From: an uncultured Acidobacteriia bacterium
GTDB lineage: Bacteria; Acidobacteriota; Terriglobia; Bryobacterales; Bryobacteraceae
Assembly: GCA_903875575.1 (NCBI GenBank)
Contig: CAIQWJ010000083.1
Coordinates: 1-64,000 of the forward strand
Reading direction: 5' to 3'
Length of the DNA stretch: 64,000 nucleotides
Part shown: piece after piece, positions 1 to 64,000 of the stretch
How positions within the stretch are numbered: position 1 is the first letter of the stretch
How the letters are laid out: each line of letters opens with the position of its first letter
Made by a program: the position numbers and the translations under genes
The notes under the pieces: model-generated
Database searches by the model: none
Told to the model about the DNA's origin: nothing
Seen by the model: only the letters and a program-made list of their open reading frames with translations

Positions 1-2
1 GA

Positions 3-281
3 CGCCACTGGAGCACGGAAGCGAAGACAAAGCTTTTGCGCCGACACCTGATCGAGCGGATACCGATTTCGAAGATTTGCGAAGAAGAGCGCCTGGCCCC
101 GAGCCTGTTTCACCGCTGGCAGGAACAGTTGTTCGGTAACGAATCCAACCCATCCGCTCGGCCCTCGCATGTGCAAGAACCTCACAGGTTCGCCACCGGA
201 TCTCCTCGCCGGAAGAACCTGATTTCATCGCGCAAACTCAGTATAGAGGGGAGGCCACTGCGTATTTGTGTGAACGTGTAA
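3..281 (+). pseudogene. Transposase OrfA-like relic (IS3/IS911-type HTH), partial
   Basis: Reading through the left edge in the frame of the listed 81-aa ORF gives a peptide starting RHWSTEAKTKLLRRHL and continuing to LFHRWQEQLFGN. That is the usual N-terminal helix-turn-helix pattern of IS3/IS911-type OrfA proteins. Similarity ends near base 140, and the rest of the ORF to 281 looks like random translation. The listed start is an internal TTG, because the gene enters from outside the window. No inverted repeat, OrfB or target duplication is visible, so this is a dead remnant. The 46 bases from it to the next gene hold nothing recognisable. Confidence 0.6.
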
Positions 282-327
282 TTAACCCGAACTTCGGGGC
301 CATGTTCGACAATGCATCATAGATACA

Positions 328-2964
328 GTGCTGACGACGCCCCTCATCCGCAACTCCCTCGCCGTTCTGGTACTCCTCGCCGCGGGAACCGGTCTCGCCG
401 AAGACTACCATCCGCCCGGCGGAGTCGCCTTTCCTCACACCTCCGGCAATGTCACCATCCTCCCCGGTGGCCGCGCTCTGAAGCCGATGGGCAACCAGAT
501 CGAAGTCGGCCCCGGAGCCATCGGCCTCGCGATCAGTCCGAAGGGCCTGATCGGCGTTTCCCAAACCGGCTTTGAGCGCTTCGGCGTTTCCGTCCTGGAG
601 ACCGCAAAGGATAAGTGGCAGCAACGAATGCTTTGGGCCGTGGCACCGGATGCCGTGGACTCGCCCGACGCCCCAAAGCCGGGCACCAAAAAAGAAGTTG
701 ACCGCTGGCTGAGCACCTCCTACGGCATCGTTTTCGACACCGACAAAGCGATCTGGATCGCCGAAGGCGAGACGGGCAAGGTCCGTTTGCTCGATGCCTC
801 CAACGGCACCAAACGAAAAGTCATCAGCGTCAATTCCGGTGACTGGAAGAACAGCTATACGTCTGACGTCGCGCTTGATCCCGTCCGTCACATCCTCTAT
901 GTGATCGATCAGGCCAACTATCGTCTGGTTCTGATCGACACAGTCAAGGATGTGGTCCTTTCCTCCGTCAACACCGGGCGCATGCCGCTCACCCTGGCGC
1001 TTTCTCCCGACCGCAACACGGTCTATGTCACGAACGCGGGCATGTTCCGCTATCAGGTTTTGCCGACGGGGCTGTCGTATCCGGCGTTTGGTTTCCCGTC
1101 GCTGGAGAGCGTAGCCGGGGCGGTGAAAGAGTCGCTCAAAGTGCCCGCGCTGGGCGATCCCAACGATCGCGACGCCAACACCGTTTGCGCGATCAATGTG
1201 CTCGATCCGCAGAAGCCCGTGGTGGACGCCTGGCTTCGCACCGGTAGTCCGGTGGGTGCCAGCGTTCCGAATGGTACCGGCCAGCCGGTCACCACGGCGA
1301 TCGGAGGCTCCTCGCCATCGTCCGTTCTGGCGGTCGAGAACAAACTCTACGTCTCCAACGCCCATTCCGATTCCATCACCGTGATCTCGGAACCTGACCA
1401 CAAGGTTCTGGGCCAGATCCCTCTGCGTGTACCCTGGTTGCTGCCGCTGCGGGGCTTCGTGCCCGCTGGCATGACGTACGATCCAGTGACGAAGTGGCTG
1501 CTGGTGGCCGAGTCCGGAGTCAACGCGGTTGGCGTGATTGACACCACGCGCAATGTGGTGATCGGGCATCTGCCGGTGGGCTGGTATCCCACACGCGTCG
1601 GCCTTGCGGATGGCCGCGTCTGGGTGGTCAACGCAAGAGGGCGGGGCACCGGGCCCAATGCCCGCCGGCCCTTCGAAGATCCCAATCAGCCTTCTACTTT
1701 CTATCGCGGCACTCTGTCGTCTTTCGCGATGCCCGCGCAGGCCGATCTTCAGAAGCTCACGGCCACCACTTTCGCGGCGAACGGTTTTTTTGTAGAGAAC
1801 AGCATCACGCCCTCCATGCCCGCCGCCATCCGCCACGTCATCCTGATTGTGAAAGAGGACCGCGCCTTCGATGAGATCCTGGGCGACGTGGGCGAAGCCT
1901 CGAACGGCCACGTGACAGGCAACGCGTCTCTTGCCCGCTACGGCATGCACGGGCGCGCCGATGGCGGCGGCACCCGCTTCAGTGTGAAAGACGCGGCGAT
2001 CACGCCCAATCAGCACGCCCTCGCGAAGCAGTTCGCCTTCAGCGACAACTTCTACTCCGATGGTGAGTCCGAAGTCGACGGCCATCACTGGCTGACCGGC
2101 GTGATCCCGGACTTCTTCACCATGACGGGGCTCTACGCCTCGTACGGTGGGCAGAGGAAGTTCGCGCTCGATGGCAGCACGCCAGGCCGCCTTCTTTTCG
2201 CAGGCACCAATACGGGCATCCTGCCGGAGGAGACGCCCGAAAACGGCACCCTGTGGCACCATCTGGAACGCAACCACATCACGTTTCGCAACTTTGGCGA
2301 GGGCGTGGAACTGCCCGGCGTAGTGCTGGCGACCGACAAGACCGGCGCGCAATACCGCACGAATATTCCGATGCCCGATGCGCTCTATCGCAACACGTCC
2401 CGCGACTATCCCGGCTTCTCCACCGACATTCCCGACCAGACCCGCGCCGACCGCTTCATCGCCGAACTGGATCAGCGCTACAAATCCGGCAAAGAGGCGC
2501 TCCCGCAATTCCTCTACGTGACGCTGCCCAACGATCGCACCGGCGAAGATCGCCCAGATGGCGCCTACCCCTACGCCTCGTCCTGGGTGGCTGACAACGA
2601 TCTCGCCCTCGGTCGCATCCTCGAATACCTCTCGCACTCTCCGTGGTGGAAGGAGACGGCGGTATTCGTGACAGAGGATGTAGCCGCCGGCGGCATCGAT
2701 CTGGTGGACGCACACCGCACCGTGCTGCTCGCAGCCGGACCGTATGTCAGGCGAGACTATGTATCCCACACCAACTCCAGCTTCCCCGGCCTGCTCAAAA
2801 CTGTCTTTGAGTTGCTGCACATTCCCGCACTGAACCTGATGGACCAGACGGCACCGGCCCTGCGGGATCTCTTCACCGACACACCGGATTTCACGCCGTA
2901 CAAAGCAGTTGCACCGGAGAAACGAATCTTCGACCCCGCCGCTCTCCTGAAGAAGCCAGACTAA
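328..2964 (+). CDS. Secreted YVTN beta-propeller / phosphoesterase family protein
   Basis: An 878-aa exported protein. The GTG start gives a signal peptide (MLTTPLIRNSLAVLVLLAAG, cleavage near GLAED). Residues about 60-480 read as a YVTN/YncE-like beta-propeller, with blades such as HILYVIDQANYRLVLIDTV and RNTVYVTNAG. Residues about 500-860 match the phosphoesterase family (PF04185, alkaline-phosphatase superfamily): HVILIVKEDRAFDEILGD, then NQHALAKQFAFSDNFYSDGE and VDGHHWLTG, with a late VDAHRTVLLAAGPYV block. This propeller-phosphoesterase fusion is common in Acidobacteria and is usually annotated as a bifunctional YncE/alkaline phosphatase protein. Its substrate is not known. It lies 65 bp upstream of a secreted FAD oxidoreductase on the same strand, but no functional link is evident. 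The long antisense ORF over it is a shadow. Confidence 0.88.
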   Translation: MLTTPLIRNSLAVLVLLAAGTGLAEDYHPPGGVAFPHTSGNVTILPGGRALKPMGNQIEVGPGAIGLAISPKGLIGVSQTGFERFGVSVLETAKDKWQQRMLWAVAPDAVDSPDAPKPGTKKEVDRWLSTSYGIVFDTDKAIWIAEGETGKVRLLDASNGTKRKVISVNSGDWKNSYTSDVALDPVRHILYVIDQANYRLVLIDTVKDVVLSSVNTGRMPLTLALSPDRNTVYVTNAGMFRYQVLPTGLSYPAFGFPSLESVAGAVKESLKVPALGDPNDRDANTVCAINVLDPQKPVVDAWLRTGSPVGASVPNGTGQPVTTAIGGSSPSSVLAVENKLYVSNAHSDSITVISEPDHKVLGQIPLRVPWLLPLRGFVPAGMTYDPVTKWLLVAESGVNAVGVIDTTRNVVIGHLPVGWYPTRVGLADGRVWVVNARGRGTGPNARRPFEDPNQPSTFYRGTLSSFAMPAQADLQKLTATTFAANGFFVENSITPSMPAAIRHVILIVKEDRAFDEILGDVGEASNGHVTGNASLARYGMHGRADGGGTRFSVKDAAITPNQHALAKQFAFSDNFYSDGESEVDGHHWLTGVIPDFFTMTGLYASYGGQRKFALDGSTPGRLLFAGTNTGILPEETPENGTLWHHLERNHITFRNFGEGVELPGVVLATDKTGAQYRTNIPMPDALYRNTSRDYPGFSTDIPDQTRADRFIAELDQRYKSGKEALPQFLYVTLPNDRTGEDRPDGAYPYASSWVADNDLALGRILEYLSHSPWWKETAVFVTEDVAAGGIDLVDAHRTVLLAAGPYVRRDYVSHTNSSFPGLLKTVFELLHIPALNLMDQTAPALRDLFTDTPDFTPYKAVAPEKRIFDPAALLKKPD

Positions 2965-3029
2965 CTCCGCTCACGAGCCGTGACTGTAAAGGAGCGGCAC
3001 TCAAAACCATCTGGACTAACATACATCTC

Positions 3030-4658
3030 ATGAAAGCTTTCTCCCGTTTCCCGTCAATCTGCGTCATCGCGCTTGCCTTCGCCCTGACCGCCACCGCCGC
3101 CACGCGCAATTTCGACGTCGTGGTCTACGGCGGCACCGCAGGCGGCGTCATTGCCGCCGTCTCCGCCGCGCGCGAAGGCCTCCGCACCGCCCTGCTGGAA
3201 CCCACGGCCCACGTCGGTGGCATGGTCTCCGGCGGTCTCGGCTTCACAGACTACGGCAGGAAAGAAGTGATCGGCGGCTACGCCTATGAGTTCTACTATC
3301 GCGTCGGCCAACACTACGGGATGACCAGTTTCGCCAACGACGTCGCCTGGCTCCACGAACCTCACGTCGCCGAAGACATCTTCCGCCAAATGCTCACCGG
3401 CGCCGGCGTCACCCTCGTGGAACATGCCCGCCTCCGCGAGCAAAACGGCGTCGCCAAACAAGGCACGCGTCTGACTTCCATCAACACAGAAAACGGCGAC
3501 ACCTACACCGCGCAGATCTTCATCGACAGCAGCTACGAAGGCGACCTCATGGCGCAATCCGGCGTCACCTGGACCTGGGGCCGCGAATCAAGCACGCAAT
3601 ACGGCGAGACCCTCGCGGGTGTTCGCGACAAAACCCCGCTGCACCAGTTTCTGGTGGACGTTCCGGCGCGCGACGCTGCAGGCAAACTCTGGCCGGAGAT
3701 CAGCGCCGCCGCCCCACCCGCGCCCGGCACCGCCGACAAAGCCGTGCAGGCTTACAACTTCCGCATGTGCTTCAGCGCCGCAGCCGATCGCGTCCCGTTC
3801 GCCAAGCCCGCTGGCTATGACCCAAAACGCTACCAACTCCTGGCGCGACTCATAGAAGCCCGCATGAAGGCCGAAGGCAAGCCCCCGGCGCTCGGCACGC
3901 TCATGAAGATTGACCGCCTCCCCAACGGCACCACGGACGTCAACAACAACGGCGCCTTCTCCACAGACTTTATCGGCGGCAGTTGGGACTACCCCAACGC
4001 TTCCTACACGAAGCGCGAAGAAATCTGGCAGGCCCACAAGGCCTATCAGGCCGGTCTCTTCTACTATCTGGCCAATGACCCTGCCGTCCCCGCCGCCGTA
4101 CGCGCCGAAATGAATTCCTGGGGCCTCTGTGCTGCCGAGTTCACCGACACCGACCACTGGCCGCGACAACTCTACATTCGTGAAGACCGCCGCATGGTGG
4201 GCGAATACGTCATGGTGCAGCAGGACCTGCAAACCGACCTCACCAAGCCAGACCCCATCGGTATGGGCTCCTACAACAGCGACTCCCACAACGTGGAAAG
4301 AATTGCCGGTCCGGATGGCTTCGTGCGCAATGAAGGCGACATGCAGGTAGGCGTGAAACCCTATCAGATCCCCTATCGCGTCATGCTGCCCAAGCGCGCA
4401 GAAGCGGAGAATCTACTCGTGCCGGTCGCGTTTTCCGCCAGCCACGTGGCTTATTCCTCGGTGCGCATGGAGCCCCAGTACATGATTCTGGGGCAGGCCG
4501 CAGGCGTAGCGGCAAAGATGGCGATTGACGGGAAGGCCGCCGTGCAGGCCATCGACAAAGCGGCGCTGACCGCGAAGCTGAAGGCCCAGGGCGCAGTGCT
4601 GGAATACGTGCCTTCGCCGCAGGCAGCAGCACTGGCCGCCGCGCGGACGAAACGCTAG
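3030..4658 (+). CDS. Secreted FAD-dependent oxidoreductase
   Basis: A 542-aa protein with a signal peptide (MKAFSRFPSICVIALAFALT, cleaved near ATAA), then a Rossmann dinucleotide-binding motif: FDVVVYGGTAGGVIAAVSAA followed by the acidic LLEP at the end of strand 2. The next block, HVGGMVSGGLGFTDYG, and the C-terminal block SSVRMEPQYMILGQAAG are typical of the FAD_oxidored family (PF12831). In acidobacteria and planctomycetes that family is often exported and found in saccharide or xanthan-type degradation neighbourhoods. The substrate cannot be read from sequence. It ends with a 4-bp convergent overlap with the GGDEF-EAL gene on the other strand. Confidence 0.85.
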   Translation: MKAFSRFPSICVIALAFALTATAATRNFDVVVYGGTAGGVIAAVSAAREGLRTALLEPTAHVGGMVSGGLGFTDYGRKEVIGGYAYEFYYRVGQHYGMTSFANDVAWLHEPHVAEDIFRQMLTGAGVTLVEHARLREQNGVAKQGTRLTSINTENGDTYTAQIFIDSSYEGDLMAQSGVTWTWGRESSTQYGETLAGVRDKTPLHQFLVDVPARDAAGKLWPEISAAAPPAPGTADKAVQAYNFRMCFSAAADRVPFAKPAGYDPKRYQLLARLIEARMKAEGKPPALGTLMKIDRLPNGTTDVNNNGAFSTDFIGGSWDYPNASYTKREEIWQAHKAYQAGLFYYLANDPAVPAAVRAEMNSWGLCAAEFTDTDHWPRQLYIREDRRMVGEYVMVQQDLQTDLTKPDPIGMGSYNSDSHNVERIAGPDGFVRNEGDMQVGVKPYQIPYRVMLPKRAEAENLLVPVAFSASHVAYSSVRMEPQYMILGQAAGVAAKMAIDGKAAVQAIDKAALTAKLKAQGAVLEYVPSPQAAALAAARTKR

Positions 4659-6854
4659 GCCGCGAATTCACAAGGCGTCTGGACTGGCACCGAAGTGTTA
4701 TCGCCTTTCGCACGCGAGGCCGCCAACAATCCGCGCACAGTCTCCGCCGGTGCCGGCCGATGCAGGTAGTAGCCCTGCATGACATCACATCGCAGCGCTT
4801 TGAGCCGCGCCATCTGGCTGCTGGTCTCCACTCCTTCCGCCACCACCGTCAGGTTCAGGCTGTGAGCCAGCGTGACAATAGCCTGCACAATAGAAGTAGC
4901 GCTAGGGCTTCCGCCATCCAGTTCGCGCACGAACGTCTGGTCGATCTTGATCGCATCGACAGGCAGGTCCTGCAGGCAATGCAGCGACGAGTACCCGGTT
5001 CCGAAATCGTCGATCGTCGATCGACGTCTTGACGCCCATTCGCCGAACCTTAGCCATCTCGTGCCGCCCCTCTTCCAGATGCCGCATCAGCGCGCTCTCA
5101 GTGATTTCCAGCTCCAGTCTGGTCGGGTCGATGCCGGTCTCCGCAATGGCCGCCCCCACAATATACGCAAAATCGGGACGGCACAACTGCACCGTGGAAG
5201 CATTCACAGACATGCGCACATCAAAACCCTCCTCTGCCCATTGCACGGCCTGACGGCAGGCTTCGCGCAGCACCCAATTGCCGAGTTTCACGATCAGGCC
5301 GCCTTCTTCCGCGATCGGGATAAACTGAGCCGGCGATACCCGCCCCAGTATCGGATGGTCCCAACGTACCAGCGCTTCCACGCCCACAATGCTGTCGCGC
5401 GAGTCTGTCTGCGGCTGATAAACCAGATGCAGGCCGGTGCCTTCTTTGAGCGTTTCCCGGAGATAGCGCTCAATATCCTGTCTCGCCAGTGCCGCTGCGC
5501 CCACGGCGAAGTCAAATCGCTTCCAGTCGTTGCGTCCTGTCTTCTTGACCTCATGGAGCGCCTCCTCCGCCGCGCGCACCAGCCCGGCCGGATCGCTGGC
5601 ATCTGCGGGAAATATGCTGCTCCCCACGCTGCACGTGATAGAGAATTCGCTATGCTCTGACCGGAAAGGCGTTCGAAACGCCGTGACAATCTCTTCCGCC
5701 AGCGTGGCCACCGCGGCCGGGCATCCGCTGCCCGTCAGAATCACAAACTCGTCGCCACCAAGGCGAGCCAGCAGGTCGGCCGGTTGCATCAGCCCGAGCA
5801 GACGACGCGCTGCCTCCCGCAGGATGCCGTCGCCTCCCACGTGGCCGATCGACTCGTTGACGGTCTTGAAGTGGTCCAGGTCCAGTACGATCACACCAAA
5901 TCCATGGCCACCCGTCTCCGCTCCCTCCATCGCACTCTGCAGTCGCTCCTGGAATATAAAACGGTTGGGCAAGCCCGTCACCGCGTCATGCTGCGCTTCA
6001 TAAGCCAGCTTTTCGAGCGCTGCTGCGTGATCGAGAGCCAGCGACGCAATCGAACAGGACTGGAACACCTCCGGCAGCTTCCCTGCGCCGCATTCCCCCG
6101 GCCTGGCCGCGCACTTGCTCATGCACGAGGGTCCGCCAGTCTGCGCCAGGTTGACCAGATCCGACGTAAAACGCCCCGCTCCCGCCGCTATACGGTTCGT
6201 CCGGCCTTCCTGAAACAAAACGGTCGGGAAATCGTCAGCGCTCACGGTTTCCTGCCGATCCCCGCAACGAAGAACGATTTCGCATCGCACACCCGCATGC
6301 TGCCATTCCACCTGGGCGGCAGCCGCCCGGAAAATCGCATTCAGCGGCTCATTCCGCGCGATCATCTGAAGAACCCGATTGCTCTCCGCGCCCGTGGCCT
6401 CATGAGAGGAGATGTTTTCGTGGCGAATGATCACCCGCGCAGCACCTTGCCCGCGAATCGGCCGGCCCCGCAACAGGAACCAGCGTCGCTCCTGAGCGCT
6501 GTGGCACGGATACGCCAGCGTAAATTCCTCGCACCGGCCCGCCAGCAGATCGCGGATACCTGCCGCTACCGTTGCCGCTTCATCACCGAAGCCTCCCTTC
6601 GACTGGTCGCAGACCTCCAGGTAGTTGCCACCCAGGCAGCCGTCCGCGGTGCCTCCGTTTAAGACCGAAAACCGGCACCACGCCGCGTTCACGGCTACGA
6701 TCCGGCCCTCGCCGTCCAGTAGTGCCAGGTGGTCGTTCACCGCGTCCGCAGCCTCACGCCAGACGGTACTCAATCTCGCTTCCGGTGTGACCGCAATGGA
6801 CGCGACTGTCCCCGCTCCCGCGCCGTCCTCGACTCCTTCGCTGAGACTGTTCAT
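4655..6854 (-). pseudogene. PAS-GGDEF-EAL cyclic-di-GMP protein, frameshifted by a 7-bp duplication
   Basis: The listed 650-aa ORF (6854 to 4902) starts MNSLSEGVEDG. It has a PAS-like region (about residues 30-150), a middle region possibly GAF-like, a GGDEF domain (about 285-440) with intact LLARLGGDEFVILTG, and an EAL domain with VGVEALVRWDHP. The EAL frame breaks exactly at the conserved DDFGTGYSS motif. The sequence reads GVKTSIDDRRFRNR, whereas the other frame gives DFGTGYSSLHCLQDLPVDAI and continues through VVAEGVETSSQ to a stop at 4655. Removing one copy of a 7-bp tandem repeat (5007-5020) restores one ORF of about 730 codons. An intact protein would make and/or degrade cyclic di-GMP. 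As written, the EAL domain is cut before its metal-binding DD/EGVE region, so phosphodiesterase activity should be lost while the cyclase could still work. Confidence 0.85.
5007..5020. repeat. 7-bp tandem duplication breaking the EAL domain
   Basis: The + strand reads tcgtcga twice in a row (5007-5013 and 5014-5020), followed by tcgacg. One copy would place SIDDF and GTGYSS in a single frame on the minus strand. Two copies shift the frame by +1. This is either a real slippage allele or an assembly artefact. Confidence 0.85.
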
Positions 6855-6990
6855 GTGGTCGCCATTGTCCGCTAATTGAAATATCGGCCAGTTGGGATGA
6901 ATAGTTGAAACAGTTTCGTAAGAAATGCCCCCGCGGCGACCTTCCTCCGCCCTTCACACTCTGCCTGCCGCTATCCTTGGAAGTTCCCGC

Positions 6991-7569
6991 ATGTGGCATA
7001 CCGATCCCGTTGAAATCCTTGGCTTTATCACCGGCGCGCTCTGCGTCTGGCTCCTCGCGCGCCAGAATATCTGGAACTGGCCCATCGGCATCGCCAATAA
7101 CCTGTTCTATATCGTGGTCTTCGTGAATTCCGGCCTTTTCGGCGATGCCGGATTACAGGTCGTCTACGTCATTCTCGCCGTCTATGGCTGGTGGACCTGG
7201 GCTCACCCCGATGGCAGCCGTCCGGAACTCCCGGTCACCCGCACCACCGTGCGCCAGTGGGCCTGGCTGATCGCGTTGACGGCGGTCTCGGCGTTGGCCT
7301 TACGTGCTTTCCTCGCCGCCTTCACGCCTTCCACCGTGCCCGCCTGGGATGGCCTCACCACCGCAATCTCGCTCGCAGCCACCTGGGGACAGTGCCGCAA
7401 ACTCCTCGAATCCTGGTGGCTCTGGATTCTGGTGGACGTGATCTACATCCCGCTCTACGTTTACAAAGGACTGCGGCTGACGGCCGTTCTCTATTTCGTC
7501 TTTATGCTGCTGTGCATCGCGGGACTCCGCTCCTGGCGCAAGGCGGATATGGATGTGCCTCGCCAATGA
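6991..7569 (+). CDS. pnuC: Nicotinamide riboside transporter PnuC family
   Basis: About 192 residues from the ATG at 6991 (MWHTDPVEILGF). The longer ORF start at 6925 adds a polar stretch that does not fit this all-membrane family. It has the PnuC layout of about seven hydrophobic segments, with the characteristic early block NIWNWPIGIANNLFYIVVF, a central YGWWTWAH, and the late ESWWLWILVDVIYIPLYVYK where W, N and Y residues line the substrate path. PnuC imports nicotinamide riboside by facilitated diffusion coupled to phosphorylation in the cytoplasm. No NadR-type kinase is adjacent. It is divergently transcribed from the GGDEF-EAL gene across about 135 bp. Confidence 0.88.
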   Translation: MWHTDPVEILGFITGALCVWLLARQNIWNWPIGIANNLFYIVVFVNSGLFGDAGLQVVYVILAVYGWWTWAHPDGSRPELPVTRTTVRQWAWLIALTAVSALALRAFLAAFTPSTVPAWDGLTTAISLAATWGQCRKLLESWWLWILVDVIYIPLYVYKGLRLTAVLYFVFMLLCIAGLRSWRKADMDVPRQ

Positions 7570-7598
7570 GGCCAGGCTTCCCCGGGGCACTGACGGGT

Positions 7599-7757
7599 AT
7601 GATTTTGCCACATGAAATCGGTCACGCGCAGGGCTTGAACCACGCCCCGTCGCCCTTGTCTTTGATGTACAGCGGCTTGTCAGGGTCTCTTGCTGCGGAT
7701 CTCAGCATCGCGGAGGCCAATCTGGTCTATTTAAAGAACATCATGGCGTCTCGCTAG
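7599..7757 (+). pseudogene. C-terminal fragment of a zinc metalloprotease
   Basis: This 52-codon reading frame starts at an ATG (MILPHEIGHAQGLNH) and contains a full HExxHxxGxxH zinc-binding motif of the metzincin/M10-like type. It continues with LMYSG, comparable to the Met-turn of that clan. It ends at the TAG at 7755-7757, just 12 bp before the first HEAT-like gene. No propeptide or N-terminal catalytic half is present upstream, where pnuC ends 29 bp earlier. It is therefore best read as the surviving 3' end of a deleted protease gene. A real micro-protein is unlikely. The ORF track hides it inside a longer out-of-register ORF that overlaps pnuC. Confidence 0.6.
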
Positions 7758-7769
7758 AGGAAACAAAAG

Positions 7770-8393
7770 ATGACTATTGGAATCCCGTTTCGGATCTTGA
7801 TCTTGCTCATAGTGTTCTTACATCCCGTTTGCGCCTTTCAGGCTGAACGGCCAGCACCGCTTGTCGAGGCGGTCACGAAGGAGCTTTCTCGAACTGGAGA
7901 TGGTGACGCTGCTTTCATGGCGCGTCTACTCGCTACAGGCGACCGCGCGAGTGTTTCGGCCGTTCTGCTGGATTTGACAAAAAAGTACAAGGCGGAACAC
8001 CCAGGCGACTCGGAATACTACCTGTTGCGCCAATCCGTGGGCGCACTGGGTTATCTGAAAGAACAACAGGCGATTCCCGTCCTGATCGAGTTGGCACGCC
8101 CAACCGAAAGGTCCAAAGCAAATGAAGATATTCGGGTTATCGCCTTGATTGCTATCGGACGAATTGATCCGGTCGGAAACCGTGATCTGCTTCTCGGCGT
8201 ACTGCGGACCGACGAACAGTGGTATATTCGTCGAAGCGCCGCTTCCTTCCTGTCGGAGATTGGCGACGCCGCAGTTCTGCAGGAACTGGATGTCGCGGCC
8301 GCAAGGGAACCAACCCCGGGCCAGAGCCAGGGAATTCAAAAGGATGCGGACGCACTGCGAACCCGCCTTGCGGCTGCCAACAAGGGAAAGTAG
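7770..8393 (+). CDS. Secreted HEAT-like repeat protein, tandem copy 1
   Basis: A 207-aa protein with a signal peptide (MTIGIPFRILILLIVFLHPV, cleavage near CAFQA). The mature part is alpha-helical, with HEAT/PBS-lyase-like helical pairs: VGALGYLKEQQAIPVLIEL, IRVIALIAIGRIDP and EQWYIRRSAASFLSEIGD. The C-terminal tail IQKDADALRTRLAAA is also helical. The start is supported by agagga about 8 bases before the ATG. Two further near-identical copies follow directly. HEAT-like proteins usually act as protein-protein scaffolds; no partner can be named, and the export signal places it in the periplasm or outside. I do not recognise a more specific family. Confidence 0.75.
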   Translation: MTIGIPFRILILLIVFLHPVCAFQAERPAPLVEAVTKELSRTGDGDAAFMARLLATGDRASVSAVLLDLTKKYKAEHPGDSEYYLLRQSVGALGYLKEQQAIPVLIELARPTERSKANEDIRVIALIAIGRIDPVGNRDLLLGVLRTDEQWYIRRSAASFLSEIGDAAVLQELDVAAAREPTPGQSQGIQKDADALRTRLAAANKGK

Positions 8394-8513
8394 TCATCCC
8401 CGGTGGAACCCAATACCGTCGCCCTGTCACCCGCGCCAGTGGCTTGGACGCCCCCTGAAAACAATTCGACAACTGTGCCATGCCTTTGGATGCTATCGTC
8501 AGCACAGGTGAAG

Positions 8514-9137
8514 ATGACTACCGGACTCTCGCTTAGAATCTTGATCTTGTTTACTATGTTTCTTCAGTCGCTTGGTGCCTTTCAGGCCGAAAAGGCTGCC
8601 CCGCTTGCCGAATCGGTCAAGGCGGTGCTTGGGCAAACCGGAGAGAATGAAGATGCTTTCATAGCGCGCCTACTCGCTACAGTTGACCGCGCGAGTGTTT
8701 CGGCAGTTCTGTTGGACCTGACGAAACAGAATAAGGCGAAACATCCCGGTGATCCGGAATACTACCTGTTACGCCTCTCTGTTTTCGCGCTCGGTTATCT
8801 GAAGGAACCACAGGCGATTCCCCTCCTGATCGAACTGGCAAGCCCAACCGAACGGTCCAAAGCAAATGAAGATATTCGGTTGATCGCCTTGCAGGCGCTT
8901 GGACGAACAGATCCGGTCGGAAATCGTGATCTGCTTCTCGCCGTACTGCGGACCGACGAACAGTGGTACATTCGTCGAAGTGCCGCTTCCATCCTGTCGA
9001 ACATAGGCGATACCGCAGTTCTGCAGGAACTGGATGTCGCTGCCGCCAGGGAACCGACGCCGGCTCAGAGCCAGGGAATTCAGAAGGATGCGGACGCCCT
9101 GCGAACCCGCCTGGCTGCTGCCAACAAGAGAAAGTAG
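8514..9137 (+). CDS. Secreted HEAT-like repeat protein, tandem copy 2
   Basis: The middle of three paralogues, about 207 aa from the ATG at 8514 (MTTGLSLRILILFTMFLQSL). A GTG six bases upstream (8508) is the alternative start. The long extension back to 8403 in the ORF track is mostly the duplicated intergenic segment and is not expected to be coding. It shares the blocks SVSAVLLDLTKQ, YYLLRLSVFALGYLKEPQAI and EQWYIRRSAAS with copies 1 and 3. It differs mainly in the N-terminal 50 residues (KAVLGQTGENEDAFIARLLA) and has lost the Cys near the signal-peptide cleavage site. Confidence 0.73.
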   Translation: MTTGLSLRILILFTMFLQSLGAFQAEKAAPLAESVKAVLGQTGENEDAFIARLLATVDRASVSAVLLDLTKQNKAKHPGDPEYYLLRLSVFALGYLKEPQAIPLLIELASPTERSKANEDIRLIALQALGRTDPVGNRDLLLAVLRTDEQWYIRRSAASILSNIGDTAVLQELDVAAAREPTPAQSQGIQKDADALRTRLAAANKRK

Positions 9138-9233
9138 ATGTCGACCGGTTGCCCGTTAGATTCATTCGCTTCGTCACACACAGTCGGCACCCAATTGCAT
9201 TCGGCCCGGAGGCGTACGCCAGCATAGGTGAAG

Positions 9234-9857
9234 ATGACTACTGGACTCTCGCTTCGGATCTTGATCTTGCTCACTATGTTCCTTCGCCCCGTTTGCGCCT
9301 TTCAGGCCGTACGGCCCGCCCCGCTTGTCGAAGCGGTAAAGAAGGAGCTTTCTCGAATTGGAGATGGCGACGCTGCTTTCATGGCGCGTCTACTCGCTAC
9401 AGGCGACCGCGCGAGTGTTTCCGCAGTTCTGTTGGATCTGGTGAAACAGTACAAGACGGAACATCCAGGTGATCCGGAATACTACCTGTTAAGCCTCTCC
9501 GCGGTCGCACTGGGTTATCTGAAAGAACAACAGGCGATTCCCGTGCTGATCGAGTTGGCACGCCCAGCCGAAAGGTCCAAAGCAAATGAATATATTCGGG
9601 TTATCGCCTTGATTGCTATCGGACGAATCGATCCGGTCGGCAATCGCGATCTGCTCCTGGACGCACTGCGGACAGACGAACAGTGGTACATTCGTCGAAC
9701 TGCCGCTTCCATCCTGTCGAACATAGGCGATTCCGCAGTTCTTCAGGAACTGGACGTGCAGGCCGCGAAGGAGCGGACCCCGGGTGAGCGCGAGGGAATT
9801 CAAAAGGATGCGGACGCCCTGCGAACCCGCCTCGCCGCTGCCAACAAGGGAAAATAG
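9234..9857 (+). CDS. Secreted HEAT-like repeat protein, tandem copy 3
   Basis: The third paralogue, about 207 aa, is read from the ATG at 9234 (GTG at 9228 possible). The sequence just upstream (caggtg/taggtgaagatgact) is nearly the same as before copy 2, so the duplicated unit includes the upstream region. The N-terminus (EAVKKELSRIGDGDAAFMARL) is closer to copy 1, while the signal peptide (TTGLSLRILILLTMFLRP) is closer to copy 2. That mosaic pattern suggests gene conversion between copies. The tail differs slightly (VQAAKERTPGEREGIQKDA). The 120 bp after its stop show no gene. Confidence 0.73.
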   Translation: MTTGLSLRILILLTMFLRPVCAFQAVRPAPLVEAVKKELSRIGDGDAAFMARLLATGDRASVSAVLLDLVKQYKTEHPGDPEYYLLSLSAVALGYLKEQQAIPVLIELARPAERSKANEYIRVIALIAIGRIDPVGNRDLLLDALRTDEQWYIRRTAASILSNIGDSAVLQELDVQAAKERTPGEREGIQKDADALRTRLAAANKGK

Positions 9858-9980
9858 CGCTCGTCCGGACAGCGCTTGTTTCACCCACCCATGTCCCACG
9901 GGCGAAAACGCCCAGCAGTCCGCCGCATCGGACTGCTCAACCCGGGCAACCGCGATGCGATTGGACGACGCAATGAGACG

Positions 9981-12222
9981 CTAAACCACGTCGTCCGGCT
10001 CCACCTCTACCCCGTGAATCGACTGCATCTCGTATTCCAGATCCAGGAACACTTCTTCGCGCCGCTCGCTATCCACTTCATGCTTCAACCGACGCAACGC
10101 CACGCTCACCACATCCCGATGATGCAGATGCGAACCGAGCCGTGTCGACAACTCCAGCCAAAGATCGTGAACCCGTTCTACATCTTCCGGCCACAGCCGC
10201 GGCGGGTGCGGACCCAGATTGACATACGTGCTCGCCCTCCCCGGCGCCAGCGTCTCCAGCGACAACGGCTGCCGCGGTTCCGGCAAAACGTTCCCACGCC
10301 TGTCCGATCTTCAGCGCCAGATCCCCTGACTCCACATTCGGTGATACACCCGTCACCAGCCGCGATGCCTTCAGCCGCGCCGCCGTCTGCACCAGTGCAT
10401 CGTAAGGCTCGATACCCGGCACCACCAGCAGATCCACCGTCTTGCCTTCTTTCTCCGCCATCGCCACCACACGCGTAAACAGTTCGCGCTCGTAGGTGTC
10501 GAAGAGTTGCTCATTGCGAAGGTCTGACCCGCCGCTGCCAATAATCACCCGCACCGTCACCACCACAATGTCGTGCCGCCGCAAATTCGTCTTACGCAGC
10601 ACGCTCTCCAGATGCGACAACTGGGTATAGTCGCGGACAGCCACCATCACGCAGCCAGGCCTCGCGTGAACGCTCTGATCCGAAATCTCGCTCTGCGCGT
10701 CCAGATTGAAAGCTTCCAGCCCCTTCTTGGGCTGATTCGCCTCGTTCCGTTTATTGATGTGTTCCGAAACCGTGAAAATCACGAACAGCAGCAGCGTGAA
10801 CGCAATGCCGTAAATAGTCGCGATCTTCTTCGTGCCCAGGTTCGCCAGCGCCACCAGGAACAGCACCAGCGTGGTCGTAATCAGACCGATCGGGATCTCC
10901 CGGCCGCCAATATGGAAATTGCCCGGATGTTTGTATTCCTGATCGTGACGCTTGAAACGCAGCACCAGCACACCCAGCGAATTCAGGAAGAAACTCCAGA
11001 CCACGCCGAAGGCATAAGCCTCGCCCAGAATGTACAGATCGCCGCGGCTGAACAGAATCGTCGCCACCTGCAGAATGGTGATCGAGTCGATCAGCCTGTA
11101 AGTAGTCCCGAATTTCTTATGGGGTTTGCGGAACCACTCCACCAGCACCCGATCTTCCGCCACGCGATTCAAAATACCGTTAGCACCGATCAGCGAAGTA
11201 TTCACCGCGCCCGACAGAATCAGCACTCCCACCGTCACCACAAACATATGGAACGTGAGGCGCAGCAGATGCGGGCCGGCCAGATACATGGCGAGGCCGC
11301 CCAGCAGGTTCTGCGAGTATTGCCCCCGCACCGAATCCGGAATAATGTAGCCCGCGAACACCGTCACCACGCCGGTGCAGACCACGGCATAAATGCAGAC
11401 CGTATTCGCCGTGAGCTTCAGATTCTTCAGCTTCGGATAACCGATTTCGCGGTAGACCTGCGCCAAAGTCTCAAAGCCGCTCATCGAAAGCAGCGAGTGA
11501 CCGAAAGCCATCATCGCCAGTGCAGGCGCCATCGTGACCCAGAACGTGCCCTTAAACCAGCCAATGCTGTCGTCGGTGAAATGCAGGTTTTCAAATGTCG
11601 GCGGCGGTGGAATCTGCGCCGGACCGTGCATCAGCATGGTCAGTGGACACCAGATGAGGAAGATCACCACCATCACGGTCGTGATCTGCATGATGCGCAG
11701 CGCCTTGTCGCTCGATTCATGCATGCCCTTGATATTGCAGCGCCAGAAATACGCGGTCACGATCAAACCAAAACCGGCCGCAAACGCGTTCGGCGGCACG
11801 CGAATACTGGAATGCGTGAGTTCGGCGATTTCGTTGAGCAACCGCCCCAGATACTGGCCCGCGCTCACGCCGCTGATCGGCCCTGTCAGAATGAAATCGA
11901 AAATCAGAGCCGAAACCGAAAGCCGCGCCATGAAAGGGCCCATGGCGTCCCGCACCACGACGTAAACGCCCCCGCGCACGAACATACTGCAGCCTTCCAT
12001 ATAAACGGAACGGACCGCGAAGCTGAAAAGCATCACGGCCAGAATGAATCACGGAGCACTCTTGCCAATGGCCTGTTCCGCAATGCCACCAGCATAAAAG
12101 GCGGATGAGGCGAGGTCGCTGAGGACGATCGCCGCACCCTGCCAGAAAGTAATAAAAGAAAGTGCTACCGTTGTGGCGACTACGACTCGCGCCGTGCCGC
12201 TCGATTGTTCATTTGTCTGCAT
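9981..12222 (-). pseudogene. APC-family amino-acid permease, interrupted twice
   Basis: The gene begins at the ATG at 12222 (MQTNEQSSGTARVVVATTVA) and runs in frame to IGKSAP. There a TGA (12051-12049) replaces what should be a Trp, and the same frame continues FILAVMLFSFAVRSVYMEG through about 12 membrane segments. The cytoplasmic C-terminal part holds until GQAWERF near 10285. A run of four A bases on the + strand (10285-10288) then shifts the frame; the next frame reads LPEPRQPLSLETLAP and YVNLGPHPPRLWPEDV to a stop at 9981. Restored length is about 746 codons, a size seen for acidobacterial permeases with a soluble tail. It would import amino acids or polyamines. Two lesions suggest a decaying gene or poor sequence. 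The 511-aa ORF on the other strand is a shadow. Confidence 0.8.
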
Positions 12223-12288
12223 CTGGCCTGTCGTTTAACGTCATCCACGTGGTGACGGTGAATTCTCGCAATCGTGACGGTGCGGCGC

Positions 12289-12627
12289 TTAGAGCGCCGT
12301 CGCGCCGCGGTCGCCGTTGCGGATGCGGATGACTTCGTCGATGGTGGAAACAAAAATCTTGCCGTCACCGATCTTGCCGGAGCGCGCCGCTTCTGTGATC
12401 ACCGCAATCACACGATCCAGATCCACGTCGTCCAGCACCAGTTCAATCTTGACCTTCGGCAGCACGTCCACTTTGTACTCCGCCCCGCGGTAAACCTCGG
12501 TGTGACCTTTCTGACGGCCGTAGCCGTGTACTTCGAAAATCGTCAGGCCGTCGATGCCCGCCGCTTTCAGCGCGTCTTTGACGGCGTCCAGTTTATGCGG
12601 CTGAATAATCGCTTCGATCTTTTTCAT
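12289..12627 (-). CDS. glnK: PII nitrogen regulatory protein
   Basis: A 112-aa protein of standard PII length. It starts MKKIEAIIQPHKLDAVKDAL and contains the T-loop YRGAEYKVDVLPK with the uridylylatable Tyr, the B-loop TEAARSGKIGDGKIF, and the C-terminal IDEVIRIRNGDRG. PII trimers bind ATP, ADP and 2-oxoglutarate and gate AmtB-type channels. It lies downstream of amt on the same strand with a 77-bp spacer, the classic glnK-amtB pairing but in the order amt first. A good ribosome-binding site (aggagaaaagg) precedes the ATG. glnB and glnK cannot be separated by sequence alone; the amt linkage favours glnK. Confidence 0.95.
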   Translation of the reverse strand: MKKIEAIIQPHKLDAVKDALKAAGIDGLTIFEVHGYGRQKGHTEVYRGAEYKVDVLPKVKIELVLDDVDLDRVIAVITEAARSGKIGDGKIFVSTIDEVIRIRNGDRGATAL

Positions 12628-12653
12628 ACCTTTTCTCCTGTTTTCACTTTCCG

Positions 12654-12684
12654 GGTGGGGCCGCCACTTCCTGACGGCCCCACC
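12654..12684 (-). terminator. Intercistronic hairpin between amt and glnK
   Basis: A perfect 10-bp inverted repeat ggtggggccg / cggccccacc with an 11-base loop sits between the amt stop and the glnK start. There is no T run after it on the minus strand. It may therefore stabilise the 3' end of the amt message or lower read-through into glnK, rather than act as a full Rho-independent terminator. Confidence 0.55.
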
Positions 12685-12704
12685 AAAGGTTCATGCCACG
12701 AAGT

Positions 12705-14261
12705 TCAGCGCGGGTCGCGGGTAAGCTGCATCGACGCCGGCGTTACGAACGAAGAGATGACATATTCAGGATAAGCCGAGATACCGTGTTCATGGAGATC
12801 CAGACCTTCCAGTTCGCCTTCCCTCGATACGCGAAGTAACTTAAGCGAATTCAGAGCATACATAACTACAAGCGAAATAGCGAAGGTTGCCACTACCGTG
12901 ATCGCGCTGCCGATAAACTGCGCAACCAGAATCTGAGTACCGCCGCCATAGAAAAGACCCTTGAGCGGAGCGGAGTTATCCGGACCGAAGTTACCCGTGG
13001 CACCGAATTCGCCCGAGGCGAACAGCCCGAGAGACAACGTCCCCCAGATCCCGCAGAGACCGTGTACCGGCACCGCGCCGATCGGATCGTCGATCCGAAG
13101 ATATTCAAGCAGTTCCACACCGGCATATACGATCACGCCGGCGATCGCGCCCAGCAGTACAGCACCCGTCGGGCTCACCCAGTAACAGGGGCAGGTGATC
13201 GCGACAAGCCCGGCCAGAAAGCCGTTGGTCGTGAAGCTGACGTCCCATTTCCTGTTCGGTATCCACGCCGCGAACATCGCCGTCAGACCGCCTGCGCAGG
13301 CCGCCAGCGTCGTGTTAGCCGCTACCCGGCCAATGCCCACCATATCCATGGCGGAGAGCGTGCTGCCCGGATTGAAACCGTACCAGCCGAACCACAGCAG
13401 CAGGCCGCCCGATACCGCGATCGTCAGATCGTGTGGCAACATGGGGCCGCCGCCATCGCGCTTGAACTTACGCCCGAGCCGCGGACCCAGTACGATGGAA
13501 CCCGCCAGCGCCACAAAGCCGCCGATGGAGTGCACCACCGTCGAACCCGCAAAATCGTGGAAGCTGGTTCCCACCCACGGCAGGAACGTATCTTTCGCGC
13601 CCATGGTGGCGAGGAAACCGTCCGGACCCCACGTCCAGTGACCAATAATCGGATAAATGAAGCCGGAAACGCAAAGGCTGTAAAGCAGATCGCCAATCCA
13701 CGCCGTGCGGCCAATCATCGCGCCCGAGGTAATCGTGGAGCAGGTATCCGCAAACGCGAACTGGAAGAGCCAGACCGCCAGGAACGCCACGCCCGTGCCT
13801 TCATAGGTCGCCGGGGCACCCTGCAGGAAGAACCAGTTCATGCCGATGAAACCATTGCCATGGCTGAACATGAACGCAAAACCCCACGCGTAGAAAAGCA
13901 GCCCGCAGAGGCAGGTATCCACCACGCACTCCATCAGCACGTTGACCGTTTCCCGCGACCGGCAGAAGCCCGCTTCCAGCATGGTGAAACCAACCTGCAT
14001 ACCGAAAACCAGGAACGCCGCCAGCAGCGTCCACACTGTGTTCAGCGGGTTGACAATGTCATTGCCCTTCAGCACCGGGTCCGCCGCATAAGCTCCCAGC
14101 CCCAGCAGGCTTGGATTGATAAACGCCATGGCCACCAGCAGCAGCGCAAGAGCCGTCCCTTTTCCCACTAAAAGCAACGTGCCAAACCGGCGCCACTCTT
14201 TATCGCGCAAACGCGTCCGGAGACGGGATACCTTCTGCGCAAAAGTCAACTTCGTATTCAT
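12705..14261 (-). CDS. amt: Ammonium transporter Amt
   Basis: A 518-aa protein, longer than typical AmtB because of an N-terminal extension of about 75 residues with an extra hydrophobic segment (LLLVGKGTALALLLVAMAFI). The core starts near NPLNTVWTLLAAFLVFGMQV. It carries the expected FMLEAGFCRSRETVN, the pore region FHDFAGSTVVHSIGGFVAL with its conserved Asp and His, and the second pore His in VHGLCGIWGTLSLGLF. The family conducts ammonium across the inner membrane under PII control. It forms an apparent operon with glnK. No clear sigma-54 promoter was seen in the roughly 110 bp upstream. Confidence 0.95.
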   Translation of the reverse strand: MNTKLTFAQKVSRLRTRLRDKEWRRFGTLLLVGKGTALALLLVAMAFINPSLLGLGAYAADPVLKGNDIVNPLNTVWTLLAAFLVFGMQVGFTMLEAGFCRSRETVNVLMECVVDTCLCGLLFYAWGFAFMFSHGNGFIGMNWFFLQGAPATYEGTGVAFLAVWLFQFAFADTCSTITSGAMIGRTAWIGDLLYSLCVSGFIYPIIGHWTWGPDGFLATMGAKDTFLPWVGTSFHDFAGSTVVHSIGGFVALAGSIVLGPRLGRKFKRDGGGPMLPHDLTIAVSGGLLLWFGWYGFNPGSTLSAMDMVGIGRVAANTTLAACAGGLTAMFAAWIPNRKWDVSFTTNGFLAGLVAITCPCYWVSPTGAVLLGAIAGVIVYAGVELLEYLRIDDPIGAVPVHGLCGIWGTLSLGLFASGEFGATGNFGPDNSAPLKGLFYGGGTQILVAQFIGSAITVVATFAISLVVMYALNSLKLLRVSREGELEGLDLHEHGISAYPEYVISSFVTPASMQLTRDPR

Positions 14262-14560
14262 AGGCTTTCTCCCTGGTAGTTAGTAGTTCGGGGACACTCG
14301 TCGACGCGTTCGAAAACATCACCGAAAACCGAGTCTAGCGACGATAACTCAACTGAGTCCAATCAATACTTTCTATGCCGGGGAGAGAGATTCCTTTGCA
14401 ATATCGAAAGAAAGTTACTCTGGCGTCCAGGGAAAGACGAACCGAAGAAAGAGCCATCAAAAGTACTGTTAGTTACCGAAAACAGGCTGTAACTCTCGTA
14501 GAAGAAAGTTACAGGCTATCTTTCGATAGTCAGCGCGAAGTCCCGTTCCGGGCGGATTGT
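14262..14560. other. Upstream region between amt and the histidine kinase, with short repeats
   Basis: This 299-bp segment separates the divergent amt and histidine kinase genes. It contains the direct repeat gaaagttac at 14410-14418 and 14504-14512, and an inverted pair gtaact ... agttac at 14489-14512. The ORF track reads part of it as an N-terminal extension of the kinase (MPGREIPLQYRKK), but the composition is unlike the gene. It probably holds the promoters of both genes and perhaps an operator. Confidence 0.4.
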
Positions 14561-16018
14561 ATGCCAGAATCGAGGAAAGTGCTTTCCCCGCTCCTCAATG
14601 CCCGCCGTACGCAGCTGCTGCCATTGGTTGCCGGCCTCGTCGCGCTGATCGCCGTGGCGGATTGGGCCGTCGGCAACCGCATGTCTCTCGGCGTGCTCTA
14701 CGTGTTGCCCATGATGCTGGGCGCGGTGGTCCTTTCCCCGGTCCAGATCCTCCTTCTGGCTCTGCTCTGCTCCTCGCTCCGCTCCTGTTTTGACCTGCCC
14801 AGCCCTTACGTGGAAATGCTGCTGCGCTTTATTTTCGCCGTGATCTCGTACCTCGCCTGCGGCCTGATGGTGGCGGGTCTCATCCGAAATCGCCAGGTCG
14901 CACTCGAACATCTCGCCCGAATTCGACAGGAACAGATTCTCCGCAAAGACGCGGAAGAGCAACTCCGCACCCTGGCCGAAAGCAGTCCCGCTGCCATCCT
15001 CACTCTGGACGCGAAAGGCGTGGTCATCGCCGCGAACAAGGCCGCGCACCAGATCTTCGGCCTCCCTGAATCGGAATCCTTCAAAGGGAAAGCGATCGCT
15101 CACTACCTGCCTGTGTTGGCAGACGCCCTCCAGGTCGGCCTCTCACCCGGCAGTACAGACTCCGGAACTCCGGTCGGACTACGCGCCGCCGCCCAATGTC
15201 AGGGCCGCCGAGATAACGGCGAGATCTTCCTCGCCAACACCTGGTTCTCTTCCTACGCGGTCGATTCCAGCTACCGCCTCGCCGCCATTGTCGTCGATTC
15301 CTCCGAAGAAATGCGCGAGCACGAAGAGGAGAACTCCCGCCAGCTCCTGCGCGGCAATCTCATCGCCGCCGCCGCCGTCTCCCATGAAGTCAGAAACCTC
15401 TGTTCCGCCATCTCCGTCGTCAGTCTGAATCTGCGTGAGAAACACGGCCTCGCTCCGGACGAAGAGTTTCGCGCCCTTGAGTCCCTGGTCCACGGCCTGG
15501 AAAAGGTCGCATCCATCGGACTGCGCTCCGGAGATCTCCACGCCGGCGTCTCAGCCGCTGACGACGTGCAGAATCTGCCCCTCCAGGCCGTACTGGACGA
15601 TCTCCGTATCGTCATTGAATCCGACTGGCACGATATGGGCGGCTCCATCCAGTGGTCCGGTCCCCCCGTTTCTCCCGTCATCCTTGCCGATCGCCACGGC
15701 CTGCTTCAGGTGTTCCTCAACCTCGCCCGCAACAGCCATCGCGCCGTGCTCAACAGGCCCGTCCGCAACCTCGCGGTATCGGTCGATGCCCGCGAGCGGA
15801 CTGCCATCGTGCGTTTTCAGGATTCGGGCCCGGGACTCGCCTCCCCCGCCCACCTGTTCGAACCCTTCCAGCCGGGCGCGGATGGCACAGGCCTCGGCCT
15901 GTATGTTTCAAGGACCGTCGTCCGCGGCTACGGAGGCGAATTGCGCTATGAGCCGACCCCCGCTGGCTCCTGTTTTGCCGTTGAATTGCAGATAGTTCCG
16001 GCCGAGAGCCGGGCATAA
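14561..16018 (+). CDS. PAS-domain sensor histidine kinase
   Basis: About 485 residues from the ATG at 14561 (MPESRKVLSPLLNARRTQLL). The ORF opens at 14375, but its first 62 codons show no domain. Four to five hydrophobic segments (ADWAVGNRMSLGVLYVLPMM region) are followed by a PAS domain (LAESSPAAILTLDAKGVVIA). Next come a histidine-kinase dimerisation block with AAAVSHEVRNLCSAI (phospho-acceptor His), an N box (VFLNLARNSHRAV), and G boxes (FQDSGPGLA and GADGTGLGLYVS). It lies 24 bp upstream of a NarL-type response regulator, its likely partner. The start remains uncertain because no strong ribosome-binding site precedes 14561. Confidence 0.85.
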   Translation: MPESRKVLSPLLNARRTQLLPLVAGLVALIAVADWAVGNRMSLGVLYVLPMMLGAVVLSPVQILLLALLCSSLRSCFDLPSPYVEMLLRFIFAVISYLACGLMVAGLIRNRQVALEHLARIRQEQILRKDAEEQLRTLAESSPAAILTLDAKGVVIAANKAAHQIFGLPESESFKGKAIAHYLPVLADALQVGLSPGSTDSGTPVGLRAAAQCQGRRDNGEIFLANTWFSSYAVDSSYRLAAIVVDSSEEMREHEEENSRQLLRGNLIAAAAVSHEVRNLCSAISVVSLNLREKHGLAPDEEFRALESLVHGLEKVASIGLRSGDLHAGVSAADDVQNLPLQAVLDDLRIVIESDWHDMGGSIQWSGPPVSPVILADRHGLLQVFLNLARNSHRAVLNRPVRNLAVSVDARERTAIVRFQDSGPGLASPAHLFEPFQPGADGTGLGLYVSRTVVRGYGGELRYEPTPAGSCFAVELQIVPAESRA

Positions 16019-16042
16019 TACAGAAATGTGGAGAGTGATTTC

Positions 16043-16729
16043 ATGACAAATGCAATGACGAATGCGACAGGCGATGAAGCCGTGACCCATGACACCACCA
16101 TCCGTCTTCTGGTGGTGGATGACCACGCCATGTTTCGCGAGGGGCTGGCCCGCATGCTCGAAAAGGAACCGGAGTTTGTCGTCGCCGGTCAGGCCGGTTC
16201 TGCCGCCGAAGCCCTTGCCATGGTGAAACAGGCCAATCCGGCCGTCGTTCTCCTCGATGTCGACCTCGGCTCTGAACGCGCCATCGACTTCGCACTCGGT
16301 GCCCGCGCCGCAGGTTTTGACGGGAAGATTCTCGCCGTCACCGCCGGTATGAGCGATCCCGAAGCGATTCAGTTGGTGCAGGCCGGCGTCACAGGCATCG
16401 TCCACAAGCACCACTCTATTTCCCTGCTGCGTGAAGCCATCCTGCGCGTGGCCGCGGGAGAAGTGTCCATCGAAAAGTCCTACCTCGCCGCAGTACTTCG
16501 TTCCATGGACCGCACACGCAAGCCGGAACACCCCGCGCTGACGCCACGCGATCGCGCGGTGGTCAGTTGCGTCCTCCAGGGCCTCATCAATCGCGATATC
16601 GCGATCAAGCTGAATATTTCCGAAGGTGCGGCGAAAGCGTCACTCCGCCTGGTCTGCGCCAAGCTGGGCGTGCGCACACGAAGTCAGTTAGTGAAAGTCG
16701 CCCTGGAGCATTATAAAGATCAGTTGTGA
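16043..16729 (+). CDS. NarL/FixJ-family response regulator
   Basis: About 228 residues. The ATG at 16043 is preceded by ggagagtga, which favours it over the GTG at 16028. An N-terminal receiver domain has acidic DD (LLVVDDHAMFREG), the phospho-acceptor Asp in AVVLLDVDLGS, and a conserved Lys near IVHKHHS. The C-terminal domain (about 160-228) is a LuxR-type helix-turn-helix (ALTPRDRAVVSCVLQGLINR, then ISEGAAKASLRLVCAKLGV). It is presumably phosphorylated by the kinase directly upstream and acts as a transcription factor with unknown targets. The end overlaps the convergent antiporter gene by 10 bp. Confidence 0.9.
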   Translation: MTNAMTNATGDEAVTHDTTIRLLVVDDHAMFREGLARMLEKEPEFVVAGQAGSAAEALAMVKQANPAVVLLDVDLGSERAIDFALGARAAGFDGKILAVTAGMSDPEAIQLVQAGVTGIVHKHHSISLLREAILRVAAGEVSIEKSYLAAVLRSMDRTRKPEHPALTPRDRAVVSCVLQGLINRDIAIKLNISEGAAKASLRLVCAKLGVRTRSQLVKVALEHYKDQL

Positions 16730-17910
16730 TTGCGCGGGATCTCGCCCATCCGGCGCAGCAGCGGTGCCACCGTCAGCCCCTGCACGAATACGGAGAATGC
16801 CACCACTCCGAATGTCACCGTGACAATGTCCTCGCGCCGCGGGATATCGGTCGGCAGTGCCAGCGCCAGCGCCAGAGCCAAAGCCCCGCGGAGCCCGCCC
16901 CAGAACAATACGTGCTGGTGCTTCATCGCTACCCTCAATCCCGACCCGGCAAACATCGCGCAACAAGGGTAAATTGCCACCGCGCGGCCCGCCGTCACCA
17001 GCGCAATCGCAGCCCCCGCCGCCGGTAAAATCGCCACAAAACTTCGCTGCGCCTCATGCATGCCGATCAGCAGAAACACCAGCGAATTCGCCACGAAAGC
17101 CGCGAAATCCCAGAACGCCTGCACCGCTTCCTTGCCGCGTTCCGAGACCTCGCCCAACCCGCGATAGTTCCCCATGGTCACGCCAGCCGTAATCGTTGCC
17201 AACACGCCTGACATGCCGAAATGATCCGCCAGCAGAAATGATCCGTAGGCCGCAATCGCCGTCAACGAGATCTCCACCAGATGATCTTCCGTGCGCCCAA
17301 TCAGCAGCAGCGCCCCGGCAGCCACCGCACCTCCGCAAATCACGCCGCCGCCGATGGTCAGCGCCAGCATCCCCGCAATTCCGCCCGCGGAAACCTGTTG
17401 CCCGGCCGCGACGGCAATCACCACCGCGAACGCCACCGCCGCAGTGCCATCGTTCAGCAGACTCTCGGCTTCAATCAGCAGCAGTAGACGCCCGTGTGCC
17501 CTGGCATCGCGAAAAGTGGCAACCACAGAGACAGGGTCCGTAGCCGCAATGAGTACGCCAAACACCGCGGCCGCCACCCACGGCCACTCCGCCAGGGCAT
17601 GCATGCCCGCTGCCGTGACCACCGCGGAAAGCACCACCCCCAGCGTGGCCAGCAGTACGATCACCGCCCCATCGCGTCTCAAATCCGGCCAGCGAAGATA
17701 GAACGAAGCTTCAAACAGCAGCGGTGGCAGCAGTGCGCTGAACAGCAGGTCTTTCGTCAGGCCAACGTGTGGCGCAAACGGCAGCATCGCCAGCGCAATG
17801 CCCGCCACCACCAGCCCCACACTATAGGGCAATCGCATCCTGCGGGTAGCCATAGCCACCACGGCCGCCACCAGCAGCAGCAACGCGTAACTCTGAAAGG
17901 TGAGTTCCAT
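16720..17910 (-). CDS. CPA1-family Na+(K+)/H+ antiporter
   Basis: About 396 residues from MELTFQSYALLL (17910); the longer ORF start at 17976 adds a segment overlapping the upstream DUF4159 gene. There are about 12 membrane segments. The family signature is seen in FSALLPPLLFEASFYL, in GVLIAATDPVSVVATF, and in the ND-type motif LIEAESLLNDGTAAVAFA, which carries the ion-exchange Asp. NhaP-type proteins of this family exchange cytoplasmic Na+ or K+ for protons and help pH and salt homeostasis. The cytoplasmic tail is very short here, so no regulatory domain is present. It follows the DUF4159 gene closely (17916) and may share its transcript. Confidence 0.88.
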   Translation of the reverse strand: MELTFQSYALLLLVAAVVAMATRRMRLPYSVGLVVAGIALAMLPFAPHVGLTKDLLFSALLPPLLFEASFYLRWPDLRRDGAVIVLLATLGVVLSAVVTAAGMHALAEWPWVAAAVFGVLIAATDPVSVVATFRDARAHGRLLLLIEAESLLNDGTAAVAFAVVIAVAAGQQVSAGGIAGMLALTIGGGVICGGAVAAGALLLIGRTEDHLVEISLTAIAAYGSFLLADHFGMSGVLATITAGVTMGNYRGLGEVSERGKEAVQAFWDFAAFVANSLVFLLIGMHEAQRSFVAILPAAGAAIALVTAGRAVAIYPCCAMFAGSGLRVAMKHQHVLFWGGLRGALALALALALPTDIPRREDIVTVTFGVVAFSVFVQGLTVAPLLRRMGEIPRNHN

Positions 17911-17915
17911 CGCTG

Positions 17916-18785
17916 TCAATGCGTCAGGTCGTAAACAAAGTAATTCATCCCCACCCGATACGCCAGCGACGCCCACTTCTCCGGATATCTGGGCTCGTCC
18001 GAAACCTCCCAGCCGTCTCCCAGATCCATGTTGTGGCAGATCGCGACAATCACCCGACCCCTGTCGTCATAGATCGCGCGCCAGTGCGGCGTCTTGCCCG
18101 CTTTGTAGTCGCGTTCGCCCGTCACAGGATCGCGATCCATGCCGGCCTCGTATTCCAGCCCCGAATCGAAGAACTGCGCGCCCGGCACCTGAAACTTCTC
18201 TTTCAGATCATAGATCGTATGAAAGATCGGATCGTTATCCGGGATATCCACAATCTGCCGCCCCGGCAGCGCCCGGGACATGCTGTAGACGAACTGCGCC
18301 CATTCGCGGTCACCGTGGAAATCGTCCACCATCAGAAAACCGCCGCGCAGCAGGTACTCGCCCAGTTGCTTGGCCTGTTCGTCCGGCAACAGCCAGTGAC
18401 CCACCTCAACCGCGTACATCATCGGCCAGTTGTAGACGTCATCGGTGCCATCGAGTTCCACCACCTGTTCGGTCAGGCGCCCATTAATACGAGTGAGTCG
18501 CTGCACGCCGGCCAGCAGATGCCTGTCGGAGCGCGGATAATCCATGGTCCAGTAGCCTGCGAAAGGCGTGCCGTCGTTATTGAACAACGGCTTGGTCGGA
18601 TAACCGTAAACATCCGGATACTTCAGCCGCGCACGCACCCAATCAGTTCGGGTATTGGAGTCCGCCGGAATGGGAAAATTCCCGTACTCAATGGCCGGAT
18701 ATTCTTTAAACGGTCGCTGCGCCAGAAGCGCAATCCCGGTGCCAAGTCCGAGCAGAGCGACCAGCAGTGCGTGACGAAGGCGCAT
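17916..18785 (-). CDS. DUF4159 domain-containing secreted protein
   Basis: A 289-aa protein with a signal peptide (MRLRHALLVALLGLGTGIAL, cleavage near LLAQ). The body matches the DUF4159 pattern: RARLKYPDVYGYP early, then LTEQVVELDGTDDVYNWPMM, LGEYLLRGGFLMVDDFHG and a late RVIVAICHNMDLGDGWE with YRVGMNYFVYDLTH at the C-terminus. The fold is related to the class I glutamine-amidotransferase-like domains found in aerotolerance-operon proteins. Its molecular role is unknown. Several DUF4159 genes are usual in acidobacterial genomes. Confidence 0.85.
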   Translation of the reverse strand: MRLRHALLVALLGLGTGIALLAQRPFKEYPAIEYGNFPIPADSNTRTDWVRARLKYPDVYGYPTKPLFNNDGTPFAGYWTMDYPRSDRHLLAGVQRLTRINGRLTEQVVELDGTDDVYNWPMMYAVEVGHWLLPDEQAKQLGEYLLRGGFLMVDDFHGDREWAQFVYSMSRALPGRQIVDIPDNDPIFHTIYDLKEKFQVPGAQFFDSGLEYEAGMDRDPVTGERDYKAGKTPHWRAIYDDRGRVIVAICHNMDLGDGWEVSDEPRYPEKWASLAYRVGMNYFVYDLTH

Positions 18786-18859
18786 AGGGTAAAAAGCGCC
18801 TTCAGAATAGCAGAAGCGGACCGGGTTTCGGGCGCGTCTCAGTCTATCGCTGGTCTGCG

Positions 18860-19237
18860 TTATCCAATTGCCACGAGAATAGCCAGAATCTGAACCTTGA
18901 GTCCCGGGATATCGTCGCGCACGATCGGCAATATACGTTCTATTCGGATACCAAGGTAGTCATGCACGACTACATTGCGGAATCCAGCCAGTTCGCGCCA
19001 CGGGACCAGCGGATATGCAGCCTTTCGCTCCGCCGATACCCGCTTCGAGGACTCCGTCAGTAGCTGCAGTTTTCGCAGGACGGCATCCTGCGTCAGTTCG
19101 TCGAGTTCGATGTTGTGGGCCGCCGCGTAGTTCTCAATGCTCTCGATGCACTCCAACATGTGTGCCAGATAAAAGGCATCGCGCGTGCCCGAGATCTCCG
19201 GCTGAGAATCCGCGGCATTGACATCGCACTCACTCAA
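18860..19237 (-). CDS. hepT: HepT-family toxin (HEPN RNase)
   Basis: A 125-aa protein with a HEPN-type four-helix pattern. The catalytic R-x4-H-x-Y motif is intact as RNVVVHDY within WRELAGFRNVVVHDYLG. HepT proteins are mRNA- or tRNA-cleaving toxins that the cognate MntA nucleotidyltransferase silences by adding AMP residues to the Tyr of this motif. The gene overlaps mntA by 4 bp (19234-19237) with the antitoxin first, the usual order. The N-terminal 20 residues (MSECDVNAADSQPEISGTRD) look poorly conserved and the real start may be internal. Confidence 0.85.
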   Translation of the reverse strand: MSECDVNAADSQPEISGTRDAFYLAHMLECIESIENYAAAHNIELDELTQDAVLRKLQLLTESSKRVSAERKAAYPLVPWRELAGFRNVVVHDYLGIRIERILPIVRDDIPGLKVQILAILVAIG

Positions 19238-19524
19238 AGAGGCACGGCCTCGGCCTCGATGCGTTCTCGCAGAAGGCGGTGTAGCCCCTGTTCTTCCACT
19301 ACATCTACTCTGCGTCCGAGCGCGTCTTCCAGGTCGGCAATCAACCCGCCGGGGAAGAACGGCGTGGTCTTCGAACCAGCTTCGATCAGCAGGTCAAGGT
19401 CGCTGTCGGGCCTGGCTTCACCACGTACAAAGGAGCCGAAAACCTTGACGCTGGTGACGCCGTGACGCTGCGCAATCGCCAGAATCCTGTCCCTGTCGCC
19501 AGCCTGCAACTGTTGCAATGCCAT
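19234..19524 (-). CDS. mntA: MntA-family nucleotidyltransferase antitoxin
   Basis: A 96-aa minimal nucleotidyltransferase with the catalytic motif GSFVRGEARPDSDLDLLIE (GSxxRGxxxxxSDxDL) and a further Asp in the strand VDVVEEQ. In characterised pairs this enzyme AMPylates HepT and so neutralises it. It is translationally coupled to hepT by the 4-bp overlap. Length and motif spacing are normal, so the pair looks functional. Confidence 0.87.
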   Translation of the reverse strand: MALQQLQAGDRDRILAIAQRHGVTSVKVFGSFVRGEARPDSDLDLLIEAGSKTTPFFPGGLIADLEDALGRRVDVVEEQGLHRLLRERIEAEAVPL

Positions 19525-19573
19525 TCTGCATCCATAGTAGCGCCTTTGGGAATGACAGGTTTGCCCGTCTGCC

Positions 19574-20374
19574 TTACCGCGCCGGCGAACTCTGCGTAAC
19601 CTTCGCCGCCGGTGCCTTCGCCGGAGTCTGGATCGCCCGCCACGAGAGCTGCCCGCCGATATAAATCAGCCACACACAAAGCGCCAGTCGCATCTTGCGC
19701 GGTTCCAGCACCTTCGTCAACTGAGTCCCGATCAACACGGCAGGTACGCCACCCATCAACAACTTCCACAACACCGGCCACGGCACACCAGTCGTGCTCG
19801 CGTGAATACCCCCGGCAAATAGCGACAACAGCAGCCCGAACGCCAGATCCGTCCCCACAATCTCCGCCGGATGCAGCTCGGTAAACCGCATCAGCGCCAC
19901 CGTCCCCAGCGCCCCCGCACCAGCTGACGAAAATCCCACCTCAAATCCAATCGGCGCAAACACCGCGGGCAGCACCCAGAGCGACCCCACCGCCTTCCGC
20001 TCAATCCCCTTCGGCGACATGCTCCGCCAAAAAGTCCCCATCGCCGAAATCAACACCGTGATCCCCACAATGATCAGGATCGGCCGCGTCAGACCTTCTT
20101 TGTCCAGATGGTTCAGCAACAGGCTGCCAATAATCACCGCGGGCAATCCACCACCCGCAATATACGCCAGCACTTTGAAATTGACGTGCCCGCGCGAGAG
20201 GTAAACCGGAGTCGCAATGAGCTTGACGATGGTGCTGAAAACCAGCGAGGTGGTCACCGCGTTCGGTGCCGACATGCCAAAGAAAAGGATCAGGATCGGT
20301 GCCGTAATGCTACCGGCGCCAACACCTGTGGCACCAATAGCCAGCGCAATCAGGAATCCAGCGAGTATTTCCAC
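19574..20374 (-). CDS. TauE/SafE-family anion exporter
   Basis: A 266-aa membrane protein with about eight hydrophobic segments arranged as two related halves. The first repeat begins IALAIGATGVGAGSITAPIL and the second FEVGFSSAGAGALGTVALMR, the glycine-rich pattern of the TauE/SafE (DUF81) family. Members move sulfite, sulfoacetate, taurine-derived anions or other small anions. No sulfur genes are nearby, so the substrate is unassigned. The start MEILAGFLIALAIG is the only reasonable one. The next gene upstream on the same strand is an acyltransferase 31 bp away. Confidence 0.85.
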   Translation of the reverse strand: MEILAGFLIALAIGATGVGAGSITAPILILFFGMSAPNAVTTSLVFSTIVKLIATPVYLSRGHVNFKVLAYIAGGGLPAVIIGSLLLNHLDKEGLTRPILIIVGITVLISAMGTFWRSMSPKGIERKAVGSLWVLPAVFAPIGFEVGFSSAGAGALGTVALMRFTELHPAEIVGTDLAFGLLLSLFAGGIHASTTGVPWPVLWKLLMGGVPAVLIGTQLTKVLEPRKMRLALCVWLIYIGGQLSWRAIQTPAKAPAAKVTQSSPAR

Positions 20375-20405
20375 TCGTTCGAGTATACCCTATTCCCGAT
20401 AGGAA

Positions 20406-21470
20406 TTAGCAGGTTTCTGCCGGCGGGCTCAGGCTGACGCGACGGAATCGCTGCCGAAGCCGCAGAAACCTCGTCTCGATCACGAACCACGACGCGCACC
20501 CCGCCGCGCACGCCACCAGCAGATTCCACGGAAACCGGTTCAGAATGGCATGTCCAAACGGGTTCATGGAGAGCTGCTGCCAGAGATAAAGCGAGTAACT
20601 CAGCTTGCCGACGAACACCAGCGGTGCACTGTTCAAAACCCTCCCCGCAAGGCCCCCAGGCACGAAAACAAACCGAGCCAGCAGACCGGTCAGCACCAGA
20701 TCCATCACCATGCGCAGAATCCTGTTTGCGCTCCCCAGATCCAGCGCATCCATCGCCAGCAGGGCCCCAATGCCCGCCGCCGTCGCAGTCGCTCCGGTCC
20801 ACTGCGGGAAGGCGCCGATGAATCGCCGCACCCGATCCTGCGCCATCGCCAGCAGACACCCCATCGCGATCGGCCCCAGCACCAGTGGCGTGGCATATCG
20901 GAATTGCGGGTTGATCAGTTCATACCCGGTGGTCACAAACAAACCACGCACCAGCACACCCCCAAAGATTGCCGTGACCGCGATCCACACGCACGCTCGC
21001 AGACTGGCAAACCGCATCGCCAGCGGCCAAAGCATGTAAAAGTGCTCTTCCACGGAGAGCGACCACAAATGTCCCACCTGCCACACGCTCTGCGTGAAGT
21101 TGATCGTGTAGGTCAGTACAAAGATCCAGAGCCGTGCCGGAATCTCAATCACCCCGAATGCACTGAGCGCAAAAGCCACCCCCACGTAAGCCAGAAATGC
21201 GGGCAGAATCCGGAGCGCCCGCCGGATATAAAAGAGCCGCAGGGAGATTGACCCGAACCGCTCCTTCTCTTCAATCAAAAGCCGCGTGATCAGAAATCCG
21301 GAGATCACGAAAAAAATCCTGACCCCCAGATCCGCGTGCAGCAGCGCAAACCGAAAGAGAAAGGAATGCCCCTCGGCGCCGCCGATTCCATGCCCCAGCA
21401 GGACCAGCACAATGGAGATCGCGCGCAGTCCGTCCAGCGAGGGAATGGTGCGCGCTTCGCGTGGCTCCAT
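20406..21470 (-). CDS. Acyltransferase 3 family membrane protein
   Basis: About 354 residues from MEPREARTIPSLDGLRAISI (21470); the ORF track begins 14 codons earlier. It shows the hallmark N-terminal block of the acyltransferase 3 (OafA/YrhL-like) family: SLDGLRAISIVLVLLGHG, RIFFVISGFLITRLLIEE and RRALRILPAF. About ten membrane segments follow, with VGHLWSLSVEEHFYMLWPL as the second signature. These enzymes O-acylate exopolysaccharide, O-antigen or peptidoglycan sugars at the inner membrane. No carbohydrate gene cluster surrounds it here. Confidence 0.9.
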   Translation of the reverse strand: MEPREARTIPSLDGLRAISIVLVLLGHGIGGAEGHSFLFRFALLHADLGVRIFFVISGFLITRLLIEEKERFGSISLRLFYIRRALRILPAFLAYVGVAFALSAFGVIEIPARLWIFVLTYTINFTQSVWQVGHLWSLSVEEHFYMLWPLAMRFASLRACVWIAVTAIFGGVLVRGLFVTTGYELINPQFRYATPLVLGPIAMGCLLAMAQDRVRRFIGAFPQWTGATATAAGIGALLAMDALDLGSANRILRMVMDLVLTGLLARFVFVPGGLAGRVLNSAPLVFVGKLSYSLYLWQQLSMNPFGHAILNRFPWNLLVACAAGCASWFVIETRFLRLRQRFRRVSLSPPAETC

Positions 21471-21563
21471 AACCCTGAATGGTAGTACACCGAAGAAAAT
21501 GCAAGAATGCATATGGATGCCAATCCCTGCGTCCTTGCGCTGCTCATTAGTACTAATACGTTA

Positions 21564-21592
21564 GAGAGCCGCGACCCGCAAGGGAGCGGTCT
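21564..21592. repeat. Dispersed short element containing ccgcaagggagcg
   Basis: The intergenic sequence gagagccgcgaccc followed by gcaagggagcggtct contains ccgcaagggagcg (21576-21588). The same 13-mer, also preceded by a degenerate cgtta..ga context, forms the right arm of the terminator at 48595-48607. This looks like one member of a genome-dispersed intergenic repeat. Confidence 0.5.
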
Positions 21593-21633
21593 TCAAGGCA
21601 CGTCCTCTCCCCCAGGCCCCGGCAAAACACGGT

Positions 21634-21918
21634 ATGGTTTTTGGTATCGCAACCCGAAAGCTCACCATCACTCTGCCGGAAGATCAACTCACCCAGGTAC
21701 GCGAAATCGTCAACGCAGGCAGCTCCTCCAGCGTCTCAGCCTTCGTGCCGCACGCCCTCGGCGTCGCCCTCTTTGACGCCGCCGGCTGGCAGGAAATGCT
21801 GGAAACCACGCTTCTACGCACCGGTGGACCACTGAAACAGAAAGAACGCGCCTGGGCCGACGCCCTCCTCTCCCCCAAATCGCCACGCAAAGGCCACGGC
21901 ACCAGGCGAGCGGCGTGA
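21634..21918 (+). CDS. Ribbon-helix-helix-type antitoxin (putative)
   Basis: A 94-aa protein whose N-terminus (TRKLTITLPEDQLTQVREIV) has the beta-strand-helix pattern of a ribbon-helix-helix DNA-binding antitoxin. An acidic/basic C-terminal tail follows (LKQKERAWADALLSPKSPRK) that could occupy a toxin. It overlaps the PIN-domain gene by 4 bp (21915-21918), the normal arrangement of a VapBC-type module. By analogy it binds its own promoter and the toxin. The start at 21634 was taken because the RHH strand begins within the first ten residues. Confidence 0.7.
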   Translation: MVFGIATRKLTITLPEDQLTQVREIVNAGSSSSVSAFVPHALGVALFDAAGWQEMLETTLLRTGGPLKQKERAWADALLSPKSPRKGHGTRRAA

Positions 21919-22292
21919 GCGGCATCACGCTCGATGCCTGCGCCCTGATCGCCATAGACAAAGACGACCGCCGGGTACTGGCGCTCATCGCGCGCGCCAC
22001 CGAACGCGGCCTTCGCATCACCGTTCCCGCAACGGCGCTCGCTCAGGTCATCCATCATCTCGCGCGCCAGGTCCGCCTCTGCCGGCTCATTCGCCAACCC
22101 GGCACGGACCTCATACCTCTCAGCGGCTTCGATGCGACAGAGGTTGGTCTTCTGCTGGCGCGGACGGCAACAACGGACATTGTCGATGCCCATGTCGTCG
22201 TCTGCGCCCGAAGGGCGGGCCAGGCCGTTGCCACCAGCGATCCGGAAGACCTCGCACGCCTCGCTCCGGACCTGCAACTCGTGACGGTCTGA
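21915..22292 (+). CDS. PIN-domain ribonuclease toxin (VapC-like)
   Basis: A 125-aa PIN domain starting from a GTG that overlaps the antitoxin stop. The acidic active-site residues are visible in LDACALIAID (first Asp), TTDIVDAHVVVCARR (central Asp) and TSDPEDLARL (last Asp pair). VapC-like toxins cleave tRNA or rRNA and are held inactive by the partner antitoxin. The motif spacing is normal, so the module appears intact. It is followed 4 bp later by a convergent gene on the other strand. Confidence 0.82.
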   Translation: MSGITLDACALIAIDKDDRRVLALIARATERGLRITVPATALAQVIHHLARQVRLCRLIRQPGTDLIPLSGFDATEVGLLLARTATTDIVDAHVVVCARRAGQAVATSDPEDLARLAPDLQLVTV

Positions 22293-22296
22293 ATCC

Positions 22297-23151
22297 CTAC
22301 TTCACCGTCCCTTCAAACCGAACGCTGCTCTCGGACGAATACTTCCTGTAGTTCCGAAACTCCGTCACGTTCCTGCTGCACAGCGCCGAATCGCGCGGAC
22401 AAATGATAGTCTCCGCATGGGTGGGCAGCAGATAACTCCACTCGCCGATCTTCACGAAACCGTACTCCACCGTCGAATTGGCCGATTTCAGCGGAAACTT
22501 CTCCGGCAATTCCCTTGCCGCCATCTCCGTCCGCAGCACCCCCGAGGTCGCACTATCAATCCAGATCGTCCCGCCATGCGCCGGCGCGTACCCCGACGCA
22601 TCCGCCGAAATGTGCCAGCTCGAATTCGGCTGCTCCACCGCATAGTCGTAACGGATCGCCGCCCGGTTCGCGATCGTCGTCGTGCGCGGCTCCGAAAACA
22701 ATCCCCCGCTGTTCGGAGAAAGAATCACCTCCAGCGTATTCGAAAACTCACCTTCCGACCACCAACCGTTCTTCCCCGGATCCTGCGTCGGCCAGCCATC
22801 CACCAGCAAATCGAGATACACTTCCTTGCCACCCTGCGCCACCACATCGGCGGTCACTGTATCTAACAATCGCCAGGCCTCAGCGGGTTGCGCGACAGGT
22901 GCCTGCGCTGGCGGGCAGTTGTTCGGGCCGCGCGCGTTGGGAACGGAAATGCAGCCCGTCTCTGCCCCACGACTGGAACCCAATACCGGCGAACTCCGGT
23001 ACCGTTGCGTAGTTCTCCGGACCACGTAATCCGGCAGTGATTTGGCGAACGCTGTCGCTGCCCGCCGGGCCGCATCGATCACCGGATCTTGAGCGAACCC
23101 AACCGCAGCGTAGACGAATATGGCCAAAAAACGAAACGCGGTACGCGTCAC
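22297..23151 (-). CDS. Hypothetical secreted protein
   Basis: A 284-aa protein with a signal peptide (MTRTAFRFLAIFVYAAVGFA, cleaved before QDPV). The sequence right after it, AAFAKSLPDYVVRRTTQRY, resembles a recurrent start of secreted acidobacterial proteins of unknown function ('LPDY.c...t.R'). Four Cys residues (GCISV, NNCPPA, IICPRDSALCSR) may form disulfides in the periplasm. The remaining sequence is beta-rich (HGGTIWIDSATSGVLRTEM). No enzyme motif was recognised, and the function is unknown. Confidence 0.65.
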   Translation of the reverse strand: MTRTAFRFLAIFVYAAVGFAQDPVIDAARRAATAFAKSLPDYVVRRTTQRYRSSPVLGSSRGAETGCISVPNARGPNNCPPAQAPVAQPAEAWRLLDTVTADVVAQGGKEVYLDLLVDGWPTQDPGKNGWWSEGEFSNTLEVILSPNSGGLFSEPRTTTIANRAAIRYDYAVEQPNSSWHISADASGYAPAHGGTIWIDSATSGVLRTEMAARELPEKFPLKSANSTVEYGFVKIGEWSYLLPTHAETIICPRDSALCSRNVTEFRNYRKYSSESSVRFEGTVK

Positions 23152-23230
23152 GGCACCCTCCCTTTCCGTCCATTATGGCTCTTTTCGCGTCCGGCGTTGT
23201 GAAACGCTACACTCTTCATAAGGAATCCCC

Positions 23231-23581
23231 ATGCCTGACGAAGCCGCCCCCCGCACCCTGACCTTCGATGTGGAACGCAAAGGCTCCACCGCCATCGTGC
23301 ACTGTCACGGCCGCCTCGTGGCGGGCCTCAACGACTTGCTCTACAACCAGGTCAGCGGCCTCCTCCCGGATCACAGCCGCATCGTCCTTGACCTCACCGA
23401 CCTCACCCACATGGACAGCATGGGCCTCGGCGCGCTGATTCGTGTGTTTGTCTCGGCGAAATCGGCGGGGAAGGAACTGGTCCTCATCAACCTCGGCCCC
23501 CGCATCCGCCAGTTGCTCGGCATGACGAATCTGCTCTCGGCATTCACGGTCATCGCTGAAAACAACGTCATCATCCCGTAG
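23231..23581 (+). CDS. STAS-domain anti-sigma factor antagonist
   Basis: A 116-aa single STAS domain (SpoIIAA/RsbV-like). The key phosphorylation-loop Ser is present in LTDLTHMDSMGLGALIRVF, and the strand before it (SRIVLDLTDL) is typical. Such proteins capture an anti-sigma kinase when dephosphorylated and so release a sigma factor. No RsbW-like kinase is next to it, so its partner lies elsewhere. The SpoIIE-type phosphatase at 37674 could act in the same kind of pathway, but this is speculation. A ribosome-binding site (aagga) precedes the ATG. Confidence 0.87.
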   Translation: MPDEAAPRTLTFDVERKGSTAIVHCHGRLVAGLNDLLYNQVSGLLPDHSRIVLDLTDLTHMDSMGLGALIRVFVSAKSAGKELVLINLGPRIRQLLGMTNLLSAFTVIAENNVIIP

Positions 23582-23624
23582 ACAGGCCTCGGCGTCGTTC
23601 ATAAGTTTCTCGCCATAGAAGATA

Positions 23625-24014
23625 ATGCCGGTCACCCACGATTCACTACTGGAGCGGACCACAATCGACTCCGAAGTCCGCTTCGGGAAACCCTGCATCC
23701 GTGGCCATCGGATCACGGTCCAGAAGATCCTCGAATGGCTCGCCAGTGGAGCGTCTCAGGAGCAGATCCTGGCCGATTATCCGCAACTGGAAGCGGACGA
23801 TTTCCTCGCTGTCTACGCCTATGCCGCAGCGTCGGCATCCGCGCATAAATACGTCACTGGATTTCCCTGGTCGGAAAACGCACTTCGCAATGCTCTCACG
23901 GGAACCGGCGACCGGAGAATTCTGGAATATGTGAATATAAAACAGGTGGCTGATACGCGGATCAAATATTGCCGAACCTTAAGCCGCATGATCCACCACC
24001 GAATTTGCGTTTGA
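23625..24014 (+). CDS. DUF433 antitoxin-like protein with an unusual tail
   Basis: The first 75 residues match DUF433 (VapB45-like): ERTTIDSEVRFGKPCIRGHR, then ITVQKILEWLASGASQEQIL and a closing LEADDFLAVYAYAAASA. DUF433 proteins are winged-helix-like antitoxins that normally sit next to a DUF5615 PIN-like toxin. Here none follows. The ORF runs on for about 50 residues (HKYVTGFPWSENALRNAL onwards) that look like chance translation, suggesting the 3' end and the toxin gene were removed by a deletion. It may still encode a DNA-binding protein. Confidence 0.65.
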   Translation: MPVTHDSLLERTTIDSEVRFGKPCIRGHRITVQKILEWLASGASQEQILADYPQLEADDFLAVYAYAAASASAHKYVTGFPWSENALRNALTGTGDRRILEYVNIKQVADTRIKYCRTLSRMIHHRICV

Positions 24015-24048
24015 ATGGAGAACACAGAGCAAAGATCAGGCCCATCTG

Positions 24049-24285
24049 TTGTTGGATCAACTCGATCCCGGTCAGTTCGAGGCCGTAAGCCGCCTCTTGG
24101 AAGTGATGACCATCCAACCAGCGCATCGGCCGGAAACTGCTCCTGCGGATGATGAACCTGTTACTGAACTGGAGCGCCGTCGTCTTCGCGAAGGGCGCGC
24201 CTGGTTCGCCAAACGTGGCGGCAAGGGCATCCCGATGGAAGAAGTCATGGCCGCTGTTGGCGTCAGGACGGAAGATTCCCAGTAG
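24049..24285 (+). CDS. RelB-like antitoxin, N-terminus probably frameshifted
   Basis: A 78-codon ORF (DQLDPGQFEAVSRLLEVM, DDEPVTELERRRLREGRAWF, GGKGIPMEEVMAAVG) of a type often paired with RelE/ParE-like toxins. The listed start is an internal TTG. In-frame residues upstream read SKDQAHLLLDQLDPG, the expected N-terminus, but without a start codon. An ATG at 24015 (MENTE) lies in a different frame and would join correctly if one base near 24030 were removed. It overlaps the following toxin-like gene by 1 bp. It is probably part of a decaying toxin-antitoxin pair. Confidence 0.55.
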   Translation: MLDQLDPGQFEAVSRLLEVMTIQPAHRPETAPADDEPVTELERRRLREGRAWFAKRGGKGIPMEEVMAAVGVRTEDSQ

Positions 24286-24590
24286 TGCCGCCGTACGGGA
24301 TTGAATGGCTGGACGAGGCCGCTGCCGACGTTCGCACCATTGATCGCAGTATGGCCATGCGAATCTTCGATGGCATTCTGCATTTTGCCCGCACAGGTTC
24401 GGGCGATATCAAGACTCTCCACGGCGATATGACGGGATCCCTCCGCCTTCGCGTCGGCCAGGATCGGAAGCCTATCGCTAACCAGACAGCCTGTGCGATT
24501 CAACCTGCCCGGCGTACCATCGTTCGTCGAGAAACTCAGGTGGCACGCCGCTTCCACACGGGTCAATATTGCGGCGCTCCAACTCGTTGA
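24285..24590 (+). pseudogene. RelE/ParE-like toxin remnant
   Basis: From the GTG at 24285 the frame reads YGIEWLDEAAADVRTIDRSM and TGSGDIKTLHGDMTGSLRLR, the first two-thirds of a RelE-type toxin. Right after LRLRVG the family pattern is lost (QDRKPIANQTACAIQPARR). In another frame the bases 24464-24481 read SEAYR-stop, which is how many RelE proteins end. This suggests an internal deletion of roughly 20 codons that also shifted the frame. The ORF tail after about 24480 is antisense to the next gene. The catalytic C-terminal residues are missing, so it should be inactive. Confidence 0.6.
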
Positions 24591-24795
24591 ACCATTCGTT
24601 ACGAAGGGTCTCCGGAAACCTGGAGCCACACCAGGGGCAGAACTGGATAACGACCACGCTGTCGCCTCCGTCGGGCACGCGAATACCAATCTCTCGGAAC
24701 TTCGCCGTCCAGATGATCATCTCGTCTTCATCCCGGAGCGCATCCCCCATCCGAGCGCAACAAGGAAAAGCGTCGATCTCACCATCGTGTCCCAT
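24478..24795 (-). CDS. DUF6980-like small Cys protein
   Basis: About 105 residues from the ATG at 24795 (MGHDGEIDAFPCCARMGDAL), which has ggaggg about ten bases upstream; the ORF track starts 13 codons earlier. The block VVVIQFCPWCGSRFPETLRN with CPWCG, then EWFNELE and a closing VPPEFLDERWY, matches a family of small proteins I associate with DUF6980. A CC pair near the N-terminus may add to a metal site. The function of the family is unknown. The gene is convergent with, and slightly overlaps, the RelE remnant. The family name is from memory. Confidence 0.6.
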   Translation of the reverse strand: MGHDGEIDAFPCCARMGDALRDEDEMIIWTAKFREIGIRVPDGGDSVVVIQFCPWCGSRFPETLRNEWFNELERRNIDPCGSGVPPEFLDERWYAGQVESHRLSG

Positions 24796-24854
24796 TCGGA
24801 TCGTCTCCCTCCACATTGTAAGCTCAAATCCCACCCACGCCCCTAAGAATTCCT

Positions 24855-24889
24855 CTTGGCGTCCTTCGCGAAACTTGGCGTCCTTCGCG
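24855..24889. repeat. Two copies of cttggcgtccttcgcg
   Basis: The 16-mer cttggcgtccttcgcg occurs at 24855-24870 and again at 24874-24889, separated by aaa. It lies in a 230-bp non-coding gap between the DUF6980-like gene and the next ORF. Similar motifs are scattered in many GC-rich genomes. Nothing else is visible in the gap. Confidence 0.75.
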
Positions 24890-25025
24890 TCAAAATCCCC
24901 CCACCCGAATCCCCAGTCCTGCCCATTTCAAAACTATATCTACCAATAAAATCAACAACTTAATAAATTTCCAGCCAAAACTCCGGACTCCCGCATGATA
25001 AACCGGACATGAGGAACACCACATC

Positions 25026-25715
25026 ATGCCAAACGTCCGACCCATCTCAGAAACGCCGCAATCTCTCAAAAAGAAAAACACCGACCGCACCCGCTACAAC
25101 GCCCTCCGTCACGGCCTCACCGCCCAGGTCCTCATCATGTCCGACGAAGACCGTCGTCACTACGACATCTTCCTCGCCAACACCATCGACGAACTGGCCC
25201 CCGTCGGCCAGATCGAAACCTCGCTCGCCACCGCGATCGCCGAGCACGACTGGCGTCTCAAATCCATCCGCGCCCGCTGCAACAACATCGTCGCCCTCGG
25301 CCAGTTCGATGGCACCCAAAACCGCTTCGCCACCGAGCATCCCGAAATTCAGAACGCCGTCACCGACGCCATTACCACCGCCGAGCATTCCGAAGAGCTC
25401 GTGCGCCTCTCTCTTTACGAACAACGCACCCAGCGCGCCTGGAAAAACGCGATGACCGACCTCAAACAGGTCCAGGCCGACCGCGAGGCCAAACTCCTCA
25501 AACAGCAGGAATCCGCCCGCTCCCTCCTCTACTACCACAAATTAAGGGACTTACCCTGGCAGCCGGCCGACGACAACTTCGTTTTTTCGACCGACGAAAT
25601 CGAGTACAACGCCAGCCGTTTTCATCGCGAAGCGCTGGGCAAAAGGGACGTCTACAGGTACCGGGGTGACTTCTTCCCCTGCGATGTCCCCCGCAAACGC
25701 GAAGAATCGGAATAA
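25026..25715 (+). CDS. Hypothetical protein with NALRHGLTA motif
   Basis: A 229-aa soluble protein with no signal peptide. The N-terminal RYNALRHGLTAQVLIMSDED resembles the 'NAxKHGLTA' start of a protein family common in Solibacter-type and planctomycete genomes, often in several copies per genome. The middle is strongly helical (ETSLATAIAEHDWRLKSIRA, then EQRTQRAWKNAMTDLKQVQA) and may form a coiled coil. The C-terminus is charged. The function is unknown. The NALKHG motif recalls phage- or transposon-linked proteins, but there is no mobile gene next to it. Confidence 0.65.
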   Translation: MPNVRPISETPQSLKKKNTDRTRYNALRHGLTAQVLIMSDEDRRHYDIFLANTIDELAPVGQIETSLATAIAEHDWRLKSIRARCNNIVALGQFDGTQNRFATEHPEIQNAVTDAITTAEHSEELVRLSLYEQRTQRAWKNAMTDLKQVQADREAKLLKQQESARSLLYYHKLRDLPWQPADDNFVFSTDEIEYNASRFHREALGKRDVYRYRGDFFPCDVPRKREESE

Positions 25716-25812
25716 CCTCGCGCCAAAATCGCTCGAAGCTCTGACCCTGACGCAACGCCACGCCATTCGTGCGCCTGTAATAATGTGCCCCGCGCTCGGT
25801 CTACTCTGGTGA

Positions 25813-26376
25813 ATGCAAGTGGCGACTGAAGAAACCCCCATATCCCGCCAGCCATCCCCGCCGCACGGCCCCGGTGCCTGGGAACCGCTGACGCTCGAAA
25901 GCGCCTTCGAAGCGCACCACGCCCTGATCTTTCGGGTTGCCTACCGGATGACCGGCAGCGCGCAGGATGCCGAAGACGTCCTCCAGACCGTCTTCCTCCG
26001 TCTGGCCTCGCGCGATGCCTCGTCGGCAGGCATCGAAAACGCGGAAGGTTATCTCCGCCGCGCCGCCGTCCACGCCTCGCTGAACCTGTTGGAACTGCGG
26101 TCGCGCAAAGACATCCCGCTCGATGGCGTCGCCGAACCCGCCAGCCGCGGCCTCGGTTTCGGAGACCAGCGCGATCTTCGCGAACTCCTCCGCAACGCCC
26201 TCGGCAAGCTCGACCGCCGCTCCGCCGAGATGTTCGCCCTTCGCTTCATCGAAGGGCACTCCAATCCGGAGATCGCGGAGATGTACGGGGTTTCCGCTCT
26301 GGTGGTCGCCGTGACTCTTCACCGCGCCCGCAAGCAGTTACAAAAAGATATTCGTGAGATGGGAGGTGTCCGATGA
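25813..26376 (+). CDS. ECF-type RNA polymerase sigma factor
   Basis: A 187-aa sigma-70-family protein. Region 2 is seen at about residues 30-80 (FEAHHALIFRVAYRMTGSAQ, DAEDVLQTVFLRLAS). Region 4 is at about 120-175 (LGKLDRRSAEMFALRFIEGH, NPEIAEMYGVSALVVAVTLH). It is the first gene of a long operon and overlaps the next by 4 bp (ATGA). The next product carries an anti-sigma-type zinc-binding motif, so it is the likely partner. Its target promoters are unknown and may include its own operon. Confidence 0.9.
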   Translation: MQVATEETPISRQPSPPHGPGAWEPLTLESAFEAHHALIFRVAYRMTGSAQDAEDVLQTVFLRLASRDASSAGIENAEGYLRRAAVHASLNLLELRSRKDIPLDGVAEPASRGLGFGDQRDLRELLRNALGKLDRRSAEMFALRFIEGHSNPEIAEMYGVSALVVAVTLHRARKQLQKDIREMGGVR

Positions 26377-28802
26377 AACAGAATCTTGATCAAACATTGC
26401 AGGCAATCCGCGAGCAGGAACCAACGGCTGCTGAGCTCGAACAGGCCGCCGCCCGCGTGCGCCAGCGGCTCTTCCCAACGGCCGATGCCGTCACCGCCGC
26501 CTCCGGTCGTGCCATTCGCGATTGCGCCGGTTTCATCGAAATCATGCCCGCCTCGCTCGCCGGTTCGCTCGATGCCTCCCGGCAGATGCTCCTCGATGTC
26601 CACGTCCGCGAGTGCGTCGAATGCCGCCGCGCCATGGACCGCCTGCGCAATCGCGCCGCCCATGTCGTTGTGATGCCCGCCCCGCCGCGCAGCCGCGTCA
26701 ACTACCAACTCTGGGCCGTCGCCGCTTCCGTGATGTTGGTTGTCGGTGGAGCTGGTTATTGGGGTTACTACGAATTTCCCGCCCTCCGCGGCGGCCCCCG
26801 CGCCACCGTCGAACAGATCGATGGAGCCCTCTACCGCGTCAGCGGCGGTTCCCTCGTCCTGATCTCCCAGGGTGCCGAACTCAATGAGAATGACGCCGTG
26901 CGCACCGCGAAAAATTCCACCGCCATCCTCCGCCTTAACGATGGTTCCAAAGTTGAGTTGAACCAACGGGCTCAGGTTTACGTAACCAGAAGTTGGACCG
27001 GCTCCACTGTACATCTCGGCATGGGAAACATCATCGTCGCGGCGGCGAAACAGCGCCGCGGCTCGCTTCAGGTGGCAACATCAGATTGCAACGTCTCCGT
27101 CAAGGGCACGGTCTTCTCCGTCGACGCCGGCACCACCGGCTCGCGTGTAGCAGTTGCCGAAGGCACCGTCTGGGTGGACCACGGTTCGCAGCACGATGTC
27201 CTTCACAAGGGCGATCAAACCAGCACCGCTCCCAACATGACGCCCGCTCCCATTGCCCAGGCCTTCAACTGGAGTCCCAACTCTTCCGAATACCTTGCAC
27301 TCCTGGGCGACCTCGCCGCTCTCAATCACCAGATCACCGCCATCTCCGCCCCGGGGCTGCGCTACCAATCCGCTCTGATCTCGCTGCTGCCCGCCAACAC
27401 CGTAGCCGTGGCTGCCATTCCGAATGTCGGCGGCACGCTCAGTCAGGCCAATGTGCTCTTCCATCAGAAACTCGCCGAAAACGGGCCGCTCGCCACATGG
27501 TGGAATCAACTCACGCCCACGCAGAGGGACAACTTTGACAAGACCATGCAGCAGATGACGACCGCCACTCAATACCTCGGCAATGAGATCGTCGTCTACG
27601 CCACGGCCTTCAAAGGCTCGCCTGTCATCATGGCGCAGGAAGTCCAGCCCGGCCTCGATACTTATCTCAAATCGCAGTTGCCAGCGGATCTGGTCTCTCA
27701 CATGCAGTTCGATAACAACCTGTTTATCGTTTCCGATAAGCCGGTCACTCCATCCGGCGGTTTCACTTCCACCCCGCTCTACCAGAAGCTCGCGCCGGAA
27801 TACCAGCAGGGCGCTGGCTGGCTCTTCGCCGCCGACCTCGCCACTCTCGCCGCCGGTCTGCCCGCCACCACAGGCCTTCAGGACGTGCGCTACTTCCTCG
27901 CCACCAGCAAGGCGACCGGCACTCTGGCCGACAGCGAAAACCACGCCTCCGTCTTCTTCGCCAAAGACCGCACCGGCGTCGCCTCGTGGCTCGCCACTCC
28001 CGGCCCCATGGGCACTCTCAACTTCATTTCGCCCGATGCCGGCTTCGCCGTCTCCACCATCCTGAAGAGTCCGACCCTCATCGTGGATGACCTGATGAAA
28101 TCCATGTCGCAGATCGCCAACCAGACCCTCGCCGTCACTGACCTCGCCAGCGCCTTCGGCGGCGAAGTGACCGTCGCTCTCGATGGCCCGCTCGTCCCCG
28201 TACCCGCCATCAAAATCATCGCCGAGGTCTACGATGCCAACCGCATCCAGACCGCCATGAATAAGGTCGCCGCCGAGTACAACGCCTCGCCCAGCGATCA
28301 CACCCGCACCGGCGAACTCCACCTCACCCAGACCGACGCCGACGGCCAGTCCTACTACACCCTGAAGTTCGACAAGCTCCCCTGGGAGGCCGACTGGACG
28401 TTCGTGGATGGCTACTGGGTCATGGCAACCAGCCGCGAACTCGTGGTGCGTTCCATCCAGAACCGGCAGACCGGCTATACTTTGCCTAAGTCCGCCGCGT
28501 TCCAATCCAAGCTCTCTCACGATGGCAACACCAACTTCTCCGCCGTCATGTACCACAACATGGGACAAACCTTGACCCCGATTCTCGCTCTCCTCGGCGG
28601 CTTCAACCTGACCCCAAACCAGCAGAAATCGCTCGACCTGCTGAAGACCGGTGATTCCGGCGGTCTCGTCGCCTTCTGGGCCAGCCCGGACCGTATCGAT
28701 ATGTCCGCCAAAGGTGCCATTTTCGGCATGGACGTGACCTCGCTCCTCGCCATGCAGGCGACAGGCCCGCTCGGCATGATGAAAAGCATGGTGACCCGGT
28801 GA
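26373..28802 (+). CDS. Membrane-anchored anti-sigma/FecR-domain protein with large C-terminal domain
   Basis: An 809-aa protein. Residues about 45-95 include [20 protein letters not shown], an H-x3-C-x2-C zinc-finger anti-sigma pattern. One membrane segment follows ([19 protein letters not shown], about 112-132), then a FecR domain (about 150-260: [35 protein letters not shown]). Some 540 further residues ([14 protein letters not shown] to the end) include repeated soluble segments such as [19 protein letters not shown] and [20 protein letters not shown], recalling DUF3352-like proteins. It probably binds the ECF sigma factor on the inside and senses a signal outside. The very large outer domain is far longer than in ordinary FecR proteins. 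Confidence 0.75.
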
Positions 28803-29755
28803 CGGAACCCCATATCGAGCTCGAAGATCTCCGCGTGACCCTCGGGAAGCGCGAGATTCTTCGCGGCCTCAATCTTCAGCTCCGCGCTCGCACGGTTGGC
28901 CTTCTTGGTCCCAACGGTGCGGGCAAGAGCACACTCATCAACACGCTTCTCGGCTTCTGGAAGCCCACCTCCGGCACGGCCCGCGTGATGGGTTTCGACG
29001 TTCGCACACAGGCCCGCCAGATCCGTGCGCTCATCGGCTACATGCCGGAGAACGATTGCTTCATCGCCAACATGCCGGCCGTTTCCTTCGTCCGGCTGGG
29101 CGCGGAACTCTCCGGCCTCCCCGCCGAACAGGCGCTCGAACGCGCGCATGAGGCACTCTTTTATGTCGGCCTCGGAGAAGCCCGTTATCGCAAGATGGGT
29201 GCCTTCTCGCTCGGCATGAAGCAGATGGCGAAACTCGCCCAGGCCATCGTCCACGGGCCCAAAGTTCTGATCCTCGATGAGCCGACCAACGGCCTCGATC
29301 CCCAGGCCCGCACCCGCATGATCAAACTGATCCAGGAAATGCGCGACCTCGGCACCATGCACATCGTAGTCTGCTCGCACCTCCTTCGCGACATCGAAGA
29401 AGTCTGCGAAGAGGCCGTCATTCTCAAAGCCGGTCAGATCGTCCACTACTCGAACCTCGAAGCCGAGCGCGCCTCCAACCGCCGCTTCGTCGAAATAGAA
29501 ACCGAAGGTGACGATGGCACTTTCGCCGACGCCATCGAAATGCTCGGCTGCGTCTGTTCCGTGACCGCCGGCAAAATCCGCACCGTGCTGCCCGAAGGCA
29601 TTGAGATCCGCGACATCTACCGCCTCGCCGCCGCCCGCGACATCCAGCTTCGCCGTCTGAACTACCGCCGCGACAGCCTCGAAGACATCTTCCTGAAAGC
29701 CATGGACATGAAGACGCCAGACATCAAGAAAGAGGTTCTCAGTGGCCGTCTATAA
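28799..29755 (+). CDS. ABC transporter ATP-binding protein (first pair)
   Basis: A 318-aa ABC-2-type ATPase. Walker A is [17 protein letters not shown], the signature region is [16 protein letters not shown] (LGMKQ variant), and Walker B with the D-loop is [14 protein letters not shown]; the switch His is in [12 protein letters not shown]. The C-terminal about 90 residues form a regulatory extension usual in this subfamily. It overlaps the FecR gene by 4 bp (GTGA) and the following permease by 14 bp, so the genes are translationally coupled. The substrate is unknown. Confidence 0.92.
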
Positions 29756-30602
29756 GCGAACTTATAAAGCCTATTCCGGCCCTCTGACGCCGCCAGCCAG
29801 CCGCTTCCTGGTCCTCCAGCGCTACGCCTTTCGCTCCGTCTTCAAATCGCGCCTGCTGCTGATCGGCTATCTGCTCTGCTTCGTCCCGATGATCTTCGTC
29901 CTGGCGACTCTCTACGTCAATCAGAACGCAACCTTGCTCGCGCTCGTGAACCAGAAGGCCGGCTTCTTCAAGATCGACGGCAACTTCTTCCTGAACATCC
30001 TCGGCTTCCAGTTCGTCCTGGCCGGCTTCCTGACCGCCTTTATAGCCCCCACTCTCGTTGCCCCGGATCTGGTCAACGGCGCGCTCTCGCTCTATCTCAG
30101 CCGACCCTTCTCGCGCACCGAATACATCCTCGGCAAAGGGGCAGTCATCGCAACCCTTGCCGGTGCCCTGACCCTCGTGCCCGGCCTGCTCATGTTCACC
30201 ATCCAGAGTTCGCTCGTGGGCTGGAACTGGATGCTCGACAACTTCTACCTGGCGACGGCCACCGTGCTCATCTCCGGAATCGTGCTCTCGATCTTCACCC
30301 TGCTCGGGCTCGCCATGTCGGCCCTGGTCCGCTGGCGCATCGTCGCGGGCGCTCTGATTCTTGCAGTCTTCGCGATTGGCAAGGGTTTCGGTGCCATGAT
30401 CAACAACGTTATGCGCACCAACAACGGCGTCTACCTCGACATGCAGTCGCTGATCCAGACCGTGGCGCAGGATCTCTTCCACAACACGCGTCCCGTTGAC
30501 GACATACCCGTGTACGGTGCATGGATCGCGCTCCTCGCCATCTGCGGCGTCCTGCTGTTAATCATCAATCGCAAGCTGCGAGTCTGTGAGGTCGCCGGAT
30601 GA
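29742..30602 (+). CDS. ABC-2-type permease (first pair)
   Basis: A 286-aa membrane protein with about six hydrophobic segments ([60 protein letters not shown], then [20 protein letters not shown]). The segment [20 protein letters not shown] is typical of ABC-2/NosY-like permeases. The GTG start lies inside the preceding ATPase gene. It overlaps the next ATPase by 4 bp. Together with the ATPase it should form a homodimeric exporter or membrane-remodelling complex. Confidence 0.88.
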
Positions 30603-31549
30603 CCCCCAAACCGCAAACCGATATCGTCTTCGACAACGTCAGCAAGTTCTACGGCGAAGTCCTCGGCGTGAACCGCGTCAACCTCTCCATCCCGCCCGGC
30701 GTCACCAGCCTGGTGGGCCCCAACGGCTCGGGCAAAACGACGCTCATGAATATGATCGCCGGCCTGCTGCATCCCTCGCGCGGCAGCGTGGTCGTTTGCG
30801 GCGTGGAGCCAGACGATGCCGAGCAGTTCTTCCGCATGGTCGGCTACTCCACCCAGTACGACTCTTTTCCCCGCGGCCTCACCGGCTACGAATTCGTCGA
30901 ATGCTACCTCCGCTTGTTCGGCTACTCTGCCAAAGACACCCAGCGCCTCGCCTGGGAAGCGATTGACCGTGTCGGCTTGCGCGAACCCTCTGCCCGCCGC
31001 ATCGCCGGTTACAGCAAGGGCATGCGGCAGCGTATCAAACTCGCGCAGGCCATCGCCCATCGCCCGCGCGTTCTGGTTCTCGATGAACCGCTGAACGGTC
31101 TCGACCCCCTTGCACGCGCGGAAACCATCGCGCTCTTTCAGGCACTGGCGGCCGAAGGTTCTCACGTCCTGATCTCCACCCACATCCTGCATGAAGTCGA
31201 CCTCATCTCCGACCACGTGATCATGATGAACCAGGGCTACGTCGTAGCCGAAGGTCAAATCCGCGGCATGCGCGATGAGATTTCCGAGCACCCCATGCAG
31301 GTCCTGATCCGCTGCGACAAGCCCGAATATCTGGCCTCGCAGTTGTTCGGCGAAAAACAAGTAGTCGAAGTCCGCCTCCATGCCGATCGCGCCGGCCTTC
31401 TGGTCCGCACCCGCAGCGCCGAAGGCTTCTACAAACTGCTGAACCACATCGCTCTGAATGGCGTCCAGATCGAATCCGTCGCACCGGCGGATGACGATGC
31501 GCAATCTGTCTACGAATACCTGATCGGCCACGAGGAGAGCACCCGGTGA
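30599..31549 (+). CDS. ABC transporter ATP-binding protein (second pair)
   Basis: A 316-aa ABC ATPase only distantly similar to the first. Walker A is SLVGPNGSGKTTLMNMI, the signature YSKGMRQRIKLAQAI, Walker B VLVLDEPLNGLDPLAR, and the switch region LISTHILHEVDLI. The C-terminal domain carries a different extension (RCDKPEYLASQLFGEKQVVE). Start and stop overlap both neighbours by 4 bp. Having a second, divergent pair next to the first suggests two cooperating transporters or one heteromeric complex. Confidence 0.92.
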   Translation: MTPKPQTDIVFDNVSKFYGEVLGVNRVNLSIPPGVTSLVGPNGSGKTTLMNMIAGLLHPSRGSVVVCGVEPDDAEQFFRMVGYSTQYDSFPRGLTGYEFVECYLRLFGYSAKDTQRLAWEAIDRVGLREPSARRIAGYSKGMRQRIKLAQAIAHRPRVLVLDEPLNGLDPLARAETIALFQALAAEGSHVLISTHILHEVDLISDHVIMMNQGYVVAEGQIRGMRDEISEHPMQVLIRCDKPEYLASQLFGEKQVVEVRLHADRAGLLVRTRSAEGFYKLLNHIALNGVQIESVAPADDDAQSVYEYLIGHEESTR

Positions 31550-32400
31550 CACCCGCGACCCACAGCAACTGGAGTTTATGGATGCGCCAGATCCTCGCCA
31601 TCATGCGGATCGACCTGCGCAAAACCTTCTTCGCAAAGCGCGGACTCTGGATCTACTTTCTCGCCTTCTGCCCGGAAATCCCGATGGTGGGGCACTGGCT
31701 CTTCAGTAACCAAACGGACGCGCTCGCGAATGACGTCCAGATCTTCTCCGGGATCTTTCAGGTCTTCTATCTCCGCGTGGCCATCTTTTTCGGCTGCGTC
31801 GGCATCTTTTCCAACCTCTTTCGCGGCGAGATGATGGATAAAAGCCTGCACTACTACATGCTGGCTCCGGTGCGCCGCGAAGTCCTGGTGGCAGGTAAAT
31901 TTCTCTCCGGCCTCGTCGCTTCCGTGGTGATCTTCGGCGGCTCCACGCTCCTCCAGTTCCCAGCCATGTACTGGCACCACGGCAGGGAATTGATGCACGC
32001 CTATATGTTCACCGGCCCCGGCATGTCGCATCTGGTGTCTTACTTTACGGCGGCTGTGCTCGCCTGCATCGGCTACGGCAGCTTGTTCCTCGCGTCGGGC
32101 GTATTGTTTCGCAACCCGCTGATTCCGGCCGCTGGCCTGCTCATGTGGGAAAGCATCAACGGCTTCCTGCCTGCGCTCCTGAAGAAGCTCAGCGTCATCT
32201 ACTGGCTGCAATCCATTTGCCCCATCGCCATGCCCAACCCCCGGGGCAATGCCAGGAATATCATGGCTCTGCTGGTCGTCGATATCGACCCGGCTCCTGC
32301 CGGTCTTGCGATAGCCAATCTGCTTCTGATCGCAGCCTTCGTCGTCGTCTGGGCAGCCATGCGTGCCAGAAAACTCGAAATCTCCTACGGCACAGACTAG
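31546..32400 (+). CDS. ABC-2-type permease (second pair)
   Basis: A 284-aa membrane protein starting at a GTG within the stop of the ATPase. It opens with a cytoplasmic segment (MRQILAIMRIDLRKTFFAKR) followed by about six hydrophobic helices. A conserved-looking segment, FSNLFRGEMMDKSLHYYMLA, matches the 'EKERGTL'-type loop of ABC-2 permeases. The last helices (AIANLLLIAAFVVVWAAMRA) end two bases before the next start codon. It is the likely membrane partner of the second ATPase. Confidence 0.88.
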   Translation: MTPATHSNWSLWMRQILAIMRIDLRKTFFAKRGLWIYFLAFCPEIPMVGHWLFSNQTDALANDVQIFSGIFQVFYLRVAIFFGCVGIFSNLFRGEMMDKSLHYYMLAPVRREVLVAGKFLSGLVASVVIFGGSTLLQFPAMYWHHGRELMHAYMFTGPGMSHLVSYFTAAVLACIGYGSLFLASGVLFRNPLIPAAGLLMWESINGFLPALLKKLSVIYWLQSICPIAMPNPRGNARNIMALLVVDIDPAPAGLAIANLLLIAAFVVVWAAMRARKLEISYGTD

Positions 32401-32402
32401 CC

Positions 32403-34991
32403 ATGCAACAGTTAAACTTGTCACTGATGCCGACCATGAGCACAGTGACAGGACAAGTGTGCCCGCCAACCCTCCCAACTCATCCCATAAATCTCTTCAA
32501 CCAGCGCCGTAGGGTCAGGGCTTCGGCCCTGCGGCGGGGCTTCCGCCCCGCCCTGGTCCAAAGCGCCCTCCTCGCCATCACGCTCCTCGTCCTTTCCTTC
32601 TCCGCCATAGCCGCAGACCCCCAACCCTACGACAAAGTCATCACCAAAGACGCCAAAACCTCACACGGCATCTTCACCATCCACCAACTCGCCGACCAGT
32701 ATTTCTACGAAATCCCCAAAGCCGAACTCGACCGCGAATTCCTCTGGAACGCCCGCGTCAGCCAGACCACGCAGGGCGTCGGCTTCGGCGGTTTCCTCGT
32801 AGCCGACCACGTCGTACGCTGGCAGCTCCTCGGCCAACGCGTCCTTCTGCGTGACGTGAACTTCGAAACAACCGCAGATCCCCGCTCTCCCATCGCCCCG
32901 GCCGTCAAGGCCGCCAACACCGACACCATCGTAATGGCCTTCGATGTTCTCGCGCTCTCGCCCGAAGGCGCACCCGTGATCGACGTCACGCGCCTCTTCA
33001 CCAGCGACCTCGCCGAGTTCGGCATCCGCACCCGTCTCGGAGCTTCCGGCATGGACCTGACTCGCTCGTGGATCAATCACGTATCCGCGTTCCCGGAAAA
33101 CATTGAAGCGGAAACAACCCAAACCTGGATACGCAACGACGCCAACGTCGTTGCCGGTCTCATGCGCCCCGGCGATGCCACCATCGTGGTGCACCACAGC
33201 ATGGTGCGCCTGCCCATCCAGCCCATGCGGCCCCGCCTCTATGACGACCGCGTCGGCTTCTTCCAGACCACAGCCAACGATTACAGCGCGGATCAGCAGG
33301 GAGCTTACACGCGCCGCCTCATCGACCGATGGCGTCTGGAAAAGAAAGATCCTAATGCGGCAGTCTCCGAGCCCGTGAAGCCCATCGTCTACTACATAGA
33401 CGCCGCCACGCCGGTCAAGTGGCGCGATGCCATCCGCAGAGCAGTGGAAGAGTGGGTGCCAGCGCTCGAAGCGGCCGGCTTCCGCAACGCCCTTCAGGTC
33501 CGCATGGTGCCGGACGCCACGGAGGACCCCGCCTTCAATCCGGACGACGTCCGCTACTCCGTGATCCGCTGGCTGCCCTCCACCGTGCAGAACGCCTTCG
33601 GGCCCAACGTGCATGACCCTCGCACCGGCGAGATTCTCAAAGCCGACATCGAGTTCTACCACAACATGATGACGCTGGCGCGCAACTGGTACTTCTCGCA
33701 GATCGCCGATCTCGATCCGGGCGCTGCCACGCTGCCGCTCTCCGATGAAGCGATGTCGCGCGCCATCCAGATGGTGGTGGCCCATGAGATCGGCCACACT
33801 CTCGGCCTCGAACACAACCTGAAAGCGAGTTCGCTCTACCCGCAGGCCAAGATGCGCGATAAAGCGTGGCTGCACACTATGGGCTTCACGCCCTCCATCA
33901 TGGACTACGTGCGCTTCAACTACGTGGCGCAGCCGGAAGACGGCATCCCCGCCGATGATCTGGCACCGCGCGTAGGACCGTACGACAAATGGGCGATTCA
34001 CTGGGGCTATGCGCCGATCAACGGTGCCGCGACGCCGGAAGATGAAAAGTCCGTGCTCGATCAATGGGCGCGCGAGCAGGACACAACGCCCTGGCTGCGC
34101 TACACCACACTCGTCGGCTGGGGCGGGGGAGCCGACACCAGCGAACTGCGCGAAGCGGTAGGTGATGAAGACGCCATCCTCTCCACCGAACTCGGCCTGA
34201 AGAATCTGAAGCGCATCCAGAAGATGCTGGTGCCCGCGACGACCGCGCATTCCGGTGAACCACTGGACCAACTCGTAGAAATGTACGGCGTGCTGTTGGG
34301 CCAGTGGACCACCGAACTGAACCATGTGACGGCGATAGTGGGCGGGGCAACCTCGCAGGCGAAGAACGCCGGTCAGACCGGCCCGGTGTTCACGCCCATC
34401 CCCGCTGCGCGTCAGAAGGCAGCAGTTGCGTTTCTCCTGCAGAACGCCTTCACGACGCCGACATGGCTGCTCGATCCGGATGTGCTGCGCCGCATGGAAC
34501 CAGCGGGCTCGCTAACCCGCATCCGCAACTCGCAATCGAGCGTCCTGACCAGCCTTCTGGACAGCGCAAGATTCCTCCGCATCGTGGAGCAAGGCCTGTG
34601 GCCGGCAGAAGACTTCCTGACGATGGTGCGCGCAGGAGTCTGGAGCGAACTCACTGCGACGAGAATCCAGATCGACCCCTACCGCCGCAATCTCCAGCGA
34701 GCCTGGCTGGATCTGGCGGTCACGCGCGCCAACGGCGTGAGCAGCGACGAGCGTTCACTCTACCGTGCGGAATTGAAATCGCTCGATGCCGCGCTCGCGA
34801 AGTCGCGGCCTACGGCGGCGGACGCAATCACCAGGGCGCACCTCGATGCAGCCCGCGCCCAGATCGCGAAAGCCCTCGATCCAAAACCGGCTACAATCGC
34901 CGCGACGGCGCCGGGGACCCCAACCAGTATTGCTGCGACCGGGGCAATGAACTGTTTCCCCGATTACCCGGTGGGAGAGGAGCAAAAATGA
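32403..34991 (+). CDS. Secreted zinc-dependent metalloprotease (DUF5117/DUF4953-type)
   Basis: About 862 residues if the ATG at 32403, two bases after the permease stop, is used; the ORF track starts 86 codons earlier inside the permease gene. A delayed signal segment (ALLAITLLVLSFSAIAA) precedes mature sequence DPQPYDKVITKDAKTSHG. The zinc site is MVVAHEIGHTLGLEHNLKAS (HExxHxxGxxH), with IMDYVRFNY as the probable Met-turn. The long N-terminal half (DREFLWNARVSQTTQGVGFG, RPRLYDDRVGFF) matches the DUF5117/DUF4953 arrangement of large bacterial metallopeptidases. The first 40 residues are encoded partly by a palindromic repeat, so the true start is uncertain. Substrate proteins are unknown. Confidence 0.85.
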   Translation: MQQLNLSLMPTMSTVTGQVCPPTLPTHPINLFNQRRRVRASALRRGFRPALVQSALLAITLLVLSFSAIAADPQPYDKVITKDAKTSHGIFTIHQLADQYFYEIPKAELDREFLWNARVSQTTQGVGFGGFLVADHVVRWQLLGQRVLLRDVNFETTADPRSPIAPAVKAANTDTIVMAFDVLALSPEGAPVIDVTRLFTSDLAEFGIRTRLGASGMDLTRSWINHVSAFPENIEAETTQTWIRNDANVVAGLMRPGDATIVVHHSMVRLPIQPMRPRLYDDRVGFFQTTANDYSADQQGAYTRRLIDRWRLEKKDPNAAVSEPVKPIVYYIDAATPVKWRDAIRRAVEEWVPALEAAGFRNALQVRMVPDATEDPAFNPDDVRYSVIRWLPSTVQNAFGPNVHDPRTGEILKADIEFYHNMMTLARNWYFSQIADLDPGAATLPLSDEAMSRAIQMVVAHEIGHTLGLEHNLKASSLYPQAKMRDKAWLHTMGFTPSIMDYVRFNYVAQPEDGIPADDLAPRVGPYDKWAIHWGYAPINGAATPEDEKSVLDQWAREQDTTPWLRYTTLVGWGGGADTSELREAVGDEDAILSTELGLKNLKRIQKMLVPATTAHSGEPLDQLVEMYGVLLGQWTTELNHVTAIVGGATSQAKNAGQTGPVFTPIPAARQKAAVAFLLQNAFTTPTWLLDPDVLRRMEPAGSLTRIRNSQSSVLTSLLDSARFLRIVEQGLWPAEDFLTMVRAGVWSELTATRIQIDPYRRNLQRAWLDLAVTRANGVSSDERSLYRAELKSLDAALAKSRPTAADAITRAHLDAARAQIAKALDPKPATIAATAPGTPTSIAATGAMNCFPDYPVGEEQK
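32509..32559. repeat. REP-like double palindrome in the 5' coding region
   Basis: The sequence contains two adjacent hairpins: agggc-ttcg-gccct and cggggc-ttcc-gccccg, flanked by ggtc/ggtcc. This is the structure of repetitive extragenic palindromes. It is translated as RASALRRGFRPALV between the start codon and the signal peptide of the metalloprotease. It would form strong RNA structure near the translation start. Confidence 0.6.
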
Positions 34992-35710
34992 AGGCCAGTT
35001 GGTTACTTGTTCTTATTGCCGCAATGAGCGCCCAAGCCCAGGCCCCGGCATTTGAGGTCGCCTCCATCAAGCCCGCGCCACTGGAACGGATCTCTTTTCC
35101 TTACCGTATGGGGCCGGACTTTTCTATGGAGGGACTGCTGAAGCACTTCATTGAGACCGCCTATGAAAAGGATCGTTATCAGGTGGATGGTGGGCCTGTC
35201 TGGGCTGAGTCTGCCTGGTATGACATCCAGGCGAAGGCCCCGGTACAGGCGGATGCGTCACAGATTCGGGCGATGCTGCAAACGCTGCTGGCCGATCGGT
35301 TCCAACTCAAGTTGCACCGCGAGACACGCATGATGTCCGGCTATGTCTTGAGCGTGGAGAAGGGCGGGCCGAAGCTGCCGCCCGTGAAAAGTGATGCACC
35401 CGCCGGAAGCACAGGGAGGATCCAGTTGGGCGGCGGTATCTGGATGCGGGGTGCCACGATACAGATGCTGTCGAAGGGCTTGTGGCTCCAGTTAGGAAAA
35501 CCCGTTCTCGATGAGACGAAGATCGAGGGCAACTATGATGTCAGGTTGAAATTTGACGACATCAGTCCGGATTTGGCATCGCCCAATGCGACGCCGGGGC
35601 TTGGTTCGGTCTTTGGGGCGCTCCACGAGATTGGTCTCAAACTCGACGCAAAGAAACTTCCCATCGAGGTCCTGGTCATCGACAGCGCCGAACGCCCCTC
35701 GGCCAACTAA
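34988..35710 (+). CDS. TIGR03435-family secreted protein
   Basis: A 240-aa protein from the ATG at 34988, which has gggagagga just upstream and overlaps the protease stop by 4 bp; the ORF track starts 228 codons too early. The signal peptide is MKASWLLVLIAAMSAQAQ. The mature start PAFEVASIKPAP is the defining opening of the TIGR03435 family, which is greatly expanded in Solibacter and relatives. Later blocks also fit: QIRAMLQTLLADRFQLKLHR, GYVLSVEKGGPKL, KIEGNYDVRLKFDD. Function is unknown for the family. It is the last gene of the operon. Confidence 0.92.
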   Translation: MKASWLLVLIAAMSAQAQAPAFEVASIKPAPLERISFPYRMGPDFSMEGLLKHFIETAYEKDRYQVDGGPVWAESAWYDIQAKAPVQADASQIRAMLQTLLADRFQLKLHRETRMMSGYVLSVEKGGPKLPPVKSDAPAGSTGRIQLGGGIWMRGATIQMLSKGLWLQLGKPVLDETKIEGNYDVRLKFDDISPDLASPNATPGLGSVFGALHEIGLKLDAKKLPIEVLVIDSAERPSAN

Positions 35711-35812
35711 CCGGTGACACGCGAATCACAACTGAATTTGGCTTGTTTTCAGCGATTTGCGGTTTTCGCCCTCCGTGGCCGGAACCGCCCCGGTGTAACC
35801 TGTTGATTGACC

Positions 35813-36832
35813 ATGAAGATCGATGAATTGGCTGCCGCGCTGGGGTGTTCCCTTGTCGGCGCAGAGGGAAACATAGAGATCACCGGCGTGCGAGGCCTGG
35901 AGCAGGCCGGACCTGGCCAACTCACCTTCCTCTCCAACCCGAAATACGCCCCGAAACTCAAGCTCACCCAGGCCAGCGCCGTGCTAGCCGCGAAACCGGT
36001 GGAAGGCGTGCCAACCCTGATCTCCACCAACCCGTATTACGACTACGCCCGCGCCCTCGGCATGTTCTACCAGGCCCCGCGACCCGCACCGGGAATCCAT
36101 CCCTCAGCCGCCATCGCCGCAACCGCGAAACTTGGCGAAGGTGCATCCGTCGGTGCCTTCGTAGCCATCGGCGAGAACGTCGTGATCGGTCGCAACGCAG
36201 TACTCCATCCCCACACAGTCATCTATGACGGTGCGGTGATTGGCGACGATTTCACCGCCCACTCCCACTCCGTCGTGCGCGAATTCTGCCGCGTCGGCGA
36301 CCGCGTCATCCTGCAGAACAACGTCGTGATCGGCGGCGACGGCTTCGGCTTCGCGAAACGTGCCGATAACACGCATTACAAAATCGTGCAATCCGGCATC
36401 ACTGTGATTGAGGACGACGTGGAAGTCCAGAGCCTCACTTCGGTAGATCGCGCGTCGATGGGTGAAACCCGCGTGAAGCGCGGTGCCAAGATCGATAGCC
36501 TGGTGCAGGTTGGGCACAACTGCGTAGTCGGCGAAGACAACATCATCTGCGCCCAGACGGGCCTCGCCGGCAGCAGCGTTCTGGAGAAGAACGTGTTGCT
36601 CGCGGGCCAGGTGGGGATTTCCGGCCACCTGACGATCCACGAAGGCGCAACCATTTACGCGCAAAGCGGTATCGGTGGCGACGTTCCTGCGAAAGCCCGT
36701 ATGTCCGGCTCCCCGGCATTTGATGCAGGCGAATGGCTGCGCGCCATCACCGCCTTCCAAAAATTGCCAGAGATTCTCAGAACGGTACGGGAACTGAAAA
36801 AACGCGCTGAAGGAAACGAACAAAAGTCATGA
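35813..36832 (+). CDS. lpxD: UDP-3-O-acylglucosamine N-acyltransferase LpxD
   Basis: 339 residues from the ATG at 35813 (MKIDELAAALGCSLVGAEGN), the normal LpxD length. The N-terminal uridine-binding domain includes GPGQLTFLSNPKYAPKL. A long left-handed parallel beta-helix of hexapeptide repeats follows (VGAFVAIGENVVIGRNAVLH, IGDDFTAHSHSVV), with the catalytic His region VQVGHNCVVGEDN. It transfers a 3-hydroxyacyl chain to the amino group in lipid A synthesis, so the organism has an outer membrane with LPS. It is not beside lpxA, lpxB or fabZ here. It overlaps the next gene by 4 bp. Confidence 0.95.
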   Translation: MKIDELAAALGCSLVGAEGNIEITGVRGLEQAGPGQLTFLSNPKYAPKLKLTQASAVLAAKPVEGVPTLISTNPYYDYARALGMFYQAPRPAPGIHPSAAIAATAKLGEGASVGAFVAIGENVVIGRNAVLHPHTVIYDGAVIGDDFTAHSHSVVREFCRVGDRVILQNNVVIGGDGFGFAKRADNTHYKIVQSGITVIEDDVEVQSLTSVDRASMGETRVKRGAKIDSLVQVGHNCVVGEDNIICAQTGLAGSSVLEKNVLLAGQVGISGHLTIHEGATIYAQSGIGGDVPAKARMSGSPAFDAGEWLRAITAFQKLPEILRTVRELKKRAEGNEQKS

Positions 36833-37671
36833 GCGATAAACCGATACCGGCACCAGACCACACCGCCGCACACCCCGCGCGCCCGTCGCTCGCTTACCTG
36901 AACGATCCATTCCTGGAAAGCCCCGATGCCCGGCCCCTCCGCATTCTCTCGGAGTATCTGGAGCCGCTCTCGCACCTGCGGCGTCAGCGCATCCGCGACA
37001 CCGTCGTCTTCTTCGGCTCCGCGCGCATTCACGAAGACAGCCCTCTGGGCAAGTACTACACGGAAGCCCGTACTCTGGCCTCTATGGTCACCACCTGGGC
37101 AAAGACCTTTCGCGAGCGCACTTACCGCTTCGTGGTCTGCTCCGGCGGCGGTCCCGGCATCATGGAAGCGGCCAATCGCGGCGCTTCGGACGCGAAGGGC
37201 AAGAACATCGGTCTCAATATCGGTCTGCCGTTCGAGCAGTTCCCCAACCCGTACATCACGCGCGAACTCAGCTTTGAGTTCCACTACTTCTTCATGCGCA
37301 AGTTTTGGTTCGCGTACATGGCGAAGGCTCTGGTCGTCTTTCCCGGCGGCTTCGGCACTATGGACGAGATGTTTGAGATCCTGACCCTCGCCCAGACGCA
37401 GAAGATCAAAAAGAAGATGACCATCATCCTCTATGGTTCCGAATTCTGGAAAGAGGTGATCAATTTCGATGCGCTGATTAAGTACGGCACCATCGCTGCC
37501 GACGACATGAAGCTGTTTCATTTCGCCGATACGCCGGAGGCCGCGCTGGAGATCCTCCAGCGCACGCTGACCGAAGAGCTCGAAGGGCCTCATGCGGCTG
37601 GCCCCGTGGATGAAGAAGTGCCCGCGATCGCGCCGAGCGTGATTCCGGTTGTGGATGGGAGTAAGACCTAG
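36829..37671 (+). CDS. LOG-family (TIGR00730) Rossmann-fold protein
   Basis: A 280-aa protein with the LOG signature: CSGGGPGIMEAANRGA for nucleotide binding and VVFPGGFGTMDEMFE, the PGGxGTxxE motif. Known members cleave ribose phosphate from cytokinin-like or AMP-type nucleotides. This one belongs to the longer bacterial subgroup, with an N-terminal extension (LAYLNDPFLESPDARPLRIL) whose role is unclear. It is translationally coupled to lpxD and ends two bases before the phosphatase gene. Confidence 0.88.
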   Translation: MSDKPIPAPDHTAAHPARPSLAYLNDPFLESPDARPLRILSEYLEPLSHLRRQRIRDTVVFFGSARIHEDSPLGKYYTEARTLASMVTTWAKTFRERTYRFVVCSGGGPGIMEAANRGASDAKGKNIGLNIGLPFEQFPNPYITRELSFEFHYFFMRKFWFAYMAKALVVFPGGFGTMDEMFEILTLAQTQKIKKKMTIILYGSEFWKEVINFDALIKYGTIAADDMKLFHFADTPEAALEILQRTLTEELEGPHAAGPVDEEVPAIAPSVIPVVDGSKT

Positions 37672-37673
37672 CC

Positions 37674-39602
37674 GTGAACTGGCCCTCCATCGGCAGATTT
37701 CACCTGACGACGCTGCGTGTCTGCGCGATCGCTGCCCTGCTGCTGGATATCTTTCTGACGGTCACGGGCCGCCTTCCCCTGGTTCTGACTCTGGCGGTGC
37801 TGGTGGTGTGGGGCGGTGTCGCTCTGATTCGCCTTGCGCTCCGGCGCACACAACTGATCTGGCGGCTGCAAAACCGCCTGATTGTCACCTATCTATTCAT
37901 GGGCATCTCGCCCATCGTGCTGATCCTCGGCCTCTTCTTTGTGCTGGGCTGGTTGCTCACGGCGCAGTTTGCGGGCTATCTGCTGGGTTCCGCGGTGGAC
38001 CGGCGGGAGACGGCTATTGAGACGCCTGCGCGTTTACTCGCGCGGTCGTTGCCGGAAGATCGCATTGCTGTGGCGCAGCAGTTGACCGCTACGGGAATCG
38101 GCAATTTTGAAGCACTGGTTGTCGGCGGGCAGGAACCATTCCGCTATCCAGCCGACGCGAAGATTGAAATGCCGTCCGGCAAATGGGATGACTATACCGG
38201 CGTCGCCTATCGGGACGGCAATTACTATCTGATGTCGCTGGCGCACAGTGGCGAAAGCAGGGCACTGATTCTGGTGCCCCTCGATGTGAGGGCGCAGACG
38301 AATCTCGTGCCCGGTCTGGGCACCATCCGCATGCCGCTGGTGTCATCGGCTACTACAGCTGGCACCACTGCGCCCCAGGGTTTCATGTTTCCTGGCAGCG
38401 ATGGCCGATTTATTACTTTCAGCCAGGAAGTGGCGGGCGTGCCGCCTCCGGCGTGGAATGTGCTGGATGTTGAAGTGTACTGCGTGGCACCGCTGAGTAT
38501 CGCGGACTGGAATATTCCGAACTCAGGTGTGAATCTCGGCATCTTCGGTGGCACGCGGCTTTCGGCCGTGCTCAACGTCATTTACTCCAGCAAGGTCGAA
38601 TCCTCGGAGCTTTCGCTGAATATTGCGTTCGTTCTCACCGGCCTGCTGGGTTGCGCGCTGATCCTCTCCATCTACATCGGCGTTTCGATGACTCGGACGC
38701 TGACCGGCACTTTCAGCAATCTCTATGACGGCACCACGCTCATCGGCAAAGGCGAATTCACGCACCGTATTCCCGTCATGGGCAGGGACCAGTTGGCGGA
38801 TCTGGGCCACTCGTTCAACAAGATGGCCGGGCAACTGGAACAGTTCGTCACAGTGACGCGCGAGAAGGAACGGTTGCAATCCGAAGTCGCCATTGCGAGC
38901 GAAGTGCAGACGCGGCTGTTCCCCCATAAGCCGCCGGTGCTGCGCACAGTACAGATGCTGGGGGTCTGTCACGCGGCACGCAGCGTCTCTGGCGACTACT
39001 ACGATTACTTCATGGCGGCCGACGGCGAATTGGCCATTGGACTGGGAGACGTCGCGGGCAAGGGCATCTCGGCAGCGCTGCTGATGGCGTCGATCCAGTC
39101 GATCATGCGGACGCAATTGTCCGATAGCGGCGGTGCGATTGCCCCCGCAAGTTCCGTGGCGCGTCTGAATCGTCTGCTTTATGCGAGCACATCGCCGGAG
39201 AAGTACGCAACCTTCTTCTTCGGGCTCTACAACGAAGATACCCGCAGGTTGACTTACACCAATGCCGGCCACCTGCCGCCGCTCCTGGTGCGTGGTGAGA
39301 ATTATGAATTCCTGGAAGTGACTGGCTCCGTGGTGGGCGCTTTTCCTATATTGCGGTATGAGGAAGAGAGCGTTGCGATCGGTCCGGGCGATCTGTTGAT
39401 TGCCTACACGGATGGCATTACGGAGCCGGAGAATTCGTATGGTGAGGACTTCGGGGCGGACCGGCTGGCGGAAGTGGTCATGCGGAATCGCGAACTAAAG
39501 CCGGAAGAGATTGTGGAGAAGATCCTGGAAGCCGTACGGCAGTGGGATACGTCGGAAGAGCAGGCCGACGATATGACAGTTCTCATTGTGAAGGGCATAT
39601 GA
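37674..39602 (+). CDS. Membrane HAMP/SpoIIE-type serine phosphatase
   Basis: A 642-aa protein starting at a GTG (MNWPSIGRFHLTTLRVCAIA). Two to three membrane helices at the start and one near residue 320 (IAFVLTGLLGCALILSIYIG) enclose an extracytoplasmic sensor region. A HAMP linker (about 335-395, TLIGKGEFTHRIPVMGRDQL) precedes a PP2C/SpoIIE domain with metal-binding motifs SGDYYDYF, LGDVAGKGISAALLM and ADDMTVLIV. Such phosphatases dephosphorylate STAS anti-sigma antagonists. The single-domain STAS protein at 23231 is one possible partner in this window, though this is only a guess. It overlaps nnr by 4 bp. Confidence 0.9.
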   Translation: MNWPSIGRFHLTTLRVCAIAALLLDIFLTVTGRLPLVLTLAVLVVWGGVALIRLALRRTQLIWRLQNRLIVTYLFMGISPIVLILGLFFVLGWLLTAQFAGYLLGSAVDRRETAIETPARLLARSLPEDRIAVAQQLTATGIGNFEALVVGGQEPFRYPADAKIEMPSGKWDDYTGVAYRDGNYYLMSLAHSGESRALILVPLDVRAQTNLVPGLGTIRMPLVSSATTAGTTAPQGFMFPGSDGRFITFSQEVAGVPPPAWNVLDVEVYCVAPLSIADWNIPNSGVNLGIFGGTRLSAVLNVIYSSKVESSELSLNIAFVLTGLLGCALILSIYIGVSMTRTLTGTFSNLYDGTTLIGKGEFTHRIPVMGRDQLADLGHSFNKMAGQLEQFVTVTREKERLQSEVAIASEVQTRLFPHKPPVLRTVQMLGVCHAARSVSGDYYDYFMAADGELAIGLGDVAGKGISAALLMASIQSIMRTQLSDSGGAIAPASSVARLNRLLYASTSPEKYATFFFGLYNEDTRRLTYTNAGHLPPLLVRGENYEFLEVTGSVVGAFPILRYEEESVAIGPGDLLIAYTDGITEPENSYGEDFGADRLAEVVMRNRELKPEEIVEKILEAVRQWDTSEEQADDMTVLIVKGI

Positions 39603-41158
39603 GCCGCAATCCCCGTAAAGTTCTGAGCGTTGCTCAGATGAACGCCGTGGATCGCGCGACCATAGCGGCCGGCATTCCCGGCATCATCCTGATGGAAAAT
39701 GCCGCGCAGCGTGTGGTGGATTTTATTGCAGAGCGATTCGCACCGGTCTCCGGCCATCGCATCGCCGTTATCTGCGGGAAGGGAAACAATGGCGGCGACG
39801 GGCTGGCGGTTGCGCGCATTCTCCACACGCGATTTCCGTGTGCGCGGATTGACGTGGTGCTGGTGGCTGCAGCAACGGAGCTAAGCGGTGACGCGGCGGC
39901 AAATCTGGCCATGCTGCGGGCTGCGGGGTTGCAGGAATCCGGTGCCATCACACCGGCGATGCGGGATGCCACGCTTGTGATCGACGCGGTTCTCGGCACA
40001 GGGCTCAGCGGTCCTGCCCGCGGTGTGGCGCTCGATGCCATCCGCGCGATCAACACCGAGTTTCCACAGGCGAAGGTTGTGGCGGTCGATATTCCATCGG
40101 GATTGGCGGGAGACAATCCAGTGCCTCCCGGCGAGCACGTGCGCGCGGATGCCACGGTTACTTTCACTGCCCCTAAGATTTGCCACGCGTTGCAACCGGC
40201 GCGGGGGTTGATGGGAGAGTTGCGGGTCGCCGCCATTGGCACGCCGCCTGCGATGTTCGAAGACGATGCTGCCATTCAGTTGTCGCTCGTGGGACCTTGG
40301 TTCCTTGCGCCCGTATTCGCCCCACGAGCGAGTGATGGCAACAAGGGGCGTTTCGGGCATGTATTAGTCGTGGCGGGCTCGCGGGGGAAGTCCGGCGCTG
40401 CTGCCATGGCTGGACTGGCGGCCTTGCGAGCGGGTGCCGGGTTGGTCACCGTGGCGTGCCCGGAATCGGCGCTGGGCGCGGTGGCAGCGTTCAGCCCGGA
40501 ATTGATGACGGAGCCTCTCGCCGAGACCAGTGCGGGTGTCATTTCGCGCGGGGCGTTGGCGCGAGTGATGGAGTTAGCTGCGACTCGCACGCTCACGGCG
40601 ATCGGTCCGGGCATCGGAACAGAGGACGAGACGCGCGAAGTCGTTCGCGAAGTATTTGCGAAACTCGACAAGCCGCTGATTGTGGATGCCGATGCCTTGA
40701 ACTGCATGGTGGGCAGTGACTGGAAGACGGTTGGCGCGCCGCGTGTGCTGACGCCGCATCCAGGCGAGATGTCGCGACTGACAGGTCTGAGCATCGCGGA
40801 TGTCCAGTCGAATCGGATCGGCGTTGCCCGCGAGCTCGCCACTGCGCGAGGGGTTGTCCTGGTGCTCAAAGGCGAAGGCACGTTAATAGCATTTCCCGAT
40901 GGCCGCGTGTGGATCAATCCAACCGGTTCGCCCGCGATGGCGACGGGTGGTACCGGCGACATCCTCACCGGGATGACGGCAGGTCTGACGGCGCAGTTCC
41001 CGAAAGACCTGGAGCGAGCCGTAGCTGCAGCAGTCTATCTGCACGGCCTTTCCGGTGAACTCGCGGCGCGGCATCTCGGCGAACAACCGGTCATCGCGAC
41101 GGATCTGTTGCGATACCTGCCGGAGGGCATTCGTGCGATCACGAACTTTTCACACTAA
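39599..41158 (+). CDS. nnr: Bifunctional NAD(P)H-hydrate epimerase / dehydratase Nnr
   Basis: 519 residues from the ATG at 39599 (MSRNPRKVLSVAQMNAVDRA), which overlaps the phosphatase stop by 4 bp. The N-terminal YjeF epimerase domain has AVICGKGNNGGDGLAVARIL and VVAVDIPSGLAGD. The C-terminal ADP/ATP-dependent dehydratase has GRFGHVLVVAGSRGKSGAAA, LTPHPGEMSRLTG and GTGDILTGMTAGLTAQ. The enzyme repairs NAD(P)HX, a damaged hydrated cofactor. The fused two-domain form is normal for bacteria. tsaE starts inside its 3' end, as in many genomes. Confidence 0.94.
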   Translation: MSRNPRKVLSVAQMNAVDRATIAAGIPGIILMENAAQRVVDFIAERFAPVSGHRIAVICGKGNNGGDGLAVARILHTRFPCARIDVVLVAAATELSGDAAANLAMLRAAGLQESGAITPAMRDATLVIDAVLGTGLSGPARGVALDAIRAINTEFPQAKVVAVDIPSGLAGDNPVPPGEHVRADATVTFTAPKICHALQPARGLMGELRVAAIGTPPAMFEDDAAIQLSLVGPWFLAPVFAPRASDGNKGRFGHVLVVAGSRGKSGAAAMAGLAALRAGAGLVTVACPESALGAVAAFSPELMTEPLAETSAGVISRGALARVMELAATRTLTAIGPGIGTEDETREVVREVFAKLDKPLIVDADALNCMVGSDWKTVGAPRVLTPHPGEMSRLTGLSIADVQSNRIGVARELATARGVVLVLKGEGTLIAFPDGRVWINPTGSPAMATGGTGDILTGMTAGLTAQFPKDLERAVAAAVYLHGLSGELAARHLGEQPVIATDLLRYLPEGIRAITNFSH

Positions 41159-41552
41159 CTCCGCCGAAGAGACGGTATCGCTGGGCCGCGAACTCTCGAA
41201 AGAACTGCACGGCGTGGTGCTGCTGATCGGCAACCTGGGGGCAGGGAAGACCACGCTCACCAAGGGCATTGTGGAAGGCCGAGGCGTGACAGGAGCCGAC
41301 GATGTGTCCAGCCCGACGTTCACGCTGATACATCAGTATGGCGACGCCGAGCCAGTGTTCCACATCGATCTGTATCGTCTGGAAGAAGCTCGTCAGGTGG
41401 AGAGCCTCGGCCTCGACGATCTGTTTCGCAGCGGAGGCCTTGTGCTGCTGGAGTGGGCGGAGCGTTTTCCGGAACTGCTGCCGGCGGAACGGACGGAGAT
41501 CCGGCTGCGCGCGGTGAGTGAAGACGGCAGGGAAATCACGGTTGTGGATTGA
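41133..41552 (+). CDS. tsaE: tRNA threonylcarbamoyladenosine biosynthesis ATPase TsaE
   Basis: About 139 residues from the GTG at 41133 (MRSRTFHTNSAEETVSLGRE), which overlaps nnr by 26 bp; the ORF track opens earlier in nnr. Walker A is LIGNLGAGKTTLTKGIV and the Walker B-like block is FHIDLYRLEEARQVESLGLD with the family DLYRL motif. DVSSPTFTLIHQY and LVLLEWAERFPELLP are further TsaE landmarks. It works with TsaB and TsaD to form t6A37 in ANN-decoding tRNAs. The adjacency nnr-tsaE is widely conserved. Confidence 0.94.
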   Translation: MRSRTFHTNSAEETVSLGRELSKELHGVVLLIGNLGAGKTTLTKGIVEGRGVTGADDVSSPTFTLIHQYGDAEPVFHIDLYRLEEARQVESLGLDDLFRSGGLVLLEWAERFPELLPAERTEIRLRAVSEDGREITVVD

Positions 41553-41558
41553 AGGGGT

Positions 41559-41879
41559 ATGAACCATCAACGCATCGACGAACGGAGCCTGGCGCTGCAC
41601 AACGCGGTGGCGGAAAAGCTGCGTAGCGAGCCTGCGTTGCTGGAAATCGCCAGAGAAAATCTGAAGCGCTGGTACGAAGGCGCGGGTCATTCGCGGCCTT
41701 ATCTGGACGAATGGCGAAGGCTGCTGGATCTGCCACTGGAAGATCTGCTGGGGCTGATGGTGCAGGAGCGTGAGCGGATGACGGCCTTGCCGCAGACGTC
41801 GCCGTTTGCGGGTATTCTGAAGCCCGCCGAGCGCTGGGCTATTTACCGGCAGTTTGAGATGGGGCGCGATGACGCGTGA
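41559..41879 (+). CDS. Small helical protein paired with a DUF6036 nucleotidyltransferase
   Basis: A 106-aa all-helical soluble protein: IDERSLALHNAVAEKLRSEP, IARENLKRWYEGAGHSRPYL, LDLPLEDLLGLMVQERERMT and SPFAGILKPAERWAIYRQF. I recognise it as the conserved small partner that precedes DUF6036-type genes in many bacteria, but it has no established function. The following gene starts within its last codons (41869). By arrangement it may be the antitoxin or regulator of a toxin-antitoxin-like pair; this is inference only. Confidence 0.7.
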   Translation: MNHQRIDERSLALHNAVAEKLRSEPALLEIARENLKRWYEGAGHSRPYLDEWRRLLDLPLEDLLGLMVQERERMTALPQTSPFAGILKPAERWAIYRQFEMGRDDA

Positions 41880-42408
41880 TCAGCTGGAGCATGTAATTTG
41901 GGCATCGGCGGCTATTGTAGGCCTGGACGATATCGTCGTGATCGGCAGTCAGTCGGTGTTGGGGGCGTTTCCCAACGCGCCGGAGGAACTGCTGTTCTCA
42001 AACGAAGCGGATGTGTTCCCTCTGGACTCTCCGGAAAGGGGCGACCTGATTGACGGTTCCATCGGGGAAGGGTCGCCGTTTGAACGGTCTTTTGGCTACT
42101 ACGCTCACGGTGTGGACGAGACCACCGCGATTCTTCCGCAAGGTTGGCGGGAACGTCTTGTGCTGGTGACTGGCGAAGGCACTCGCAACGCCCGGGGTTG
42201 GTGTCTGGACGTTCACGATCTTGCGATCCCAAAGTACGTGGCCGGTCGTGAGAAGGACCTGAATTTTACTCGCGCGCTTGCGCTACACGCGATGACGCGC
42301 CGCGATTTACTGGAGGCAAGGCTGGCTGAAACAGAGGTGGATACGGTGCGACGGGAACTGATCAAGACACGAATCGCGTCGGACTGTTCTTTTAACGTCG
42401 GACGATAA
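41869..42408 (+). CDS. DUF6036-type nucleotidyltransferase-like protein
   Basis: About 179 residues from the ATG at 41869, overlapping the upstream gene by 11 bp. The sequence opens MTRDQLEHVIWASAAIVGLD, then DIVVIGSQSVLGAF, a variant of the nucleotidyltransferase GS motif. NEADVFPLD supplies the acidic pair, and CLDVHDLAIPKYVAGREKDL is a later conserved block. It fits the DUF6036 type of putative nucleotidyltransferases, which often occur with small partner genes. Substrate or target is unknown. The 3' end overlaps the convergent methyltransferase gene by 17 bp. Confidence 0.72.
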   Translation: MTRDQLEHVIWASAAIVGLDDIVVIGSQSVLGAFPNAPEELLFSNEADVFPLDSPERGDLIDGSIGEGSPFERSFGYYAHGVDETTAILPQGWRERLVLVTGEGTRNARGWCLDVHDLAIPKYVAGREKDLNFTRALALHAMTRRDLLEARLAETEVDTVRRELIKTRIASDCSFNVGR

Positions 42409-43102
42409 CTTCGCGCAGGTTCTCCCGCGAGAGGAAGAATTTCACGCTCTCGCACTTGCCGAAGAGCTTCTCCAGTGAGCGGTTATTGAAGACGTGGCCG
42501 GTGGCGCGCATGCCGCGCTCAGTAACCAGCAGGGTCTTATGGTCCTGAATACGGAAGTTGTGGGCCATGACTTCCTGCACCTTGTCGTTCACGGTAAAAA
42601 AGGCCAGCAGATAGGAACGCGGGCGCATGATGTCGGTGAGTCGTTCAACGGTGGCGTTGAGCAGCGCGGGGCCCATGAACTGCATGGAGTCCCACATCAG
42701 AATGGCGTCGAAGGTCTCCGGCGGGTAGTCGAAAACGGAACGGAGGAAGTAGTCGATGCGACCGGGGTTGGTCTGGCCGGAGATGTCGGAGCCGAAGCTC
42801 TCTTCCATGTTGTAGGCGACGTTGGCGGAGTAGACTTTGTGTCCGAGATTGGTAATGAAGTCGATATTCTGCTGGCTGGCACCGGCGAGATCGAGGATCG
42901 AGAGACCGACTTCGCCCTGGAGATTAAAGAAAAATTGCTCCAGGCCGCGGCTCTGGCGGGTGGACTGAATATCTTTTCGGGCGGGCTTCAAGAACGCGAG
43001 ATTGGGGGCTGGGGAGGGAGTGGACTGAGACTGGACCCGTGCAGGCGCGGCGGTTTCGCTTCCTTTATGAAACATTGAGCGAAACATTTCCTGCAGCTGC
43101 AC
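42392..43102 (-). CDS. Class I SAM-dependent methyltransferase-like protein
   Basis: A 236-aa protein. After a Pro/Ser-rich N-terminus (SQSTPSPAPN), the Rossmann core has a SAM-binding loop in VGLSILDLAGASQQNIDFI (DLAGA in place of DxGxG), then FDAILMWDSMQFMGPALLNA and LTDIMRPRSYLLAFFT, as in methyltransferase family 11/12 proteins. The substrate is unknown. It follows the bactofilin gene by 21 bp on the same strand, so a link to cell-envelope or cytoskeletal work is possible. An alternative start is the Met at residue 6 (43087). Confidence 0.72.
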   Translation of the reverse strand: MQLQEMFRSMFHKGSETAAPARVQSQSTPSPAPNLAFLKPARKDIQSTRQSRGLEQFFFNLQGEVGLSILDLAGASQQNIDFITNLGHKVYSANVAYNMEESFGSDISGQTNPGRIDYFLRSVFDYPPETFDAILMWDSMQFMGPALLNATVERLTDIMRPRSYLLAFFTVNDKVQEVMAHNFRIQDHKTLLVTERGMRATGHVFNNRSLEKLFGKCESVKFFLSRENLREVIVRR

Positions 43103-43123
43103 GGGGCACGGTCTCCGTAGTTC

Positions 43124-43678
43124 TTAGCGGCTCACCGGAATTCCGGCGGTCGGGGAAGCAGGCGTTGCCGCCGGAGCACTGGTGGCGGGCGCGGCAGCCT
43201 TCGGTTCCGGCTTGCGGATATCGATGCTGCCCTTGAAAAGGGCGCCGTCTTCGATGCTGATGCGCGCGGTGGTGATGTCGCCGATCAGCTTGGCTTCGCG
43301 GCGGATATCGACCTTGTCGACAGCTTCCACGTTGCCCTGGACCTGGCCGAAGATGACGACTTCACGGGCCTTCACACTGGCCTGGACGCGGCCAGTAGTA
43401 CCGATCGTTACTTTATTATCTGTGGATTCGATGGTCCCTTCCACGTCGCCATCGACGTTCAGGTCCTCTTTTGTATAGATCTGGCCGACAATTTTGACTG
43501 CCTTGCCGATGGTGGCGGTGCTGGCCGATTCGGCTACTCGATGGGGTATTGATGACACGGGAACTGTCTCCTTCCTGATTTCCGGCTTGGGGGGTGCGGC
43601 CGGCGGAGCCGGTGGGGCTGGCGGCGCTGCTGCCGGACGCGGCGCGGGCTGCTCTTCTTTTTTATTCCAAAGACTCAC
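43124..43678 (-). CDS. Bactofilin (polymer-forming cytoskeletal protein)
   Basis: A 184-aa protein. A disordered Pro/Ala-rich N-terminus (APPAPPAPPAAPPKPE) is followed by a bactofilin beta-helix (about residues 50-150): ATIGKAVKIVGQIYTKEDLN, VDGDVEGTIESTDNKVTIG, AREVVIFGQVQGNVEAVD and EAKLIGDITTARISIEDGA. The tail is again Ala/Pro-rich. Bactofilins polymerise without nucleotides and position envelope enzymes. It has no peptidase gene next to it, only a methyltransferase downstream. Confidence 0.92.
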   Translation of the reverse strand: MSLWNKKEEQPAPRPAAAPPAPPAPPAAPPKPEIRKETVPVSSIPHRVAESASTATIGKAVKIVGQIYTKEDLNVDGDVEGTIESTDNKVTIGTTGRVQASVKAREVVIFGQVQGNVEAVDKVDIRREAKLIGDITTARISIEDGALFKGSIDIRKPEPKAAAPATSAPAATPASPTAGIPVSR

Positions 43679-43745
43679 TGCTTGTATGACTCCTCTATCA
43701 GTCTAACGGGCCGTATAGTGGCGGCGCAATGCGATACAAATCGGG

Positions 43746-44462
43746 TTACCGAAAAAGTCTGGCGATGGAGAAGGCAGCTGCCGCGGCCACGCCGCCGATG
43801 AGGGTGGTCTGGAGTGCTCCACGCCAGATGGGAATGCCGGTAAAGCGGGCTTTGACGCCGCCGAAAACGCAGAGAGCCGAAAGGGTGACGGCGACGGAGG
43901 CGATGAGGGCGCGGTCGAGTTCGTGAATGGTGAAGTAGGGGGCCAGCGGGATCAGTCCGCCGACGATGTAGGAGACGGCGATGGTTGAGGCGCTGCGGGC
44001 GGCGCGGCCCGGGTCCGGCGCTTCGAGGTTGAGTTCGAACTTCATCATGAAATCCACCCAGCGTTTTTCGTCCGCAATGATCGTCGCCACTACGGGGCGC
44101 ATCTGTTCTTTGGTAAGGCCGAAGCCTTCGAAGACTTCTTCGACTTCGGCCTTCTCTTTCTCCGGGAGTTCGCGGGTTTCGCGGATTTCCCGCTGCAGTT
44201 CGTTTTCGTAGTGCTCAGCGTCGGTTTTGGCGGCGAGATAGCCGCCGAGGCCCATGGCGATGGAACCAGCGGCAATTTCCGCGAGGCCTGCGAGAACGAC
44301 GACCGAGGTGCCGACGTGTGCGCCGGAGAGGCCCGCTGCGAGCGCGAACGGAACCGTCAGGCCATCCGACATCCCGATCACGACATCGCGGACGGCTTCC
44401 GTGGAGCGGAAGTGGTGCTCCTGGTGATGGCTGTGGCCGCCTCCGGCATGGGAATGGGACAT
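43746..44462 (-). CDS. VIT1/CCC1-family iron/manganese transporter
   Basis: About 238 residues from MSHSHAGGGHSHHQEHHFRS (44462); the ORF track adds 48 upstream codons of non-coding character. The His-rich N-terminus may bind metal. The family core includes VRDVVIGMSDGLTVPFALAA in the first helix and EIAAGSIAMGLGGYLAAKTD in the second. A cytoplasmic acidic helix follows (EKEKAEVEEVFEGFGLTKEQ), and helices 3-5 begin SASTIAVSYIVGGLIPLAPY. VIT/CCC1 proteins export or sequester Fe2+ and Mn2+. It lies 67 bp upstream of bactofilin on the same strand, probably as a separate unit. Confidence 0.88.
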   Translation of the reverse strand: MSHSHAGGGHSHHQEHHFRSTEAVRDVVIGMSDGLTVPFALAAGLSGAHVGTSVVVLAGLAEIAAGSIAMGLGGYLAAKTDAEHYENELQREIRETRELPEKEKAEVEEVFEGFGLTKEQMRPVVATIIADEKRWVDFMMKFELNLEAPDPGRAARSASTIAVSYIVGGLIPLAPYFTIHELDRALIASVAVTLSALCVFGGVKARFTGIPIWRGALQTTLIGGVAAAAAFSIARLFR

Positions 44463-44541
44463 GGGTTCAGGATAGCGTGAGCGGCGGAATTCGTGGGGAT
44501 GAATTCGCATTCCGACGGAAGGTGGTGAATTGAGGGGAAAG

Positions 44542-44554
44542 ATGTAAGCGTATA
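44542..44554 (+). promoter_or_regulatory. Candidate LacI-type operator, copy 1
   Basis: The 13-mer atgtaagcgtata continues to tgtaagcgtataca, which matches the partial palindrome TGTAANCGNNTACA typical of LacI-family operators. An identical 13-mer occurs 247 bp downstream. Both lie upstream of the Oar-like receptor gene. Confidence 0.45.
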
Positions 44555-44788
44555 CAGTGCCGTGACCCAGGTGATGCCGCGTGCGCGACCGCAAGCCAGG
44601 CGGCAAATACGAAGGTGACGGTCAAGCCGGGCGGGCCGCCGGAGCTGAGCGAAATGGTCGCCCCTGTTGAGTGAGAACCTCAGGAGTGGGATTGGGGTGC
44701 GCTCGGAAAGGCTTGGGTAGTCCGAATTGGACCGGCCATTCCGCTTCAGCAGGAGTGTGAGGCTCACAATTACTTCTTGACGTCACGA

Positions 44789-44801
44789 ATGTAAGCGTAT
44801 A
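44789..44801 (+). promoter_or_regulatory. Candidate LacI-type operator, copy 2
   Basis: The second exact copy of atgtaagcgtata, here followed by tatttact, lies about 85 bp before the receptor ATG in a position suited to promoter control. The AT-rich run next to it (gtatatatttac) could contain the -10 region. Confidence 0.45.
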
Positions 44802-44886
44802 TATTTACTTTGATTCCTGGAAGCGGTTCCGCAGCTGGCTTGGTCCGGGCCATGGCGGTCGCATTTTTTCTGGGTCAGGGGAGATT

Positions 44887-47800
44887 ATGACAGGAACAAA
44901 AGTAGCTTTGTTGTTGCTGGCATCGTTGCCGCTATTTGCGCAGATCGATAACGGCAACATTACGGGTCGCGTAACCGACGGCACCGGTGGTGTCATCGCC
45001 AATGCCAAGGTCACGCTGATTCAAACCGAGACAAATTTCGAGACCGCCGCAACCACGAACGGCGAAGGTATTTACCGCGCCCTCAGTCTGCGTCCGGGGC
45101 CGTATCGGATCACCGTGTTTTCCCGGGATTCAGGAAGACGGTCCGCGACAGCGTCGACCTGCGGATTAATTCCACGCTTGCCGTGGATTTTGCCCTGGAA
45201 GTGGGTGCTGTCACCGAATCGGTGGAGGTGAAAGGAACCGCTCAATTGCTGGACACCCAGACTTCCTCGAGCGGCACCACCGTGGATGGAGATTTTTTCT
45301 ACGAGCTGCCGAACTACCAGCGGCACGCAACGGCGGTTTTGTTTTTTACGCCCGGGGTTACGATCGCTTCAAACCAGGGCACCAAGGGCCTGTTTGGAAC
45401 CATAGACGGCATCGGTAGCAGCCAGATGGCCTACTTCGAAGACGGCGTCCTGGCGAGCTTTGGAGGTCGAGGTACGGGCCAGTCGGAAACCGTGGATAAC
45501 AGCATCGAAGAAATCAAAGTCTTCACATCAGCGATGCCTGCGGAATACGGCCACTCAGCTGGCGTTGGCGTCTCCGTTGTAAAGAAATCCGGCACCAATG
45601 AGATCCATGGCCTGCTTTCCGATCAGTTCCGCACGCGCAGCATGCAGCAACGCCGCTTCTTCGATCAGTACCGCAATTCGCAGAGCCAGCCGGGCTTCCT
45701 GATCAATCCGCCCCCGCTCATTGTCCAGAATCCGGATGCCAACTTCAGCGGCCCGGTCTATATTCCAAAGATCTATGACGGCAAGAACAAGACCTTCTTC
45801 TTTTACGGCATGCAGATGCTGATCGAGAAGCAGGGTAAACAGCTTTTCGCGACTGTTCCGACGACCGCTATGCTGAACGGCGATTTTAGCTTCGCCGGAT
45901 CGGGCGTGACGCCTAATCAGATCTACGACCCCGATACCACCGCCGTTGTAAATGGAGTCTGGAGCCGCCAGCCTTTCATCGGCAATATTATTCCAAAGTC
46001 CCGTTGGAGCAAAGTGGCCACAACTTTTCTGGGACTGAATCCTATTGGCGCGCCTAATGTCCCCGGTTCGTGGACCAACACCGGTCCGTCGAACAACGTT
46101 CAGCTTGGGCCCATGAAGATCACGATGTATCATTCGCACACGGCGCGTATCGACCACCAGTTCACGCCGAAAATCAAGGCATTTACTACATATACTTATA
46201 ACCAGGAATGGGGGAGACAGCCCCCGCTGGCCATCACCAATTCCCTTTTCGACAGCACCCTGAACAAAGGCATTACTTACCGCAACACCGGTTCCGTGGG
46301 GGCGACATGGATTGTGAACCCGACGACGGTCAACGACATCCGCCTGAACTACTATTCGACGGACATAAACAATTCATCGATAACGCTCAATAACAATTAC
46401 GCTGCGCTGATCGGCTTAGGGTCCGCGGGCCTGCCATCGACTTGTCTGCCGGGCGTGATTCCCGGTTTGATCACGGATCAGGGAAATCTGTCTCCTGGTT
46501 GCGGCAGCAGGACCGTGAATGAAAACTATACCTTTAAAGACGATCTCAGCAAGTCAAAGGGTGCTCACAGCTTCAAAATGGGTTACGAACTGCTTCGGTA
46601 CCACTCGAATGCGAACAACGGCCCGGGTAACGTGGATGGTTCCTTCACTTACTCCGGCGTCGGCGGACTGCAGGCCAACGGAACCGCGATAGCCAATACA
46701 GGTGGCATCACCCTGGCGCAGTTTATGACCGGTGACATCAGCAGTTTTAGTTTCAGCCAGACTACCGACAACCTTTATACGCGGTCCCGGCAGCACAGCT
46801 TCTATTTCCAGGACGACTGGAAGGTTAGTCGCACCCTGACCCTGAACATGGGAGTACGTTATAACGTCGAACCGCCCAAAACCTATCTGGGCGGCTACAT
46901 CAGCTTGTTCGACCTCTCACTGCCCGACAATTCGACTTACACGAATACAGCCTACCTGCCGTTCTGCCCGAAGGGCGGCTGCATGGGTGCCTACACCCAT
47001 CCCAAGGACGGTACCCCGTTCGATACCGACTGGCGCCGCATTGACCCGACCCTGGGTCTCGCGTGGAGCGTCTCACCGAAGATGGTGATCCGCGCCGGCG
47101 CCCGCCTTTCGCACCTCGATACCTTCTCCGACGGCACGAGCCTGATTTTCACCAACGAACTTCTGGCCAAGACGTCTGCCACGTATAGCCAGGTTTCGGG
47201 CAACTTCGCGCCCCTCTTTAACCTCAATAACGGAATACCGGCGTGGGCCTACACGGCTCTGCGAGGGGATGGTTCCGCACCGACTGTTTCCACCAACGCC
47301 GGCAGCGTCAGCCCAACGATCGTCCCGAGGAATATCAAGACGCCGTATGTTGCAACCTGGAACATCGCCATTCAGCGGCAACTGGGCAAGAAATCCATGG
47401 TGGAGGTCCGGTGGGAAGGCTCGGTCGGCGTGAAGGGATACGGAAGCATCAACATCAACACCTTGCCCACGGGAATCATTCCCAGCGCTAACCATGACGG
47501 CACGACGATCAACCTGAACGATCCTGCCAACGCTCTTTACCGGTATCAGTGGGCAAGCAACTCGATTACGTCGTACCAGACACAATATGCCCGGCCATAT
47601 CCCAACCTCGGGAACATCAGCGTAGTCTGCAATTGTGTCCATTCGGACCATCACGCCGGCATCGTGAGTTTCCAGCAGAGGCTGACGAAGGGGCTGAGTT
47701 TCCAGGGCTTCTACACCCTCTCGAAATCGATGGGGATGAGCAGCACTACGAACCTCAACCCGTATATGGACTGGCACCTTTACAAGGCACGCCAGGGCTC

Positions 47801-48515
47801 GGATCAGACGCACAACTTTACGGCGACTATGAATTATCAACTCCCGGTAGGAAAGGGCCGTCAGTTCCTCGGCCACAGCAATCGCGTGGTCAATGCCATT
47901 CTCGGGGATTACAACCTTTCGTGGACCTATACCATCGCTTCCGGGCAACCGGCCGGCATGAGCATCAGCGGGGTTTCCTTACCGAGTTACACGGCTGGTG
48001 GTTCCACCTTCACCAACATCAACGTGCCGCAATATCCAGGTTTCATGCCGACCTACGGCAACGGCTTGATCCTGCTGCAGAGACCCTCCCTTCGCGACAG
48101 CTGGCAGGATCTGGGTGGCGACCGGTTTACTCAGGCGAACCAGAACAGCATGATCAATTGCGGCCAGACGATCGTAAATTATGGGAACAGTTGCTTCACA
48201 TATGCGCCCGCGTTCACCAATGGGAACGCGGGTGCCAATGTCTGGGACAACCAGAGAATAATTGCGGCCAGCCTCGCGATGTACAAGGAGATTCCGCTGC
48301 ATGATCGGCTGCACCTGCAGTTGCGCCTGGACATGCAGAATCCGTTCAAGTGGTACAACTGGAACGGCCCCAGCACAAGTCTGAACGTCCAGAGCCTCGC
48401 TAACGCTGCGACTTTTGGTAAGATAAATCCCGCAAATTACGGTGAGACCCAAACCGGCACACAGGGATATGGCGGTGTTGCGCTGCTAAATATGACCGTG
48501 GCGCTGAAATTCTAG
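44887..48515 (+). pseudogene. Oar-like TonB-dependent receptor, single frameshift near the N-terminus
   Basis: The start at 44887 has a good ribosome-binding site. It gives signal peptide MTGTKVALLLLASLPLFAQ and a carboxypeptidase-regulatory-like domain (GNITGRVTDGTGGVIANAKV, GIYRALSLRPGPYRITVF). The frame then fails: after VFS it should read PGFRKTVRDSVDLRINSTLA, found in another frame, and then continues as the 1110-aa ORF listed from 45183 (VGAVTESVEVKGTAQLLDTQ, plug, barrel, terminal VALLNMTVALKF). One missing C in the run at 45122-45124 explains it. Restored length is about 1,210 residues, normal for acidobacterial receptors of this kind, which are thought to import or bind glycans or other large nutrients. 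If real, the shift abolishes the protein. Confidence 0.88.
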
Positions 48516-48543
48516 CGGGGGCGTAATTAGTTATTGTAGTGAT

Positions 48544-48613
48544 CGCTCCCTTGCGGCAGCGATTCCGCAGCGCTAACGCGTTACTGAATCGAGACCGCAA
48601 GGGAGCGTTTTTT
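48544..48613 (+). terminator. Rho-independent terminator with dispersed-repeat arms
   Basis: A 13-bp perfect stem, cgctcccttgcgg / ccgcaagggagcg, with a 38-base loop containing smaller palindromes, is followed by tttttt (48608-48613). It ends the receptor transcript. The right arm repeats the element at 21576-21588. Because the stem is symmetric it may also protect the convergent transcript from the other strand. Confidence 0.75.
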
Positions 48614-48625
48614 GCGGCCGGGATC

Positions 48626-50218
48626 TTACCGGGTGACACCGACCACGCGGCCATCATGGACGTAAACCGTCAACTGATGACTGCCGTCTCCAATATCCGC
48701 CGCTAAATAGCCGGCGATGCGCGGGACCGCCAATGTCGACGGGACATCCAGGGGGGACTTCTTGTCTGTATCGTTGTCATAGCGTGACCAGACCACGCTG
48801 TAGTGGCCGTTGCCGCCCAGGTCCCTGTAACCCAGGGTGCCTTCGCGTACTTCGAAACCATCCAGCGGCAGCGTCTTCGCGAAGTAGTACGCGGCGATTT
48901 TGTCCCGGCGAATGACCAGCGTATGAACGATGGCGTCCACGGTCTTTGGATCGGAATACTGGCCGGAGCGGACCAGGGCGGCAAGCTGGTCGTCCGTGAA
49001 GGCCTTGATTTGTTTCGCTGCCCAAAAGCAGTCGGCCACGGTGCGGTTGTCGAAGGCTGGATTCGGGTAGGTCGGCTTCCAGGCGGCGGGATCGAAGGTG
49101 TCGCTCACGAAACGGCCAGCGCCAGGGAGAATTCTTGGGTGCGTCCGTTCCCACTTGGGCGAATAGGCCCCCAGTGTCAGCAATTCCCGAAGGCCCCAGC
49201 GGAGATCGACTGCGTAAGTATGTCCTTCCCAGGCCTCGTCGGGTCGCAGACTGGCGCTGCCGAACGAGGAGCCGAAATCGGTCAGGAAGTGGCGCACGCG
49301 ACGGATGCCATCGATTGACTGGATGGTGTCGAGCGTTCCCAGTGTTCGGGTATCGGCGTGATCCAGCCAGGCACTGAAGACAAATAACGCCCGGAGAACG
49401 CGGCGATGATCATGGGGAAAAATGTCGTTGGGATCGTCGTCGCGGGTGCCGGCGTAGCTGAAAGGGCCGAGGAGTTCGCCGTCCACCAAACGGCTGGCGA
49501 GGGCGCGCCAGGTGCCGTCCGGATATCTGGTGACGAGCGAGAGCAGGTGATCCACATCGGACTCCCGGAGGGTAACCCGCTGTCCGTCGCGAAGGTAACG
49601 GATGTTGGAACCAATGCGCAGCTGACGGCGGTCAAAGCGGACGGCGTAGTTATCCGGGACGTTGTAGCCGATGGCGTGCAGGATATGGGAGCCGGCAACG
49701 TCGGCACCGGTCGTGCGTTCCGGGTAGCCTTTGGGGTCAAAGCGGAGGGCAAAGGCGCGCCCGGAAGAGTCCTGGATCCGGAAGATGGGGGTCATCCCCT
49801 CGTTCGCGGCGACAATCGTCCAGGGTTGGTTGACCGTTGGGGGTGCGTTGCCACCAGGGCCGAGCGCCAGTTCGGAATTGGTGAGCGGATGGAGGTCGTG
49901 ACGGTTGGTGTACCAGTCGCTGTCCGGTACTTCGTCGATGGTGTTGATGTCGAGGGCAGGGGCGCGGTTGGTCCGGGAAAGGGTGTCGGCGTTTTTGCCG
50001 GGTTGGTGCAAAGTTTCCTCAACCATGGCACCGGCATCGGTGTGAGTGTCAATTCGCAGCTCACCAACGGAGATGGGGGGCGGTTCCTTCGCGATCGGGT
50101 CATCCGGATAGAAGCGATGCTTCGTGGAGCCGGCGACGGGGAGTATCGACAAGGCGGCCAACAGGAGCAGAAGTGGCCGGGGGGTACTCGCTAGAAAGGA
50201 TTCGAGAAGATGAGCCAA
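48626..50218 (-). CDS. Secreted protein with kinase-like (HipA/PI3K-type) sequence pattern
   Basis: A 530-aa protein with a signal segment (RPLLLLLAALSILPVAGSTK). The mature part has TPIFRIQDSSGRAFALRFDP, a strand pair like the ATP-grasping strands of HipA-type kinases with R in place of the usual K. Later come VFSAWLDHADTRTLGTLDTI, in the position of a catalytic loop with Asp, and RHFLTDFGSSFGSASLRP, which contains a DFG motif. The usual catalytic-loop Asn is not evident, so this may be a pseudokinase. No database match was run; the fold call is my inference. The gene overlaps the BamA-like gene by 28 bp and is probably co-transcribed downstream of it. Confidence 0.6.
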   Translation of the reverse strand: MAHLLESFLASTPRPLLLLLAALSILPVAGSTKHRFYPDDPIAKEPPPISVGELRIDTHTDAGAMVEETLHQPGKNADTLSRTNRAPALDINTIDEVPDSDWYTNRHDLHPLTNSELALGPGGNAPPTVNQPWTIVAANEGMTPIFRIQDSSGRAFALRFDPKGYPERTTGADVAGSHILHAIGYNVPDNYAVRFDRRQLRIGSNIRYLRDGQRVTLRESDVDHLLSLVTRYPDGTWRALASRLVDGELLGPFSYAGTRDDDPNDIFPHDHRRVLRALFVFSAWLDHADTRTLGTLDTIQSIDGIRRVRHFLTDFGSSFGSASLRPDEAWEGHTYAVDLRWGLRELLTLGAYSPKWERTHPRILPGAGRFVSDTFDPAAWKPTYPNPAFDNRTVADCFWAAKQIKAFTDDQLAALVRSGQYSDPKTVDAIVHTLVIRRDKIAAYYFAKTLPLDGFEVREGTLGYRDLGGNGHYSVVWSRYDNDTDKKSPLDVPSTLAVPRIAGYLAADIGDGSHQLTVYVHDGRVVGVTR

Positions 50219-51570
50219 ACCTGTACTCCTTCCCGGCTGATGCCGACGTCGAGCTTGATTGGCGCGCTGTTGCCGCTGCGGGCGCGGAAGCCGAAGCCGA
50301 TATCGCTCATGAAGTGGGCAGAGCTCATATTGTCGACGTCGTGAAAAACCTTGCCCGCGTCGGCGAAAAGCGTCATGTCCAGCAGCGGCATGACGGTCCA
50401 GCGGTACTCGGCGGTGGCGATGACCGAATTCTGGTCGTGGAAGCGGAATGAACTGAAGCCGCGGAGATCGTCGCTGCCTCCCAGATGCGGGCCCAGATAG
50501 AAAGGGACAAACGTATTCTGGTGGGGATCCGTGAGTGAAGCGCGGCCGCGGAAGGCGATGATGCGGCGGTGATTCCAGAACGGAATGTAGAGCTGCGCGT
50601 CGAAATCGTACTGGTTAAACCCACCGAGGGCACGGCGGCGGCCGTTGACGTTCTGGAAGGCCGCCTGAAAGTAGGCTCCGTGGTGCGGATCGGTCGGCTG
50701 GTCGCGGCCTTCGTACTCAAAGAAGAAGCCTCCGGTCAGGAAGCTGGTCTGGCGGTCGATGCCGCGGGCGGTTGCCACGGTGTAAATCGCGTCGGTGGGC
50801 GGGAGGTTGGCGGAAGTGCCGGGGCCAATGGCGATTGCTCGATAGCTGCCGGTGAAGCCGGTCCGTAGGTGGCGGTGGGCGATGATGCCGCCGCGTACTT
50901 CGACGCCGGATTCACGTTGGGAGTAGTTGCTGACGCCGGACTGCACGGAATCCGGCCCGGGACCGAAGTAATTCAGCCTGGTGTATTCATAGCGGTAGGC
51001 ATTCAGGCCGAAGAAGGCGCGGCCTTTGGCGAGACGGGGAAGCAGGACACCGCTCTGGATCCGGTATGATTTGTCGGTGGCGGCGACGGCATAAGTGTCC
51101 CAGATGAGCTGGGGCTGGTAGTAATCGCCTGCCTTGAGCACGTATTCCGGTCCGAGGGCAATCTGGGAACCGATGGACAGGCCCCCGACATTCAGCGACA
51201 ATCCGTGGACCCCGTTCTGGGAGGCGTTCCATGCGGCCAGACCATGGCTGACAAACTGTTCCGCTGCGTTCACCACGGGATTGAGGTGGTGGGGATGGAA
51301 GTGGCTGACCCTGATGTTGCGGGCGGCTTCGATGACCTCCGCGCGGGTTTGGGGTTCCTGGGGGGGATCGGGTTCATCCATCGCAGGCTGGGCCGGAGCC
51401 TGGGCCAGAGATCGGGCGGCGAGGAGGGCCGCCAGCGCAGGCAGTACGAAAAGCATGCGCGCCCGCAACAGCGCGCGCCCCGACCGGACGCCGAAGGCTG
51501 ACGCTGCGCTCCATGGCATGGCACCCGCAGGACGTGCGGCCCGCGTGCTGACGGGTAACGTGGTCGGCAT
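50191..51570 (-). CDS. BamA/TamA-family outer-membrane beta-barrel protein
   Basis: Up to 459 residues; the true start is unclear (51570, 51519 or 51456), since the signal peptide MLFVLPALAALLAARSLAQ lies 38 residues in. The mature part lacks POTRA domains and reads as a 16-strand-type barrel. YLGPHLGGSDDLRGFSSFRF matches the conserved lid-lock loop of the bacterial surface antigen family (PF01103). MTLFADAGKVF, RSGNSAPIKLDVGIS and terminal VWLIFSNPF (C-terminal aromatic) also fit. Proteins of this sort insert or export substrates at the outer membrane. Its neighbour is a secreted kinase-like protein. Confidence 0.85.
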   Translation of the reverse strand: MPTTLPVSTRAARPAGAMPWSAASAFGVRSGRALLRARMLFVLPALAALLAARSLAQAPAQPAMDEPDPPQEPQTRAEVIEAARNIRVSHFHPHHLNPVVNAAEQFVSHGLAAWNASQNGVHGLSLNVGGLSIGSQIALGPEYVLKAGDYYQPQLIWDTYAVAATDKSYRIQSGVLLPRLAKGRAFFGLNAYRYEYTRLNYFGPGPDSVQSGVSNYSQRESGVEVRGGIIAHRHLRTGFTGSYRAIAIGPGTSANLPPTDAIYTVATARGIDRQTSFLTGGFFFEYEGRDQPTDPHHGAYFQAAFQNVNGRRRALGGFNQYDFDAQLYIPFWNHRRIIAFRGRASLTDPHQNTFVPFYLGPHLGGSDDLRGFSSFRFHDQNSVIATAEYRWTVMPLLDMTLFADAGKVFHDVDNMSSAHFMSDIGFGFRARSGNSAPIKLDVGISREGVQVWLIFSNPF

Positions 51571-51842
51571 GATCAGTTACCCAACAGTATCGAACGGCAG
51601 CAGCAATCCGGCAACCCGAATATCTGCAAAAGTGCGGTTTGGTACAATAATCTTAGAATTTGGACCAGCCGGGTCATCCGGAGTCGGTCCGGTTCTGACC
51701 GATAGATCTGAACGACAGACTGATCTGACGATAAGTAATAAAGCAGGATCAGTTCATTTCGACAAGGGTTTACCTGGCCGCTCACTTCAAAACACCGAGA
51801 GCCGTCTACCTTGCAACAAAAGCACGAGGACAACGACATTCG

Positions 51843-52331
51843 ATGAGATCTTATTTGCAAACCGGGCTGGTGATCATGGCGGGAGTCCTGGGTGCGGTGT
51901 CAGCCACCGCCGATATGGACCACGACATGATTCCGATGTACCGGAAGTATGACATGCGGGAGGCGATTCTGCGTCGGTTTCTGAAAGCCAGCGCCGCTCC
52001 CGTAGAAACCGACACCGCCGCATTTATTGTGGAAGCCGACGAGCATCATCTGGATTGGCGGCTTTTGCCGAGCCTGGCGATTGTGGAATCGGGTGGTGGC
52101 AAGACGAGCCGGCGGAATAACCCGTTTGGCTGGAACAATGGGGCCAGTCGGTTTACCAGCGCTCGCGATGCGATTCATCATGTGGCCGAGGCACTGGAGG
52201 AATCCAGTCCCTACAAGGGAAAGAACCTGCGTGGCAAGCTGAAGGCTTATAACCGGAACCCCGGATATCGGCAACTGGTCACCAACGTCATGCGGCAGAT
52301 CTCTCCGGCGGCCGTAGCGGAAGGGCTCTGA
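51843..52331 (+). CDS. Secreted glucosaminidase/muramidase-like protein
   Basis: A 162-aa protein with an N-terminal signal (MRSYLQTGLVIMAGVLGAVS, cleaved near ATAD). The sequence LDWRLLPSLAIVESGGGKTS contains the 'LLPSLAxxES' helix with the catalytic-type Glu. It is followed by RRNNPFGWNNG and FTSARDAIHHVAEALEES, the pattern of small lysozyme/glucosaminidase-like wall hydrolases. It probably cleaves peptidoglycan in the periplasm. The 272-bp gap before it contains no visible gene. It is upstream of rpsA, but a strong promoter separates the two. Confidence 0.7.
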   Translation: MRSYLQTGLVIMAGVLGAVSATADMDHDMIPMYRKYDMREAILRRFLKASAAPVETDTAAFIVEADEHHLDWRLLPSLAIVESGGGKTSRRNNPFGWNNGASRFTSARDAIHHVAEALEESSPYKGKNLRGKLKAYNRNPGYRQLVTNVMRQISPAAVAEGL

Positions 52332-52373
52332 CCCTCAGGGCCAGTGCCGGGAATCCCGGGATTCGGTCCCGGT

Positions 52374-52402
52374 TTGACATGGCGGCGCAGGCTCTCTATA
52401 GT
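52374..52402 (+). promoter_or_regulatory. Sigma-70-type promoter of rpsA
   Basis: TTGACA (52374-52379) and TATAGT (52397-52402) are spaced by exactly 17 bases. This near-consensus housekeeping promoter lies about 66 bp before the rpsA start codon, as expected for a highly expressed ribosomal gene. Confidence 0.8.
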
Positions 52403-52468
52403 TGATAGAATCCCGTTTCAGATCCGGTCCTGCCTGTAGGATCGCGAAAGGGCGGGTGGGAGCAACCT

Positions 52469-54193
52469 TTGATCGATAACGACACGCCGGATCTTGAAGC
52501 CGCGGGAGAATCCCCGGTCAGCAGCGTCGACGCGGAAGAGTATCAGCACTTTTTAGAAGACTTCAGTCACCTTGCGCCTCCGGCGCGCCATGAGGTGATT
52601 GAGGGGCGCGTCCTGAAGATCAAGGGCGGCAACGTTTACATCGATTACTCCGCGAAGTCTGACGGCGTGGCGCCGCTGGCGCAGTTCCAGGATTTTTCCG
52701 GGAATCACACGGTCAAGCCAGGCGACATCGTCGAAGTGATGGTGGAGGGCGGCTATACCTCCGAGGGCTGCATGCAGCTCTCGCACGAGAAAGCCGCTCG
52801 TCTCAAGATCTGGGACCACCTGGAGCGCGCCCTCAACGAGCAACTCACCATTTCCGGGCGGGTTTTGGGCCGCGTCAAGGGCGGGCTTTCGGTGGACATC
52901 GGGGTTCGCGCGTTTATGCCTGGCTCGCAGGTGGATCCGCGGCCCATCCGCAACGTGGACCAGTTTCTTGGCCAGGATATTCCGGTCAAGCTGGTGAAAC
53001 TCAACCAGAAACGCGGTAACGCAGTGGTGTCGCGCAAACTGGCCGTTCAGGAAGAAGTGGACGCCCGCAAGACCGTGACACTGGAGACGATCCACGAGGG
53101 CGCGATCCTGACTGGGATTGTGAAGAACCTGACCGAGTACGGTGCATTTGTGGATCTGGGCGGGATCGACGGGCTTTTACACGTGACGGACCTCTCCTGG
53201 GGGAGGGTGAACCACCCTTCGGAAGTGCTGGAAAGCGGCACTGAAGTGACCGTAATGGTGCTCAAGTACGACCCCTCGAAAGAGCGGGTGTCGTTGGGAA
53301 TCAAGCAACTGGCGGCTGACCCCTGGGCGCAGATTGGCGAACGGATCTCGGTGGGTACCCGTGTGATGGGTCGTGTCGTTACGGTGACCGATTACGGCGC
53401 TTTTGTCGAGATTGAGCCCGGGATTGAGGGGCTGATCCACATCAGTGAAATGACCTGGTCGCGGCGCATGAAGCATCCCTCCAAGGTGGTCAAGCCTGGC
53501 GATCAGGTGGAGGCTGTGGTGCTGGAGTTCAGCGTCGCCGACCGGAGGATTTCGCTGGGGCTGAAGCAACTGGAAGCGAATCCCTGGACGACCGTGGAAC
53601 AGCGGTACAGCGTGGGGTCTGTGGTGGAAGGCCGGGTCCGCAATATGACGGAGTTCGGGGCCTTTATTGAAATTGAAGAGGGGATTGACGGTCTGGTGCA
53701 CGTCTCCGATCTTTCGTGGACGAAGAGAATCAAACATCCGAGCGAGATTCTGCGGAAGGGGTCGACTGTGCAGGCGGTGATTCTGGCCATGGATGCCGCG
53801 CATAAGCGCCTATCGCTGGGAGTGAAGCAACTGGAGCCGGACGCGTGGGAAACCTGGTTCCGGGCACACCATGTGAACGATACAGTTCGGGGTAAAGTGT
53901 TGAGGCTGGCGGGTTTCGGGGCGTTTGTGGAACTGGCCGAAGGGGTGGAGGGGCTTTGCCACTTTTCGGAGGTTCCGGGATGGTCTGGCAGAAAGTCCGA
54001 TCCGCCGCCACTGGCACCAGGCTTTGAAGCGGACTTCAAGGTCATTCGGGTGAATGAAGAGGAGCGGAAGATCGGCCTGAGTCTGAAGGCGATGGCGGAT
54101 TTTGCGGAGCGGGACCGGCTGGAAGATTACCGTCGGCGGGCGACGGCCGCGAGTTCCGGAATTGAAAGCGTTCTGCCGCGGAACGTTGAGTAA
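52469..54193 (+). CDS. rpsA: 30S ribosomal protein S1
   Basis: A 574-aa protein with six S1 (OB-fold) RNA-binding domains: HEVIEGRVLKIKGGNVYIDY, TISGRVLGRVKGGLSVDIGV, LTGIVKNLTEYGAFVDLGGI, MGRVVTVTDYGAFVEIEPGI, EGRVRNMTEFGAFIEIEEGI and RGKVLRLAGFGAFVELAEGV. The first two domains are the divergent ribosome-binding type. It unwinds and holds mRNA on the 30S subunit. The start is a TTG with gggag eight bases upstream; no ATG or GTG nearby gives a better fit. An HU-type gene follows 83 bp later, the frequent order rpsA-himD. Confidence 0.95.
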   Translation: MIDNDTPDLEAAGESPVSSVDAEEYQHFLEDFSHLAPPARHEVIEGRVLKIKGGNVYIDYSAKSDGVAPLAQFQDFSGNHTVKPGDIVEVMVEGGYTSEGCMQLSHEKAARLKIWDHLERALNEQLTISGRVLGRVKGGLSVDIGVRAFMPGSQVDPRPIRNVDQFLGQDIPVKLVKLNQKRGNAVVSRKLAVQEEVDARKTVTLETIHEGAILTGIVKNLTEYGAFVDLGGIDGLLHVTDLSWGRVNHPSEVLESGTEVTVMVLKYDPSKERVSLGIKQLAADPWAQIGERISVGTRVMGRVVTVTDYGAFVEIEPGIEGLIHISEMTWSRRMKHPSKVVKPGDQVEAVVLEFSVADRRISLGLKQLEANPWTTVEQRYSVGSVVEGRVRNMTEFGAFIEIEEGIDGLVHVSDLSWTKRIKHPSEILRKGSTVQAVILAMDAAHKRLSLGVKQLEPDAWETWFRAHHVNDTVRGKVLRLAGFGAFVELAEGVEGLCHFSEVPGWSGRKSDPPPLAPGFEADFKVIRVNEEERKIGLSLKAMADFAERDRLEDYRRRATAASSGIESVLPRNVE

Positions 54194-54239
54194 TCCGCGC
54201 GCGCTTGAGGCGGGTCTTCCATGACGAGACGGGAACGCG

Positions 54240-54245
54240 TATACT
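54240..54245 (+). promoter_or_regulatory. Possible -10 element of the HU gene
   Basis: tatact lies 31 bp before the HU start. A 17-base spacer leads back to a poor -35 (ttccat, 54217-54222). An excellent ribosome-binding site (aggaaggtgaagg) precedes the ATG. The promoter call is tentative. Confidence 0.35.
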
Positions 54246-54276
54246 GTTGAGAGAAATGCTTTTAGGAAGGTGAAGG

Positions 54277-54606
54277 ATGACAAAGGCCGATCTGATTGAA
54301 GACGTCTCGCGAGTCGTGGAGATGACACGCAAGGAATCCGAAGTGATCGTGGAAGCGATCTTCGACAGCATCGTTCGTTCGCTGCGAAATGCCGACAAGA
54401 TCGAGATTCGCGGTTTTGGCAGTTTTCGGACACGGCAGCGCCAGGCGCGCATCGGCCGCAATCCCAAAACAGGCACGCGCGTGGATGTGCCGGCCAAGAA
54501 AATTCCTTACTTCAAGCCAAGCAAGGAACTGAAGGACGTAGTGAACAGTTCGGCGACGGCGGGCGAAGCTGCCGCGGTACCGGCCACGGAAAACGCCACA
54601 GCCTAA
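54277..54606 (+). CDS. HU/IHF-family DNA-binding protein
   Basis: A 109-aa nucleoid protein: MTKADLIEDVSRVVEMTRKE, then EAIFDSIVRSLRNADKIEIR, the DNA-binding GFGSFRTRQRQARIGRNPKT with the RNP motif (GRNPKTG), and VPAKKIPYFKPSKELKD. An Ala-rich tail of about 15 residues extends beyond the normal end. HU/IHF proteins bend DNA and compact the chromosome. The location after rpsA fits the IHF-beta/HU family in many bacteria. The exact subtype was not decided. Confidence 0.94.
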   Translation: MTKADLIEDVSRVVEMTRKESEVIVEAIFDSIVRSLRNADKIEIRGFGSFRTRQRQARIGRNPKTGTRVDVPAKKIPYFKPSKELKDVVNSSATAGEAAAVPATENATA

Positions 54607-54633
54607 ACGGGCAACGCCCCCAATCAGGTCAAC

Positions 54634-55122
54634 GTGGATCATCTCTGGAGTCCCTGGCGCTACAAGTATCTGACGGGTGAGCGCACGCGGGAGGGTTGTG
54701 TATTCTGCGGCCTGGCAGCGGAACAGACAGACGAGCAGAATCTGATTGTTCATCGTGGCACGCATAACTTTGTCATACTTAACCGGTTTCCCTACACCAG
54801 TGGTCATCTGATGGTGGTGCCGTTCGCTCATGCTTCTCAGCTGAACGCGATTGACGAAGCGGCGGCTTTTGAGATGATGCAGCTCACGCGCGAGGCCGAG
54901 GGGCATCTGCGGAGTCTCTATCGGCCCGATGGTCTGAACATCGGCATGAACCTTGGAGAAAGCGCCGGTGCCGGCATTGCGGGTCATATCCACATGCACG
55001 TGCTGCCGCGCTGGTTTGGAGACTCGAATTTCATGACAACGGTAGGGGAAACCCGCATGCTGCCGGAGGAGCTATCGGTGAGCTGGCAGCGGCTGCGGGC
55101 GGCCTTTCTCACTATTGCCTGA
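54634..55122 (+). CDS. HIT-family nucleotide hydrolase
   Basis: A 162-aa protein starting at GTG 54634 (MDHLWSPWRYKYLTGERTRE). The CVFCG pair and HRGTHNFVILNRFPYTSGHL lead to the catalytic histidine triad HIHMHVLPRW (HxHxH). The WSPWR start and LNRFPYTSGHLMVVP block place it with the AP4A-phosphorylase-like HIT subgroup common in many phyla. It likely hydrolyses dinucleoside polyphosphates or nucleotide adducts. It follows the HU gene by 27 bp and may be co-transcribed. Confidence 0.93.
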   Translation: MDHLWSPWRYKYLTGERTREGCVFCGLAAEQTDEQNLIVHRGTHNFVILNRFPYTSGHLMVVPFAHASQLNAIDEAAAFEMMQLTREAEGHLRSLYRPDGLNIGMNLGESAGAGIAGHIHMHVLPRWFGDSNFMTTVGETRMLPEELSVSWQRLRAAFLTIA

Positions 55123-55196
55123 CCATTGAGAGCCAAAGCCCAACCGTTCGTCCGAATTTATAACAACCCGACGGCGCCGGGAGGCACAATAGAGCC

Positions 55197-56336
55197 ATGA
55201 GATGGGTTTTGTCGATGTTCCGCATGCGCGATCAGGCACCGTCGCTCCGGGAACTTCCCGCACTGGTGGCGAAGTGGGTCGTATTCGGAGCGGTGACGGG
55301 ACCGTTTTGGGCGGCGTTCTTCACGTCCTTCAGCCGCCCCGCCGACGCGCTGCGAATTTTCGTCACGCCGCTGGCGCTGTTCTGGTGCGCTGTAACGGGG
55401 ATCATTTTCTCACTCTGCTTCGGTATGGCGTGCGGCGCGGGCAATGCCTGGCTGCGGCGAATTCTTGCCGGCTATCCTTCGTCGATCGCAGGGCCGGTTT
55501 ATGTGGTCTATAACGCGGTTGCTGCCTCATCGGCCTGTGCCCTTTCGTTTGCCCTCATCTCCCGGCTGCCTTCGGGCGTTCATTTCGAAATACCTTTCTT
55601 ACCTCAGGTCCTGGTGGTGGACGGGCTGATTGGCGGAATACTGGCGCTGATCATCGGGGCTTTTATGAAGCTGAAGCTGCAGGTGGAGGCGAGCCAGGCG
55701 AAACTTCGTGAGCAGGAGGCGGCAGTGAGAGAGTTGGCCGTGGCGGCCTCGCAGGCGCAGGCGCGCGCCCTGCAATCGCAGATCAATCCGCACTTCTTTT
55801 TTAATACGCTGAACACGATTTCCGCGCTGATTGAGGAAGATCCCGTCGCGGCGCGGCAGATGATCGGCCGTTTGGCGGATTTGTTCCGCTACACGCTTGG
55901 TTGTTCGAATGCGGATGCCGTTACGCTGTCGGAAGAAGTGCAATTCGTTCGCGACTACCTCTCGATTGAGAGCGCCCGCTACCGCAAGCGGTTGCGAGTG
56001 GAGATGCCGCAGGGGTTGCTCCCGGATGTGCGGATACCGGGCCTGGTGCTGCAGCCGCTGGTGGAGAACGCGATCAAGCACGGGATTGCCCCGCTCGTGA
56101 ACGGGGGCGAGGTGCAGGTGCAGGTTTCTCCATCGCCCCTTGGCTTCCGCGTTTCTGTGCGCAACACGGCGGATGAGAGCGCGCTGCCGGAGCTGGCGTC
56201 GATGTTCCGGCCGGGTCATGCGCTCGACAACGTTCGCGCGCGTCTGCGTCTGTTCACGGGCGAGGCGGAACCGCTCAGCGTGGCTCACGGCGTCGGCTGG
56301 GTAGAGTTTAGTTTTGAGGCCCGCGGCGTTGTATAA
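55197..56336 (+). CDS. LytS/YehU-type sensor histidine kinase
   Basis: A 379-aa protein. About four membrane helices occupy residues 25-160 (WVVFGAVTGPFWAAFFTSFS, LALFWCAVTGIIFSLCFGMA). A coiled linker (QEAAVRELAVAASQAQARAL) leads to the His_kinase domain with phospho-acceptor SQINPHFFFNTLNTISALIE. The ATPase has LQPLVENAIKHGIAPLVNGG and the G box GHALDNVRARLRLFTGE. It partners with the LytTR regulator that starts 10 bp later. The sensed signal is unknown; LytS-type kinases often respond to envelope state or extracellular metabolites. Confidence 0.92.
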   Translation: MRWVLSMFRMRDQAPSLRELPALVAKWVVFGAVTGPFWAAFFTSFSRPADALRIFVTPLALFWCAVTGIIFSLCFGMACGAGNAWLRRILAGYPSSIAGPVYVVYNAVAASSACALSFALISRLPSGVHFEIPFLPQVLVVDGLIGGILALIIGAFMKLKLQVEASQAKLREQEAAVRELAVAASQAQARALQSQINPHFFFNTLNTISALIEEDPVAARQMIGRLADLFRYTLGCSNADAVTLSEEVQFVRDYLSIESARYRKRLRVEMPQGLLPDVRIPGLVLQPLVENAIKHGIAPLVNGGEVQVQVSPSPLGFRVSVRNTADESALPELASMFRPGHALDNVRARLRLFTGEAEPLSVAHGVGWVEFSFEARGVV

Positions 56337-56346
56337 AGATGGCAGC

Positions 56347-57120
56347 ATGAGAATTCGTACGCTGCTGGTGGACGACGAGGACCTGGCCCGGCTTGCGCTC
56401 CGGCGCGCGCTCGACGCAGGGTCGGGCGATATCGAGATCGTGGGCGAGGCGACCAACGGCATTGAGGCGGTGGAGATGATCGGCGAACTGCGGCCGGATC
56501 TGGTGCTGCTCGATATTGAGATGCCGGGCTTGAACGGCTTTGAGGTGGTGCGGCAGATCGCCGGGCTGAAGGATTTTCCGGCTATTGTGTTTGCCACGGC
56601 CTATGATGAATACGCGGTGCGCGCGTTTGAGGCGAACGCCGTCGACTATCTGTTGAAGCCGGTGCAACCGGAGCGGCTGGAGCGTGCGCTCAATCGGGTT
56701 CGCGAGAGGCGGAACGCGGCTGCGGGGATGCGCGACGAGGCGGAGCAGCACAGCCGCGTGAAAGAGCTCGCAAAAGAACGCGTCGGGCCCCTGCGCCGAC
56801 TGGCGGCCCGACGAGGCAAGCGCATTGTGATCGTGCCGTTGCGCGAAGTGATTCGTGTGGAGATTGAAGACAAGCTGGTTTTCGCGGTGACGGCAACTGA
56901 CAGGCTTTTGATTGAGAAAAGCATTTCGGAACTGGAAGAATTGCTGGAGCCCTCGGGCTTCCTGCGCATCAGCCGGTCGGAACTGGTGAATCTGGAGACA
57001 GTGAAGGAACTGGTGCCGTGGTTTTCCGGAACATGGCGGGTGAAACTCTCGAACGGCGAGGAGCGCGACGTCAGCCGGGAGCGCGCTCGCCAACTGAAAG
57101 AAGCGATGGGAGTAGAATAG
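56347..57120 (+). CDS. LytTR-family response regulator
   Basis: 257 residues from the ATG at 56347 (MRIRTLLVDDEDLARLALRR); the ORF track starts 11 codons early in the kinase gene. A receiver domain has DD in VDDEDLARL, the phospho-acceptor Asp in LVLLDIEMPGLNGFEVVRQI, and the conserved KP in VDYLLKPVQPERLER. A LytTR DNA-binding domain (about 160-255) has IVIVPLREVIRVEIEDKLVF and FLRISRSELVNLETVKELV. It binds direct repeats in target promoters when phosphorylated by the LytS-type kinase upstream. Confidence 0.93.
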   Translation: MRIRTLLVDDEDLARLALRRALDAGSGDIEIVGEATNGIEAVEMIGELRPDLVLLDIEMPGLNGFEVVRQIAGLKDFPAIVFATAYDEYAVRAFEANAVDYLLKPVQPERLERALNRVRERRNAAAGMRDEAEQHSRVKELAKERVGPLRRLAARRGKRIVIVPLREVIRVEIEDKLVFAVTATDRLLIEKSISELEELLEPSGFLRISRSELVNLETVKELVPWFSGTWRVKLSNGEERDVSRERARQLKEAMGVE

Positions 57121-57126
57121 CGTCGC

Positions 57127-57699
57127 ATGAATCCACTCAGCCCGGTGATACGTTTGTGTCTGTTCGCGATTGCCTGGTTCAGCTGGATGCTGGCTTTTGC
57201 GGTGCGTCGCAAAGGCGGGCAGCAGGCAGTGCAGATGGAGCCGAAAGCGCGCTGGGGCATTCTGCTGGAGATGGCTGGCTTTTTCTGTGTATTCATGCAC
57301 CGCCCGCGCATGCACATCTGGGATTCTGAGCTGGCGGTGTGGCGCGCCCTGCTGGGTGTGGTGTTCGCGATCCCGGCGATCCTGATGGCCTGGAGCGCGG
57401 TCGGCCATCTGGGGCGGCAGTGGCGAATCGACGCGGGACTCAATGCCGATCATGAGTTGGTGCAGACCGGGGCGTATCGCGTGGTGCGCCATCCCATCTA
57501 CGCTTCCATGCTGGGAATGCTGCTGGCCTCGATCTGCTGGGTAGGAACGCTGCCGGGGTGGCCGTTGGGTGTGGTGCTGTTTGTAGTGGGTACGGAGATC
57601 CGCGTGAGAGTGGAGGACGGGTTGCTGCTGGCACGGTTCGGCCAACGGTTCAGCGAGTGGCGACTGTCGGTGCCGGCGTATCTGCCATTTTTGCGCTGA
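57127..57699 (+). CDS. Isoprenylcysteine carboxyl methyltransferase-like membrane protein
   Basis: A 190-aa protein with about five membrane segments. The C-terminal half has the PEMT/ICMT signature ELVQTGAYRVVRHPIYASML followed by GTEIRVRVEDGLLLARFGQR, with the E...E-type motif of isoprenylcysteine O-methyltransferase-related proteins. Bacterial members methylate small lipids or peptides of unknown identity. It follows the LytTR regulator by 6 bp and is probably in the same transcript; whether the two-component system controls it is unknown. Confidence 0.82.
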   Translation: MNPLSPVIRLCLFAIAWFSWMLAFAVRRKGGQQAVQMEPKARWGILLEMAGFFCVFMHRPRMHIWDSELAVWRALLGVVFAIPAILMAWSAVGHLGRQWRIDAGLNADHELVQTGAYRVVRHPIYASMLGMLLASICWVGTLPGWPLGVVLFVVGTEIRVRVEDGLLLARFGQRFSEWRLSVPAYLPFLR

Positions 57700-57745
57700 C
57701 GCGCGGGGCGGGCGAATGCTGTATGATCGTCACTGAAATACGCCT

Positions 57746-58159
57746 ATGATCGCCCCTTGTATTCACCATGTGCTCGTGGCCACCCGGGATCTGGATAAGA
57801 GCCGCGCCTTCTACCGGGATGTGCTGGAATTACGCGAGATTGCCCGGCCGGCGTTTGCCTTTCCCGGTGCCTGGTTTCAGTTCGGCGGCGGCCAGCACCT
57901 GCATATCGCCGTTTACGACGGTGCCACTATGCGCGGGGACAAGCCAGCCGATCCGACTGACGTTCATTTCGCGCTTGGGATGACAAGCTACCGCATGACG
58001 ATGGCCTGGCTGGAAGCAAAGGGCTATCGGGAAGATCTGCCGGATAACGATCTGCACAAGATCGTCGTGCGACCCAATTCCATTGTGGGAAGGCCGCAGA
58101 TCTATATCATGGATCCGGATCACAACATGATCGAATTCATTTGCGACAACCTCGATTGA
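57746..58159 (+). CDS. VOC-superfamily (glyoxalase/dioxygenase) protein
   Basis: A 137-aa protein with the two beta-alpha-beta-beta-beta modules of the vicinal oxygen chelate fold. IHHVLVATRDLDKSRAFYRD carries the first metal His, PTDVHFALGM the second His, and DPDHNMIEFI the Glu ligand. VOC proteins include glyoxalase I, fosfomycin-resistance and ring-cleaving enzymes. The sequence does not decide between these; a fosfomycin- or glyoxalase-like role is possible. The gene stands about 47 bp after the methyltransferase-like gene. Confidence 0.85.
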   Translation: MIAPCIHHVLVATRDLDKSRAFYRDVLELREIARPAFAFPGAWFQFGGGQHLHIAVYDGATMRGDKPADPTDVHFALGMTSYRMTMAWLEAKGYREDLPDNDLHKIVVRPNSIVGRPQIYIMDPDHNMIEFICDNLD

Positions 58160-58173
58160 TCCGGAGCCGCGCG

Positions 58174-59811
58174 TCAGTGCGCGGCGGCGTACGGAGTGAC
58201 CAACAGGGGACGCTGGTCAGGATCGAGAAACCAGAATGATCGGTCCCGATAGTAGTTCATGAGCAACTGGTTGTCCGCGCCCATATCCTGCGCCCAGACG
58301 ACGGGCGATTCGTCGATATTGGCGGGGTTATAGATCCATTCCTCGTGCGGGCTTTGCAGGCCACTGTAATGCACGAAAATGACATGTTTGCCCGGATGGT
58401 CTTCGAGTAACTGTTGCGCCATTTCTCCGCGATGACTGTTGATCGGTTGCACAGCGTCTGAAGTCTGGTGCCGCGCGATCAGCAGCGCGTCGTTTCCCAG
58501 GATTACCAGCAGCGTGGCTGCGGGCAGTGCGCGGACCAGAAACAGGCCGACACGCCGGCCACCGTATTTCCAGGTTTGCAGGGCTCGCAGCGATTCCACA
58601 GCCGCCAGCAGCATCACGATGGTGAACGGAGCGCCGTAGTGCGGGAAGAAAGGGACCTCGATCAGCGAACCCGTCACAATGACCGCGAACAAGATCATGA
58701 TGGGCCGCGTTCGCCGTACCTGAAAGAGCACGGGAGCCATCATGATCAGCGGCAGCAGCCAGACGGTGTCGCCGAGGATCTCTTTGAGCGCCCGATACCA
58801 GTCCATGGGGCGCGAGGTCAGTAACGCAGCGCTTCGGGACTTTTGGTAGAGGTCCAGCGCATAGCCATGATCGAGATATGCGAGATTGAAATGCCGGAAG
58901 TGGCGGCTGGCGGCGAGCGGCAGGATGTTGAACGGGGGCGTGGTTTCGTACTGCGAAAAGTACTCCTGATAGGGCAGGCGCAGGGCGCTGCCGGTGACGC
59001 GGAAATTGTAGTAGCCGAGCCATGCTGCACCCAGAATTCCAACGACCATTAGAGGGCCCCAGCAGGCAAGTGCGCGGTTGCGGCGCAGCAGCGCGATCAG
59101 CACGGGCATCAGGAGCAGTAACCCTTCATAGGGACGGGTGAGCACCAGCAGGACCGCGCCGGCGGCCAACGCCCAGGAATACCGGACCTGGCCCTTGCGG
59201 ACAATTCGCGGCCAGGAGCCCACGACGAGGGCGCCCCCGATGGCGGCCGCAGCGCCTCCCCAATAGCTGTTCATCCAGTAACCGATGATGCAGACTTGTC
59301 CGGCAATCGCAACTCCCAGCAGTGCCCAGCGGGGCGGCAGCCAGCCCTGCAGGGCCCAGCAGAGAGCGGCAGCCATAAGGCCGGCGCTTAGCCAGACGCC
59401 GAACCATGGGTGCCCGAACAGGACCTGCCCGAGCGCCATGAACAAGGACTGCCCTGGCGGATATTTTGACGCATAGCTGGGTTGCTGGAGCACGTAGATG
59501 CTCTCGAAGAACTGCCACAAAGGATGAGTGAGCGTGGCCAGGCGACCGTGGGCAAACGTATCAGCCTGAAGCAGATAGCTGAATTCGTCGTAAATGACGG
59601 GTTTGGGAATCGGCCAGACGGGCAGCAAGGCCGCGCGGAGAAGAAGTACGAACGCACCCACGGCAATCCAGCAGAGCGTCTTGCGTCGGGCCAGCCAGGT
59701 GAGCTGCCGAATGATGCCACCCGCCAGCCGGGTCATTGCGGCCGGGAACTGCAGGGCGAGGAAAGCGAGGACAGCGACGATAACGCCGCACTGCAGTACG
59801 TGAGAGGTCAT
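58174..59811 (-). CDS. Multi-spanning glycosyltransferase-like membrane protein
   Basis: About 545 residues from MTSHVLQCGVIVAVLAFLAL (59811), which has ggaggag about twelve bases upstream; the ATG at 59832 and the ORF-track start at 59985 are alternatives. There are some ten or more hydrophobic helices. An early luminal loop IYDEFSYLLQADTFAHGRLA has the DE motif typical of GT39/ArnT-type (GT-C) transferases. ILQQPSYASKYPPGQSLFMA is another GT-C-like landmark, and the last 110 residues form a soluble C-terminal domain. It likely moves a sugar from a polyprenyl donor to a lipid or protein outside the inner membrane. The acceptor is unknown. Confidence 0.75.
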   Translation of the reverse strand: MTSHVLQCGVIVAVLAFLALQFPAAMTRLAGGIIRQLTWLARRKTLCWIAVGAFVLLLRAALLPVWPIPKPVIYDEFSYLLQADTFAHGRLATLTHPLWQFFESIYVLQQPSYASKYPPGQSLFMALGQVLFGHPWFGVWLSAGLMAAALCWALQGWLPPRWALLGVAIAGQVCIIGYWMNSYWGGAAAAIGGALVVGSWPRIVRKGQVRYSWALAAGAVLLVLTRPYEGLLLLMPVLIALLRRNRALACWGPLMVVGILGAAWLGYYNFRVTGSALRLPYQEYFSQYETTPPFNILPLAASRHFRHFNLAYLDHGYALDLYQKSRSAALLTSRPMDWYRALKEILGDTVWLLPLIMMAPVLFQVRRTRPIMILFAVIVTGSLIEVPFFPHYGAPFTIVMLLAAVESLRALQTWKYGGRRVGLFLVRALPAATLLVILGNDALLIARHQTSDAVQPINSHRGEMAQQLLEDHPGKHVIFVHYSGLQSPHEEWIYNPANIDESPVVWAQDMGADNQLLMNYYRDRSFWFLDPDQRPLLVTPYAAAH

Positions 59812-59897
59812 GAAAGAATTGCGCTCCTCCATCTTAATATTGAGTAAGGTTTGATATCGGATGCCGTATTGCCAATATCGGGCAAAAACGCGCACTC

Positions 59898-59903
59898 TAT
59901 AGT
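59898..59903 (+). promoter_or_regulatory. Possible -10 element close to the CHAT gene start
   Basis: tatagt lies only five bases before the ATG at 59909, in the 97-bp gap between divergent genes. If active, transcription would begin at or next to the start codon and give a leaderless message. No matching -35 at 17 bases was found, so confidence is low. Confidence 0.3.
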
Positions 59904-59908
59904 TAGAG

Positions 59909-62596
59909 ATGGTCCAGCTCCGGAACATAGCGAAGCGGTCGGGTCGGGTGGCGTTTGCCGTCGCCCTGTCCGTGTTCGTCTGCACTTCGATGCTTCACGG
60001 CCAAACCGCCCGCACCGAGACGGCCACCCAAATGCCGCTCCCGAATCCGGCGGTTCAGACGCCGCGGCCGGACGTGGCTGCGCTGGAGCAGCGGGCAGAC
60101 GCCGAGTTCGCGAAACGCGACTGTGCGGCGGCGGAGAAGTCGTACATGGAAGCTGTAGCGCTGGCGGAGACTGCTGGCCAGGGTAACCGAACCGGTCTTT
60201 ACTTCCGTCGGATTGGCATCTGCCGCGCGCGGGTGGGGAAACTGAACGAGGCCCTCGATGCCTACCGCCACGGGATGAAGGTGACGGAAGCCACCGGCGA
60301 TATCGACCTGCAGGCTGAGAATGTCCACGGCGCGGCGTTGGCGCTGCAAAAACTGGGCCGGGTGGATGAGGCGCTGCCGCTCTCGCAACTGGAATACCAA
60401 CTGGCGGTCAAATGCGGGCATAAGGAACATCTGGTGCGCGCCATGTGGATGGAGGCGGATCTCAACGAGTCAAAGGGCAAGTACCGCTACGCGATGCAGT
60501 TGCTCGAACAGGCGCTGGCGCTGAGCCGAACCACTACGGATCATAACGGCACCATGATTCTGCTCGACAATCTGGCCGTGCGTTATTCCACTCTTGGCGA
60601 TTTTGATACTGCCCTGCACATGCAGGCGGAGATTCTGGCGTCGGAGACTGCTTCCACGCCGCGCGCCAATCTAGCCATCGAATACAACAATCTGGGCGAG
60701 ACCCAGTTCCGTTCCGGCCATTTGGACCAGGCATGGAAGTCTTACGAGAAAGCCGTGGAACTGAGCACCGCGCCGGATGCGTGGCGCGTTCACGTGGGCG
60801 CACTGCTGAACGTCGGCGACATGCGCAACAGGGCGGGGCAGACGGCAAGTTCGGACGAAGCGTTTCGCCAGGCGATTGAGATTACCCGCAATGTGAAGAT
60901 CCCGGATTTTGAAAGTATCGGCCTGCGCATGCGGTCGGATGCCCTGTTGCGGCGCGGCGACACGGCGGGCGCTGTTCGGGACGCGACGGAAGCGCTGGCG
61001 GTGGCGCGGCAATTATCGTCGGGCCTGCGTACCTTTGAGGCTCTGCTGGCACTTGGCTCCGCGAGGGCCGCCGCCGGAGAGTTGACGCCGGCGCAGGTGT
61101 GTTTTGACGAGGCGCTGCAGCTTGCGGAGACGATGCGCGCCCAGAATTCGGGAGAGGCGGCGGATCTCAAGGGTGCCTTCGACAATATGCTGCCGCTTTA
61201 CCAGGCGGCGGTGAAGAATCTGATCGGGCTGCAACTGCCCTCCGAGGCACTGCGGCGGGCGGAGCAGGCGAAAGCGCGCGTGTTGATGGATATCCTGCTG
61301 CGCGGTGGTTTGGATGAACGCGCTGTGATGAGCGCGGAGGAATTGTCCCAACAGGAGACGCTGCGGAAGAAACTGGCGGCCGCGAATGACGCCGTATCGG
61401 GCAATCCGACGGCTGCGAACGTGACGGAGGTAGAAGGGGCGATGCGCGAGTACCGTCAATTCCGCCGGCTCGTGTACGACAATCATCCGGATCTGGCGGT
61501 TCAATCGGCCGATTTTGAGGCGGCGGGCCCGGACAGAATCGCGAAACTGCTACCCAGTCCGAGGACGGCGCTGCTTGACTACTTTCTGGTGCCTTCGGGA
61601 GTGGCTCTTTTTGTGGTGCATCAGGGGACGGCAGCACAGCCTGTGATCAAGGCATATATTCTGCCGGACCCGAAACACACGCTGGCGGCAGAAGCACGCG
61701 CGTTCCGCGAACAGTTGGCGAATCGCGAACTTGGTTATAAGACGGCGGCCCAGCATCTGTTTCAGCGGCTCCTGGCTCCGGCGATGGCCGAGTTACGCGG
61801 TACTACGGAATGGATCGTGTCGCCCGACGCGGCCTTGTGGGACGTTCCGTTCGAGGCACTGGTGGACGGTTCGGGCAAGCACGTGATTGAGACCCGGGCG
61901 ATCGCTTTGACGCCTTCTTTGACAGCTGCGCTCGAGATAAGGCAGCGCAACGGAGGGGGGAAGACTTCAACGGGCGGGATTGGGCTGCTGGCCATGGGGA
62001 ATCCGCTGCCGTCATCGGCGGCGTTACCGGACGCGGCAAAAGAGGTGCGGGAAATTGCGATTCATTACGCCCGTGGGAACAACGTGGTGTTGACCGGAAC
62101 TGCGGCTACCGCGACGGCTTTTCGTGACAAGGCACCTTCGGCTAGTGTCATTCATCTGGCCGCGCATGCCGGGCTGAACAACAGCGATCCCTTGTCGTCG
62201 TTCGTACGGCTGGGCGATGGAGCTGGCACAAAAGGCGACGGCATATTGACCGCGCTCGACATCATGTCGCTGCATCTCCGCGCGGATATGGTGGTGCTTT
62301 CGGCCTGTGAGACCGCGCTGGGCAGTACAGGTCCGGGCGAGGGACTGATGGGGATGGGCTGGGCGCTTTCTGCCGCCGGGGCGCGATCTTCGGTGCTGAG
62401 CTTCTGGAAGGTGGATTCGGCGGCATCGCGCAGTTTCATGACGCTGCTGCACCGGCATTTGACGGCTGGCGGCGGGTCGGTATCGAGAGCGGCGGCGCTG
62501 CGGCAGACGGAACTGGAGATGATGCAGTCATCGGCTTACCGGCATCCGTTTTACTGGGCGGCATTCGCGCTGTGGGGCGATGGATCGTCGCGGTAG
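59909..62596 (+). CDS. Secreted TPR-CHAT domain protease-like protein
   Basis: An 895-aa protein with a signal peptide (VAFAVALSVFVCTSMLHGQT). Residues about 50-430 are tetratricopeptide repeats (LGRVDEALPLSQLEYQLAVK, LGDFDTALHMQAEILA, HLDQAWKSYEKAVELS). A coiled segment follows. The CHAT domain is about residues 600-890. The caspase-like dyad is complete: His in SVIHLAAHAGLNNSDPL and Cys in VVLSACETALGSTGPGEGLM. CHAT proteins are thought to be regulated proteases, shown for a few such as separase-like and Craspase enzymes. Here the export signal places it outside the cytoplasm, as in many acidobacterial copies. Confidence 0.9.
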   Translation: MVQLRNIAKRSGRVAFAVALSVFVCTSMLHGQTARTETATQMPLPNPAVQTPRPDVAALEQRADAEFAKRDCAAAEKSYMEAVALAETAGQGNRTGLYFRRIGICRARVGKLNEALDAYRHGMKVTEATGDIDLQAENVHGAALALQKLGRVDEALPLSQLEYQLAVKCGHKEHLVRAMWMEADLNESKGKYRYAMQLLEQALALSRTTTDHNGTMILLDNLAVRYSTLGDFDTALHMQAEILASETASTPRANLAIEYNNLGETQFRSGHLDQAWKSYEKAVELSTAPDAWRVHVGALLNVGDMRNRAGQTASSDEAFRQAIEITRNVKIPDFESIGLRMRSDALLRRGDTAGAVRDATEALAVARQLSSGLRTFEALLALGSARAAAGELTPAQVCFDEALQLAETMRAQNSGEAADLKGAFDNMLPLYQAAVKNLIGLQLPSEALRRAEQAKARVLMDILLRGGLDERAVMSAEELSQQETLRKKLAAANDAVSGNPTAANVTEVEGAMREYRQFRRLVYDNHPDLAVQSADFEAAGPDRIAKLLPSPRTALLDYFLVPSGVALFVVHQGTAAQPVIKAYILPDPKHTLAAEARAFREQLANRELGYKTAAQHLFQRLLAPAMAELRGTTEWIVSPDAALWDVPFEALVDGSGKHVIETRAIALTPSLTAALEIRQRNGGGKTSTGGIGLLAMGNPLPSSAALPDAAKEVREIAIHYARGNNVVLTGTAATATAFRDKAPSASVIHLAAHAGLNNSDPLSSFVRLGDGAGTKGDGILTALDIMSLHLRADMVVLSACETALGSTGPGEGLMGMGWALSAAGARSSVLSFWKVDSAASRSFMTLLHRHLTAGGGSVSRAAALRQTELEMMQSSAYRHPFYWAAFALWGDGSSR

Positions 62597-62629
62597 TGCT
62601 ATTCTCTTCGATGGATGGGCGGTTTTTCC

Positions 62630-63007
62630 ATGAGCGGCGGGTGGCGGCGGGTGATCGGTCTGGCGATCGCGCTGCTTTTCGTATGGCAAATTGCCTCGCC
62701 GGTGGCTTTGGCTGCCGCGTCGGGTGGAACTTCGCAGATGAAGTGCTGCCTGAGGGCTCATGGCGGGAAACCGTGCTGCCCGAAGGGATCGCATGATGCA
62801 GGCGGCCCGGCTGTTCGCGAGGCCAGCAGTTGTTCCGATGAATGCGCCGCGGTTGCGCCAGTGCTTTCCGTTGCCGGCACCGAACCGGGTCATGGCTCCT
62901 CTGGTTTCTTCTTTGCAGTCAGCGACAAAATCGCCGCGGCATCGTTTCAGCCGACCGCGACGCTGATCTCATCCAACTCCTTCCAGCGCCCTCCACCAGC
63001 CGTTTAA
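62630..63007 (+). CDS. Small Cys-rich secreted protein 1
   Basis: About 125 residues from the ATG at 62630 (MSGGWRRVIGLAIALLFVWQ), with a signal peptide ending near ALAA. The mature part begins with a Cys cluster (MKCCLRAHGGKPCCPKG) and has two more Cys in SSCSDECAAV. It shares the pattern Cys cluster, then GPAVR, then a C-terminal FQRPPP with the second small protein downstream. The cluster suggests metal binding, but no function is known. It lies between the CHAT gene and an Oar-like receptor. Confidence 0.65.
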   Translation: MSGGWRRVIGLAIALLFVWQIASPVALAAASGGTSQMKCCLRAHGGKPCCPKGSHDAGGPAVREASSCSDECAAVAPVLSVAGTEPGHGSSGFFFAVSDKIAAASFQPTATLISSNSFQRPPPAV

Positions 63008-63079
63008 CCCTTCCGGCTGTTTTCTCCTGGGGCAGACGCTTAAAGTCTGCCATTTCCAATTGCTCGTTTTGCTGAATTG

Positions 63080-63444
63080 ATGTTTCTCTTACTGCGCACA
63101 TTTCTGGCGCTGGCGCTTTCTTTGTCGCTGGCGGGCGCGCCGTGGACTTCCGTTTCAACGGGGTCGATGGCGTCCTGCTGCTGCAGGGACAAGACGAAGT
63201 GCGTTTGCCACAGGCGCGGCGGTTCTGCCGGTAGTGCGCGGGGCCCGCGGTGCGGGCGGCCGCGTGCGCGGACGCGGATAATCCGGCCACCGAGCCGGGT
63301 GGCTCATTGTTTTCGCCGTCCGCGGCCGTTGCTTTTTCTGTTGCGCCAGCGGCCTCCGGCTCGCTTAAGGGACTCTACACGGCTCCCGATCTCTCTTTTC
63401 CTTTCGACTCTTCCCGTTTCCAGCGGCCTCCGCCGCGGGGCTGA
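63080..63444 (+). pseudogene. Small Cys-rich secreted protein 2, frameshifted
   Basis: The start at 63080 gives a signal peptide (MFLLLRTFLALALSLSLAGA) and a Cys cluster SCCCRDKTKCVCHRRGG. After SARG the frame turns Arg-rich. The neighbouring frame instead reads GPAVRAAACADADNPATEPG and ends SSRFQRPPPRG at 63444, matching the GPAVR and FQRPPP marks of protein 1. One extra G in the run at 63240-63243 would join the frames into about 121 codons. The longer ORF in the track (to 63505) is therefore probably wrong after residue 54. Confidence 0.65.
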
Positions 63445-63501
63445 TTTGCCCCGAATGTATTGCGGACATTGCCCGATGCCGATGGTGAATGAGAGAGAAG
63501 A

Positions 63502-64000
63502 ATGAGAAGAGAATCCCCAAAATTGACGGTATTCGTGTTGAGTATGGCCCTGTGGGTTCCGTTTGCAGCGGCCCAGCAGGCGGTGAATTACGCGACGGTG
63601 GCGGGGGTAGTCACCGACCCAACCGGCGCGGTTGTAGAAGCGGCGGACGTGAGCGTTCGCCAGTTAGAGACAAATATTGCCACTGCGGGGAAGACGGATC
63701 ACGACGGTCGCTATCGCTTCCCGTATCTGCGAATCGGCGCTTACGAGATCTCCGTGAAGAAGGCGGGTTTTCAGGAAGTGGCCCGACCCGTCACTTTGAC
63801 CGTGGGCGCGGCTTTCGAGTTGCCGTTCGCTCTGACCGTGGGACGCGAGGAAACGAAGGTGGAAGTGACCGGCGAGGCTCCGGTGCTGGAAGCCGCGCGC
63901 ACGGAAATCGCGGGAACCATCTCGCAGGCCGAAGTTCAGAATCTGCCACTGAACGGGCGCAGCTATCTGGACATCGCTCTATTCGTGCCCGGCGTTTCGC
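63502..64000 (+). CDS. Oar-like TonB-dependent receptor, N-terminal part (cut by window end)
   Basis: An open frame from the ATG at 63502 to the right edge, absent from the ORF track because it has no stop in the window. It has a signal peptide (LTVFVLSMALWVPFAAA), a carboxypeptidase-regulatory-like domain (ATVAGVVTDPTGAVVEAADV, GRYRFPYLRIGAYEISVKKA) and the start of the plug (ISQAEVQNLPLNGRSYLDIA). The same architecture as the receptor at 44887, but a different protein. It begins about 58 bp after the second Cys-rich gene and may be expressed with it. gagagaag precedes the start. Confidence 0.9.
   Translation, partial: MRRESPKLTVFVLSMALWVPFAAAQQAVNYATVAGVVTDPTGAVVEAADVSVRQLETNIATAGKTDHDGRYRFPYLRIGAYEISVKKAGFQEVARPVTLTVGAAFELPFALTVGREETKVEVTGEAPVLEAARTEIAGTISQAEVQNLPLNGRSYLDIALFVPGVS

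Follow-up and report, generated by a model that had tools for sequence, protein, structure and literature searches.

Exported kinase-fold proteins in Gram-negative bacteria pose the question of where their phosphate comes from; ATP is not expected in the periplasm. We analyzed a locus that raises this question in an uncultured bacterium of the Bryobacterales (Acidobacteriota; contig CAIQWJ010000083.1), the window being the whole stretch of 64,000 nucleotides that was analyzed. An earlier note on this DNA had proposed that the gene of an outer-membrane barrel overlaps that of a secreted protein recalling HipA/PI3K-like kinases. Our best reading, held with somewhat better than even confidence, is that the secreted product belongs to a new family of exported HipA/PI3K-like kinases, as predicted from sequence, one branch of which is obligately tied to an Omp85 barrel. 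With the same confidence, the window locus would be a two-gene operon: a POTRA-less Omp85 barrel, then a Sec-exported HipA/PI3K-like kinase-domain protein. Members of the barrel-tied branch are called type I, and their shorter homologues type II.

The overlapping gene pair and its spread

The features of the locus are as follows.

50191..51570, minus strand: Omp85 (BamA-type) barrel without POTRA, open reading frame of 459 aa
50455..50466, minus strand: Omp85 L6 signature LRGF in the barrel
50191..50218, minus strand: overlap of the barrel gene and the kinase-fold gene, 28 nt
48626..50218, minus strand: kinase-fold protein, type I, 530 aa, TTG start, predicted to be exported and HipA-like
50126..50218, minus strand: predicted N-terminal signal peptide of the kinase-fold protein, approximately residues 1-31, from hydrophobicity across the family
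49619..49822, minus strand: N-lobe, with the Gly-rich segment GMTPIF, beta3 with R159, and alphaC D173
49742-49744, minus strand: R159 codon CGC in beta3, replacing the family Lys
49391..49450, minus strand: family hallmark GTRxDDPNDxxPHxxRRxLR
49337..49360, minus strand: catalytic loop H287-x-D289-x4-N294; the window copy has G294 (GGA) instead of Asn
49271..49279, minus strand: DFG motif, residues 314-316
48629..48856, minus strand: C-terminal beta domain, residues 455-530, for the most part predicted better than the rest of the model (block pLDDT 55-86)

The two genes are co-directional and overlap by 28 bp, as had been claimed (open reading frames 48626-50218 and 50191-51570, both minus strand), and the segments named earlier as kinase-like are all present: ALRFDP (157-162), WLDHADTR (284-291), and TDFGSSFGS (313-321). 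An overlap of the same 28 nt recurs in four relatives (L031, L002, L003, and L004), and the spacing between barrel gene and kinase gene in other relatives is mostly -47 to +39 nt; the pairing and the start of the window genes are therefore real. No phosphatase adjoins the window pair. The end of a TonB-receptor-like gene lies about 110 bp away on the opposite strand. This carboxypeptidase-regulatory/TonB-receptor-like gene itself appears divided into two overlapping open reading frames in different frames (44887-45231 and 45183-48515, plus strand), a split that looks like a frameshift near the N-terminus.

The barrel matches PF01103 (9.4e-16) and NF047779 (1.1e-18), and residues R370, G371, F402, D404, and G406, from the L6 RGF/Y and FxDxG motifs, are invariant in 10 sequences. 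Its description as POTRA-less holds: no POTRA domain is matched, and the 60 or so residues between the signal peptide and the earliest conserved segment of the barrel leave too little room for one. Translation probably begins at Met39 (51454-51456), a start from which a normal signal peptide results. Omp85 barrels without an N-terminal POTRA region make up the "noNterm" group of Heinz and Lithgow 2014 (PMC4104836); the window barrel shares this lack of an N-terminal POTRA, whereas a kinase is mentioned 0 times in that text. The patatin-Omp85 protein PlpD (PMC11116518) is likewise an enzyme tied to an Omp85 barrel. In PlpD, however, barrel, POTRA domain, and lipase form a single fused polypeptide, whereas the present system comprises two genes, lacks POTRA, and has a predicted kinase fold.

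The signal peptide attributed to the window protein is a trait of its family. An N-terminal hydrophobic segment occurs in 48 of 51 type I members, compared with 0 of 22 HipA and 3 of 10 HipA_2 proteins as controls, by a test of hydrophobicity and composition, which is not a trained signal-peptide predictor. In most type I members, the segment is followed by a conserved (K/R)F(Y/x)xDDP, which opens the mature protein.

The family was sought in a sample of 297 Acidobacteriota genomes, all of one phylum; the one genome-wide scan used short exact patterns. Type I relatives gave matches in 52 of the 297 genomes, 50 of them clear, and the two weak matches (G137 and G285) proved to be type II. The barrel protein, used as an independent blind query, likewise matched 52 genomes, 48 of them common to both searches. 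The barrel gene stands immediately upstream of the kinase gene in all 31 two-gene loci first examined, and an Omp85 gene lies directly upstream of 51 of the 55 distinct type I kinase reading frames; the four exceptions are a contig edge, the two halves of one gene split at a contig edge, and a merged frame in which the barrel is present. With these counts, the tie between the predicted exported protein and the barrel is stronger than the earlier note could know. Pairwise distances of kinase and barrel are correlated (mirror-tree r=0.85; permutation maximum 0.20), which could come from vertical descent alone. No third gene is common to all type I loci.

Barrel-only cases, that is, genomes or contigs with a barrel and no detected type I kinase, were also found. 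Barrels of related type have no kinase directly behind them at L157-L161 and L163, so POTRA-less barrels of this kind can occur without a kinase; at L162 and L164, the barrel runs into the contig edge.

Searches of plasmids, phages, and viral contigs returned no relatives, and literature searches found no description of the kinase family or of the kinase/barrel pair. Searched against Pfam, NCBIfam, and PDB sequences, the 530-aa window protein gave nothing significant. This exported kinase-fold family of soil Acidobacteriota, with no Pfam or NCBIfam model, is undescribed. As a variation on its architecture, some type I kinases (L009, L013, and also the long frame in L054) carry about 430 extra residues fused to the C-terminus, in L009 with no Pfam match; the beta3 Lys of these fused kinases is replaced by Arg.

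Kinase homology and the state of the active site

A profile of 51 type I sequences was compared with HipA_2 members of the same phylum. HHalign gave P=94.8 and E=4.9e-8 over 215 columns, in an alignment that covers the beta3 Lys strand, the catalytic loop, and DFG. The score of 69.7 compares with at most 23.8 in 25 shuffled decoys; reversed decoys likewise reached up to about 24, and the unrelated families PTP, PPK1, PLD, and MPE gave HHalign values of 0.1-0.6%. Weak matches to Pfam HipA_2 (PF20613) were found for 13 of 28 type I relatives, over the N-lobe where the match was located. They miss the Pfam cut-off (best relative E=5.8e-4; singly scanned members 13.5-16.8 bits vs 27), and the window protein itself has no PF20613 match. 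A PDB search with a 28-member profile yielded chance matches only, and the HHalign match to HipA_C (PF07804) is weak (P=48 for type I alone, 68 for types I and II together).

The likeness to HipA_2 is one of profile homology over the N-lobe, the catalytic loop, and DFG. HipA_2 proteins recovered here measure about 270-330 aa, and 7 of 10 have no N-terminal hydrophobic segment. Type I is extended by a long N-terminal region and a C-terminal beta domain, and is further set apart by the GTRxDDPND motif, a predicted signal peptide, and the barrel partner. HipA_C toxin kinases differ from type I in that the latter is predicted to be exported and has a barrel partner instead of a HipB-type one. Membership in CotH (PF08757), a known kinase, was rejected, with no Pfam match and HHalign values of 0.7% for type I and 2.1% for type II, as was membership in the eukaryotic-type Ser/Thr kinases (at most about 2%, and below 1% with type I).

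Structure prediction was less informative. Two AlphaFold models, each made from only three sequences, have mean pLDDT values of 40 and 44, which is low confidence; in Foldseek searches with these models, TTK/MPS1 kinases came first and Helicobacter pylori CtkA reached a probability of 0.6-0.7, all at E>=0.12, which is not significant.

The active site can be followed across the 51 type I sequences. The two residues singled out in the earlier note are conserved, the catalytic-loop Asp (D289) in 47/51 and the DFG Asp (D314) in 50/51, and N294 is kept in 49/51, H287 in 45/51, and the beta3 Lys in 40/51. The Lys is lost in the other 11, with E, S, Q, or T instead in several. Residues R259, D261, D262, N264, D265, H269, R273, and R276 of the hallmark motif are conserved in 51/51. 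The sequence supports a kinase reading through conservation of HxDxxxxN, of DFG, and for the most part of the beta3 Lys, and through the HipA_2 match; type I is in this sense a HipA/PI3K-like kinase family. The resemblance first noted in the window is thus borne out by the HHalign comparison, the weak HipA_2 matches of the relatives, and the conserved Asp residues.

Whether a given member is a kinase or a pseudokinase was left open in the earlier note, and the answer divides between family and window copy. The family keeps most active-site residues; the window protein keeps D289 and the DFG D314 but has R159 for the Lys and G294 for the metal-loop Asn. Their codons, CGC and GGA, are at least 2 bases from any Lys or Asn codon, so the changes are not explained by single sequencing errors. 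Because Lys and Asn are lost, weak or no catalysis is likely; the window copy may be a pseudokinase, and probably either has little catalytic activity or, as a pseudokinase, retains a binding or regulatory role. Elsewhere in type I, L069 has lost the beta3 Lys, the catalytic Asp, the Asn, and the DFG Asp together, with a barrel gene still upstream; L069 is likely a full pseudokinase.

A sister subfamily and its phosphate-related neighborhoods

At two loci (L165 and L166), a shorter kinase homologue comes immediately after a related POTRA-less barrel; at L165, this homologue has a lipobox-like signal peptide. A search with the short protein matched 50 of 297 genomes, some only through type I, and showed type II to be present in many of them. 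Profiles of type I and type II are clearly related (HHalign P=99.5, E=2.6e-22). In type II, the beta3 Lys, the alphaC Glu, the catalytic Asp, and both DxG residues are each present in 32/32, and the loop is mostly D-L-K-x-x-N-N (Lys 24/32, first Asn 29/32, second Asn 32/32). Type II is thereby shown to be a sister subfamily of short, predicted exported kinases with a near-invariant active site. A barrel is missing from the vicinity of most type II genes.

Genes of phosphate metabolism recur near these kinases. Exported PTP-like phosphatases occur no more than 5 kb from a type I or II kinase in 13 cases vs 0.24 expected, and type II stands beside DUF4956 in 10 vs 0.04 expected; the expectations assume a mean genome of 5.1 Mb and count related genomes as if they were independent, which overstates the significance, but the enrichment factors themselves are large. 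Type II also lies beside ppk1 in four genomes (G025, G038, G075, and G114), an adjacency confined to one family (f21) and absent from type I. It is type II, rather than barrel-linked type I, that accounts for the polyphosphate contexts and for the majority of phosphatase contexts. Among type I loci, a calcineurin-like phosphoesterase (metallophosphoesterase) with an export signal lies directly behind the kinase at L031, L032, and L050, of which L031 (52% identical) and L032 are Bryobacterales relatives; the window locus has no third gene of this type.

Several arrangements were recorded alongside. L214 and L215 (G114:C27 and G038:C33) have ppk1, a type II kinase gene, and a DUF4956 gene placed end to end or with overlaps of a few bp, and the opposite strand encodes an exported PTP-like phosphatase; ppk1 there is a second copy in the genome. 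At G025:C21:46577-50256, ppk1, DUF4956, and a PTP-like phosphatase occur together with no kinase detected. A PLD-like protein (PLDc_2 in L218) adjoins type II kinases at L216, L218, L219, and L221. The genome that the window comes from carries four genes for CotH-type kinases and, on another contig, one VTC gene (G000:C29, C58, C64, and C23).

A CotH-VTC-DUF4956 cassette has been described for Gram-positive Pel loci (PMC7112168), and a VTC-DUF4956-CotH arrangement is also present in Acidobacteriota. Type II resembles CotH in being a predicted exported kinase in a cassette of polyphosphate synthase and DUF4956; it differs in having ppk1 in place of VTC and no detectable sequence relation to CotH. 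Given these adjacencies and the presence of the CotH cassette in the same phylum, type II seems to occupy a CotH-like slot though not detectably homologous to CotH.

Proposed function and its alternatives

In the mechanism that we propose, the kinase would act outside the cytoplasm, either periplasmic or on the cell surface, and its barrel, which may be anchor, translocator, or client, would keep it at the outer membrane or let it through. It would phosphorylate an envelope or surface component, the donor might be an extracellular nucleotide or polyphosphate, and exported phosphatases would remove the phosphate. Because the relatives keep most active-site residues and often have exported phosphatases as neighbors, extracytoplasmic phosphate transfer may take place; polyphosphate is a donor candidate worth testing because type II sits in a ppk1/DUF4956 setting.

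The operon pairing alone does not reveal the role of the barrel. A somewhat unlikely alternative, compatible with our best explanation, is two-partner-like secretion, with the POTRA-less barrel as dedicated translocator and the kinase-fold protein as surface cargo. Strict adjacency in the order barrel then cargo, the mirror-tree correlation (though shared descent gives the same), and the lipobox-like signal peptide of the barrel-paired L165 speak for it; yet TpsB and TamA translocators carry POTRA domains, most type II kinases stand without a barrel, and no secretion domain was identified. A role without phosphate transfer, in which type I is mainly pseudokinase or chaperone-like and its fold binds a ligand or client for the barrel, is rather unlikely. 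The missing beta3 Lys in 11/51, R159 and G294 in the window copy, and the losses in L069 fit such a role, as does the fact that the most invariant residues are those of the GTRxDDPNDxxPH motif rather than the Lys, but a wholly inactive family would hardly have preserved the DFG Asp (50/51), the catalytic Asp (47/51), and the Asn (49/51) this well.

Another chemistry on a kinase-like fold, such as AMPylation or polyphosphate-dependent transfer, is unlikely too. SelO is a kinase-fold enzyme with a different chemistry, and both a location where ATP is scarce and a sister subfamily beside ppk1 and DUF4956 would suit this idea; against it, type II keeps a D-L-K-x-x-N-type loop and DxG, and ppk1 adjacency is limited to f21 and not seen for type I. 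That the kinase resemblance is spurious, the protein being an unrelated exported enzyme or binding protein, is very improbable: the window protein has no Pfam, NCBIfam, or PDB sequence match and its models are of low confidence, but the profile match lies well above decoys, the motifs are in order, 13/28 relatives match HipA_2, and type II is homologous.

Beyond the preferred reading of an exported kinase family with one barrel-tied branch lies a broader and doubtful proposition: that Acidobacteriota carry out extracytoplasmic phosphorylation with one branch on a POTRA-less Omp85 and the other, by convergence, in a polyphosphate/DUF4956 cassette where it replaces CotH; the phosphate might be drawn from polyphosphate instead of ATP, and exported phosphatases would undo the modification. 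With type I, a POTRA-less Omp85 barrel gains a constant partner, a predicted kinase-fold protein. The presence of two kinase families unrelated in sequence (type II and CotH) in equivalent cassettes, with exported phosphatases nearby, makes extracytoplasmic phosphorylation and a polyphosphate donor directly testable.
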